This document shows, in pieces, positions 1 to 44,013 of a stretch of DNA of 44,013 bases. Position 1 is the first letter of the stretch; each line of letters begins with the position of its first letter. Made by a program: the position numbers and the translations under genes. Under the pieces are notes generated by a model. It was not told where the DNA came from and made no database searches. It worked only from the letters and a program-made list of their open reading frames with translations. Where the stretch lies: NCBI RefSeq assembly GCF_000401215.1, contig NZ_ASRV01000167.1, positions 1 to 44,013 on the forward strand. Reading direction: 5' to 3'. The stretch comes from Clostridium sartagoforme AAU1 (lineage in GTDB: Bacteria; Bacillota; Clostridia; Clostridiales; Clostridiaceae).

Positions 1-446
1 AATTTAATAGAGGATTTACTTGAAAAAGGAAGAGAAGAAATAAATTTAATAATATTTTTAAAAAATCAGATATATTATCAAAGACCTTTTATAAAGGAAT
101 AAGTACTGTAAATATAGCAATGGCTTTAGGTATAAAGAAAAAAGTAATAAGAGATGAAGATGCTATTTTTTATTCTGAAATAGAGAAAATAGTAAAAAAT
201 AAAGATTCAAAATTATTATTAGAGAAGATACAAGAAGGTGGAGAAGAGCTTATAGATACTTTTAGAGTTTTTGTAAGTGAAAATTTTGAAAGGGGTAAGG
301 TAGCAGAATTATTACATATTCATAGAAATACTTTAAGCTATAGGTTATCTAAAATAGAAGAATTAACAGGGTTATCCTTTAATAATTCCATTGATATTTT
401 TAGATTAATAAACACTTATATTTATTACAATATATATTCACATTAA
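1..446 (+). pseudogene. CdaR-type sugar-diacid transcriptional activator, 3' part, apparent frameshift
   Basis: This is the C-terminal part of a CdaR/SdaR-family regulator cut by the left edge. The last ~60 residues form the family's PucR-type helix-turn-helix (HTH_30): 'HIHRNTLSYRLSKIEELTG' is nearly diagnostic. Before it comes the end of the GGDEF-like spacer domain ('FYKGISTVNIAMALGIKK'). Positions 1-60 read well in frame 1, whereas 66-446 read in frame 3. Frame 3 has a stop at 21-23 and frame 1 has one at 100-102. One extra A in the A6 run at 60-65 would join them, so this is either a broken gene or a homopolymer error. It lies directly upstream of a GntP permease and glycerate kinase, the usual targets of CdaR-type activators that respond to glycerate or sugar diacids. 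The family call is firm; the frameshift is an inference. Confidence 0.75.
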
Positions 447-465
447 CAAAGATATTTAAATAAAG

Positions 466-483
466 ATTGTGCAAGTTCACAAT
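466..483. promoter_or_regulatory. Inverted repeat upstream of the permease gene, possible activator site
   Basis: ATTGTG, six bases, CACAAT form a perfect dyad. It sits just upstream of a weak promoter-like stretch (TACAAT at 505-510 with no good -35), a place where an activator such as the adjacent CdaR-type protein could bind. Immediately downstream, TGAAAACATTTTCT (483-496) loosely resembles a CcpA cre site with two mismatches. The assignment rests on position and symmetry only. Confidence 0.35.
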
Positions 484-555
484 GAAAACATTTTCTAATG
501 AAGCTACAATAAAATTGTAATTATTAATAAAAGATTTGAAAGAAGGGTTTAGAAA

Positions 556-1818
556 ATGGATGTTATTTCAGTATCAGCGTTAGGTGCAATAGTTGCACTT
601 ATAATTTCAATCACTTTAATTATTAAAAAAATTCATCCAGCATATGCACTAATTTTAGGAGCATTAATTGGGGGCTTAGTAGGTGGAGTTTCATTAATTA
701 ATACTGTTAATTTCATGATGGATGGGGCAAAGGGAATGATAACTGCTATCCTTAGAATTTTAACAGCGGGTGTTTTAGCAGGAGTTCTTATTGAATCAGG
801 AGCAGCTATTAAAATAGCAGAAACAATAGTTAGTAAAATAGGTCAGCAAAGAGCACTTATAGCATTAGCAATAGCTACAATGCTTTTAACTATGGTTGGA
901 GTATTTATAGATGTAGCAGTTATTACAGTTTCTCCAATAGCTATAGCAATTGCAAAGAAAGCAAATCTTAGTAAGCCAGCAATTTTGTTAGCTATGATAG
1001 GTGGAGGAAAAGCAGGGAATTTGATGTCACCAAATCCAAATGCTATAGTAGCATCAGAAAACTTACAAGTACCTCTAACAAGCTTAATGATTGCAGGAAT
1101 TATACCAGCAATATTTGGAGTTATAGTAACTTGTATGTTAGCAAAATGGATAGATAAAAAAGGTGTAAAAATTCAAAATATAGAAGGTGAAGAAAAAGAA
1201 TCTAAAGAGTTACCAAGCTTTATAGCAGCAATTTCAGGTCCTATAATAACAATAATATTACTTATGTTAAGACCTATTTCAGGAATAGTTATAGATCCAT
1301 TAATAGCGCTACCAGTTGGAGGTATAATTGGAGCAATAATAATGGGTAAGGGAAAATATATTTCAGATTATGCAGTAGTTGGTTTAAATAAAATGAGTGG
1401 TGTTGCAATTCTTTTACTTGGAACAGGAACTTTAGCAGGTATAATTTCTAACTCACAATTAAAAGATTTAATTATAAATGGAGTTGATAAAGTTGGTTTG
1501 CCTAGTATATTATTAGCACCAATAGCTGGTATATTAATGTCAGCAGCAACAGCATCAACTACCTCAGGAACAGCGGTTGGAACATCGGTATTTGGACCTA
1601 CAATCCTTGAACTTGGAATACCAGGATTAAATGCAGCAGCTATGATACATAGTGGAGCTACTGTACTAGATCATCTTCCACATGGAAGCTTCTTTCATGC
1701 AACAGGTGGAAGTGTAGGCATGGAAATAAAAGAAAGATTAAAACTTATACCTTATGAATCTTTAGTAGGTTTAGTAATGACAATAGTATCAACAATAGTA
1801 TTTGGAGTAATTTTATAG
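556..1818 (+). CDS. GntP-family gluconate/glycerate permease
   Basis: A 420-aa, strongly hydrophobic inner-membrane protein with about 12 predicted membrane segments, the size and texture of the GntP family (H+ symporters for gluconate, glycerate and related sugar acids). Family-like stretches include 'GGGKAGNLMSPNPNAI' near residue 155 and the glycine/alanine/threonine-rich 'SAATASTTSGTAVGTSVFGP' near residue 330. The start ATG follows an AGAAGGG ribosome site. It lies 70 bp upstream of glycerate kinase and is preceded by a CdaR-type activator, so D-glycerate (or a sugar diacid degraded to it) is the most likely substrate. Substrate specificity cannot be read from the sequence. Confidence 0.88.
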   Translation: MDVISVSALGAIVALIISITLIIKKIHPAYALILGALIGGLVGGVSLINTVNFMMDGAKGMITAILRILTAGVLAGVLIESGAAIKIAETIVSKIGQQRALIALAIATMLLTMVGVFIDVAVITVSPIAIAIAKKANLSKPAILLAMIGGGKAGNLMSPNPNAIVASENLQVPLTSLMIAGIIPAIFGVIVTCMLAKWIDKKGVKIQNIEGEEKESKELPSFIAAISGPIITIILLMLRPISGIVIDPLIALPVGGIIGAIIMGKGKYISDYAVVGLNKMSGVAILLLGTGTLAGIISNSQLKDLIINGVDKVGLPSILLAPIAGILMSAATASTTSGTAVGTSVFGPTILELGIPGLNAAAMIHSGATVLDHLPHGSFFHATGGSVGMEIKERLKLIPYESLVGLVMTIVSTIVFGVIL

Positions 1819-1888
1819 AATAGTAAATATAGAAAATTATTAATGGTTAAGTATTAATTGTTAACTGTTAAAAGTGGAGGTAGAAAAA

Positions 1889-3016
1889 ATGAAATTCGTA
1901 TTAGCACCAGACTCATTTAAAGAAAGTATGACAGCAAAAGAAGCCTGTGATGCAATGGAAAGAGCTATAAAAAAAGTTGTTAAAGATGCAGAATGTATAA
2001 AGGTTCCAATGGCAGATGGCGGAGAAGGTACTGTAGAAGCTTTAGTTATGGCTACAGAAGGAAAACTTGTAGAAACATTTGTAACTCCTCCAATTGGAAA
2101 AGAAAAAGTAAAGGCAACTTATGGACTTCTTGGAGATGGAAGTAAGGCTATAATAGAAATGGCAAGTGCAAGCGGAATACAACTTGTAAAAAGAGAAGAA
2201 AGAAATCCTTTAATAGCTACAACCTTTGGAACAGGGGAACTAATATTAGATGCAATAAAAAATGGAGCAAAGCATATCTTAATTGGAATAGGAGGAAGTG
2301 CTACTAACGATGGTGGAGCTGGTATGATACAAGCTTTAGGTGGACACTTATTAGATGATAAGGGCAATGAACTTCATTTTGGTGGAGCTGCTTTATCAAA
2401 GCTTAATAAGATAGATTTAAGTAATTTAAATGAAAGTCTTAACGGAGTGACCTTTGAAGTTGCTTGTGATGTTACTAATCCATTAATAGGAGAAAAGGGA
2501 GCATCAAGAATATTTGGTCCTCAAAAAGGTGCTACAGAAGAAATGATAGTATCTTTAGATAAAGCTTTAGAAAACTATGCTAATGTAATAAAAAATGATT
2601 TAGGAAAAGATGTTGCTTATATTGAAGGAGCAGGTGCAGCAGGAGGCCTTGGAGCGGCACTTTTAGCATTTCTTAATGCAAAGCTTTTAAGAGGAATAGA
2701 ATTAATAATCAAACATACCGACCTTGAATCCAAAATAGAAGGAGCCGACTTTGTATTTACTGGTGAAGGGGGTATAGATAGTCAAACTATATTTGGAAAA
2801 ACTCCCATGGGGGTTGCGTCAGCAGCAAAAAGACAAGGGGTAAAAACTATTGCTTTTGCTGGTAAAGTAGAAGATGGATCAGAAAATCTATATGATATAG
2901 GAATAACTTCTATTTTTGGAATACTAAGAGGATTAACTTCTTTAGATGAAGCACTAAAAGATGGAGCAAAAAATTTAGAAAAAACAGTAGAAAATGTTGT
3001 TAGAACATTAATTTAA
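1889..3016 (+). CDS. glxK: Glycerate kinase (GlxK/GarK family)
   Basis: Phosphorylates D-glycerate with ATP to give a phosphoglycerate that enters lower glycolysis. The 375-aa protein starts 'MKFVLAPDSFKESMTAKEA', the conserved N-terminus of family GK-II, and carries 'MADGGEGT', 'GIGGSATNDGGAGM' and 'TGEGGIDSQT', all typical of the family. An in-frame GTG at 1874 would extend it, but that codon overlaps the ribosome site GTGGAGG (1874-1880), so the ATG at 1889 is the better start. It is probably co-transcribed with the permease. A strong terminator follows eight bases after the stop. Confidence 0.93.
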   Translation: MKFVLAPDSFKESMTAKEACDAMERAIKKVVKDAECIKVPMADGGEGTVEALVMATEGKLVETFVTPPIGKEKVKATYGLLGDGSKAIIEMASASGIQLVKREERNPLIATTFGTGELILDAIKNGAKHILIGIGGSATNDGGAGMIQALGGHLLDDKGNELHFGGAALSKLNKIDLSNLNESLNGVTFEVACDVTNPLIGEKGASRIFGPQKGATEEMIVSLDKALENYANVIKNDLGKDVAYIEGAGAAGGLGAALLAFLNAKLLRGIELIIKHTDLESKIEGADFVFTGEGGIDSQTIFGKTPMGVASAAKRQGVKTIAFAGKVEDGSENLYDIGITSIFGILRGLTSLDEALKDGAKNLEKTVENVVRTLI

Positions 3017-3023
3017 ATTTATT

Positions 3024-3057
3024 AAAAAACCTTTCTAATAATTTAGAAAGGTTTTTT
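3024..3057 (+). terminator. Intrinsic terminator after glycerate kinase
   Basis: A 15-bp stem (3024-3038 paired with 3043-3057) around a TAAT loop, with A-rich left arm and T-rich right arm ending in seven T. It should end the permease-kinase operon; the symmetric A/T tails could also work in reverse. Confidence 0.9.
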
Positions 3058-3059
3058 TG

Positions 3060-3108
3060 CGTCATATTCAGGTCATATTCTTGAACTATATTAAGTTAAA
3101 AATATTAA
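3060..3108 (+). promoter_or_regulatory. HssR-box-like direct repeat plus promoter of the hrtBA-type operon
   Basis: Two copies of GTCATATTC (3061-3069 and 3072-3080) repeat with an 11-bp period, giving xGTCATATT-CA-GGTCATATT. This closely matches the HssR binding repeat of the Staphylococcus aureus hrtAB promoter as I recall it (GTTCATATT, two bases, GTTCATATT). A promoter follows at once: TTGAAC at 3081-3086 and TATTAA at 3103-3108, spacer 16. An OmpR-family activator bound just upstream of -35 is the expected geometry. The repeat is seen directly; the regulator assignment is inferred from the adjacent two-component genes. Confidence 0.7.
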
Positions 3109-3129
3109 ACATAGAGAAAGAGGTAACAA

Positions 3130-4224
3130 ATGAAATTAGCATGGAAAGAATTAAAATACAATAAGAAGAAATATTTATTAGTTGAGATGATATTAGTTTT
3201 AATGATATTTATGGTACTCTTTTTATCAGGGCTTGCAAATGGACTTGGAAGAGCAGTAAGTTCAGCAATTGATAATGTAGATGCAAAGAATTTTATAATT
3301 AGTGAGGATTCTGAAAATCTAATTACAGTTTCTAATTTATCTACAGAGGATTATGAAATGATTAGAGACAAGACACAAAATAATGTAGCAGTATTAAATA
3401 TGCAGAGAATGTATATTTTAAAATCAGGTGAAGAAAGTAAGATTAATTTAACATATTTTGCAATTGATACAGAAAGCTTCATATTGCCTAAAATTACAGA
3501 AGGGACTGCATTTATAGATACGGATTCTGAAAATACGATTGTTTTAAATGATTCTTTTAAAGAAGAGGGCATAATAATAGGTGATATAGTAGAAGATTCA
3601 TCAACAGGAATTAAAATGACAGTAGTAGGTTTTACAAGTGATGAAATGTATGGTCATACACCAGTTGGGTTTATATCTATAAAAACATATATAGATATAA
3701 GAAAAGAATTGAATCCTAATTACGAACTACAATATAATGCAATTGCAGTACAAGGTGAAAATATAGAAGAAATTAATATTGATGGAGTAAAGGTAGTTGA
3801 TAAGGGAACTATTATTGAAAATATTCCAGGTTATTCTGCAGAGCAAACTACAATAAAAATGATATTATGGGTTTTAGTAGTTATTTCAGCAGCAATATTA
3901 GGTGTTTTCTTTTATGTTATAACTATTCAAAAAGAAAAGCAGTTTGGAGTGTTAAAAGCAATTGGAATGGAGATGAAAGAATTAACTAATTTTATTGTTA
4001 GCCAAGTTATAATGCTAGCATTAATAGGAGTTGTTTTTGGAAATGCATTAGCTTTTGGTATAGCATCAATACTTCCAAGTAGTATGCCTTTTTATTTAAA
4101 AGTAAGCTCTGCATGTTCAATTTCAGTTATATTTATTTTAATATCAATTTTATGTAGTATTATTTCTACAAGAAAAGTAGCAAAAGTAGATCCAATGATT
4201 ACAATAGGTGGAGGTAACGAATAA
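3130..4224 (+). CDS. hrtB: HrtB-like ABC transporter permease (FtsX/MacB fold)
   Basis: A 364-aa permease with one N-terminal membrane helix (about residues 16-38), a ~200-aa extracytoplasmic domain, and three C-terminal helices from about 243 on, the FtsX/MacB-type topology of HrtB, the heme-stress exporter permease. The beginning ('MKLAWKELKYNKKKYLLVEM', then 'LFLSGLANGLGR') follows the HrtB pattern. The stop overlaps the start of the ATPase gene as TAATG. With the HssR-type repeat upstream and a two-component system downstream, a role in exporting excess heme or another membrane-active toxin is likely. Generic peptide-antibiotic exporters of the same fold are the alternative. Confidence 0.75.
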   Translation: MKLAWKELKYNKKKYLLVEMILVLMIFMVLFLSGLANGLGRAVSSAIDNVDAKNFIISEDSENLITVSNLSTEDYEMIRDKTQNNVAVLNMQRMYILKSGEESKINLTYFAIDTESFILPKITEGTAFIDTDSENTIVLNDSFKEEGIIIGDIVEDSSTGIKMTVVGFTSDEMYGHTPVGFISIKTYIDIRKELNPNYELQYNAIAVQGENIEEINIDGVKVVDKGTIIENIPGYSAEQTTIKMILWVLVVISAAILGVFFYVITIQKEKQFGVLKAIGMEMKELTNFIVSQVIMLALIGVVFGNALAFGIASILPSSMPFYLKVSSACSISVIFILISILCSIISTRKVAKVDPMITIGGGNE

Positions 4225-4895
4225 TGAATGAATATGCATTACAGCTTAAGAATATAACAAAAAAATATCATGATGGAGAAAGTGAAAATATAGTTTTAAA
4301 AGATATTTCTCTAAATGTAAAACATGGAGAATTTGTAGCAATAGTTGGGCCATCAGGTTCTGGGAAAAGTACACTGCTTTCCATAGCGGGGATGCTTTTA
4401 TCTCCAAATAGTGGGGAGATAGTTTTAAATGGTAAATGCTTATCAGATGAAAAACAAAAAAATTGGACTAAAATTAGAAGAAAGCAAATTGGGTTCATTT
4501 TTCAAAATCATCAGTTACTACCTTATCTTACTGTTGAAGACCAATTGAAATTAGTTAAAAATATGAATAAAAAAGTTTCTCTTGATGTAAATGAAACATT
4601 AAAAGAGCTTGGATTAAAAGATTGTGCAAAAAAATATCCAAGTAATATGTCTGGTGGGGAAAAACAAAGAATTGCTATAGCTAGGGCATTTATGAATAAT
4701 CCAGATGTTATCTTAGCAGATGAACCTACAGCTAGTTTAGATGGAACTAGAGGCAGACAGGTAGTTGAAATGATTAAAAAAGAAGTAATGAAGCATAATA
4801 AAGCTGCAGTTATGGTAACACATGATGAACGTATTTTAGACTTAGTAGATGTAATTTATCGTATGGACAAAGGAATATTAGTGAGAGATAATTAA
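4224..4895 (+). CDS. hrtA: HrtA-like ABC transporter ATP-binding protein
   Basis: A 223-aa cytoplasmic ATPase of the MacB/LolD/HrtA class that powers the FtsX-like permease encoded just upstream (one-base overlap). Walker A 'GPSGSGKST' is at 42-50, the ABC signature 'MSGGEKQRIAIARA' from 142, Walker B 'VILADEPTASLD' from 162 with catalytic E167, and the H-loop in 'VTHDE'. All catalytic motifs are intact. The ATPase class is certain; the heme substrate is inferred from context. Confidence 0.85.
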   Translation: MNEYALQLKNITKKYHDGESENIVLKDISLNVKHGEFVAIVGPSGSGKSTLLSIAGMLLSPNSGEIVLNGKCLSDEKQKNWTKIRRKQIGFIFQNHQLLPYLTVEDQLKLVKNMNKKVSLDVNETLKELGLKDCAKKYPSNMSGGEKQRIAIARAFMNNPDVILADEPTASLDGTRGRQVVEMIKKEVMKHNKAAVMVTHDERILDLVDVIYRMDKGILVRDN

Positions 4896-4928
4896 AAGAA
4901 AACTAACATAGAGAGGTTGGTGGAGGTA

Positions 4929-5596
4929 TTGTTTTCTATTCTTGTTGTTGAAGATGATATGACTCTAAATAAGATGATATCTGCAAAATTAAAAAAAGAA
5001 AACTACCAGGTTTTTTCCTCCTTTGATGGACAGCAAGCATTAGATATTATGGATAAAAACCATATCGATTTAATTATTAGCGATATAATGATGCCAAATA
5101 AAAATGGATATGAACTTGTTAAAGAATTAAGAAATGCTTCATATATGCTACCAATTCTAATGGTTACAGCAAAGGACCAAATGGAAGATATGGAAAAGGG
5201 CTTTATGGTAGGTAGTGATGATTATATGATAAAACCTATTAATATGAAAGAAATGGTCCTTAGAGTAAAGGCACTTCTTAGAAGAGCACAAATTGCAAAT
5301 GAAAAAAGATAATAGTTGGAAATACTATATTAGATTATGATGCATTAACTGTTAATACAGATACTGAAAGTTATGATATGCCACCAAAGGAATTTTATTT
5401 ACTATTTAAATTACTTAGCAATCCCAATAAAATATTCACAAGGTATGAATTGATGGATGAAATATGGGGAATGGAAAATGATATTAATGATCGTACTGTT
5501 GATTCACATATTAAAAAGCTTAGAAGAAAATTTGAAAAAAGTAATGATTTTGAAATTGTAACAGTCAGGGGATTAGGATACAAGGCAAAGCTTTAA
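4929..5596 (+). pseudogene. hssR: HssR-like OmpR-family response regulator, split by a single-base frameshift
   Basis: The receiver half starts 'FSILVVEDDMTLN', with phosphoacceptor Asp in 'IISDIMMPNKNG', and ends at a stop at 5310-5312. The winged-helix DNA-binding half resumes in the -1 frame ('IIVGNTILDYDALTVNT', then 'PPKEFYLLFKLL' and 'VTVRGLGYKAKL'). Adding one A to the A6 run at 5302-5307 restores one ~222-aa protein reading ...ANEKKIIVGN.... The run is not phased as a standard X XXY YYZ slippery site for the upstream frame, so programmed slippage is unlikely. The start is uncertain: TTG at 4929, GTG at 4920 or TTG at 4917, around a GGTGGAGG ribosome site. If the frameshift is real, the heme/toxin response is dead; otherwise this is an intact regulator. 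Confidence 0.75.
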
Positions 5597-5608
5597 ATGG
5601 AGAGAATT

Positions 5609-6721
5609 ATGAAGAAACTAAGTAATATTAGAACTAAGAAAAAGCAAAAAAAATTAAAAATGTCATTAAGAATACACTTTTCATTAGTAGCAATTGCTAC
5701 ACTGACTTTTTCATGTATTATTTCTTGTGTTATTGTACTGCTAGGCATGAAGCTTTTTTATAAGGGTGAAGTTACAATGCCAATATCAATCTTTATGTGC
5801 ATTTTTGCTTGTATTATGACGATTGTATTAGGTGGAATACTTCTTTGGGTAGGTACAGCACATTTTATAAAGCCTATTATAGAAGTTAGTAATGCAGTAA
5901 AAAAAGTTTCAGAAGGTGATTTTACAGTTAAAATTAAGAGAAATGAAAAATTAAGAGGAAAATACGAGTATAGCAATGAGATTGATGAACTTGCTGAAAG
6001 TGTTAATAAGATGTCAGCTGAATTAAGTGGAATGGATTATATGCGAAAAGACTTTATGAGCAATGTATCCCATGAGGTAAAGACTCCTGTTGCTGCTATT
6101 ACAGGATTTTCAGAACTACTTATGGATGGTGGATTAAGTAAAGAAGAAGAACAAGAGTATTTAGGATATGTATATAATGAATCAGTAAGATTATCAAAAC
6201 TATCTGAAAATATGTTACAGCTTTCTAGGTTAGACAATCAGTCTATTGTTGATAAGAACAAAGAATTTTCTTTAGATGAACAGCTTCGTAAATGCATAAT
6301 TATGTTATCAGAAAAATGGGATAACAGAGAGAATAATTTTGATCTGCAGCTAGATAAAGTCATTATTAAGAGTAATTATGATTTACTTTATCAGGTATGG
6401 ACAAATTTAATTGATAATGCAATTAAATACTCAAGGCCTAAAAGTACTATTAAAATTATATTAACTTCTATAGATGATAATGTAGAGGTAATAATTTGTG
6501 ATGAAGGAATTGGTATTTCAGAAGAAAAAACAACTAGAATCTTTGAAAGGTTTTATCAGTGTGATGAATCGCATAAAAATTTAGGAAATGGTCTTGGCCT
6601 TTCTATTGTAAAAAGGATATTAGAGCTTTTAGGTGGGAAAATATACTGTGAAAGTAAAATAGGTGAAGGAACTAAAATGACTATTCTAATTAAGAAAGAG
6701 GAATTCACTACTAAACTGTGA
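5609..6721 (+). CDS. hssS: HssS-like sensor histidine kinase
   Basis: A 370-aa membrane kinase. Two membrane helices (about residues 24-46 and 59-82 from the start used) are separated by only about a dozen residues, followed by HAMP, the dimerisation domain with phospho-His in 'SNVSHEVKTPVAAITG' (H155), and an HATPase domain with N-box 'NLIDNAIKYS', G1 'DEGIGIS' and G2 'GNGLGLSIV'. I chose the ATG at 5609 because GGAGA (5599-5603) is correctly spaced for it; an ATG at 5597 sits directly after the regulator's stop. S. aureus HssS has a sizeable extracellular sensor domain, which this protein lacks, so it would have to sense within or at the membrane. It pairs with the regulator immediately upstream. 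Confidence 0.8.
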   Translation: MKKLSNIRTKKKQKKLKMSLRIHFSLVAIATLTFSCIISCVIVLLGMKLFYKGEVTMPISIFMCIFACIMTIVLGGILLWVGTAHFIKPIIEVSNAVKKVSEGDFTVKIKRNEKLRGKYEYSNEIDELAESVNKMSAELSGMDYMRKDFMSNVSHEVKTPVAAITGFSELLMDGGLSKEEEQEYLGYVYNESVRLSKLSENMLQLSRLDNQSIVDKNKEFSLDEQLRKCIIMLSEKWDNRENNFDLQLDKVIIKSNYDLLYQVWTNLIDNAIKYSRPKSTIKIILTSIDDNVEVIICDEGIGISEEKTTRIFERFYQCDESHKNLGNGLGLSIVKRILELLGGKIYCESKIGEGTKMTILIKKEEFTTKL

Positions 6722-7191
6722 TAATCTTCTGGAGTAGCATTAGCAGCTGCTGTTAAGCTATCAATAAAATAGATAAGGAGAATATATATTAACAGATTGA
6801 ATATCCTCTTCACCATTTATAGTACCAAGAGGAAGACGTTACACTAATATATAAAAGTTAATATGACAGAAGTATAAGGCCTGTGGAAATAATATTAAAA
6901 ATATATTATTTCACAGTCCTTTTTTTATAAAAACTAAAGAAAATCAGCATAAAAAATATAAATAAAGAGATAATATATGCAAGATTTGAGATAACGGGGA
7001 TAGATAGATAAAATTAACGTTCATATAAGGATATAAGCATGTTGTTTTAAATATAATATTGCTATAAAATATTGATTTTGAGAGCGACATTATTCTATAA
7101 AATAATAACTTTTACAAATAGAGATTAAAAAAATTGCGTAATATGTAGTTATATGAATTAATATTGTAAGAAATGTAGGAAGGTATACAAA
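6722..7191. other. Gene-free gap before kup
   Basis: About 470 bp without a convincing gene. On the minus strand 6730-6840 reads short protein-like stretches in two frames ('RLPLGTINGEEDIQSV' and 'IDSLTAAANATPEDYH'), possibly a decayed gene fragment that I cannot identify. A terminator hairpin lies at 6877-6926. Between 6927 and 7191 I see no riboswitch; in particular I could not find the conserved ydaO (c-di-AMP) motifs that often precede potassium transporter genes. Confidence 0.4.
6877..6926 (+). terminator. Intrinsic terminator of the hrtBA/two-component operon
   Basis: AGGCCTGTG plus AAATAATAT (6877-6895) pairs with ATATTATTT plus CACAGTCCT (6903-6920), with one bulged G and one mismatch, followed by a T7 run. 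It lies about 155 bp after the kinase stop. Confidence 0.8.
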
Positions 7192-9135
7192 ATGAAAGTT
7201 AACAAAAAAGTTAGTATAGCATCTCTTTTAGTAGCACTAGGTATTGTGTATGGAGATATAGGAACATCACCGCTTTATGTTATGAAATCAATGCTTATGG
7301 TAGACAATGGACATGTATCAAAAGATCTTATTTTAGGAGGGGTGTCTCTTGTTATATGGACATTGACCCTTCAAACAACAATAAAGTATGTAATGATAAC
7401 TTTAGAAGCTGATAATAAAGGTGAAGGAGGAATATTTTCATTATATACCTTGGTAAGAAAAAAGGCTAAATGGCTAATAATACCTGCTGTTGTAGGGGGG
7501 GCAACATTACTTGCAGATGGAATGATTACACCACCTGTAACTGTAACTTCTGCAATAGAAGGACTAAACTTAGTTATACCAATTGAAACAAGAGGTATAA
7601 TTATAATTGTAATAACTATATTAACACTATTATTTTTGCTTCAAAGATTTGGAACAGATGTAATAGGAAAAGTCTTTGGACCTATGATGGTTATATGGTT
7701 TGTAATGTTATTTATTTTAGGTATAGTTCAAGTAGCACAATTCCCTGGTATAATAAAGGCTATAAATCCTTATTATGGTATACACTTATTAATAACAAGT
7801 CCTAGAAGTGTATATATTTTAGGCGCAGTATTTCTTTGTACTACAGGAGCAGAAGCTCTTTATTCAGATCTTGGGCATTGTGGTAAAAGAAATATTCATT
7901 ATACATGGGTATTTGTAAAAATAAGTTTAATATTTAATTACTTAGGTCAAGGTGCATGGCTTATGTTAAGAGAAGGAAATGTGATTAAAGAAAATCCATT
8001 TTTCTTAATTATGCCGGAATGGTTTATAATACCTGGCACTATAATAGCTACAATTGCAGCAATAATAGCTAGTCAAGCCCTTATAACTGGTTCATTTACA
8101 TTAGTTTCTGAAGCTATTAAGTTGAATTTATTTCCAAAGCTTCAAGTTAGATATCCAAATGAAGATAAGGGCAAAGTTTATATACCAGCAGTAAACATGT
8201 TACTTTATATTGGATGTGTACTATTAGTACTAAAATTTCAAAAATCAGAACATATGGAAGCTGCATATGGACTAGCAATTACAATAACAATGCTTATGAC
8301 AACTATATTATTATCTCAATACATAAGGTATATTAAAAAGAAATCATCAATGGCAATAATGATTTTTATTGTTTTTACTATTATAGAGGCTGCTTTCTTG
8401 TATGCTAACTTATTTAAATTTATTAATGGTGGATATGTAACAATTATAATTGCTGGTGCATTGATATTTTTAATGTATATATGGATTTATGGTACAGTTA
8501 TAAGAAAGAGATTTAGTCAGTACGTTGGTATATTATGTTTTAAAAAGCACTTTAGATCATTAAAAGATGATAAGGAACTACCTTTATTTGCAACAAATCT
8601 TGTATATTTAACAGAATCTCAAAATTATGAAGAAATTGAAAGTAAAATAATCTTTTCCATTTTTAATAAGCAACCTAAGCGTGCAAAGTTTTATTGGTTT
8701 GTAAATGTTAAGGTAACAGATGAACCATATACAAAAGAATATAATGTAAAAACAATAGTACCACATGAAGCATTTTATATTCAATTTAACCTTGGATTTC
8801 GTGTAGAACAAAAGATAAATATATTTTTATATCAAGTTATTCAAGACCTTGTACTTAGTGAGGAGATAAAATATACTCCAAAGGAATATATGATAGGTCA
8901 TAGTAATAAACATCTTGTTGGAGATTTTAAATTTGTATTATTACAAGAAATACTTTCAAATGAAAGTGAATTATCTAGATGGGATAATTTTGTTACAAGT
9001 ACTAAATTATTAATAAAGAAATTAACTGTTTCACCAGAGAAATGGTTTGGAATAGATACTAGTATTGTTAGAATAGAGAAAGTTCCTATCATCATAGGTA
9101 ATGGAGAAACCTTAAAATTAACACGAATAGATTAA
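7192..9135 (+). CDS. kup: Kup/HAK-type low-affinity potassium transporter
   Basis: A 647-aa H+/K+ symporter of the cytoplasmic membrane. The N-terminus has the family signature 'ALGIVYGDIGTSPLYVMKS', followed by about 12 membrane helices ('ADGMITPPVTVTSAIEGL', 'TTGAEALYSDLGHCG') and a cytoplasmic C-terminal domain of about 190 residues. Length agrees with the family (E. coli Kup is about 622 aa). The start ATG follows an AGGAAGG ribosome site. It appears to be a single-gene unit between two hairpins. Confidence 0.95.
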   Translation: MKVNKKVSIASLLVALGIVYGDIGTSPLYVMKSMLMVDNGHVSKDLILGGVSLVIWTLTLQTTIKYVMITLEADNKGEGGIFSLYTLVRKKAKWLIIPAVVGGATLLADGMITPPVTVTSAIEGLNLVIPIETRGIIIIVITILTLLFLLQRFGTDVIGKVFGPMMVIWFVMLFILGIVQVAQFPGIIKAINPYYGIHLLITSPRSVYILGAVFLCTTGAEALYSDLGHCGKRNIHYTWVFVKISLIFNYLGQGAWLMLREGNVIKENPFFLIMPEWFIIPGTIIATIAAIIASQALITGSFTLVSEAIKLNLFPKLQVRYPNEDKGKVYIPAVNMLLYIGCVLLVLKFQKSEHMEAAYGLAITITMLMTTILLSQYIRYIKKKSSMAIMIFIVFTIIEAAFLYANLFKFINGGYVTIIIAGALIFLMYIWIYGTVIRKRFSQYVGILCFKKHFRSLKDDKELPLFATNLVYLTESQNYEEIESKIIFSIFNKQPKRAKFYWFVNVKVTDEPYTKEYNVKTIVPHEAFYIQFNLGFRVEQKINIFLYQVIQDLVLSEEIKYTPKEYMIGHSNKHLVGDFKFVLLQEILSNESELSRWDNFVTSTKLLIKKLTVSPEKWFGIDTSIVRIEKVPIIIGNGETLKLTRID

Positions 9136-9288
9136 TAATGAATATTAGTCTTTTAATAAGTTATTTATTAGTATATAACTTATATCATACATAAATAATA
9201 CTTCTATATTTTAGGCAGCTTTTCCTATTGCAAATGGACAAAGAGTTGTTTTAGAAATTGCTTTTTGAATATTTAACAATGGAATTTA

Positions 9289-9324
9289 AAAAGATGACTT
9301 CTGTTAAATACAGAAATCATCTTT
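9289..9324. terminator. Hairpin between kup and the PRD regulator (bidirectional terminator?)
   Basis: AAAGATGACTTCTG (9289-9302) pairs with CAGAAATCATCTTT (9311-9324) with one C-A mismatch. On the minus strand the stem is followed by a short T run, so it best suits the convergent regulator gene; on the plus strand no T run follows directly. A stop-bounded stretch at about 9213-9268 reading 'AAFPIANGQRVVLEIAF' may be a gene remnant. Confidence 0.55.
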
Positions 9325-9402
9325 CCAATGCTGTTTAGGTCTTTTTTTATTGTTTTTGACAAATGATATAGAGTGTATTTTCTTTAACTTTATATTGCTA
9401 TC

Positions 9403-11499
9403 TTATAACTTTTTTTCTTTTTTTACTTCATTATCTTCATAATATCTAAATATATCAACAATCTCTCTTTTGCTTTTAGCAGCCATAATCTTATCCACTG
9501 CTATAGGGTTACAAAGAGTATTCATTGTAGTGAAAAGCATATTAAGATTTTTCTTAGTATCTATAATAGAAAGCATAATTATTATCTTTATCGGATCATT
9601 AGTTTTGTGACCAAACTCCACAGGACTTTTTAACCTTACAAAGGAGGCCCCTAGCTTTTTCGCTCCATCTTTAGGAGCTGCATGGGCAATAGCAATTCCT
9701 GGTGCAAATACAAAATAAGGTCCGTTGTCTATTACATTATTAACTACAGCTCTAATATAATCTGGTGTTATTATATCTTTCCATAGAAGCGGTTCTCCAG
9801 ATAAAATAATTGATTCCTTCCAATTTTCTACCTCTTTATCTAAAATAATTAATTCCTCTGTTAAAAGAGAAGAAAACCTATTTTCACCTTGAACTTTATT
9901 TATCATTTCCTTCACTTCATTTCTATTGTTGGAAAAGTTATTTATCATGGATTCTTTAGTTTCTTCTCTCTTTTCAACGACTTTATTCAATCTTATTTTA
10001 TTGAGAAAATTAGATATTATTATATTAATATGTGCTATATCCTTATCAGATAAAATAGGGTTTACTTGAATCCAAGGGCTAGATATACTAACTAAAGGAA
10101 TAGTACTAATAATTAAATCACAATTTATCTTATCCTTGTCCACATATTCCTTCAGCTTATGTGAAGATATTATCTCCAGTATATTTAATTTAAAGTGCTT
10201 TGATAATCTTTCAGCTAAAAAGTGTGAAGTTCCAAAGCCTACATGGCAAACAATAATTACATTAGGAATAATAAGATTTTGTCTCATCTTTTCTAGGGAA
10301 GCTTCTATATGCATTAATATGTAAGAACTTTCATCTTCATTAATTCTTACATTAAGATTTTCCTCCAAAAAGCTAATATTATCCCTAATTATTTTAAAAT
10401 CTTCAGGATAGGTGGCAATAAGCTGTCCCTTATATGGATTTATTAAAGTGTCTCCTTCTTTTATTCTGTGGCAAACTCTAGCTACATGAGCTGTTAAAAA
10501 TTCCTGTAACTTATATTCTTCTTGAAGGCTTATATTGAAATCTTGAGATAAGTTATACAAAAATCCCTTAACTATTATATAGTAATTCATCATATCTTGA
10601 TTAACAGGGGTGGTATTTTTATAAGTTATTTTATATCTTAATTTATCAGCTAAGTATAGAATATCTCCTCTAGAGAATTCTCTATCACCCATAATTAACT
10701 TTAATACATAGCCGGATATTTCATAGAAGATATCATTGGAGTTATTATTTATTACATAGGATTCTTCTATATTTCTATTTTTATCTAATCTATAGCATAC
10801 AATACAAAGAAGTATTAATATTTCATTAAAATCTATATCTGTCATGACTACCTGGAAGTGCGGTTCAAGAATGCAAAGAGCATTTTCAACCATAGATTTG
10901 TAAAAATCAAAGTTAATCTGATTCTTTATATAAGAAAGACATATATCTACTGAAGTATTATCTAAGGAGTTTATATTAGAAAGCTCCTTTTCTTTTAAGA
11001 AGCTATATATCACGTTTCTTCTGATACTTTCATCTATATCTAAAATATAACCATGTCTTTTATTTTCGGAGAAAAATATACCATGTTTACTTAATATATC
11101 ACCAGCGGAAGAAATATCCTTCTTTATTGTACTTCTACTAGCAAATAGAGTATCTTCAAGGTCTGCAATGGTTATTGGGGTGTCTGACAATAAAAGCATT
11201 ATAGATATTATTATTTGCCTTTCTTCGGAAGAAAGTCTATAATCATAAAAGTCATTTTTCGTTGCAATATTTAATATTTCTTTTATTTCAGTATCAGTGC
11301 CTATAAAGGATACATTACTTCCATCTCTTAACAGTGCACCTTTGAAACTATTATCTATTAAAAGTTCTTCTATTATAGATATATAGTTCCTAATTGTACG
11401 AACATTAACATTGAAGTAATTTCCAAGCTCTGATAAATGAAACTCTTTATTCCTATTATTTATTAAAAAAACTAATAACTCGTAAACCTTATTATTCAT
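9403..11499 (-). CDS. PRD-containing transcriptional activator with PTS EIIB and EIIA domains (MtlR/LicR type)
   Basis: A 698-aa DNA-binding regulator controlled by PTS phosphorylation. Order: HTH_11 (about 1-60, 'NVNVRTIRNYISIIEELL'), a second HTH of Mga type (about 90-150), PRD1 (about 185-290, H214), PRD2 (about 305-405, H338, H344, H397), a galactitol-type EIIB domain with active Cys418 in 'IIVCHVGFGTSHF', and a fructose/mannitol-type EIIA domain with His606 in 'GIAIAHAAPKDG'. GAGGGGG lies seven bases before the ATG. It is divergent from the galactitol-type PTS operon at 11816 and is its obvious regulator. Phosphorylation of the PRDs by HPr and of the EIIB/EIIA-like domains by the cognate PTS would couple induction to substrate uptake and carbon status. 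Confidence 0.9.
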   Translation of the reverse strand: MNNKVYELLVFLINNRNKEFHLSELGNYFNVNVRTIRNYISIIEELLIDNSFKGALLRDGSNVSFIGTDTEIKEILNIATKNDFYDYRLSSEERQIIISIMLLLSDTPITIADLEDTLFASRSTIKKDISSAGDILSKHGIFFSENKRHGYILDIDESIRRNVIYSFLKEKELSNINSLDNTSVDICLSYIKNQINFDFYKSMVENALCILEPHFQVVMTDIDFNEILILLCIVCYRLDKNRNIEESYVINNNSNDIFYEISGYVLKLIMGDREFSRGDILYLADKLRYKITYKNTTPVNQDMMNYYIIVKGFLYNLSQDFNISLQEEYKLQEFLTAHVARVCHRIKEGDTLINPYKGQLIATYPEDFKIIRDNISFLEENLNVRINEDESSYILMHIEASLEKMRQNLIIPNVIIVCHVGFGTSHFLAERLSKHFKLNILEIISSHKLKEYVDKDKINCDLIISTIPLVSISSPWIQVNPILSDKDIAHINIIISNFLNKIRLNKVVEKREETKESMINNFSNNRNEVKEMINKVQGENRFSSLLTEELIILDKEVENWKESIILSGEPLLWKDIITPDYIRAVVNNVIDNGPYFVFAPGIAIAHAAPKDGAKKLGASFVRLKSPVEFGHKTNDPIKIIIMLSIIDTKKNLNMLFTTMNTLCNPIAVDKIMAAKSKREIVDIFRYYEDNEVKKEKKL

Positions 11500-11815
11500 A
11501 TGAAATCCCCCTCTATAACCTTAAATTCTAGTATATAAAACTATTATAAGATAAGTTTGATCAGTATTGTAACTGTTTTCAGTATATTTATATATTTTTG
11601 AAGTTAAAACTATTCATAAATTAGAGAAAATTTTTAACCAGTTATAAAAGTTCAATATTTTTCATAAAACAAGTAATTTCATTGCCCTTTTCTATATATT
11701 TTTTTGAATATATAATTAAGCCATAGAAAGATTTGGTTTATTTTTACATCTAAAACTGAATCAGATAATTAATAAACAATTATAAATATAAAAATAATTG
11801 GTAAAGGAGTAAGTT
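11500..11815. promoter_or_regulatory. Divergent regulatory region with a cre-like site
   Basis: A 316-bp AT-rich gap between the PRD regulator and the PTS operon. TGTAACTGTTTTCA at 11568-11581 fits the CcpA cre consensus except for the central C (CG replaced by TG). I found no sigma-54 -24/-12 promoter (TGGC...TTGC), so the regulator is probably of the sigma-A-dependent MtlR kind rather than LevR. No other symmetric operator stood out. Confidence 0.4.
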
Positions 11816-12076
11816 ATGGTGGAGAAAAAATTAACAGTAAAAAATAAAACAGGCATTCATGCTCGCCCAGCTTCTCAACTGGTGAAAGAGTGCTCTCGAT
11901 TTAAAAGTAAAGTATACATTAAAACTGATGATAAGGAAATTAATGCAAAGAGTATAATAAATCTTTTATCTTCTGGTATATCTCAAGGAACAAAAATTAC
12001 TCTCTGTACGGAAGGAGAAGATGAAGTAGAAGCTTTAGAAGTTATATCTAGTTTTATTAATAACTTAATAGATTAA
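11816..12076 (+). CDS. HPr-like phosphocarrier protein
   Basis: An 86-aa cytoplasmic protein with both HPr phosphorylation sites: His15 in 'TGIHARPAS' (PEP/EI-dependent) and Ser46 in 'NAKSIINLL' (HPr-kinase site), so it could take part in CcpA signalling as well as transport. Residues around Ser46 ('KSIINLLSSGISQGTKI') depart from the usual 'KSIMGVMSLG'. AAAGGAG precedes the ATG at good spacing. It is first in a galactitol-type PTS operon, so it may serve mainly this system while a housekeeping ptsH lies elsewhere. That division of labour is inference. Confidence 0.9.
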   Translation: MVEKKLTVKNKTGIHARPASQLVKECSRFKSKVYIKTDDKEINAKSIINLLSSGISQGTKITLCTEGEDEVEALEVISSFINNLID

Positions 12077-12110
12077 TTAATGAAATCTCTTTCTATATGG
12101 AGGTGATGTT

Positions 12111-12518
12111 ATGAGAAAAGAGATAGATAAAATTCCTTGTCTTTACTGCGGAGAGAAGACTGATAACAGAAAATTTATAATAAATCCTAAAGCAAGGGAG
12201 GAACTGCCTTGTTGCAGCACTGAATGTATGCAGGAGGTTAGGAAATTTATTGATTGGGATAGTCATAATAGAATGAAGCTATACATCATGTTATTTGCCT
12301 TTGTTATTTTAAATTTAATTTTTATTGGATTTAATTTTGATTCTAGGTGGAGAAATTTACCGCTTTTGTTTATGGCTACTGCTGTTTACTTTTACCCCTT
12401 AATTTTTACCCGCTATATTAGGTATCAAGGATTGGGAATTAAAAAGACAGTTAAAGTTACGAAGGTTATTAGCCTTCTTATAGCAGCATTTAGCATTATA
12501 TTAATAGTGAATTATTAA
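12111..12518 (+). CDS. Small zinc-ribbon membrane protein of unknown function
   Basis: I do not recognise this 135-aa protein. Its N-terminus holds two cysteine pairs, 'CLYCGEKT' and 'CCSTECM', spaced like a treble-clef or zinc-ribbon domain. It is followed by about three hydrophobic segments (roughly residues 58-77, 84-103 and 115-133) with a positively charged stretch before the last. It has its own GGAGG ribosome site and lies between the HPr and EIIA genes, so it is expressed with the PTS. It may anchor, assemble or regulate the transporter, but nothing in the sequence decides this. Confidence 0.75.
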   Translation: MRKEIDKIPCLYCGEKTDNRKFIINPKAREELPCCSTECMQEVRKFIDWDSHNRMKLYIMLFAFVILNLIFIGFNFDSRWRNLPLLFMATAVYFYPLIFTRYIRYQGLGIKKTVKVTKVISLLIAAFSIILIVNY

Positions 12519-12565
12519 TTCTATAATCTATAGGAAAATAGAAAAGTTTTTAAGGAGAAAAGTAA

Positions 12566-13024
12566 ATGAAATTACTAAATAAAGATTTAATTATTATGAA
12601 CGCTGATGTATTTTCAGCTGAACAAGGTATAAGATTAGCAGCAGACTTATTCCTTAAGTATGGATATGTAAAGGAAGGCTATGGAGATGCTGTTGTTGAG
12701 AGGGAAAAAAATTACCCCACAGGGCTTCCTGGTAAAGGAATTAACATTGCAATTCCACACACTAATAATAAACTTGTAAATAAGCCAGGTATTGCGGTAA
12801 TTATTCCTAAAAAGCCTATTAAATTTACTATGATGGGTACAGATGATGAAATTTTGGATTGTGAGATTATTATTCCTTTAGTGGTTTTTGATTCACATAT
12901 GCAAATAAATATGCTAAAAAAAATGATGAAAATTATTCAAAATGGAGAGTTACTTAAGATGATTCGGGACTCCAAGAGTAAAGAAGAAATATTAGCGTGT
13001 TTAATTTCTCTAGAAGAGAATTAA
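12566..13024 (+). CDS. PTS galactitol-type EIIA component
   Basis: A 152-aa cytoplasmic phosphotransfer protein of the fructose/mannitol EIIA superfamily. Active-site His65 lies in 'GINIAIPHTNN'. It takes phosphate from HPr and passes it to EIIB, encoded 29 bp downstream. The overall pattern ('TGLPGKGINIAIPH', 'VFDSHMQINMLKKMMKII') resembles GatA-type proteins. An AAGGAG site precedes the ATG. Confidence 0.9.
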   Translation: MKLLNKDLIIMNADVFSAEQGIRLAADLFLKYGYVKEGYGDAVVEREKNYPTGLPGKGINIAIPHTNNKLVNKPGIAVIIPKKPIKFTMMGTDDEILDCEIIIPLVVFDSHMQINMLKKMMKIIQNGELLKMIRDSKSKEEILACLISLEEN

Positions 13025-13053
13025 AAATAAAAAAATAGAAGGGGGAATTTATT

Positions 13054-13353
13054 ATGAGACCAGTAAAAATTTTATCAGTTTGTGGTTCAGGTACAGTTAG
13101 TTCTGCAATGCTTTCATCAAAGCTAGAGGATGTTTTGGAGGAAAATGGCTATTCTATGGATGCAACAGAAGTTGCTCCTGGTGGTGTACCTCTTGCAATG
13201 CAAGCAGGTAAATATGATTTAATAGCATATACAAGCCCTGTAGATGGGAACTATGGAGTTCCAGTATTAAATGCTACTCAATTCTTAGTAGGAATCAATG
13301 AAGATGAATTCGTTGAACAATTGTTAGAAATACTAAAAGGCTTAAATTTATAA
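13054..13353 (+). CDS. PTS galactitol-type EIIB component
   Basis: A 99-aa cytoplasmic protein with phosphocysteine Cys10 in 'ILSVCGSGTVSSAML', the start motif of the lactose/galactitol EIIB superfamily. It accepts phosphate from the EIIA encoded upstream and phosphorylates the sugar alcohol during transport through the EIIC encoded next. A GGGGGAA ribosome site lies just upstream. Confidence 0.92.
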   Translation: MRPVKILSVCGSGTVSSAMLSSKLEDVLEENGYSMDATEVAPGGVPLAMQAGKYDLIAYTSPVDGNYGVPVLNATQFLVGINEDEFVEQLLEILKGLNL

Positions 13354-13389
13354 AAAATACAAAAATATAATTTGTAAGGAGAGAATATA

Positions 13390-14823
13390 ATGTCAATTTT
13401 TGATTTTTTGAAATCCTTTTTTGATACTTTTGGTAACTATATAACAGTGCCTATAATCATTTTTGTAATTTGTTTGTTCTTTAAGGCGCCTGTTAAAAAA
13501 GCATTTGCATCAGCAGTATTAATCGGTGTAGGTCTAAAGGGTATGGCATTTATTACTAGTGCTTTTGGAAGTGTTCTTTCAGAATTGGTTAAACAAATTG
13601 TTGATTATACAGGTTTAAGCCTTCCTGCTCTTGATATAGGTTGGCAAGCTGTTGCGTCCGTTGCTTATTCCACTAATATAGGTATGATGTTCATCGGTGT
13701 AGGACTTATTTTTCAAATAATATTATGGCTTATAAAATGGACAGATATATTTATGCCTTCAGATTTATGGAATAATTATTCAATTATAGTATGGGGGTCA
13801 ATGTTATTCCAACTTAGGAATAATCTAATCTTAGCCTTTGCTTTAATGCTTTTCATAAATTTAGTAACACTATTAATTTCAGAAGTAGTACAAAAGCGTT
13901 GGTCTGTGTACTACAAATATCCAGGTTGTGCTATGACAGCTCCTCACCATATGGGTGATGCACCAATGTATCTTGGTCTTAATATCATCTTCAGTAAATT
14001 AGGTATGGATAAAATAAAGGTAAATCCGGACACTATCCGTAAGAGAATTGGATTCTTAGGAGAACCAATGTATATAGGAATAATAGTTGGTCTTATTTTA
14101 GGAGTAGTAGGAAACTTTAGTAATCTTGGTACTATGAAGGCTTGGGGCCAAATTGCTAATGTAACTGTTACCTGCTCCGCAGTAATGGCAATATTCCCTA
14201 AAATAGCTGGTATATTTGCTTCTGGATTCACAGCTTTAACAGACTATTCAAGAAAAACTCTTAAAAAGAGTAAATATGGAAAGAATAGAGAATTTATAAT
14301 ATCTGTAAACGATGCCTTAGGGTATGGAGAAGCTGCTACTCTTACTACTGGATTATTAGTTATTCCGTTTGCTGTATTAATAGCTTTCTTATTACCTGGA
14401 AATGTAGTTATCCCTGTTATGGTATTGCCTTCATTACCTTATATGGTAGAAGTTCCTGTTTGTTTATCTAATGGTAATATTATGAAGTCGTGGGTAATGG
14501 CATGTATAGTATTTATAGCAAAGATTCTTATGGCTTCATATTGGGCAGGCACATTTACTCAAGTTGCTGCTAATGCAGGTTTTGAGTCTGCTATAACAGC
14601 ATTAGCTGGGGGTACATTAATAATTGGATTTATAATGTCAAACTGTACAGCTGGACTTATAACCATGGCATTTTTAACAATGAATCCTATTATAATCGGA
14701 GCTGTAGTAGTAGCTTATCTTGTATTATATGTATTATTTAAAAAGAACAAAGCTTCTGTTCATGAATATCTTGAAAACTTAGCTCTTGGTAACCAGGATT
14801 CTGAATCAACAGTAGTTAGCTAA
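13390..14823 (+). CDS. PTS galactitol-type EIIC permease (GatC family)
   Basis: A 477-aa polytopic membrane protein, the usual length for GatC-type EIIC. It contains the family-like stretches 'ALDIGWQAVASVAYSTNIG' and 'NDALGYGEAATLTTGLL'. It forms the translocation channel of the PTS whose A and B components are encoded immediately upstream. GatC relatives carry galactitol, and in other Firmicutes D-arabitol or xylitol, so the family does not define the substrate; the downstream catabolic genes are the better guide. Confidence 0.92.
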   Translation: MSIFDFLKSFFDTFGNYITVPIIIFVICLFFKAPVKKAFASAVLIGVGLKGMAFITSAFGSVLSELVKQIVDYTGLSLPALDIGWQAVASVAYSTNIGMMFIGVGLIFQIILWLIKWTDIFMPSDLWNNYSIIVWGSMLFQLRNNLILAFALMLFINLVTLLISEVVQKRWSVYYKYPGCAMTAPHHMGDAPMYLGLNIIFSKLGMDKIKVNPDTIRKRIGFLGEPMYIGIIVGLILGVVGNFSNLGTMKAWGQIANVTVTCSAVMAIFPKIAGIFASGFTALTDYSRKTLKKSKYGKNREFIISVNDALGYGEAATLTTGLLVIPFAVLIAFLLPGNVVIPVMVLPSLPYMVEVPVCLSNGNIMKSWVMACIVFIAKILMASYWAGTFTQVAANAGFESAITALAGGTLIIGFIMSNCTAGLITMAFLTMNPIIIGAVVVAYLVLYVLFKKNKASVHEYLENLALGNQDSESTVVS

Positions 14824-14843
14824 ATTATATAATTTATTTTATT

Positions 14844-14886
14844 AAAGATACTGTTTGATTCTTAAAAAAAGACAAACAGTATCTTA
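14844..14886 (+). terminator. Hairpin between transport and catabolic genes (attenuator or stability element)
   Basis: AAGATACTGTTTG (14845-14857) pairs perfectly with CAAACAGTATCTT (14873-14885) around a 15-base A-rich loop. The following bases are only moderately T-rich (ATTTA), so it may be a leaky terminator or an mRNA-processing hairpin that lowers expression of the downstream enzymes relative to the PTS. Confidence 0.55.
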
Positions 14887-14950
14887 TTTACAGAAGATTA
14901 AAGTTTTATAAGATATATAAATGATCGCAATATTGAAAGGAGAATAAACA

Positions 14951-15997
14951 ATGAAAATATTAGTTATAGGTGATCGTATCGTAAGCTGTGAACTTCTAGT
15001 TGAAGCTGCACAAACTCTTTCTATTAATGAAGAAGTTACTATAAAAGAAATCCTTTGGGATAGTGAGAGCAGGCAGGATTTTCAAAAGAAAGCATTAAAC
15101 ATAGAAAAAAGTGGTCCTGAAGCAGAAGAGATTCCAGTAGAGGCATATAAAGAAATAGAAGATACAGATATATTACTAACACACTTTTGCCCAGTTCCTA
15201 AAGATTTAATAGATAAAGGTAGGCAATTAAAGCTAATAGGTACTTGCCGTGGTGGTATGGAGCATATAGATATTGATGCTGCTACAGCAAAAAACATACC
15301 AGTTATACATTGTATTCGTAACGCAGAGGCTACTTCAGATTTTGCTGTAGGATTAATGTTTGCTGAAACAAGAAATATTGCAAGAGCTCATGCAGCAATA
15401 AAAAATGGTAATTGGAGAAAGGATTATATTAATAATAATTATACTACATCAATGAGAGATATGACTGTAGGTATTGTAGGTTTAGGTCATATAGGAAAGC
15501 TAGTAGCTGAAAAATGTATCGGAATAGGAATGAAGGTTATAGCTTATGATCCATTTATAACTCAAGGAAAAATAAATGATATAGGATTAAAGGTAACAAT
15601 GGTTTCTTGTGAAGATATATTTAAAACCTCTGATATTGTATCTTTGCACCTAAGGGTTACTCCTGCTACTAAAAACTTTGTCAATGAAGATTTAATCAAA
15701 TTAATGAAGCCTACAGCTTATTTAATAAACACATCAAGAGCAGGGGTATTAGATAAGAATGCTTTAGTTAATGCCTTGGAAAAGAAAATAATAGGTGGTG
15801 CTGCCTTAGATGTTTTTTGGGAAGAACCATTATCTTCAGAAGATCCAATTTTACAGTTAGACAATATAACTTTAACTCCTCATAATGCAGGTAATGTTGT
15901 AGATGCTCTGCCAAAGTCACCGCTGCTGCTTGCAAGAACTATAAATGATTTTTGGAAAACAGGTAAAAGTGATATGGTAATTAATTTAAATAAATAG
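14951..15997 (+). CDS. D-isomer-specific 2-hydroxyacid dehydrogenase, NAD-dependent
   Basis: A 348-aa cytoplasmic oxidoreductase. The NAD-binding motif 'VGIVGLGHIG' (173-182) is followed by the ribose-binding Asp200 in 'VIAYD'. The catalytic trio is present: R263 ('INTSRAG'), E292 ('WEEPL') and H311 ('TPHNAG'). It resembles the SerA/YoaD branch but lacks the ACT domain of biosynthetic SerA. In this operon it may interconvert a 2-hydroxy and 2-oxo acid derived from the polyol or from an aldehyde product of the aldolase. AAAGGAG precedes the ATG. Confidence 0.85.
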   Translation: MKILVIGDRIVSCELLVEAAQTLSINEEVTIKEILWDSESRQDFQKKALNIEKSGPEAEEIPVEAYKEIEDTDILLTHFCPVPKDLIDKGRQLKLIGTCRGGMEHIDIDAATAKNIPVIHCIRNAEATSDFAVGLMFAETRNIARAHAAIKNGNWRKDYINNNYTTSMRDMTVGIVGLGHIGKLVAEKCIGIGMKVIAYDPFITQGKINDIGLKVTMVSCEDIFKTSDIVSLHLRVTPATKNFVNEDLIKLMKPTAYLINTSRAGVLDKNALVNALEKKIIGGAALDVFWEEPLSSEDPILQLDNITLTPHNAGNVVDALPKSPLLLARTINDFWKTGKSDMVINLNK

Positions 15998-16020
15998 AAA
16001 TATGGAAGGAAGTAATAATT

Positions 16021-16704
16021 ATGTTAATGGAAAAAGAGAGATTAGAAGTTGTTGAATATGGAAAATTAATGAGTTCCTCTGGTCTTAGCAAAGGAACAAG
16101 TGGAAATATAAGTATATATAATCCGAAAACTGGATACATGGCAATAAGCCCATCTGGTATAGGCTACTTTGAAACTCAGCCTGAAGATGTTGTAATTATG
16201 GATTTAGATGGAAATATAATTGATGGTACAAAGAAACCCTCTAGTGAGCATGATCTTCATAGCATATTTTATAAAGAAAAACCTGATGCTAGGGCTGTTG
16301 TTCATACTCACTCTACCTATTGTACAACTTTTGCATGTTTAAATCAGCCGTTAAAGGCAGTTCACTATGTAATAGGAGGAGCTGGAGTGGCTACAGTACC
16401 TTGTGCTGAATATGCAACATTTGGTTCACCAGAACTTGCTCACAATGTAATCACTGCTTGTAGTAAGGGAAAGGCAGTACTTTTAGCAAATCATGGTCTT
16501 GTTACCTGTGGTCCTAGCCTTAAAAAAGCTTTTGGTTTAGCAGTAAATATGGAGTTCGTAGCAGAAATGCAATGGCGTGGAATGGCAGTAGGAAAACCTG
16601 TTGTTCTAGAAGATAAGGAAATGGACCATGTTATGGAATGCTTTAAATCCTATGGACAACCAGCAAAAAAATCTGAAGAAAATAAGGATGGCAATAGCTA
16701 TTAA
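16021..16704 (+). CDS. Class II aldolase (L-fuculose-phosphate aldolase-like)
   Basis: A 227-aa zinc aldolase of the FucA/AraD family that cleaves a ketose 1-phosphate into dihydroxyacetone phosphate and an aldehyde. Visible are the phosphate-binding 'GTSGNIS' (25-31) and 'SPSG' (43-46), catalytic Glu76 ('SSEHDLH'), and the zinc ligands His95 and His97 ('VVHTHS') and His158 ('ANHGLV'), matching E73, H92, H94 and H155 of E. coli FucA. The next genes encode two alcohol dehydrogenases, so glycolaldehyde (from a pentulose phosphate) or lactaldehyde (from a 6-deoxyhexulose phosphate) is the likely aldehyde. Start at the first ATG; a second lies six bases later. Confidence 0.9.
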   Translation: MLMEKERLEVVEYGKLMSSSGLSKGTSGNISIYNPKTGYMAISPSGIGYFETQPEDVVIMDLDGNIIDGTKKPSSEHDLHSIFYKEKPDARAVVHTHSTYCTTFACLNQPLKAVHYVIGGAGVATVPCAEYATFGSPELAHNVITACSKGKAVLLANHGLVTCGPSLKKAFGLAVNMEFVAEMQWRGMAVGKPVVLEDKEMDHVMECFKSYGQPAKKSEENKDGNSY

Positions 16705-16716
16705 GGGAGAATGCCT

Positions 16717-17742
16717 ATGTTGCGTGCTGTTTTATATAAAGAAGAAGATCTTCGTATAGAAGAATGTCCCATACCCGAGATAGGTCCGGGAGATGTTTTA
16801 GTAAAAAATGAGATTTCTACCACCTGCGGTACTGATGTTAAAATATACAAACGTGGATATCCTCTGCTAAAGCCGCCTCATCCTTTTGGTCATGAATTTT
16901 CAGGGATAATTGCTGCTGTAGGAAAAGATGTAAATGGATTTAAAGAAGGGGATAGGGTTGCTGTTCATAATACAGCTCCCTGTAACCAATGCTACTTCTG
17001 CAAAAAGGGACTTCCTTCTATGTGCGAAGATATGTTATTTAATAGAGGAGCTTATTCAGAATATGTTAAGGTTCCTGAAAGAATAGTAAAGCAAAATATG
17101 TTTCTTCTAGATAATTCTATTTCATATAAAACGGCTTCTTTAATGGAACCATTCTCTTGTGCTGTCTACGGAATAGATAATTGTCCTATTCATCCTGGAG
17201 ATGTGATAGTAGTTAATGGAGCGGGTCCAATAGGTCTTATGTTTGCAAGGTTGGCAGTTATATCTGGCGCAAAAGTAATAGTAACAGACATGATGGATAA
17301 TAGACTTAAATTAGCTTCAAAGCTTGGGGTTTGGAAAACCGTAAATGTTAGTGGGCTAGAAGATAGTGTGGAAGCTATAAAAGCTTTAACTGATAATAAT
17401 AGAGGGTGTGATGTAGTTATTGAGGCTACTGGTATCATTGATGTATGGGAAAAAAGTGTAAAGATGGCTCGTAAGGGTGGCTTTGTACTACTTTTTGGTG
17501 GAACTAAGTCCAACAGCATCCTACATGTAGATGCCACTCTACTTCATTATTCACAGATAACTATAAAGGGTGTTTTTCACACTACACCACTCCATGTCAT
17601 GACTGCCCTGGAGCTTCTTAAGATGGGAGTTATATCTAGTGAAGATTTTATTCAAAATGAATATAAACTTGAAGATTTAGAGTTAGCTATTAGGGAGCAT
17701 GCATCAGGAAAAGTAATAAAGAATTGTATTGTATATCCATAG
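16717..17742 (+). CDS. Zinc-dependent polyol (sorbitol/galactitol-phosphate-type) dehydrogenase
   Basis: A 341-aa medium-chain dehydrogenase. In this numbering the catalytic zinc ligands are C37 ('STTCGTD') and H59-E60 ('PFGHEF'); structural zinc cysteines are C89, C92, C95 and C103; the Rossmann motif 'NGAGPIG' is near 167-173, with an Asp in 'VTDMMD' suggesting NAD. The closest functional analogy is GatD, which oxidises the polyol phosphate brought in by the PTS to a ketose phosphate. An ATG at 16711 abuts the AAGGGAGA ribosome site, whereas 16717 is correctly spaced and gives the usual short N-terminus. It directly follows the aldolase gene. Confidence 0.88.
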   Translation: MLRAVLYKEEDLRIEECPIPEIGPGDVLVKNEISTTCGTDVKIYKRGYPLLKPPHPFGHEFSGIIAAVGKDVNGFKEGDRVAVHNTAPCNQCYFCKKGLPSMCEDMLFNRGAYSEYVKVPERIVKQNMFLLDNSISYKTASLMEPFSCAVYGIDNCPIHPGDVIVVNGAGPIGLMFARLAVISGAKVIVTDMMDNRLKLASKLGVWKTVNVSGLEDSVEAIKALTDNNRGCDVVIEATGIIDVWEKSVKMARKGGFVLLFGGTKSNSILHVDATLLHYSQITIKGVFHTTPLHVMTALELLKMGVISSEDFIQNEYKLEDLELAIREHASGKVIKNCIVYP

Positions 17743-17761
17743 ATAAAGGAGAAGAAGATAA

Positions 17762-18928
17762 ATGTATTCTATTAAATTTGGTTGTGAAAGAATGTTCTGT
17801 GGTGAAAATGCCGTAATGGGATTAAAGAATTTACCAGCTGAGCGAAAAAAGGCATATATAGTTATGAGCGGTACCATATTACAAGATATAGGATCTTTAA
17901 AAATTGTAACTGATGTTTTAGAAGAGGCTGGCTTTAAATGGAAGACCTATACTGATGTTGAAGCAGAGCCAAGTTTCCAAAGTGTTCTCCGTGGTGCAAC
18001 TGATATGAAGGAATTTGAACCGGACTGGATAATTGGTTTTGGGGGAGGCTCTGCTATGGATGCTGCAAAAGCCATGTGGGTATTCTATGAGAACCCAGAA
18101 TATACACAAATTGAGGATGTTATGCCTCCTAATGAAATAAAGAATCTTAAAGTAAAAGCTAGGATTGCTTGCATTCCTACCTCTGCAGGAACTGGTAGTG
18201 AAGCTACAAGAGCTGCCCTAATTAAAGATCCTGTAAAAAGGAAAAAGTATTCTATTCGTTGTATGAATGGAAGAATGGTTCCAGACGTTGCTATCCTTGA
18301 TCCAATTTTTACTGTATCAATGCCAAAAAGCCTAACAGCAGCTTCAGGAATGGATGCACTAACACATGCTATAGAGTCTTATGTTACTCCATTAGCTAAT
18401 CCTTATTCTGATGCTATGGCATTAGCTTCATTCATTAATGGTTATGAAAATTTAGCAGAATGTTATGAAAATGGAAATAATATGGAGGCTAGAGGAAAAA
18501 TGCTAGCAGCTTCTTGTATGGGGGGAATAGCCTTCTCCAACTGTGCTTTGGGACTTGTTCACAGTATAGCCCATACATTTGGAGCAGAATATAATATACC
18601 TCATGGTTTGGCAAATGCCATAGTTTTACCTTATGTTATAGAGTTTAATTCTAGCAGTAAGGAAACAAAGGAGCGATATGATCAATTAGCACATTATGTA
18701 GGTGAAACTTCTCTTCTACAAGGAATTTTGAAACTGAGAAAGAGAGTAGATATACCTCCTACTATGAAGGCTGTAGTTCCCAATGATAAGGATGTCCTAG
18801 AGAAGTTAGATACATTAATAGAAAAGGCTTTTGGAGATGTTTGTACACCATTCACTCCAGTAAAACCTACACATGAAGAAATGAGATCCTTAATATTAAA
18901 GATTTATTACGGAAAAATAAAACAATAG
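17762..18928 (+). CDS. Iron-containing alcohol dehydrogenase (aldehyde reductase, FucO/Bdh-like)
   Basis: A 388-aa group III alcohol dehydrogenase. The nucleotide-binding 'GFGGGSAMDAAKA' (92-104) and the iron ligands D198, H202, H267 and H281 ('GMDALTHAIESY', 'GLVHSIAHTFGAEYNIPHG') are all present. In this operon it could reduce the aldehyde released by the aldolase (glycolaldehyde to ethylene glycol, or lactaldehyde to 1,2-propanediol), regenerating the NAD used by the polyol dehydrogenase, much as FucO does in anaerobic fucose fermentation. The role is inferred from context. A terminator follows. Confidence 0.88.
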   Translation: MYSIKFGCERMFCGENAVMGLKNLPAERKKAYIVMSGTILQDIGSLKIVTDVLEEAGFKWKTYTDVEAEPSFQSVLRGATDMKEFEPDWIIGFGGGSAMDAAKAMWVFYENPEYTQIEDVMPPNEIKNLKVKARIACIPTSAGTGSEATRAALIKDPVKRKKYSIRCMNGRMVPDVAILDPIFTVSMPKSLTAASGMDALTHAIESYVTPLANPYSDAMALASFINGYENLAECYENGNNMEARGKMLAASCMGGIAFSNCALGLVHSIAHTFGAEYNIPHGLANAIVLPYVIEFNSSSKETKERYDQLAHYVGETSLLQGILKLRKRVDIPPTMKAVVPNDKDVLEKLDTLIEKAFGDVCTPFTPVKPTHEEMRSLILKIYYGKIKQ

Positions 18929-18956
18929 GTTTTTTAGTAAGATTTCTTAAAAAATT

Positions 18957-18999
18957 AAACTCTAAGATATTTAATAAAAAATAATATCTTGGAGTTTTT
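18957..18999 (+). terminator. Intrinsic terminator of the polyol PTS operon
   Basis: AAACTCTAAGATATT (18957-18971) pairs with AATATCTTGGAGTTT (18983-18997) with a single G-U pair, followed by TTA. It closes the operon that begins at 11816. The rest of the gap to 19281 is AT-rich with no gene visible. Confidence 0.85.
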
Positions 19000-19281
19000 A
19001 CATTTTGTGCCCAGTTTTTCATAGTTTCAATAAGAATATATCTATATACTACCTTTAGAAGTAAATTTGAAAAAAGAAAGGTATTTTTCGTTACAAAAGT
19101 AGAAAGTCTGAAAAGTATAAACTAAAATAAATAGTCTTAAATTTAATTTATATGATAAAATGAAAATAAAGGCTATTTTCAAAGAATATAAGCAAAATTT
19201 AAATATAGAGTAATTTAAAATTTAATCTTATATTTATAGATAGTTATGTTAAATATAATAAAAAAGAAGGAAGAGTTAAAT

Positions 19282-20193
19282 ATGGCTAAAAAAAAGGTTT
19301 ATGCAGTTAAAGTAGGTAGAGAAATAGGTATATTTGATAATTGGAATGAGTGTAAAAAAAGCATAGATGGTTTTCCAGGAGCAAAATATCAAGGATTTTC
19401 AACACTTGAAGAAGCTAACGAATTTTTAGGAATAGTTATTTCTAAAGAGGATATAAAAAGTAAAGAGAAAAAAGTAGAGTATAATTTAGAGAAAGAAAGC
19501 CTTATTACACCAATCAGAAGTTCTGCTAAAATAAATGTTTTTAAATCTTATATAGATTACAATGAATTAAAAGATAAATATGAATTTATTGCATTTGTAG
19601 ATGGTAGTTATGATAAAGAAAGCAAAACATATGGCTCAGGTGTAGTAGTATTAGATTTAGCCAATAATGAGCATAAGCTTTATTCTTGTGCTGGTTATGA
19701 TAAATGGAATCAATGGAATATCGTAGGAGAGTTAGAGGCAACAAAATTAGCTTTAAATATAGCAAAAGAAGAATATAAGGCTAAAAGAGTAGCAATATAT
19801 CATGATTTGAAAAACATTTCATTATGGGCTAGCGGAGAATGGCAAGCCAAAAATGAATATACACAAGAATATGTAAAAAATATTGAGAAATTTAGTAATG
19901 AAATTGAAATATGTTTTATAAAAGTTAAAGCTCATAGTAACGAAAGTATATATAATGACTTAGCAGATGAAACTGCTAAAAATGCTATTGTAGAATATAA
20001 TAATAATTATATTAATAATGATAATATCAATAATGATGACATTAGTATAAAGAGGAATATATCACAAGACGAATCGAAGTTCTTTATAAATGTACCAAAT
20101 GAACTATATGAAAAATTTGATGACAAATGTAAAAAATTAAACATATCACATGATATAGCTATTATAAATTTAATAGAAGAATGGCTAAATTAA
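19282..20193 (+). CDS. rnhA: RNase HI with N-terminal hybrid-binding domain and a ribbon-helix-helix-like C-terminus
   Basis: A 303-aa enzyme that cuts RNA in RNA:DNA hybrids. Residues 1-50 form the caulimovirus/RNase H1 hybrid-binding domain ('KKVYAVKVGREIGIFDNWNE', 'FSTLEEANEFL'). The RNase H domain (about 102-238) has D107 ('AFVDGSY'), E150 ('VGELEA'), D175 ('IYHDLKN') and D229 ('LADETAK'). After an Asn-rich linker comes an extra tail, 'FFINVPNELYEKFDDKC', with a helix-turn-helix-like continuation that resembles a CopG/ribbon-helix-helix DNA-binding unit. An upstream ATG at 19246 lacks a ribosome site; GAAGGAAGAG places the start at 19282. The enzyme call is firm; the tail assignment is tentative. 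Confidence 0.88.
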   Translation: MAKKKVYAVKVGREIGIFDNWNECKKSIDGFPGAKYQGFSTLEEANEFLGIVISKEDIKSKEKKVEYNLEKESLITPIRSSAKINVFKSYIDYNELKDKYEFIAFVDGSYDKESKTYGSGVVVLDLANNEHKLYSCAGYDKWNQWNIVGELEATKLALNIAKEEYKAKRVAIYHDLKNISLWASGEWQAKNEYTQEYVKNIEKFSNEIEICFIKVKAHSNESIYNDLADETAKNAIVEYNNNYINNDNINNDDISIKRNISQDESKFFINVPNELYEKFDDKCKKLNISHDIAIINLIEEWLN

Positions 20194-20218
20194 AAATATA
20201 AATTATAGAAAGGGGGCA

Positions 20219-20236
20219 CCTGACTTTATAGTCAGG
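20219..20236 (+). promoter_or_regulatory. Hairpin masking the ddh ribosome binding site
   Basis: CCTGACT (20219-20225) pairs with AGTCAGG (20230-20236) around TTAT. The AGG of the right arm is the Shine-Dalgarno core AGGA, seven bases before the ATG at 20244. A second purine-rich run (AAAGGGGG, about 20210-20216) is too far upstream to serve this start. The stem could therefore restrict translation. Confidence 0.5.
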
Positions 20237-20243
20237 AAAATTT

Positions 20244-21221
20244 ATGAGCAATAAGATTAGAGTAGGTATTGTAGGGTATGGAAACCTTGGAAAAGGTGTA
20301 GAATTATCCTTAGCACAAAATTCAGATTTTGAATTAGAGGCTATTTTTACAAGGAGAAATCCAGATAAGTTAGTAGCAACTTCAAAAATGTTACATATTT
20401 CAGAAATTGAGAATTATAAGGGGAAAATTGATGTTATGATTCTTTGTGGAGGTTCTGCCACTGATTTGCCACAACAGACGCCGGAGATTGTAAAAATGTT
20501 TAATACGGTAGATAGTTTTGACACTCATGCTAAGATACCAGAATATTTTAGTATGTTAGATGATGTAGCAAAAAGCTCTGGTACTATTGGACTTATATCA
20601 GTTGGTTGGGATCCAGGATTATTTTCATTAAATCGTCTTTTAGGGGAGGTAGTACTTCCAAGAGGAAAAGATTATACTTTTTGGGGAAAAGGTGTAAGTC
20701 AAGGGCACTCAGATGCAATTAGAAGAGTAAAAGGTGTTAAAAATGGAGTTCAATATACGGTACCAATTGAGAGTGCTATTGAAATGGTTCGTACTGGAAA
20801 AAATAAAGAACTTTCAATTAAAGAAAAACATGAAAGAATTTGTTATGTCGTGCCAGAGGATGGGGCTAATTTAGAGGACATAAAAAATGAAATTGAAAAT
20901 ATGCCAAACTATTTTGCGCACTATAACACAACAGTGAACTTTATAACTGAAGAAGAAATGAATAAGAATCATAAAGGGATGCCACATGGTGGGTTTGTTA
21001 TTCGTACAGGAATTACTGGAGAAAGTACAAATCAAAGAATGGAATTCAGTTTAAAACTTGATAGTAATCCAGAGTTTACTTCAAGCGTGTTAGTAGCTTA
21101 TGCAAGAGCAGTTTATAGATTATATAAAGAAGGTCAAAGGGGAGCTCGTACTGTACTAGATATACCATTTAGCTATTTATCACCAAAATCAGCTGAAGAA
21201 TTAAGAAAAGAGTTATTATAG
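20244..21221 (+). CDS. ddh: meso-Diaminopimelate D-dehydrogenase
   Basis: A 325-aa NADPH-dependent enzyme that makes meso-diaminopimelate from tetrahydrodipicolinate in one step, supplying peptidoglycan and lysine synthesis. The N-terminal Rossmann motif is 'VGIVGYGNLGKGVE'. Family-like stretches include 'CGGSATDLPQQTP', 'DSFDTHAKIPEYF', 'ISVGWDPGLFSLNRLLGE' and 'WGKGVSQGHSDAIRRVKGV'. The length equals that of characterised Ddh proteins. The start is preceded by a hairpin holding its ribosome site, and a terminator follows directly, so the gene is probably monocistronic or a tail to rnhA. Confidence 0.95.
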   Translation: MSNKIRVGIVGYGNLGKGVELSLAQNSDFELEAIFTRRNPDKLVATSKMLHISEIENYKGKIDVMILCGGSATDLPQQTPEIVKMFNTVDSFDTHAKIPEYFSMLDDVAKSSGTIGLISVGWDPGLFSLNRLLGEVVLPRGKDYTFWGKGVSQGHSDAIRRVKGVKNGVQYTVPIESAIEMVRTGKNKELSIKEKHERICYVVPEDGANLEDIKNEIENMPNYFAHYNTTVNFITEEEMNKNHKGMPHGGFVIRTGITGESTNQRMEFSLKLDSNPEFTSSVLVAYARAVYRLYKEGQRGARTVLDIPFSYLSPKSAEELRKELL

Positions 21222-21238
21222 AATTCCATAAATATAAT

Positions 21239-21268
21239 AAAAGGAGCCTAAAAATATGGCTCCTTTTA
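21239..21268 (+). terminator. Intrinsic terminator after ddh
   Basis: AAAAGGAGCC (21239-21248) pairs with GGCTCCTTTT (21258-21267) around a nine-base A-rich loop. Confidence 0.88.
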
Positions 21269-21378
21269 CTATACTTATTTTTACTTATTATAAATAAGAT
21301 AAATAGAGTAAAAAATTACTTTTCATGTCACAAATAACATATTGAATCATTCATGACTATAAGCTTGTAACTTATTGA

Positions 21379-21392
21379 TTAAAACGATATCA
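21379..21392 (+). promoter_or_regulatory. Candidate CcpA cre site upstream of the alpha-glucoside operon
   Basis: TTAAAACGATATCA differs from the cre consensus (TGWNANCGNTNWCA) only at the second base. It lies about 110 bp before the 6-phospho-alpha-glucosidase start, upstream of the probable promoter, where catabolite control of a maltose PTS is expected. Confidence 0.5.
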
Positions 21393-21418
21393 GAATATAG
21401 AATATGAGTATAGAAAAG

Positions 21419-21450
21419 AAACGGCCGTTTTTATAAATTTTAGTTATAAT
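21419..21450 (+). promoter_or_regulatory. Palindrome plus -10 box: probable RpiR-family activator site
   Basis: AAACGGCCGTTT (21419-21430) is a perfect 12-bp palindrome and the only GC-rich patch in this gap. TATAAT follows at 21445-21450. The palindrome occupies the place where a -35 box would lie, and there is no other -35, as expected for an activator-dependent promoter. Bacillus subtilis GlvR/MalR, an RpiR-family activator, controls the equivalent genes, and two RpiR genes lie at 24506-26089. Confidence 0.45.
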
Positions 21451-21499
21451 TTAAAACTTAGTCGCAGTAATTATAAAATTAATATTAGGAGTGATTGTT

Positions 21500-22825
21500 A
21501 TGAAAAGATATAATGTTGTTATAGTTGGTGGTGGAAGTACATTTACACCAGGATTTTTAAAATCATTTTGTAGATTGAAGGAAGAATTTCCATTAAATAA
21601 ATTAGTTTTATTTGATATAGATGCAGAAAGACAAGAACCAATTGGTGAGTTTGGAAAAATATTAATGAAGGAAAGATATCCAGAGGTTGAATTTAGCTAT
21701 ACTACAGATATCGAAGAAGCTTATACTGATATGGATTTTGTATTTATGCAAATGCGTGTAGGTGGACTTAAGATGAGAGCCCAAGATGAACATATTCCAT
21801 TAAGTATGGGGCTTATTGGACAAGAAACCTGTGGAGCTGGTGGAATGGCTTATGGATTAAGATCTATAGTAGGAATGATTGAAGCTGTTTATGATATAAG
21901 AAAATATTCTCCAAATGCATGGATATTAAATTATTCTAATCCAGCAGCTATAGTTGCAGAAGCATTAAGAAGAGAATTTCCAAATGATAAGAAAATTTTA
22001 AACATATGCGATCAACCTGAAAATGTTGTACGTTCATGCAGTAGACTATTAGGATGTGACTGGAAGGATTTAGATCCTGTATATTTTGGATTAAATCACT
22101 ATGGATGGTTTACTAATATATATGATAGAAAGACAGGAGAAGATTTATTACCTAAATTAAAGCAATTAATAAAAGAAAGAGGATTTTTACCTCAAGATGC
22201 AGAGCAAAGAGATAAATCTTGGTTAGATACTTATGGAATGGTCCAAACAATAATGGAAGACTTCCCTGATTACTTACCAAACACTTATGATCAATATTAT
22301 TTATATCCAGAATATAAAGTTTCACATCTTGATCCAAACTTTACAAGAGCTGATGAAGTTATGGCTAATAGAGAAAATCGTGTATTTAATGAATGTAGAG
22401 AAGTTGCAGCTGCGGGTACAACAGAAGGCAGAGTAAAAATTGAAAGTGATGCTCATGCTGAAATGATGATAGAAGTAGCTCAATCAATAGCTTACAATCA
22501 AAATAGAAGATATATTATAATAACAGAAAATAATGGATCAATAAACAATATGCAAGATGATGCAATGGTAGAAGTAGTTGCAGAACTTGGTATAAATGGA
22601 CCAAGACCTATGGGGGTTGGAAACATACCTCAATTTTACTTAGGATTATTAGTTAATCAAGTATCAAGTGAAAAATTACTAGTGGATGCTTATTATGAAA
22701 AATCATATTCTAAAGCACTTCAAGCATTTACTTTAAATAGATTAGTTAATGATGCTAAGAAAGCAAGAAAAGTATTAGATGCATTAATAGAAGCAAACAA
22801 AGGCTACTGGCCAGAGTTTAAATAG
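21500..22825 (+). CDS. malH: 6-Phospho-alpha-glucosidase (GH4, MalH/GlvA)
   Basis: A 441-aa NAD- and divalent-metal-dependent hydrolase that splits maltose 6'-phosphate and related phospho-alpha-glucosides in the cytoplasm. NAD motif 'VVIVGGGSTFTPGF' (6-19); metal ligands C170 and H200 with catalytic D171. The 'CDQP' form fits the alpha-specific branch of GH4 (beta enzymes have CN at this place), and 'NHYGWF' surrounds H200. Length equals GlvA/MalH. A GTG at 21491 is in frame, but AGGAG at 21486 is correctly spaced for the ATG at 21500. The PTS permease supplying its substrate is encoded next. Confidence 0.93.
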   Translation: MKRYNVVIVGGGSTFTPGFLKSFCRLKEEFPLNKLVLFDIDAERQEPIGEFGKILMKERYPEVEFSYTTDIEEAYTDMDFVFMQMRVGGLKMRAQDEHIPLSMGLIGQETCGAGGMAYGLRSIVGMIEAVYDIRKYSPNAWILNYSNPAAIVAEALRREFPNDKKILNICDQPENVVRSCSRLLGCDWKDLDPVYFGLNHYGWFTNIYDRKTGEDLLPKLKQLIKERGFLPQDAEQRDKSWLDTYGMVQTIMEDFPDYLPNTYDQYYLYPEYKVSHLDPNFTRADEVMANRENRVFNECREVAAAGTTEGRVKIESDAHAEMMIEVAQSIAYNQNRRYIIITENNGSINNMQDDAMVEVVAELGINGPRPMGVGNIPQFYLGLLVNQVSSEKLLVDAYYEKSYSKALQAFTLNRLVNDAKKARKVLDALIEANKGYWPEFK

Positions 22826-22837
22826 TAATTGTGTATG

Positions 22838-22885
22838 GAGCTGCCTATATTGAAAGCTTTGAATTGTATATCAATTTGGCAGCTC
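22838..22885 (+). other. Intercistronic hairpin between malH and the PTS gene
   Basis: GAGCTGCC (22838-22845) pairs perfectly with GGCAGCTC (22878-22885), and inner ATTGA/TCAAT extends the stem. No T run follows, so it is more likely an mRNA stability or processing element than a terminator. Confidence 0.5.
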
Positions 22886-22931
22886 ATGCTATAAAAGCCT
22901 TTAAAATAAATTTAGAAAAGGGGAATTATAA

Positions 22932-24458
22932 ATGAGAAAAAATAATAATAAAGTTATGGGTTTTTTTTCAGCTCTTGGTAGAAGCTTAATGTTACCAATA
23001 GCTACTTTAGCAGCAGCAGGGCTATTATTAGGATTAACATCTGCACTTCTAAAACCACAAGTTCAAGATTTGCTACCATTTTTAAAATTACAATCATTTA
23101 ATTATATAATAACCGTTATAAAAACGATTACTTCAACTGTATTTGGTATGATTCCGGTATTATTTTCAATATGTATAGCATTTGGACTAGCAAAAGAAGA
23201 AAAAGAAATTGCTGCATTTGCAGGATTTATAGGATATTATGTTTTTCTATTAAGTGCATCTTTAGTAATAGGATCAGGATTCTTTGATTTTAGTTCACTA
23301 AAAATGTCAACTATCTTAGGTATAGCAGATACAATAGAGATGGGTGCATTTGCAGGGATGATAACAGGTATATTAACCGCAGTTCTTCATAATAAGTTTT
23401 TTAATGTTGATTTTCCTGTTGCAATCGCTTTCTATGGAGGAAAAAGATTTGTTGCTATTGTAGTTATTGGAGCTATGACGCTTTTAGGACAAGTAATGCC
23501 ATTTATTTGGGTTCCAGTTTCATCAGTAATTAACTGGTTAGGATCTTTAATAGCAAGTTTAGGATCAGTAGGAGTATTTATATTTGGTTTCTTAGAAAGA
23601 ATATTAATTCCAACTGGATTACATCATGTTTTAAATGGAGTATTCCGTACTACATCTGTTGGTGGAGTATATCAAGGAGTTGAAGGGTGCTTAAATATTT
23701 TCTTAAAGTTCTTTGATTCAGTTCCTATTTCAGAATTAAGACAATTTACAGCTTTCTTAGGTCAAGGTAAAATGCCATTTATGATGTTTGGTCTGCCAGC
23801 AGCAGCATATGCCATTTACAAGACTTCTCCAATAGAGAAAAAGTCAAAAGTAAAAGCATTAATGATTGCAGGAGTAGCTGCATGTTTTGTATCAGGAATT
23901 ACTGAACCCTTAGAATTTGCATTTATGTTTATCGCTCCACAATTATTTTTATTCCATGCTGTTATGGGAGGAATTTCTTTTGGACTACTAAGCTTATTAG
24001 GTGTTGGAGTTGGTAATACAGGAGGCGGAGTTATAGACTTTTTAATCTATGGTGTTTTAGTTCCAGGTTCAAGATGGTATGTAATAGTTTTAGTTGGTAT
24101 AGTATTTGCAGTTATATACTATTTTGTTTTCAAATGGTATTTTTCAAGCAGAAATATTTCAATAGATGTTAGTGAAGATGAAGAAGAGCTTTCTAAAGAA
24201 GAAAATGTTGGAGGAGTAACAAGTTTAGCAATAAAAATCATCGATGGACTAGGCGGATATGATAATATAATTGCTGTAAACAATTGTATATCAAGATTAA
24301 GAGTAGATGTTAAAGATATGTCTTTAATAGATGAAGCACTTTTAAAATCTACAGGTTCAATGGGAATAGTTAAACCATCAGATACTCATATTCAAGTGGT
24401 TTATGGACCAAAGATTGAAAAAATTGCTAAGCAAGTAAAAGACGCAATGAAAAGATAG
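22932..24458 (+). CDS. PTS alpha-glucoside/maltose-specific EIICB
   Basis: A 508-aa membrane permease that imports and phosphorylates maltose-type alpha-glucosides. The EIIC domain (about 1-410) has about ten membrane segments and the family sequences 'GLHHVLNGVFRTTSVGG' and 'GITEPLEFAFMFIAPQLF'. The C-terminal EIIB domain (about 430-508) carries the phosphocysteine C452 in 'AVNNCISRLRVDVKD'. No EIIA is encoded here, so a glucose-type EIIA from elsewhere must serve it, as is usual for this family. It forms an operon with the phospho-alpha-glucosidase gene upstream. AAAAGGGG precedes the ATG. Confidence 0.92.
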   Translation: MRKNNNKVMGFFSALGRSLMLPIATLAAAGLLLGLTSALLKPQVQDLLPFLKLQSFNYIITVIKTITSTVFGMIPVLFSICIAFGLAKEEKEIAAFAGFIGYYVFLLSASLVIGSGFFDFSSLKMSTILGIADTIEMGAFAGMITGILTAVLHNKFFNVDFPVAIAFYGGKRFVAIVVIGAMTLLGQVMPFIWVPVSSVINWLGSLIASLGSVGVFIFGFLERILIPTGLHHVLNGVFRTTSVGGVYQGVEGCLNIFLKFFDSVPISELRQFTAFLGQGKMPFMMFGLPAAAYAIYKTSPIEKKSKVKALMIAGVAACFVSGITEPLEFAFMFIAPQLFLFHAVMGGISFGLLSLLGVGVGNTGGGVIDFLIYGVLVPGSRWYVIVLVGIVFAVIYYFVFKWYFSSRNISIDVSEDEEELSKEENVGGVTSLAIKIIDGLGGYDNIIAVNNCISRLRVDVKDMSLIDEALLKSTGSMGIVKPSDTHIQVVYGPKIEKIAKQVKDAMKR

Positions 24459-24463
24459 ATTAT

Positions 24464-24496
24464 AAAAAAGGGCAACTTTTATGTTGCTCTTTTTTT
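24464..24496. terminator. Bidirectional terminator between the PTS and RpiR genes
   Basis: AAAAAAGGGCAAC (24464-24476) pairs with GTTGCTCTTTTTT (24483-24495) with one G-U pair. T runs follow on both strands, so it can end both convergent transcripts. Confidence 0.88.
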
Positions 24497-24505
24497 ATTC
24501 AATAA

Positions 24506-25294
24506 TTATAAAATGTTGTTAGCTTTTAATTTATTAATATAAAGTTCTAAAATAGCTTCTATAATGAACTGAATTGATAATCTTGAATTAATATCTATTC
24601 CAAAAAAGTCCTTCCGTTCAATTTCACCATATAAGGTTATATCAGCTATACTAGCTAATTCGCTAGAAGGGTCTGAGGTGATTGCAATTACGATAGCAGA
24701 ATTGGATTTACTTAGGGCTGCTGTCTTTATAATTGGTATTGTAGCTCCACCTGAGCTCCCAATAATCATAATATCATTTGAAGTCATACGAGAAGCAGCA
24801 CGATAAATAAGTGGTGGATCAATATAAAATGTAGAAGATCTATTTAAGGATAATAGCGTATTAGAGAGATATTCTAGAGGCATTTGTGTAAGACCTCTAG
24901 CAAAAATATGAATATTTTTATCACTACATAAGCAATTTACTATATAATTTAAATCCTCTACATTGAGCTTCTCAACAGTGTTCTTTAATCTTTTAAGGCT
25001 ATTTGGAATTATATCATTTATTTCAGAAGATTTATTTTCTAATGTATTATTAGATAATAAATCATTTTTATGTAAATTATCAGATTTTAATTTGAATTTT
25101 AAATCACTAAATCCTTTTAAATTTAATTTATGGCATAAACGAGAGATAGTCGCAGTAGATACATAAGTATTTTGTGCTAATTGATTAATATTCATTTTTA
25201 TAACTTCATCCTTATGAGAAATAATATATTGTAATATAATATCCTCATTTGAAGTTAAAGATTTAACAGCATCAGAATCAAAATTATTAAGCAC
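24506..25294 (-). CDS. RpiR-family transcriptional regulator (HTH plus SIS), GlvR/MalR-like
   Basis: A 262-aa regulator with an N-terminal HTH_6 domain ('TYVSTATISRLCHKLNLKGF') and a C-terminal SIS phosphosugar-binding domain ('IHIFARGLTQMPLEYLSN', 'IMIIGSSGGATIP'). It converges on the alpha-glucoside PTS operon, the usual target of GlvR/MalR. An ATG at 25318 is in frame, but AAGGAAGGAG lies just before the GTG at 25294, and that start aligns with the paralogue upstream and leaves a 16-bp gap after that paralogue's restored stop. The phosphosugar effector is probably maltose 6'-phosphate, by analogy only. Confidence 0.87.
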   Translation of the reverse strand: MLNNFDSDAVKSLTSNEDIILQYIISHKDEVIKMNINQLAQNTYVSTATISRLCHKLNLKGFSDLKFKLKSDNLHKNDLLSNNTLENKSSEINDIIPNSLKRLKNTVEKLNVEDLNYIVNCLCSDKNIHIFARGLTQMPLEYLSNTLLSLNRSSTFYIDPPLIYRAASRMTSNDIMIIGSSGGATIPIIKTAALSKSNSAIVIAITSDPSSELASIADITLYGEIERKDFFGIDINSRLSIQFIIEAILELYINKLKANNIL

Positions 25295-25375
25295 TTTATC
25301 TCTCCTTCCTTTAAACATTATTATTATTTTTAGAATTACTTAAATGATAGAAATAATACTCTAATAACATATCAA

Positions 25376-26089
25376 CTATATAAAAATAGAAATTCTATTT
25401 GATATATCATAATTAGAAAAAGAACGTTCTTTTGAATAAAAGTATAGAGTAATATTAGCTATCTGCGATAAAGGACTGCTTGTAAGTGGAGCAATAGCTA
25501 TAATAGGAACGTTATTGCTTTGGGCAAGTCTAGCAATTTTTAATATAGATGGTTCATTTCCAGTAACACTTACTAAAATTAAAACATCATTTTTAGTAAA
25601 ACTAATAGTAGAATCCAAAGACAATTTATCTATTTTATATAAGATTACAGATCGATCAACTGCCAAGAGATATCTTTGCATATATTCAGAAATTACATTT
25701 GTTATCCCAGTAGAAAATAAATGGATTTTTTTATCACTCAAGAGGTAACTTATTACTGATTCTATATTCTTAGTATTTAGAAGACGACCAGTATTTTCAA
25801 CTTGAGAATATAAATCTAATAATATGTTATCATCAGACAAAGGATTACTATTTAAAGTTTTTTTAGAAGCAAGGTTATTTTTTAATACAAATTTTAATTC
25901 CGAATAGCCACTAAAATTTAGCTTTTTACATAAACGTAAAATTGTAGCTGTTGATGAAAATACATTCTCAGATAACTCATGGATACTCATACTTAGGACT
26001 TTAGATGCATTATTATCAATATATTGTAATATGGATAATTCACTTTTAGTGAGATTACTTAAAACCTCATTATCAATAGAATCTAACAA
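25376..26089 (-). CDS. Second RpiR-family regulator, C-terminus cut by a frameshift
   Basis: A paralogue of the next gene, with HTH_6 ('VFSSTATILRLCKKLNFSGY') and SIS domain ('IHLFSTGITNVISEYMQR', 'LILVSVTGNEPSI'). The reading frame stops after 'SNRISIFI'. With one more T in the T5 run (plus-strand A5 at 25382-25386) it continues 'YIVDMLLEYYFYHLSN' to a stop at 25311, giving about 259 aa, which matches the neighbour's 262. So this is either a homopolymer error or a loss of the last helix. The start is taken as TTG at 26089, seven bases after AAAGGGGGA; an ATG cluster at 26113 precedes that ribosome site. The two genes form an operon. Confidence 0.8.
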   Translation of the reverse strand: MLDSIDNEVLSNLTKSELSILQYIDNNASKVLSMSIHELSENVFSSTATILRLCKKLNFSGYSELKFVLKNNLASKKTLNSNPLSDDNILLDLYSQVENTGRLLNTKNIESVISYLLSDKKIHLFSTGITNVISEYMQRYLLAVDRSVILYKIDKLSLDSTISFTKNDVLILVSVTGNEPSILKIARLAQSNNVPIIAIAPLTSSPLSQIANITLYFYSKERSFSNYDISNRISIFI

Positions 26090-26383
26090 TAAATATCCCC
26101 CTTTCATCATCATAAATTCAGTTTATCAAAGGGGGCAATAAATTGCAATAAGGATAAAAAGCTATAATTTTATTTAAATTTAGATTACCTAAAAGCAATG
26201 AATAAAAAGATTACATATATCTATGTTTTACAATATTTATAAAAATAGCTTTTAACATAACTTATGATAAAATGTTGGGATAATTTGAATTAAGTATTAT
26301 AAGAAAATTAAAATGTTATTAATGAAGAAATTTCATTTTTATTTTATATTGATTCAATTAAAGAAAGGAAGTGAAATACAGTA

Positions 26384-28108
26384 ATGAAATTAATACTAAA
26401 ATATTTAAAAACTATAAGCCATTTATTCTTTTAAACATAATATCGGTATTTGGATTTGCTTTAGTAGAGCTTGGAATTCCTACTATTATGGCTAAGGTTA
26501 TAGACAATGGAATAATCAATAATGATATTACTTATATAAGAAAAATGGGATTTGTTATAGCATTTATATCTATAATTGGAGTTATTGGAACAATATTATT
26601 AGGGTATTGTTCATCTAGAATTTCAACAGGTATTACTAGAGATATAAGAAATGATATATTTAAAAAAGCACAGGAATTTTCGCATACAGAATACGATAAA
26701 TTTGGAGTGTCATCACTTATAACAAGAACTACAAATGATGCTTTTGTTCTTTTACAGTTTACTAATACACTTTTAAGAACAGCTTTACTTACACCTGTAA
26801 TGTTTACTGTAAGTTTAATAATGATACTTAGAACCAGTTTATCATTATCTCTGATTTTAGCCGTAGTAATTCCATTTATAATTTTAGGAGTTGTAGTAAT
26901 AGTAAAAACTTCAGAACCTTTATCAGAAAAATTACAAGAGAGGTTAGATAAACTAAATAGAATTTCTAGAGAAAATCTAACAGGAATAAGGGTAATTAGA
27001 GCTTTTGGAAATGATAAATATGAAGGAAAAAGATTTGAGAAAACTAATGATTTGTATGCAGATACATCTAAAAAGTTAAATAAGCTTATGGCAGTCTCAG
27101 CCTACCTTCTTTTTCTTACTTAACATAGCAATTATTGTTATATTTTGGGTTTCAAGTAAGATGATAAATATAGGAGTACTTCAAGTTGGTCAATTAGTAG
27201 CTTTTATAGAGTATTTATTCCATGCAATGTTTTCTATTATGCTATTTTCAATGGTATTTGTTATGTATCCTAAAGCTCAAGTATCTGCTAATAGAATTAC
27301 CGAGATTTTAAATGAAAATCCTATAATAAAAAATCCTGAAAATGGGATTAAGAAAACAGAAATAAAGGGTGTTATTGAATTTGATAATGTATCATTTACT
27401 TATCCAAATGGAGAAGTTCCTGTTCTTAAAGATATATCCTTTAAAGCTGAAAAGGGAGAAACTATTGCTTTTATAGGAAGTACAGGTAGTGGTAAAAGTA
27501 CATTGATTAATTTAATACCAAGATTTTATGATGTTACCAAAGGAAGTATAAAAATAGACGGAATAGATGTAAGAGAATATGATTTAAAGGCTTTACGTAA
27601 AAAGATAGGTTTTATTCCACAGAAAAATCTTTTGTTTACAGGTAGTATTGCAAGCAACATAAAATTTGGTAAGAAGAATGCCAAAACTGGAGAAATAGAA
27701 TATTCAGCTAAAGTTGCTCAAGCATATGATTTTATTTCTAGTAAACCCAAAAAGTTTGATGAACCAATAAGTGAAGGTGGATCAAATGTATCAGGAGGAC
27801 AAAAGCAGAGGCTTTCAATAGCCAGGGCTATAGTTAGAAAGCCAGAAATATATATTTTTGATGATAGTTTTTCAGCTTTAGATTTTAAAACAGATGCAGT
27901 TTTAAGAAAAAGGCTTAAAGCTGAGACAAGGGATTCGGTAGTATTAATAGTGGCTCAAAGAATAGGTTCTATAATGGATGCTGACAAAATTATTGTATTA
28001 AATGAAGGAGAAGTTGTAGGAATAGGTGCTCATAAGGAACTTTTAAAAAATTGTGAAATATACCATGAAATTGCAATATCACAACTTACAGAGGAGGAAT
28101 TAGCATAA
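26384..28108 (+). pseudogene. ABC exporter half-transporter (degenerate-site subunit) with two single-base frameshifts
   Basis: A type IV ABC exporter subunit: six membrane helices, then the ATPase with Walker A 'GSTGSGKST', signature 'VSGGQKQRLSIARA' and Walker B 'IYIFDDSFSALD', in which Asp replaces the catalytic Glu. The natural start 'MKLILKYLK' (ATG 26384) joins the main frame only if one A is added to the A5 run at 26407-26411. A stop at 27121-27123 is bypassed if one T is removed from the T5 run at 27110-27114, giving 'AYLLFLLNIAIIVIFW'. The two shifts are opposite, so the original frame returns. The rest looks intact. It pairs with the next gene (TAATG overlap) as a heterodimer of the BmrCD/LmrCD kind. 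Confidence 0.8.
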
Positions 28109-29910
28109 TGAATAAATTCAAGTTAGTAGTAAAAAAGATTTCTCCTTTTGTTAATAAGTATAAATGGTCTTTCTTCGGAGCTATTTTATTTATAATTTCA
28201 TCAGCAGTTTTTGTAGCAATAGCGCCAAGAACTGAAGGATTAATAATTACTCAATTAATTAAAGATGTTGAAGATATGGTAAAAGGAGTTACCGGGGCTT
28301 CAGTTAACTTTAATTATATAATTAAAGTATTAATATTGCTATTTCTGATTTATATAGGAAGTGCTGGCTCAACTTTTATAGCAAGCTTTTTATTAACAAA
28401 TGCAATTCAAAATACTATGAGGGATATTAGAAATGAAGTTCAAAGAAAAATAAGTAGACTTCCTATAAGATATTTTGATAGTCATAGTTATGGTGATGTG
28501 CTAAGTAGAATTACAAATGATGTTGATACTATTTCAAATGCATTACAGCAAAGCTTTATTCAAGTAATAAATGCTATTTTATCACTAAGCTTAGCTCTTA
28601 TAATGATGTACTCAATTAATGTTAAACTTGCAATATTAGCAACTCTAATAATACCATTAAGTATTTTAATTACTAATATAATAGTAAAAAAATCACAAGG
28701 GTTATTTAATAAGCAACAAGCAGCTTTAGGAAGACTTAATGGAAGAGTTCAAGAAATGTATACTGGCTTTAATGAAATAAAGTTATATGGTAAAGAAGAA
28801 GATTCATTAAGTGATTTTATAGAAGCAAATGAAGAATTGTGTGCAGCAGGCTTTAAAGCTCAATTTATATCAAGTATCATGTCGCCTTTAGTAAGTCTTG
28901 TTAGCTATTTAGGAATAGCAGCAATAGGTGTTGTAGGTGCTATAACAGTAATATCAGGAGGCATAACTGTTGGTAATCTTCAAGCATTTATACGTTATAT
29001 TTGGCAAATAAATCAACCTTTATCTCAAGTAACTCAATTATCATCAGCAATACAATCAGCAGTAGCTGCAGCTCATAGGGTAATTGAATTTTTAGAGGAA
29101 GAAGAAGAGGTGAAAGTTTCAAATAATACTAATAAACTTGAAAATCCAAAAGGAAATGTAAGTTTTGAAAATGTAAAGTTTGGGTACAATGAAGATAAGA
29201 TATTAATAGAAGATTTAAGTGCAGAGATTAAAAGTGGTCAAATGGTAGCTATAGTTGGACCAACTGGAGCAGGTAAAACTACTTTAATTAACCTTTTAAT
29301 GAGATTTTATGAAATTCAAAGCGGCTCAATTAAAATTGATGGTGTAGATATAAAAGATATGAAACGCGAAGATTTAAGAGCTATGTTTGGTATGGTTCTT
29401 CAAGATACTTGGTTATTTAATGGAAGTATTTATGATAATATTGAATATGGTAGATTTGGTGCATCAAAAGAAGAAATAATAGAAGCTGCTAAGATTGCAA
29501 ATGTTCATCACTTTATTAAGACCTTGCCAGATGGATATAATATGATTTTAAACGAAGAGGCATCAAATATATCTCAAGGAGAAAAACAACTTTTAACTAT
29601 AGCTAGGGCAATACTTAAAGATCCGGCTATATTAATTTTAGACGAAGCTACAAGTTCGGTAGATACTAGATTAGAATTATTACTACAAAAAGCTATGAGA
29701 AATATAATGAAGGGTAGAACTAGTTTTGTTATAGCGCATAGACTTTCAACAATAAAAAGTGCTGATTTAATACTAGTAATTAACAATGGAAATATAATAG
29801 AGCAAGGAACTCATGAAGAGTTAATTAAGCAAGACGGTTTTTATAAAGATCTTTATAATAGTCAATTTGCAGATAAAGAAGATACTAATATTAACTTATT
29901 CACATCATAA
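28108..29910 (+). CDS. ABC exporter half-transporter (catalytic-site subunit)
   Basis: A 600-aa type IV exporter subunit: six membrane helices (about 1-320) followed by an ATPase domain with Walker A 'GPTGAGKTT' (384-392), Q-loop 'VLQDTWLF', a non-standard signature 'ISQGEKQLLTIARA' (SQG for SGG) and Walker B 'LILDEATSSVD' with catalytic Glu. With its partner it should form a heterodimer having one complete and one degenerate ATP site, like the multidrug exporters BmrCD and LmrCD. The substrate cannot be read from sequence. The start codon overlaps the partner's stop. Confidence 0.9.
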   Translation: MNKFKLVVKKISPFVNKYKWSFFGAILFIISSAVFVAIAPRTEGLIITQLIKDVEDMVKGVTGASVNFNYIIKVLILLFLIYIGSAGSTFIASFLLTNAIQNTMRDIRNEVQRKISRLPIRYFDSHSYGDVLSRITNDVDTISNALQQSFIQVINAILSLSLALIMMYSINVKLAILATLIIPLSILITNIIVKKSQGLFNKQQAALGRLNGRVQEMYTGFNEIKLYGKEEDSLSDFIEANEELCAAGFKAQFISSIMSPLVSLVSYLGIAAIGVVGAITVISGGITVGNLQAFIRYIWQINQPLSQVTQLSSAIQSAVAAAHRVIEFLEEEEEVKVSNNTNKLENPKGNVSFENVKFGYNEDKILIEDLSAEIKSGQMVAIVGPTGAGKTTLINLLMRFYEIQSGSIKIDGVDIKDMKREDLRAMFGMVLQDTWLFNGSIYDNIEYGRFGASKEEIIEAAKIANVHHFIKTLPDGYNMILNEEASNISQGEKQLLTIARAILKDPAILILDEATSSVDTRLELLLQKAMRNIMKGRTSFVIAHRLSTIKSADLILVINNGNIIEQGTHEELIKQDGFYKDLYNSQFADKEDTNINLFTS

Positions 29911-29911
29911 T

Positions 29912-29970
29912 AACAATATATTGTATATTTTTAAAAATACTATGGATAAATACACAATATGTAGTATAAT
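29912..29970 (+). promoter_or_regulatory. Two NrdR boxes and promoter of the ribonucleotide reductase gene
   Basis: AACAATATATTGTA (29912-29925) and ACACAATATGTAGT (29952-29965) both fit the NrdR box (about ACACWATATWTWGT). Their centres are 40 bp apart, close to four helical turns. The second abuts the probable -10 box TATAAT (29965-29970). NrdR represses ribonucleotide reductase genes when dATP fills its ATP-cone, and the gene 70 bp downstream is one. Confidence 0.7.
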
Positions 29971-30039
29971 TATATAGATGGATAAATAATGAAATTTATC
30001 TAGTATTATTAATTTAACTATAATTTATGAGGTGTTAAT

Positions 30040-32397
30040 ATGAAAGTAAGAAAAAGAGATGGAAACTTAGTAGATTTTACTAAGGATAAAATAGTTAAGG
30101 CAATTGAAAAGGCAATGGAAGAAACTAAAATTGGAGTAGATCATAATTTAAGTGAGCAAATAGCAAATGAGGTATTTATAAGTTTATCTAATAGACCTGA
30201 AAAGTATCATGAAGTTGAAGATATACAAGATGTTGTAGAGTTCAAATTGATGGATAGTGAAAGAAAAGATGTAGCAAAAAGATATATAATATATAGAAGT
30301 GAAAAAGAAAAAGAAAGAAGAAAAAATTTAAGTAAAGAAGCCTATAAGATGATAAAAGATGATTTTGTAAGCAAATACAAACACAATTCATCTCCTATGG
30401 GTCAATTAGGTAACTTTGTTTATTATAGAACATATTCTAGATTTCTTATGGAACAAGGAAGAAGAGAGTATTGGTGGGAAACTGTAAGAAGAGCTGTAGA
30501 ATATAATACTTCTATAGTGCCAACATCAAAGGAAGAAGCAGAAAAACTATATGATAATGTATTTAACCTTAGGCAATTTTTATCTGGAAGAACTTTTTGG
30601 GTAGGAAATACAAATGTTTCTAAGCAATATCCTATGAGTAATTTTAATTGTGCATTCCAAAAAATTGATTCATTCCAGGCTTTTACAGATTTGTTTTATT
30701 TACTTATGATAGGTTCTGGAGTTGGAGTAAGAGTTCTTAGAGAAGATGTAAATAAGATACCTAAACTTAGAACTAATTATAAATTAATTCATAAGGATTA
30801 TATAGAGAAGCCTAAAATCCTTAGAGAAGATAGTACATCATTGGTTTTTTATAATAATACTTCAGCTGAAATTGTAATAGGAGATTCAAAAGAAGGCTGG
30901 GTTCAAGCACTAGAGCACTTCTTAAATCTTGTTGGAAGAAGTCAATATAGAAATATAAATACAATAATTATAGATTATTCTCATGTAAGACCAAAAGGAG
31001 AAAGACTTAGAACCTTTGGAGGTACAGCATCAGGACATGAAAGCTTAAAAAACATGTTCTACAAAATTGATAAGGTAATAAAAAGAAAATCACTTTTATT
31101 AGAAAAAGATAATATTAAGCTTTCACCTATAGACTGTTTAGACATTGCTAACATTATTGGAGAAAATGTTGTAGTAGGTGGCGTTAGAAGAACCGCTGAA
31201 ATGGTAATAATTGATGCTAATGATGAAGAATGTATAGAAGCAAAATCTAATTTATATAAGCAAGAAGATGGCAAGTGGAGTGTTAATAAAGATTTAATTC
31301 ATAGACAAATGAGCAATAATTCAATTTATTATACAAAGAAGCCATCTAGAGAAAGATTGAAATGGAATATAGAAAAAATGAGATATTCAGGGGAACCAGG
31401 ATGGATAAATGCTGAAGCTGCTGAGAAGAGAAGGCCAAATATGAATGGAGTTAATCCATGTGGTGAAATATTATTAGATTCACAAGGCTTATGTAATTTA
31501 ACAACTGTAAATGTATTTGCTTTTGTTAAAGAAAATGGAAGCTTAGATGAAAAAGCATTACTTGAAGCACAAAGATTATCAGCAAGAGCAGGATATAGAA
31601 TGACTTGTGTAGAACTTGAACTTCCAGACTGGGATAGAGTACAGCAAAGAGATAAATTAATTGGATGTTCATTAACTGGATGGCAAGACATGATAAATGC
31701 AACTAGCTTTACTAAGGAGCAAGAAGCAGAATTGCTTAGAAAACTAAAAAAGGCAGCAAAAGATGCCGCATTAGAGTATGCTAAGGAATTAGGACAAAAT
31801 GAACCACTTTTAGTAACTACAATTAAACCAGAAGGTACATTATCTCAATTACCTACAGTATCAAGTGGAGTGCATTATTCACATTCACCATACTTTATAA
31901 GACGTGTTAGAATATCAAGTGATGATCCATTAGTTAAAGTATGTGAGGAATTAGGCTATCCAGTAGTACCAGAGGTAGGCCAAAGTATTGAAAATTGCAC
32001 AACTAAAGTAGTGGAATTCCCAGTTAAGGCTCCAGAAGGAAAAACTAAGTATGAAGTAAGTGCTATAGAACAACTTGAAAATTACAAGATGTTTATGGAA
32101 AACTATGTTGAGCATAATTGTTCAATAACTGTTCATGTTAGAAATCATGAGTGGGAAGAAGTTGAACAGTGGGTATGGGATAATTGGGATTCAGTTGTTG
32201 CTGTATCATTCCTGCCACTAGATGATAGTTTTTATGAGTTATTACCATATGAAGCTATAAATAAGGAAGAATATGAAAAGAGAGTGAAAGAAATGAAGCC
32301 TTTTGTACCTTCATTAATATCTAAATACGAAAAAGAAGAGGTCGAATTTGATATTGGAAATGAAGGGTGCGAAGGTGGAATTTGTCCTATTAGATAA
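30040..32397 (+). CDS. nrdJ: Adenosylcobalamin-dependent ribonucleoside-triphosphate reductase (class II, monomeric)
   Basis: A 785-aa enzyme that reduces ribonucleoside triphosphates to deoxynucleotides with a B12 radical and no oxygen need. Residues 1-90 are an ATP-cone ('MKVRKRDGNLVDFTKDKI'). The redox cysteines are C204 ('NFNCAFQ') and C485 ('LCNL'); the thiyl cysteine is C474 in 'NPCGEILLD'. The C-terminal shuttle pair is C777 and C782. The spacings C474-C485 (11) and C777-C782 (5) equal those of the Lactobacillus leichmannii enzyme (C408-C419, C731-C736). I see no cobalamin riboswitch; control seems to be through NrdR. Confidence 0.95.
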   Translation: MKVRKRDGNLVDFTKDKIVKAIEKAMEETKIGVDHNLSEQIANEVFISLSNRPEKYHEVEDIQDVVEFKLMDSERKDVAKRYIIYRSEKEKERRKNLSKEAYKMIKDDFVSKYKHNSSPMGQLGNFVYYRTYSRFLMEQGRREYWWETVRRAVEYNTSIVPTSKEEAEKLYDNVFNLRQFLSGRTFWVGNTNVSKQYPMSNFNCAFQKIDSFQAFTDLFYLLMIGSGVGVRVLREDVNKIPKLRTNYKLIHKDYIEKPKILREDSTSLVFYNNTSAEIVIGDSKEGWVQALEHFLNLVGRSQYRNINTIIIDYSHVRPKGERLRTFGGTASGHESLKNMFYKIDKVIKRKSLLLEKDNIKLSPIDCLDIANIIGENVVVGGVRRTAEMVIIDANDEECIEAKSNLYKQEDGKWSVNKDLIHRQMSNNSIYYTKKPSRERLKWNIEKMRYSGEPGWINAEAAEKRRPNMNGVNPCGEILLDSQGLCNLTTVNVFAFVKENGSLDEKALLEAQRLSARAGYRMTCVELELPDWDRVQQRDKLIGCSLTGWQDMINATSFTKEQEAELLRKLKKAAKDAALEYAKELGQNEPLLVTTIKPEGTLSQLPTVSSGVHYSHSPYFIRRVRISSDDPLVKVCEELGYPVVPEVGQSIENCTTKVVEFPVKAPEGKTKYEVSAIEQLENYKMFMENYVEHNCSITVHVRNHEWEEVEQWVWDNWDSVVAVSFLPLDDSFYELLPYEAINKEEYEKRVKEMKPFVPSLISKYEKEEVEFDIGNEGCEGGICPIR

Positions 32398-32414
32398 ATA
32401 AAGGAGTAAGATAT

Positions 32415-33035
32415 ATGAAGGTATTATTAGTAAATGGAAGTTCACATTTAAATGGATGTACTTATACTGCGCTTTTAGAAGTAGTAAAAGAATTAGAAAA
32501 AGAAAATATTGAAACAGAAATATTTCAGTTAGGAAATAAGCCTATAGCTGGATGTATTGGATGTGGTGCATGTCGAGATAGTAAAAGATGTTTTAGAAAT
32601 GATATAGTTAATGAATTTTTGGACAAGGCTAAAGACGCAGATGGATTTATATATGGATCACCTGTACATTATGCTTCAGCTTCAGGAATGTTAACTTCAT
32701 TTTTAGATAGAGTTTATTATAGTGATGGTAGTATATTTAAAAATAAGCCAGGTGCAGCTATAGTTAGTTGTCGTCGTGGTGGAGCAAGTTCAGCTTTCGA
32801 TCAAATAAACAAATATTTTACAATTAGCTGTATGCCAATTGTATCTTCTCAATATTGGAATATGGTTCATGGAAATACAAGAGAAGAAGTGCTTCAAGAT
32901 AAAGAAGGAATGCAAACAATGAGGACTCTTGGGAAAAATATGGCTTGGCTTCTTAGATGTATAGAAGCCGGTAAAAATGCAGGGATAGAATATCCAAAAA
33001 GAGAAGAAACAGTTAGAACTAACTTTATAAGATAA
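32415..33035 (+). CDS. NAD(P)H-dependent FMN reductase / flavodoxin-fold oxidoreductase
   Basis: A 206-aa cytoplasmic flavoprotein. The N-terminal 'VNGSSHLNGCTYTALLEV' is the FMN phosphate loop, and 'YGSPVHYASASGMLTSFLDR' is the second flavin-binding stretch of the NADPH-dependent FMN reductase family. A cysteine cluster 'AGCIGCGACRDSKRC' near residue 50 resembles that of iron-sulfur flavoproteins, but this length is common for plain members as well. It lies 17 bp after the reductase gene and is probably co-transcribed; a link to reductant supply is only inference. Confidence 0.85.
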   Translation: MKVLLVNGSSHLNGCTYTALLEVVKELEKENIETEIFQLGNKPIAGCIGCGACRDSKRCFRNDIVNEFLDKAKDADGFIYGSPVHYASASGMLTSFLDRVYYSDGSIFKNKPGAAIVSCRRGGASSAFDQINKYFTISCMPIVSSQYWNMVHGNTREEVLQDKEGMQTMRTLGKNMAWLLRCIEAGKNAGIEYPKREETVRTNFIR

Positions 33036-33126
33036 AGTTAAATATATAAGTTTGCTTATGACCTTGATTTGCTCCAAGTCAACGCAAACTTACATATTTT
33101 CACTTAAAACTGAAGGAAATTATAAA

Positions 33127-33168
33127 AAGACTATTACTCATTAAAAATAAGTAATAGTCTTAGCTTTT
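33127..33168 (+). terminator. Intrinsic terminator after the FMN reductase gene
   Basis: AAGACTATTACT (33127-33138) pairs perfectly with AGTAATAGTCTT (33150-33161); AGCTTTT follows. The stem is strong and the T tail is modest. Confidence 0.7.
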
Positions 33169-33184
33169 CCTAGAAAATTATCCA

Positions 33185-33356
33185 AAATACCGGTACTCCA
33201 ATTTTGATCCCTATCTCTCGATAGGTGGGTGTCCTCACAGATATCTCAATCTCCTTCAATGCCGTCTAAGGGCCTCACATGATGGTACATTTCCTTATCT
33301 AAATATCGAACTCCCGTAGCAAATGTGTAGGTTCAAAATAGGAGCTTAACGCATAT
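33185..33356 (-). ncRNA. Structured RNA candidate, probably 6S RNA
   Basis: A conspicuous GC-richer patch in a 608-bp gene-free gap, with no open frame. Read on the minus strand, CTCCTATTTTGA (33344-33333) pairs with TCAAAATTGGAG (33207-33196) to close a ~150-nt domain. On the 3' strand inside this stem is a small hairpin, CCTATC-GAGA-GATAGG (33225-33210). CCTACACA pairs with TGTGAGG further in. A closing stem, an open bubble with a hairpin on its 3' strand, and a long terminal arm form the 6S layout. The segment GGAGTTCGATATTTA also recalls the 5' bubble of E. coli 6S (GAGCCGATATTT). Ends are approximate. The remainder of the gap, 33357-33643, holds only AT-rich sequence with a T7 run. Confidence 0.5.
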
Positions 33357-33643
33357 TTCAGAACTTTTAAAAAGTTTTTTTCAAGTTAGCTCTTCTTTAT
33401 GAAATTATAATAACACTTTTAATTTATATGTTCAATAGATTTTAACTAGGGAATTTAATTATAAAATTCCAAGATTTTAATAAAATATCATTATAGAGCA
33501 TTCTTCTCAAACAAAATTAAGTTTTTGCAAAATTTGACATGAAAAAAACTTTGTAATAGAATTTTATTAGATGGGTACATTTGTAAAAAATATAACTATA
33601 TTACAAATACAAAAAATTTACTTTACGCAGAGGAGAGGCATAT

Positions 33644-34702
33644 ATGGGGTTATTTGATAGGTTAAGGGAACCTGTGTTTTTAAAGGAAAGTAGTAAAGCT
33701 ATAGAGCAAATAGAAAAGTTAAAGGAATTAGAACCAAAATTAAATTCTGAAGGAAAAGAAAAAATTAAAAAAGAAATAAAATGCATTGAGTATGGAATCA
33801 TAGGTGAAAAAAATATTGAGTTTGAACTAAGAAATAGTCATATGCCAATGTATATAATACATGATTTATATATAGAAAGTGATGACTTGAGTTCTCAAAT
33901 AGATTATCTAGTTATTACAAAAAAGATTTGTTTTGTAATTGAGTGTAAAAATTTATTTGGAAATATAGAAATAAATAATCAAGGTGACTTTATTAGAAAT
34001 ATGGATTTCGGTAGTAAGAAAATTAAAGAAGGAATATACTCACCAATAACTCAGAATGAGAGACACTTAAAGTTAATGAAAAAAATAGCTATAGAAAATA
34101 AGTCAAATGTAATAATGAAATTTATTACAGATAAGCTATTTGAAAGTTCATATAAGACAGTAGTAGTTTTAGCTAATCCTAAAACTTTACTTAATTCAAG
34201 ATTTGCAAAGAAAGAAATTAAGGATAAGGTTATTAGGGCAGATCAATTAGTTAGCTATATAAAAGATAATTACAATAAATCTAAAGAACTAGAAATGTCA
34301 GAGAAAGCATTATTTTCTTGGGCAGAATCCTTTCTTAAAATTCATAAAGAAAAAGATATATCTTACTTAGAAAAATATAATAAATATTTAGTTGAAGATG
34401 GCAAAACAGATTATATAAAAAGCAATATAAATATAGTTAAAGAAACTTATAATAAATACATAAGTAATAAAGTAAATATAGAAGATACAGAAATTTATAA
34501 GGAATTAAAATCTTTTCGGTTAAATAAAAGTAGGCAAGAAAATATAAAACCATATTTTATATACAATAATGAACAATTAAATGATTTAATTTCTAAAATG
34601 CCATTAAGTAATGAAGAATTAAAAAAGGTATCTGGATTTGGAGACGTGAAGATAAGTAAGTATGGGGAAGATATTATTAATATAATTAAAAAGTACCTAT
34701 AA
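33644..34702 (+). CDS. NERD-domain nuclease-like protein with C-terminal HRDC domain
   Basis: A 352-aa protein. A coiled, charged N-terminus (about 15-48) precedes a nuclease-related domain (about 50-160) with the PD-(D/E)xK-type pattern E55 ('GIIGEKNIEFEL'), D87 ('SSQIDYLV') and E100-x-K102 ('FVIECKN'). The last ~65 residues ('LNDLISKMPLSNEELKKV' followed by 'GFGDVKISKYGEDI') look like an HRDC nucleic-acid-binding domain. It is therefore a plausible DNA- or RNA-processing enzyme. NERD proteins are often found with mobile or defence genes, and this one begins such an island. The ATG follows GAGGAGAGG. Its biological role is unknown. Confidence 0.82.
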   Translation: MGLFDRLREPVFLKESSKAIEQIEKLKELEPKLNSEGKEKIKKEIKCIEYGIIGEKNIEFELRNSHMPMYIIHDLYIESDDLSSQIDYLVITKKICFVIECKNLFGNIEINNQGDFIRNMDFGSKKIKEGIYSPITQNERHLKLMKKIAIENKSNVIMKFITDKLFESSYKTVVVLANPKTLLNSRFAKKEIKDKVIRADQLVSYIKDNYNKSKELEMSEKALFSWAESFLKIHKEKDISYLEKYNKYLVEDGKTDYIKSNINIVKETYNKYISNKVNIEDTEIYKELKSFRLNKSRQENIKPYFIYNNEQLNDLISKMPLSNEELKKVSGFGDVKISKYGEDIINIIKKYL

Positions 34703-34804
34703 ATAATTAATATATAGTACTAGATATTGATTTCTATAATTTTAGTAATAAAGGAGTCAATTAGAGTACATTCTTATTAATAGTTATAAGTTTTATACTG
34801 AAAT

Positions 34805-34852
34805 TTTAAATTATATAGAATATTTAGTATAATAATCTATATAGAGATTATT
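34805..34852 (+). promoter_or_regulatory. Promoter of the Sau3AI-like gene with an overlapping inverted repeat
   Basis: TTTAAA (34805-34810), 17 bp, TATAAT (34828-34833). An inverted repeat AATAATCT (34831-34838) / AGATTATT (34845-34852) overlaps the -10 box and the expected transcription start, a place where a repressor could delay endonuclease expression. No separate control-protein gene is evident nearby. Confidence 0.45.
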
Positions 34853-34871
34853 ATGTGGAGGATGAAAAATT

Positions 34872-36293
34872 ATGAAATATAACTATGATAGAAATGATAA
34901 AGAATCAATAGAGGAATATGCAAGAAGGTTACTTAACAAAAGTTTGAGTAATATAAATACGAGTAGCAAAGAAAGTAAATTTAACAATGAAAAATCTAAG
35001 GGGAGATTAGGACAAGTTGTAGAAGAGGAGTATTTTGGATATAAAGTTAATAGCAGACAGGAAGCTGATTTCAAAGAAGTTGGAGTAGAATTAAAAGTAT
35101 GTCCGTTAAAGAATATTACTAAGAAATCGAAATCAAATAGTATGAGAGAACAACTTGGATATTCAGCAAAAGAAAGAATAGTCCTTAGCATTATAGATTA
35201 TTTTAAACTAAATGAAGAGTCTTGGGAAAATAACTCTATAATGCAAAAATGTAAAGAGCTTCTTTTAATGTTCTACATGAATGAGAAAGATATTCCAAAA
35301 GAAGAATTAATATTTAAAATTATAAGCTTATGGAGTCCATCTGAAAAAGATATAAAGATTATAGAGAAAGATTGGAATATAATATCGAATAAGGTTAAAG
35401 AGGGAAGAGCCCATGAGATTTCTGAAGGAGATACAATGTATCTAGGAGCGTGCACTAAAGGCAGCACAGCAGAAAAAAGTAAAAGAGCTCAGCCTAATTC
35501 AGAAATTATGGCCCAACAAAGGGCATTTTCTTATAAAAGACAATATGTTGATTATATAATAGATGAGTTACTTGAAAAAGAGCAGTATAAAAAAGTAAAA
35601 GCATCAAAGTCGTTATCAGATGATAATATTCTATTTGACGAAAAGATTTATAATATATTTAATGGAATTTTGAATAAAAGCGTATCTGAAATAATGAGTA
35701 TTTACTCAATAAATAGAGAAAGAAAGGCTAAAAATTTTATTAGATTAGTGGTAGATGATGTATGTAAAGCGGTATTTGGAGACAAGCTTGAAAATTTTGA
35801 GGAATTTAAAAAGGCTTCAATTGAGCTTAAAACAATAGTACTTAAACCTAATGGAATGCCAAAGGAATCTATGTCCTTTGAACAAATTGATTATTGCGAA
35901 ATAGTAAATGAAGAATGGGAAACATCAACTATAAAAGATAAATTCGAAAATAAAAAACATTTGTGGGTAATTTTTAAGAGTAAAATTAATTTTGAAAAAC
36001 AATCAGAATTAAGTTTGGATGATATTATTTTGGATAAAGTAATGTTTTGGAACATGCCTATATCTGATTTAGAAGGAAGTATGTATAGGGTATGGCTTGA
36101 TACGGTTGATAAAATTAAGAAGGTTAAATACGAATCTTTCATAAAAATAAGTGATAATGAAATAGCACATATAAGGCCGAAGGCTCGAAATAAGGAAGAT
36201 TTGATTATTACCCCTCAAGGAAGTTATGAGAGAAGAAAATGTTTTTGGTTAAATGCTAAATATATTAAAGATCAGATAAATAAATTTTATTAA
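34872..36293 (+). CDS. Sau3AI-like type II restriction endonuclease (GATC)
   Basis: A 473-aa endonuclease of the MutH/Sau3AI family (Sau3AI itself is about 489 aa). The N-terminal MutH-type catalytic domain has E52 ('GQVVEEEYFGY'), D66 and E73-x-K75 ('ADFKEVGVELKVCP'); the spacing of 14, 7 and 2 residues equals that of MutH E56, D70, E77 and K79. The C-terminal half (about 230-473) corresponds to Sau3AI's second, non-cutting MutH-like domain, which gives cooperative binding of a second site. The expected cut is before GATC, blocked by cytosine methylation from the methyltransferase encoded at 36581. TGGAGGATG precedes the start. Confidence 0.9.
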   Translation: MKYNYDRNDKESIEEYARRLLNKSLSNINTSSKESKFNNEKSKGRLGQVVEEEYFGYKVNSRQEADFKEVGVELKVCPLKNITKKSKSNSMREQLGYSAKERIVLSIIDYFKLNEESWENNSIMQKCKELLLMFYMNEKDIPKEELIFKIISLWSPSEKDIKIIEKDWNIISNKVKEGRAHEISEGDTMYLGACTKGSTAEKSKRAQPNSEIMAQQRAFSYKRQYVDYIIDELLEKEQYKKVKASKSLSDDNILFDEKIYNIFNGILNKSVSEIMSIYSINRERKAKNFIRLVVDDVCKAVFGDKLENFEEFKKASIELKTIVLKPNGMPKESMSFEQIDYCEIVNEEWETSTIKDKFENKKHLWVIFKSKINFEKQSELSLDDIILDKVMFWNMPISDLEGSMYRVWLDTVDKIKKVKYESFIKISDNEIAHIRPKARNKEDLIITPQGSYERRKCFWLNAKYIKDQINKFY

Positions 36294-36331
36294 CAATAGC
36301 AGTGAGGTAAGCAAAGTAGAATAAGTTATAT

Positions 36332-36379
36332 AATAGATAACCTTTAATTTTCTAAGTTACTAAGGTTATCTATTTTTTT
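36332..36379 (+). terminator. Intrinsic terminator between endonuclease and methyltransferase genes
   Basis: AATAGATAACCTT (36332-36344) pairs with AAGGTTATCTATT (36362-36374), then a T run. It separates the restriction gene from the methyltransferase gene, which must have its own promoter. Confidence 0.88.
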
Positions 36380-36420
36380 ACTATAGTTAAGTAGTTTCTA
36401 TATAATAATATTATTAAAAA

Positions 36421-36474
36421 TAATACTTGAATAAGTATTAAAAATGTGCTAAAAATATAAGAAGAACGATCGTT
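36421..36474. promoter_or_regulatory. Two dyads upstream of the methyltransferase gene, one holding a GATC site
   Basis: TAATACTT-GAAT-AAGTATTA (36421-36440) is a perfect inverted repeat, and AACGATCGTT (36465-36474) is a perfect palindrome with GATC at its centre, the presumed recognition site of the adjacent enzymes. Both lie about 105-160 bp before the methyltransferase start. Either could be an operator; the second could let methylation feed back on expression. Confidence 0.45.
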
Positions 36475-36580
36475 TGGGTGTGTGCGATTTATTAGTATTA
36501 AAGTTTATTTAATATTAGTTTAGTAAAATTTTGTTTGAAATTATAGCATAATCCAATACATTAAATAGGAGGTTATCAAT

Positions 36581-37816
36581 ATGGAACATACAATTTGTGA
36601 ATTATTTGCTGGGGTAGGTGGATTCAGAGTAGGGCTTGAAAAAAGTTCACTAGATTGGAAAACAGTGTGGGCAAACCAATGGGAACCTAGTAAAAAAGTT
36701 CAGCACGCTTTTGAATGTTATAAGAGTCATTTTGAAACCTCTGGTGGGATAGATAAATATAGTAATATAGATATAGCTCAAGTTCCTGTAGAACATATTC
36801 CAAATCATACATTGTTAGTTGGTGGATTTCCATGCCAAGATTATTCGGTTGCTAGTACTGGTGCTCGTGGGATACAAGGAAAAAAAGGAGTACTTTGGTG
36901 GGAGATTGAAAGAATTTTGGAGGCAAAGAGACCACCATTTGTGATTTTAGAAAATGTTGATAGATTATTAAAATCGCCATCTAGTCAACGTGGGAGAGAT
37001 TTTGGAATTATAATAAGTTGTTTTGCTAAATTAGGATATTCAGTTGAATGGAGAGTAATAAATGCAGCTGAATATGGGTTCCAACAAAGAAGAAGACGTA
37101 TATTTATTTTTGCAGTACATAATACAACTAAGTACTTCAAAGAGTTGCAGAATCAAAGCCCATATGAAGAACTTCAATCTTATGGATTCTTTAGTTCTAC
37201 ATTTAACGTAGAAAAATTTCCTGAAGATGCTATTAGTAGTATAGATATAAAAGAAAAGTATAGTTTAGATATACTCGAAATTTCTAATAATTTTGCATTT
37301 GGATTTAAGAATTCTGGTATATATAGAAATGGAGTAATATATACAGTAGAAACCACTCCAAACAATTTATTGGTAAATAAGCCAATAACGTTAGAAGATA
37401 TTCTAGAGAAAACTGTGGATGAAAAATATATATTATCTGAAGATGATTTGGAAAAATGGACTTATATGAAAGGACCAAAGGCTATTGAGAGAACTTCTAA
37501 AGATGGTCATAAATATGTATTTAGAGAAGGTGGAATAGCTTTTCCGGATCCTATAGATAAACCTGCACGTACGATGTTGACAAGTGAAGGTAGTAAAAAT
37601 AGAAGTACCCATGTTGTTAGAGACATTGAAACTGGAAAACTAAGGCTATTAACTCCTATTGAATGTGAGAGAATAAACGGATTTCCAGATAATTGGACTA
37701 ATACAGGAATGACTAATTCATTTAGATATTTCTGTATGGGGAATGCGCTAGTTGTAAATTTAGTAGAACACATGGGAAAGAAATTACATAGTATCATAGA
37801 AAAGGAAGATAAATAA
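36581..37816 (+). CDS. DNA (cytosine-5) methyltransferase, M.Sau3AI-like
   Basis: A 411-aa enzyme (M.Sau3AI is about 412 aa) that should methylate the cytosine of GATC and protect host DNA from the upstream endonuclease. Conserved motifs are in order: I 'ELFAGVGGFRVGLE' (7-20), IV 'VGGFPCQDYSV' with catalytic C85, VI 'VILENVDRLL' (121-130), VIII 'FQQRRRRIFIFAV' (167-179), and IX/X 'CMGNALVVNLVEHMG' near the C-terminus. The target-recognition region (about 200-310) defines specificity and cannot be decoded here, so GATC is inferred from the Sau3AI-like partner. TAGGAGG precedes the ATG. Confidence 0.93.
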   Translation: MEHTICELFAGVGGFRVGLEKSSLDWKTVWANQWEPSKKVQHAFECYKSHFETSGGIDKYSNIDIAQVPVEHIPNHTLLVGGFPCQDYSVASTGARGIQGKKGVLWWEIERILEAKRPPFVILENVDRLLKSPSSQRGRDFGIIISCFAKLGYSVEWRVINAAEYGFQQRRRRIFIFAVHNTTKYFKELQNQSPYEELQSYGFFSSTFNVEKFPEDAISSIDIKEKYSLDILEISNNFAFGFKNSGIYRNGVIYTVETTPNNLLVNKPITLEDILEKTVDEKYILSEDDLEKWTYMKGPKAIERTSKDGHKYVFREGGIAFPDPIDKPARTMLTSEGSKNRSTHVVRDIETGKLRLLTPIECERINGFPDNWTNTGMTNSFRYFCMGNALVVNLVEHMGKKLHSIIEKEDK

Positions 37817-37884
37817 TATTACTTAAGTTTAGATTTCTTCTTTTATAAAATTAAATTTGATATTTTAATGTAAGGAGAACATAA

Positions 37885-38136
37885 ATGTATAATTATATAT
37901 TTTTAACAGCTGAGGGATGTACTTATCAAGCTAAGTCAAACTCTGATATACCTGATATAGAGAATTTACAAGTTATAGGTATTTCAAAAGGGGAAAATTC
38001 ACAAGAAGCGTTTTACAATTTGATGAATGAGCAAGAATATTTAATTGAGAATACATTTGATAATATATTTTGCTATAAGCTTTCTGATAACTATGAGGAT
38101 TCTTATCAAGAATTTAGAATAAAAAATAAATTTTAG
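37885..38136 (+). CDS. Small acidic protein of unknown function
   Basis: I do not recognise this 83-aa protein. It has no signal peptide or membrane segment, is rich in Asp, Glu, Asn and Tyr, and contains 'CTYQAKSNSDIPDIENLQ' and 'ISKGENSQEAFYNLMNEQ'. AAGGAGAA precedes the ATG, and a terminator follows the stop, so it is probably expressed with the methyltransferase 68 bp upstream. It is not an HTH-type control protein. Helper or inhibitor roles are possible but unsupported. Confidence 0.7.
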   Translation: MYNYIFLTAEGCTYQAKSNSDIPDIENLQVIGISKGENSQEAFYNLMNEQEYLIENTFDNIFCYKLSDNYEDSYQEFRIKNKF

Positions 38137-38147
38137 ATAAATAAAAT

Positions 38148-38190
38148 AAACAGCTATTGCTTAGTATTCATATTTTAGCAGTAGCTGTTT
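38148..38190 (+). terminator. Intrinsic terminator after the small acidic protein gene
   Basis: AAACAGCTATTGCT (38148-38161) pairs with AGCAGTAGCTGTTT (38177-38190) with one G-U pair, followed by a T-rich tail. Confidence 0.88.
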
Positions 38191-38410
38191 TGTTATATTT
38201 TTATATAATCATTTTAAAACATAGTTTTATAAGAGCACGAAGAATCATATTTCTATGTTTGTACTTAGCGAAAATATAATTTTACAGATATATATAATTA
38301 AATACTAGATTAGGTATTCATATGATGAAATAGTAATTGGAATTATTATAAAGCAATATAAGATATCTATTACTTATGTTACAAATATTCCAAATTTACC
38401 TATACATTTC

Positions 38411-38440
38411 TTGATATTGTCTATGTAAATATTTTATAAT
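38411..38440 (+). promoter_or_regulatory. Promoter of the three-gene cassette
   Basis: TTGATA (38411-38416), an 18-bp spacer, and a perfect TATAAT (38435-38440), 56 bp before the start of the first cassette gene. This is the clearest sigma-A promoter in the island. Confidence 0.6.
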
Positions 38441-38495
38441 ATAGTAAACTAAAGGTTAATAATAGTAAAGGAAAAATCATTTATTTGGAGGGGAT

Positions 38496-41255
38496 ATGTG
38501 TTTAGTACTTAAAGAAAATATTGAAATAGAAAAAATAAAATTATCAGTAAGGGCTTACAATTGTTTAAAAAACTCAAATATAAATAAATTAAATGAATTA
38601 ATGATTTTAAATGATGATGATTTAACCAAAATAAGAAATTTAGGTAACAAATCCTTGGAAGAAATAAAAAATTTAAAAAGAAGTGTAGAGGATGGAATAA
38701 TACCTTTGAAGGACATTATAAATGATAATTCAAATAATTTGGATTTTAATGAGATAAAGTTAATAGATGCAATAAGTGATGAAAGAAAAGAAAGAGAAAA
38801 TATATTTTTTTATAATTCATATTGGGGGTATGTAGAGGATTTAACAATTAAAGATTTAAATCTTTCAGTTAGGTCTAAAAATGCATTAAGAAACTCAGGG
38901 TTCAATTATATTTCAGAATTATTAGAACTTACATATTTAGAATTTAATGCAATAAAGAATTTAGGTAAGAAAAGTAGAAATGAGATTTTGAAATTAATTA
39001 ACGAATGCATTTATATTACATATAAAGAAAGAGATAAATCAAGAAACTCTGCTATAAATTTAGAAAAATATTTAGACTGGCTTATTGATGATTTTTGTGA
39101 TAGTAAAATTAACTTTAATCTAACAAACTTTAGAGCTAACATCATTCCAAATTTAAAAAGAGTTGCTAATGAAAATTCTTTAGAAGGAAATGATGTGGAA
39201 AATTTCTTAATTGAAGATAATATTAATATTATTTATAAAAGTCAATTTTTTATATCATTCTTTAAAGGGGAAATAACTAGAAATATTAATAATATTGGTG
39301 GTAAATCTACCATTGAAGATATTGTAAGCTTTTTTCCTAATCATATTAAAAAAACTAATTATATATTAAATTTGATTAACGATATGATTAAAGAAAATAT
39401 TATTGAAAAATTTGAAGGAAAATATAGTGTTTATTATCCAGCTTTATCTGAAATTATTGATAATATTTCAGATAAGAGAGATAAGTTTATCATAGAAAAT
39501 AGACTTTTAGGAAAAACCTTGGAACAAGTTGGAAGCATGCTGAATATTACGAGAGAAGGAGTACGACAAAAAGAAATAAAAATTATGAGGAAAATACCAA
39601 GAGTTAAAGAAGATAGATTTATAAATATTTTTCAAAGTTATAATTGGACCACAGAAACATTTTTGCATGCATTTGAAGTTAGTATTAAAGTTTATAATTA
39701 TCTAAATTATAAATATAAAAAAGGAACAGTAGAATTAAATAAAGCATTAGAAGATAATACTATTCCAGTTAAGGTTAGACAAAGGCTTGAAGGCCTTATT
39801 TATAAGGATTACTTGCTAATAGGTAATGTAAGAATAAAAAAAGAAAAACAACATATTTTAGATTATGTTTTAAAATCATTCTGTAAAGATGATATTTCAG
39901 TTGAGGATTTAAATGATATCTATATAATGTTTTTAGAAGATTTTAATTTAGATGCAGAGGAATTTAAGTATCCTGTTAGATATTTTGAATCTACTTTAGC
40001 TAATAGTAATAGAGTATTATGGAAATTTAAAAAACGACTTAGATATTTTGATTTTAGTGACTTTGATGAACAAAAAATAATTTCCTCATTAAGTCTAGAA
40101 AATTATAAAAATGTAGAGATATCAACTTTAAAGATTTTTAATGATTATAATGAAGTAATGAAAGAATGGGGAATTAGAGATGAATATGAACTCCATAATT
40201 TAATGAAAAAAGTTATTGGAGATAAAAATAATTTAGGTATTAAGTTTTTGCGTATGCCAAATATTGAATTTGGTAATGCAGATAGAGATATGCAAGTTTT
40301 AGAATTATTAATTCAGTCTTCACCAATCCCAAATTATGAATTAGCCAAACTTTACGAAATGGAGTATGGAGTAAAAGTAGAAACGGCTTTAGCCAATTAT
40401 TTCAAGGCTATAGAAGAGTATTATAATGAAGGTATATATTCAATAGATTATAAATGTTTAAATCAATATGAATTAGGAGAAATGAAGAAAATATTAAATG
40501 ATGATATTTATTTATTAAGTGAGTTAAAAGGTATATATGAAAAGAATTTTCCACAAGGTGATATTACAACAATAAATCCTTACAGTTTAAGATGTCTTGG
40601 CTTTAAGGTTACATCACTCTTTATTTATTCGGATAAGTTTAATTCGTTAGAAGATTGTATAAAAAATAAAATTTTAAATAATGAAATTTTTGACGCAACT
40701 AATTTAATGAAGCGATTTGGAAACTACCAATCCTTTTATAATGTTATCAGATCTAAGAAATTTGAATATGAAATTATAGAATTTGAACCGAATATATTTA
40801 TTACTATAGAGCGATTAGAGAGAAATAGAATAACTAAAAATGATTTGCTTGATTTTGTAAAATCTGTAGATGAGTTTATTGATGAAGAGATTTTTACAAT
40901 AAAATACTTGAGAAAAAGGGGATTTAAACACTATTTAGACGATTTAGGTTTTGACGAATGGTTTTATAGCTCTATATTAAAATGCAATGAAAAATATAAA
41001 TCAAGAAGAGTTGAAGGTAATGTTATATTAAAAAAATCTAATGATGCAGTAACATTAAATGATTTAGTTGAACATATAGTAACAAAATTTAGAAAGATAG
41101 ATATGTATGATTTAATAGATTATGTGTATGAAGAGTATGGTATTAGGATTAATAGAGGGAAAATTTCCTATATAGCTAGTGAAAAAGAGTTGTACTACGA
41201 TGCTATAATGGAAAAAATATATATTGACTATGATGAGTATTTTGAGGAGGTATAA
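38496..41255 (+). CDS. Large protein with two RpoA-CTD-like domains and a sigma-70 region 4-like HTH (cassette gene A)
   Basis: A 919-aa soluble protein of unknown function. Two repeats, about 12-62 ('IKLSVRAYNCLKNSNINKLN' then 'IRNLGNKSLEEIKN') and 117-169 ('LNLSVRSKNALRNSGFNYIS' then 'IKNLGKKSRNEILK'), follow the C-terminal domain of the RNA polymerase alpha subunit, a helix-hairpin-helix fold that binds AT-rich DNA. Residues about 325-368 ('LLGKTLEQVGSMLNITREGV') match the sigma-70 region 4 HTH. The remaining ~550 residues are not recognisable; their acidic/aromatic helical texture suggests several small winged-helix or helical modules. No catalytic motif is visible. The start follows GGAGGGG. 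It leads a cassette with a ParB-like protein and a PLD-helicase, so DNA or promoter recognition for that machine is the best guess. Confidence 0.8.
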   Translation: MCLVLKENIEIEKIKLSVRAYNCLKNSNINKLNELMILNDDDLTKIRNLGNKSLEEIKNLKRSVEDGIIPLKDIINDNSNNLDFNEIKLIDAISDERKERENIFFYNSYWGYVEDLTIKDLNLSVRSKNALRNSGFNYISELLELTYLEFNAIKNLGKKSRNEILKLINECIYITYKERDKSRNSAINLEKYLDWLIDDFCDSKINFNLTNFRANIIPNLKRVANENSLEGNDVENFLIEDNINIIYKSQFFISFFKGEITRNINNIGGKSTIEDIVSFFPNHIKKTNYILNLINDMIKENIIEKFEGKYSVYYPALSEIIDNISDKRDKFIIENRLLGKTLEQVGSMLNITREGVRQKEIKIMRKIPRVKEDRFINIFQSYNWTTETFLHAFEVSIKVYNYLNYKYKKGTVELNKALEDNTIPVKVRQRLEGLIYKDYLLIGNVRIKKEKQHILDYVLKSFCKDDISVEDLNDIYIMFLEDFNLDAEEFKYPVRYFESTLANSNRVLWKFKKRLRYFDFSDFDEQKIISSLSLENYKNVEISTLKIFNDYNEVMKEWGIRDEYELHNLMKKVIGDKNNLGIKFLRMPNIEFGNADRDMQVLELLIQSSPIPNYELAKLYEMEYGVKVETALANYFKAIEEYYNEGIYSIDYKCLNQYELGEMKKILNDDIYLLSELKGIYEKNFPQGDITTINPYSLRCLGFKVTSLFIYSDKFNSLEDCIKNKILNNEIFDATNLMKRFGNYQSFYNVIRSKKFEYEIIEFEPNIFITIERLERNRITKNDLLDFVKSVDEFIDEEIFTIKYLRKRGFKHYLDDLGFDEWFYSSILKCNEKYKSRRVEGNVILKKSNDAVTLNDLVEHIVTKFRKIDMYDLIDYVYEEYGIRINRGKISYIASEKELYYDAIMEKIYIDYDEYFEEV

Positions 41256-41256
41256 C

Positions 41257-42471
41257 ATGAATTTATTAAAAGATGGTATTGAAAATGGAGGAGTATTAAA
41301 AACAAATTTATCAAGAAAGATAACTATTGATGGGCATACAGAGGCTTATCCAGTATATAAGGTGAAATTAGATTATTTGTTTTATAACGATCAGAATGAT
41401 AGAATTGCAACTTGGATAAGTCAATACAAAGCTGATAATAATATTAATAAAATCGATATGAGTGATATTTCAACATACAATGATATAATTCAAGAGTTTA
41501 TAGTTAAGAGTAATCCTGAAGCAATAAAGATAACACAAGCTAATATTGAATTAGTAGATCAACGTGAACCAGGTGTTGTATTAGCTGATGGAAGAATTAT
41601 TGATGGTAATAGGAGATTTACATGTTTACGTAATTTATCTAAGAATAGTCCACGTTTTAATTACTTTGAAACAGTAATTTTAGAAAAAAATTTAGAGAAT
41701 AATTCAAAACAAATTAAAATGCTTGAACTTATGATTCAGCATGGGGAAGAAAGTAAGGTTGATTATAACCCAATTGATAGATTAGTTGGTATTTATAATG
41801 ATGTTATTGAAAGTAAACTTCTTACAGTAAAAGAATATGCGATGAGTACAAATATGACTGAATCAGAAGTAAATAAGGAAATCGAAGTAGCAAAATTATT
41901 AGTAGAATTTTTAGAAACAATTAATGCACCTAAACAATTTTATATTGCTAGAGACATGGGGATAGATGGGCCATTACGTGAATTATATGGAGTACTGCGT
42001 AAGATTAATAATGATGATGAAGCAGAGAATATTAAAAATTCAGTTTTTACAAATTTTCTAGTGCAACCACATGGTGATATGACAAGATTTATAAGAAAGA
42101 TTAAAACTGTAGTATCATCAAAGTATTTAACTGAATTTCTCGATGAACAAATGGATATTGCTGAAAAGGTACTGGACAAGTTACCTGAAGTTGGACAAGT
42201 TACTAAAGCTGTAATAAAAGAAGTATTTAGAACTGATGAAGATACTAAGGAAGAATTAAAAAAGTCTTTAGAGAAAGCTGAATTAAAAGCAAAATCAAGT
42301 GAAACTAGAAACAGGCCTACTCAAATTCTGGAGAAAATTGAAAATTACTTAGAAACTATTGATATAAATATTTTTTCTAAATTAAATGAAGAACAAATAT
42401 CCTCAATATTATCTCAAGTTGATAAAATTGAAGAATCTTTAAAAATTATTAAGGATGCTACAAATGTTTAA
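41257..42471 (+). CDS. ParB/sulfiredoxin-domain protein (cassette gene B)
   Basis: A 404-aa cytoplasmic protein. Its N-terminal half carries the ParB/Srx-fold core 'PGVVLADGRIIDGNRRFTCL' (about 100-125), where DGNRR corresponds to the nucleotide-binding G-x-RR box of ParB. The middle ('KLLTVKEYAMSTNMTESEVN', about 185-210) looks like the HTH that follows in ParB relatives, and the C-terminus is a long charged helix. There is no ParA gene alongside, so plasmid partition is unlikely. The ATG at 41257 lies directly after gene A's stop (GAGGAGGT at 41244); an ATG at 41224 within gene A has no such site. The 3' end overlaps gene C by eight bases. Confidence 0.82.
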   Translation: MNLLKDGIENGGVLKTNLSRKITIDGHTEAYPVYKVKLDYLFYNDQNDRIATWISQYKADNNINKIDMSDISTYNDIIQEFIVKSNPEAIKITQANIELVDQREPGVVLADGRIIDGNRRFTCLRNLSKNSPRFNYFETVILEKNLENNSKQIKMLELMIQHGEESKVDYNPIDRLVGIYNDVIESKLLTVKEYAMSTNMTESEVNKEIEVAKLLVEFLETINAPKQFYIARDMGIDGPLRELYGVLRKINNDDEAENIKNSVFTNFLVQPHGDMTRFIRKIKTVVSSKYLTEFLDEQMDIAEKVLDKLPEVGQVTKAVIKEVFRTDEDTKEELKKSLEKAELKAKSSETRNRPTQILEKIENYLETIDINIFSKLNEEQISSILSQVDKIEESLKIIKDATNV

Positions 42472-44013
42472 AACAATTAATATAAAGCCTATTTATTCCT
42501 CTTACGATGATAATATAGCTGAGGAGTTTTATATTCCAGTTCTAAAAAATGCAGTAAGATTCGATAGAATAAGTGCATATTTTTCAGCTAAGTCCTTAGC
42601 TTATTATGCAAAGGGATTAGAAAATTTTGTTCGTAATGGTTATAAGTATAGATTAATAGTCTCAGAAGAAATAAGTGAAGCAGATTACTTACTAATAAAA
42701 GAAGGTTATGAGCTAAAGTCTAGTATTAGAGAGAGATTAATATCCAATTTTCATTCTAAGTTAACTTTAGATGAAGAAAAGAATATATCAAATCTAGCTT
42801 ATCTTATATCAATAGGTATAGTCGATATTAAAATTGCATTTGTTAGAAATGGTATTTTTCATGATAAATGTGGATTGATTTATGACGCATATGAAAATAT
42901 TATCTGTTTTAGAGGTTCTAATAATGAAACTGAAGCAGCAATTAATAGTAATTATGAGGGATTTACAGTAACGTGTAGTTGGTTGTTAGATTCAAAAGGC
43001 TTCTATGAGAAAATACTCACTAAAAGCAAAAATGAGTTTGAAATATTATGGAATAATAAACATAAAGATATTGTTGTATTAAAGGCAGGTGATGTAATTA
43101 TGAATGAAATTTTGAAGTTTAATAAAAATGAAATTATAACAGAAAAAGCTTTGTTAGAAGATAACTGTGTTATTTTAGATTATAAGGGTATCCTTTCTTT
43201 AAGAATTTATATGGCTGATACTAATTGGATTCTAAATAGTGCATTTTATAAGATAAAATTAAAAAGATATGTTGATAAAATAGATGATAATATCATTTAT
43301 TTTAAAGAATCCCTTAGTTATCTTGATTTTGAAAAGATTAGAGACTTAATTAAGAATAAGGCAAACTCATTAGGAAAAAGATTTGTATGTACTAACAGAT
43401 TATTAGATTATATCGAAGCAAGAAATATTTATATTGATAAAAGGGCTAAATTAGGAATTCAAATTAAACAGCAAGATGAATCCTTAAGGGATAGATTTGA
43501 AGAATATTCACGAATAGTTAATGACCATATATCTAGAAAATTAAGAGAAAAGCAAATGTGGGATTCTTTTTTTATGTTTGCTATGACTAAGTCAGGAAAT
43601 TTCTCAGTTCCTGGTTCAGGAAAAACTTCATCTGTACTAGGCGTTTACGCATACCTAAAGGCTAAAAATTTAGTTAAAAGAATTGTAATGATTGGACCTA
43701 AAAATGCTTTTGGTTCTTGGATGGATGAATTTAATATTTGTTTTAAAGGAAAAGAGAAGTTAAAAGTATTTAATAGCCACGATTCCAAATACAAGAGTAC
43801 GAAAGAAAAGAAGCAGGCCTTGCAATTTGATACTGGAAATTGTAATTTATTTTTATTTAATTATGAATCGCTTAGCACGTTAAAAGAGGATATAAAAAAT
43901 ATAGTTGATGAAAATACTTTGCTTGTTTATGATGAAGTCCATAAAGTTAAAAGGGTTGAGGGGGATATTCCAGGAACTTACGCTGGAAATGCATTAGAAA
44001 TAGCGGAAAAATC
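42464..44013 (+). CDS. PLD-nuclease and SF2 helicase fusion, 3' end outside the window (cassette gene C)
   Basis: Open from the ATG at 42464 to the right edge (516 codons seen, none of them stop). The N-terminal domain is phospholipase D-like: H133-D-K-135 in 'GIFHDKCGLIYD' followed by 'CFRGSNNETEAA', the single-HKD layout of PLD nucleases joined to restriction helicases. The helicase begins around residue 375 with Walker A 'VPGSGKTSS' (P383-G-S-G-K387-T), motif Ia region 'VMIGPKNAFGSWMDEF' and motif II 'VYDEVHK' (D490-E-V-H493). Motifs III-VI should lie beyond the edge. It overlaps gene B, with AAGGA eight bases before the ATG, implying translational coupling. The likely role is ATP-driven DNA translocation and cleavage. 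Confidence 0.88.
   Translation, partial: MFKTINIKPIYSSYDDNIAEEFYIPVLKNAVRFDRISAYFSAKSLAYYAKGLENFVRNGYKYRLIVSEEISEADYLLIKEGYELKSSIRERLISNFHSKLTLDEEKNISNLAYLISIGIVDIKIAFVRNGIFHDKCGLIYDAYENIICFRGSNNETEAAINSNYEGFTVTCSWLLDSKGFYEKILTKSKNEFEILWNNKHKDIVVLKAGDVIMNEILKFNKNEIITEKALLEDNCVILDYKGILSLRIYMADTNWILNSAFYKIKLKRYVDKIDDNIIYFKESLSYLDFEKIRDLIKNKANSLGKRFVCTNRLLDYIEARNIYIDKRAKLGIQIKQQDESLRDRFEEYSRIVNDHISRKLREKQMWDSFFMFAMTKSGNFSVPGSGKTSSVLGVYAYLKAKNLVKRIVMIGPKNAFGSWMDEFNICFKGKEKLKVFNSHDSKYKSTKEKKQALQFDTGNCNLFLFNYESLSTLKEDIKNIVDENTLLVYDEVHKVKRVEGDIPGTYAGNALEIAEK

Follow-up and report, generated by a model that had tools for sequence, protein, structure and literature searches.

ATP-dependent restriction systems known so far recognise short sequences or modifications. 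Among the described systems that share parts with the locus presented here is PbeABCD (the CxC-ABC/DndE system, partner of DndCDEA), which halted virus replication without detected DNA cleavage and, as described in excerpts of the two source papers, has no A or B (PMC6459918, PMC10853773). In CglI and NgoAVII, a C5 methyltransferase, a PLD nuclease and an SF2 ATPase act jointly at a recognised site (excerpt of PMC4267653), and Sau3AI carries a non-catalytic C-terminal MutH-like domain (excerpt of PMC548270). MzaA of the MZA system has a sigma-like HTH by its NCBIfam name; in the excerpted text of PMC12839542, BREX BrxL likewise has a sigma-like HTH, and BREX PglW has alpha-CTD followed by wHTH modules.

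Here we analyse a 44,013-nucleotide stretch of Clostridium sartagoforme AAU1 (the window), in which computation shows an operon of three families, A, B and C, the predicted fold of B, the modularity of A and the conservation of its DNA contacts. A named system with these families was found neither in PADLOC and NCBIfam nor in the open-licence literature searched, in keeping with the original remark that no named system was known to combine the three. C resembles PbeA in that a PLD domain is fused to an SF2 helicase, and its N-terminal PLD half matches the PbeA family (7e-64). PbeB, PbeC (CxC ABC-ATPase) and PbeD (DndE-like) were not found downstream of C in the nearest relative (L002), where no open reading frame of at least 60 amino acids lies wholly before a DUF3427 PLD-helicase 843 bp on, itself followed by NUDIX; the phosphorothioation gene dndC was not found in the window's genome (97.7% complete). 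On these two grounds, the assignment of A-B-C as plain PbeABCD was rejected. According to the excerpt of PMC6459918, 320 of 553 PbeAC likewise lack dndCD within 10 kb. A matches MzaA over the sigma region 4 part alone (2.4e-4), scoring 20 bits where the cut-off for full MzaA is 800, and its match to type 2 BREX PglW covers the alpha-CTD (5.6e-6), at 22 bits where 990 are required, with no Pfam match to a kinase or NERD domain.

Organization and distribution of A-B-C

The tight coupling claimed for the three genes is borne out by the open reading frames (Table 1), with a 1-bp gap between A and B and an 8-bp overlap of B and C as counted from the ATG at 42464. An alternative in-frame start of C (ATG 42455) would give an overlap of 17 bp. 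Across 23 loci, A–B gaps span 1–54 bp and B–C junctions vary between an overlap of 23 bp and a gap of 42 bp; junctions as tight as these argue that the gene order is not due to chance. The window ends with the contig and C is incomplete there, the complete protein having 865 amino acids in L002. The operon had also been credited with its own promoter: a promoter-like site does lie upstream of A (Table 1), but such sites are not enriched in the region (9 against 7.7 in shuffled sequences). The adjoining restriction-modification system proved real, since its Sau3AI-family type II endonuclease and its C5 methyltransferase both score above the NCBIfam cut-offs.

Table 1. Positions of A-B-C, their domains and neighbouring features in the window
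Feature	Position	Strand	Description
Sau3AI-family type II endonuclease	34872..36293	+	NF040973, 465 bits (cut-off 300)
C5 DNA methyltransferase	36581..37816	+	Pfam and NCBIfam; dcm, 242 bits (cut-off 100.65)
Promoter-like site upstream of A	38411..38440	+	TTGATA-18-TATAAT; 11/12 matches
Gene A	38496..41255	+	919 aa; proposed specificity subunit
A, alpha-CTD copy 1	38514..38672	+	rpoA profile match, 2.6e-15
A, alpha-CTD copy 2	38823..39005	+	rpoA profile match, 7.0e-13
A, sigma region 4	39423..39623	+	RpoD profile match, 1.3e-6
A, conserved middle region	39633..40412	+	Residues 380–639, with DEYELHNL; alignment and profile
A, C-terminal coupling domain	40413..41252	+	Common to MutH-headed proteins of B-C loci
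Gene B	41257..42471	+	404 aa from ATG 41257; ParB-type: ParB/Srx domain, HTH, helical tail
B, DGNRR motif	41602..41616	+	Position of ParB box II; GNRR invariant in 16 diverse B proteins
Gene C	42464..44013	+	PLD nuclease and SNF2/SF2 helicase; open at contig end

The check for conserved A-B-C neighbourhoods proposed with the original prediction came out positive: the three families co-occur in many genomes, recurring in Clostridia, Paenibacillaceae, Treponema and Enterococcus plasmids. When the genes of loci L002–L021 were clustered, A, B and C were the sole families found in most loci, and an obligatory fourth gene was thus rejected. The scanned genes adjoining C vary (VWA, DUF2971, SIR2-like, PIN and response regulator). 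One genome (G026) has a lone A with a truncated coupling domain and no B, and in Desulfosporosinus (G003, locus L008) A and B are on different contigs and separated by at least 1.5 kb. B is present in 4 of 50,697 phage records, one of which (L031) is a methyltransferase locus, and a scan of viral contigs gave one distant B (L064).

Domains and conserved residues of the three proteins

Pfam finds RNA_pol_A_CTD in two stretches of A (5.6e-33) and Sigma70_r4 at 3.4e-5, slightly below Pfam's own cut-off; together with the rpoA and RpoD profile matches (Table 1), these hits confirm the alpha-CTD and sigma region 4 calls made earlier from the sequence. The C-terminal ~270 residues of A recur in the B-C loci of relatives, on proteins headed by a Sau3AI-type non-catalytic MutH domain; the heads of those from Priestia and Exiguobacterium are akin to the C-terminal domain of Sau3AI, and the MutH-headed B-C relatives resemble the plan of CglI and NgoAVII. 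A differs in that its head consists of alpha-CTDs and sigma region 4, with no Pfam match to a MutH domain. What is new here is that A is modular, its C-terminal domain occurring elsewhere with a different head. Since A and the MutH-headed proteins share this domain, A appears to be a specificity subunit that is attached through a general coupling domain.

Within the head of A, DNA contacts of sigma70 and of the alpha-CTD are kept while other positions vary. Contact lists were taken from excerpts of PMC4943231, PMC8407463, PMC5101437 and PMC7822876; HTH residues 341–365 of A were aligned to E. coli sigma70 572–596, and the E. coli numbering of the contact positions rests on segments of the E. 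coli proteins. The sigma70 contacts R584 and Q589 are kept in 19 of 19 A proteins and R596 in just 6, and in the window's A the position of R586 is occupied by G; the −35 contacts R554, R562, D570 and Y571 (excerpt of PMC4943231) fall outside the compared stretch and are uncounted. The alignment of 19 leaves out partial A proteins (L007, L013), L005, L047, G026, G003, second A copies and the Exiguobacterium A-like proteins. The alpha-CTD contact R265 is kept in 31 of 32 cases, and K291, a backbone contact in the excerpt of PMC7822876, in just 5 of 32, in a count that omits three Enterococcus A proteins. In Enterococcus, the alpha-CTDs are lost from the A proteins of L030 and L038 and degenerate in that of L029; the A protein of L047 reads LTRQRASQI, and its first 230 residues did not align with the window's A. 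The idea that the two kinds of module concern promoters is supported. For the further suggestion that they sense transcription states, nothing was found beyond the modules themselves, and the residue pattern better fits the reading of promoter DNA.

B has no convincing match in Pfam, PADLOC or NCBIfam by sequence, Pfam ParB included, and PDB sequence searches with B profiles likewise gave nothing convincing (Spo0J at E 0.49, over its HTH). Its predicted structure is ParB-like (pLDDT 89), and comparison of the model places B in the ParB superfamily, with the ParB/Srx fold and HTH of the CTPases ParB, KorB and Noc and a different helical tail. B is a candidate ParB-type DNA clamp.

C contains the Pfam domains PLDc_2 and ResIII, with the motifs HxK (133), GSNNE (151), GSGKT (384) and DEVH (490). 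The PLD domain is optional: 12 of the 20 loci have a C that lacks it, and the main activity of A-B-C may therefore be something other than cutting.

Alternative explanations

Given its neighbours, A-B-C could work as one arm of a Sau3AI-type GATC restriction-modification system, shielded by the C5 methylation of that system. Both the window and L047 have a Sau3AI endonuclease and a C5 methyltransferase within 2.3 kb of A-B-C, the methyltransferases being 60% identical, and among 398 genomes of the phylum Sau3AI is present in 5, A-B-C in 3 and both in 2 (p 0.0004, or 0.02 when the window's genome is left out). B-C, a C5 methyltransferase and a Sau3AI-C-like protein also occur together on plasmids of Priestia, L. 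plantarum and Exiguobacterium. We nevertheless consider this rather unlikely, as only the window's and L047's genomes have a Sau3AI gene among 20 (19 with A-B-C, and G026 with its lone A); on the same count, the Sau3AI system was not adopted as a fixed partner of A-B-C. It is unlikely, too, that A stands guard by means of built-in decoys, such that phage proteins attacking host sigma region 4 or alpha-CTD would strike A and release B and C. T4 AsiA acts on sigma region 4 and T4 ADP-ribosylates R265 of alpha, both parts being known phage targets, and A links the two kinds of module to an effector pair. Yet the kept residues are mostly DNA contacts, and the alpha positions E261 and V287, which we take to be protein contacts, are not kept. 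The sigma region 4 position aligned to F563, listed for core binding in the excerpt of PMC4943231, is F in 0 of 19 A proteins, and the coupling domain elsewhere bears a Sau3AI-type head, which is no polymerase decoy.

The sigma- and alpha-like modules, the ParB fold and the frequent plasmid location would also suit a transcription factor whose operon regulates a plasmid or genomic island rather than serving in defence. The nature of C, a PLD-helicase of the PbeA family or an SNF2-type motor, makes this distinctly improbable, as do the B-C pairs in methyltransferase-bearing loci, including type III and C5 restriction-modification loci, and an 8.7-kb plasmid annotated with mod, res, B and C alone. 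A plasmid partition or stability function based on the ParB protein would draw on the fold of B and on its copies on Enterococcus plasmids, but A-B-C also lies on long chromosomal contigs (Cohnella, 4.8 Mb; Paenibacillus, 2.9 Mb) and no ParA is annotated beside it in three Enterococcus records; we regard such a function as very improbable.

Proposed mechanism and implications

Judged by its company and kinship, A-B-C is probably a defence against foreign DNA. A recognition protein made of the promoter-reading parts of RNA polymerase suggests that targets are found via promoters, and our best reading of the sequences is that A reads promoter-like DNA (UP element and −35) and brings the ParB-type protein and helicase there. 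To the whole proposal, a restriction-like module acting at promoter-like DNA with A as specificity subunit, B as ParB-type clamp candidate and C as motor, we assign a probability of about 0.5. We infer the DNA target, the loading order and the effect on invaders as follows. A would mimic, in one polypeptide chain, the upstream side of the RNA polymerase holoenzyme, with two alpha-CTDs and one sigma region 4, and would bind an AT-rich UP element via the minor groove and the −35 element via the sigma HTH. The conserved C-terminal domain of A would link this binding to the other two proteins: B, with its ParB CTPase fold, would be loaded at the site, and C, the SNF2-type motor, would act on the DNA so marked. 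Where the PLD domain is present, as in the window, C would cut this DNA; elsewhere it would clear or silence it. Several observations count against the proposal: the contacts K291, R596 and, in the window, R586 that are not kept, the lost or degenerate alpha-CTDs in Enterococcus, the divergent A of L047, the lone A of G026, the separated A of G003 and the loci that have no PLD domain. A reader of the −35 element would, moreover, bind host promoters too.

More tentatively, and at slightly less than even odds, A-B-C may represent a class of restriction-like systems that pick their targets by promoters. In such a class, one protein would copy the promoter-reading surface of RNA polymerase and be joined, via a standard coupling domain, to a machine of ParB clamp and SNF2 motor with exchangeable specificity subunits, among them Sau3AI-type MutH heads and several sigma-like heads adjacent on one plasmid. 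The common coupling domain lets head exchange test the promoter-reading idea directly. If the proposal is true, a specificity subunit derived from promoter-reading parts would be a new way of choosing DNA, and ParB-type proteins would gain a possible defence role as clamps loaded at the target site. As the coupling domain of A occurs on 46 Enterococcus plasmid records and A-B-C in gut and soil bacteria, the module may influence the traffic of phages and plasmids there.

Composition and spread of the A-B-C operon

The three genes were found again at the positions reported in the original prediction, and a domain search upheld its calls for A (alpha-CTD and sigma region 4) and C (PLD and helicase). 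For B, domain and family searches gave no convincing family match. Since the window is an entire contig of 44,013 bp, C ends at residue 516; the full-length protein, read in the nearest relative (L002), has 865 residues and is 86% identical over the common part. In L002, C is followed 3' by another, distinct PLD-helicase (DUF3427) and a NUDIX-like gene, perhaps a further defence pair. 5' of A-B-C, the window encodes a NERD-HRDC protein, whose HRDC part is similar to the end of DpdF (9.6e-14), a Sau3AI-family endonuclease and a C5 methyltransferase. Elsewhere in this genome, rpoA is apparently split across two frames (L043 and L044), probably an assembly or sequencing error.

Features and their coordinates
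Feature	Location	Details
Gene A	window 38496-41255	two alpha-CTDs and one sigma region 4
NERD nuclease-like domain fused to HRDC domain	window 33644-34702	just 5' of the Sau3AI genes
Second A	L003:6799-8781	660 aa; sigma4 HTH deleted
Second A	L005:6790-8781	663 aa; sigma4 HTH deleted
Lone A	L061:9207-11795 (genome G026)	862 aa; has alpha-CTD-like and sigma4 parts
HEPN_Swt1-ParB fusion	L048:8346-10463, minus strand	705 aa
DUF3427 PLD-helicase and NUDIX-like gene	L002:7530-10869	
Apparently split rpoA	G000:C21, 5012-5886	

A search with C as query returned 20 loci from Clostridia, Paenibacillaceae, Treponema and, perhaps through misbinning, one Gastranaerophilales (Melainabacteria) bin. At every one of these loci B adjoins C (only part of B is present in L012), and A, complete or its end only, adjoins B in 18. 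The other two are L012, truncated at its contig start, and L008, with just 636 bp 5' of B; the genome of L008 (G003) has a 915-aa A ending about 900 bp short of the edge of a separate contig, which puts at least 1.5 kb between A and B there. Across 23 loci, A-B gaps span 1 to 54 bp, and B-C junctions lie between an overlap of 23 bp and a gap of 42 bp.

B is present in 7 of 398 phylum genomes: with A in three (the window's genome G000, G003 and G339), in methyltransferase loci in three (G189, a weak match only, G235 and G280) and fused to a HEPN domain in G142. The C-terminal ~270 residues of A (the proposed coupling domain) occur in four, G000, G003, G339 and G026; in G026 the domain is shortened, in a lone A, and a search of the genome found no B. 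All 16 further A-B-C genomes scanned contain the coupling domain once, or twice where a second A exists (L003, L005), and never outside A. Among 72,556 plasmid records, B occurs in 66 (52 from Enterococcus) and the coupling domain in 50 (46 from Enterococcus); A-B-C is present in the three Enterococcus records examined, chosen among those with closer B. A tree of 34 B proteins, for which the tool warns of long branches, places Treponema among Clostridia, and B is almost identical in Cohnella, Desulfosporosinus and Lacrimispora. The tree thus indicates transfer between bacterial families. The A-type rows fall together on one side of a branch whose support (69/97) is modest.

Proposed DNA reading by the head of A

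A gap-free alignment pairs residues 341-365 of A with E. coli sigma70 572-596. In 19 aligned A proteins, the positions within this stretch that PMC4943231 lists as -35 contacts match E. coli in 190 of 228 alignment cells, and the remaining positions in 79 of 247. R584 and Q589 are kept in 19/19, E585, R586 and R588 in 18/19 (the window's A has G at R586) and R596 in only 6/19; R584, E585 and Q589 are named as -35 readers in PMC8407463. The position aligned here with F563, a core-binding residue in PMC4943231, is F in 0/19. For 32 alpha-CTD copies from 16 non-Enterococcus A proteins, R265 (31/32), N294 (30/32) and K298 (26/32) are kept, residues that contact UP-element DNA in PMC5101437 and PMC7822876; K291, a backbone contact in the latter, is mostly lost (5/32). 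Exceptions are the A of L047, which reads LTRQRASQI, and the Enterococcus A proteins, which lack sound alpha-CTDs. Also mostly lost are E261 (3/32) and V287 (1/32), which we take to be protein-contact positions. The sigma4 chains among the PDB matches listed (60 of 134) bear the names RpoD, SigA or simply sigma factor. We read this pattern as one of DNA reading rather than polymerase binding.

A shared, proposed coupling domain and a variable C

The coupling domain was detected by tblastn of neighbouring genes. In Priestia, a B-C pair and a C5 methyltransferase are accompanied by a protein annotated MutH/Sau3AI. This protein matches A over its final ~270 residues, in 19/19 aligned proteins (2e-23 to 3e-9) and in each locus with a complete A; the profile match is 1.1e-41, and a 491-aa Exiguobacterium protein matches likewise (1.3e-44). 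The Priestia head (6e-26), the Exiguobacterium head (2e-16) and a stand-alone 247-aa protein adjoining B-C in L. plantarum (4e-25) all match the window's Sau3AI better over its C-terminal than over its N-terminal half. The coupling domain thus bears either a Sau3AI-type or an alpha-CTD/sigma4 head. In Sau3AI, a GATC-specific enzyme, the C-terminal half has lost catalytic residues and is an effector-binding domain (PMC548270), and the Sau3AI-type heads may read GATC. The second A of L003 gave no alpha-CTD match. Exiguobacterium acetylicum plasmid p1-UTDF19-27C (L055, L056) encodes four A-like proteins (797, 852, 851 and 1218 aa), three of them with Vsr and a C5 methyltransferase nearby. The recognition helix is canonical in one and diverged in the other three, as might be expected of a set of separate specificity subunits; B-C was not located there.

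Every A-B-C type C read far enough has GSGKT and DEVH; that of L007 is split at residue 201. In PLD-bearing copies, HxK lies near residue 133 and GSxNE near 151, and the PLD half belongs to the PbeA family (described in PMC6459918 and PMC10853773). In 12 of 20 loci and all three Enterococcus plasmids, C has about 620 residues and no PLD, and the PLD label requires four changes on the B tree (bootstrap 3-6), so that DNA cutting by C is predicted not to be universal. For Pbe itself, halted virus replication with no DNA cleavage detected is reported in PMC6459918, although PMC10853773 makes a case for cleavage.

Relatives and a proposed mechanism

The methyltransferase-bearing B-C relatives look like they follow the logic of an ATP-dependent restriction-modification system. 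The Priestia set comprises a C5 methyltransferase, a Sau3AI-C-type reader, ParB and a PLD-motor; Lactococcus and L. paracasei have a mod-res-B-C arrangement, an E. faecalis record (L035) lists mod, res and B with no gene annotated where C would lie, and further relatives accompany methyltransferase, endonuclease-like and NOV_C proteins. The 8,755-bp Lacticaseibacillus paracasei N1115 plasmid unnamed_4 (L037) lists just type III mod, res, ParB-type B and helicase C. In L048, HEPN_Swt1 is fused N-terminal to a B-type ParB beside C5-methyltransferase-like genes, with no match to C within the 19-kb stretch.

Sau3AI occurs in 5 of the 398 phylum genomes and A-B-C in 3; two genomes have both, at most 2.3 kb apart in each (hypergeometric p 0.0004, or 0.02 when the window's genome is left out). 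Just 2 of 20 A-bearing genomes examined have a Sau3AI gene, and the link is at most real for the window's branch.

We propose that A would bind UP/-35-like DNA, as the kept residues suggest, and that its C-terminal domain would recruit or load B, a coupling suggested by domain sharing. B might then mark the DNA, and C might travel along it, cutting where PLD is present. As guesses, the host might be spared by occupied promoters of its own, a neighbour's modification or a requirement for free ends. The original claim of no matching named system holds: PADLOC and NCBIfam contain none with these families, and full-text search of open-licence PMC literature found no paper combining them. As far as these searches go, A-B-C would be an ATP-dependent restriction-like system with a specificity subunit that is without precedent.
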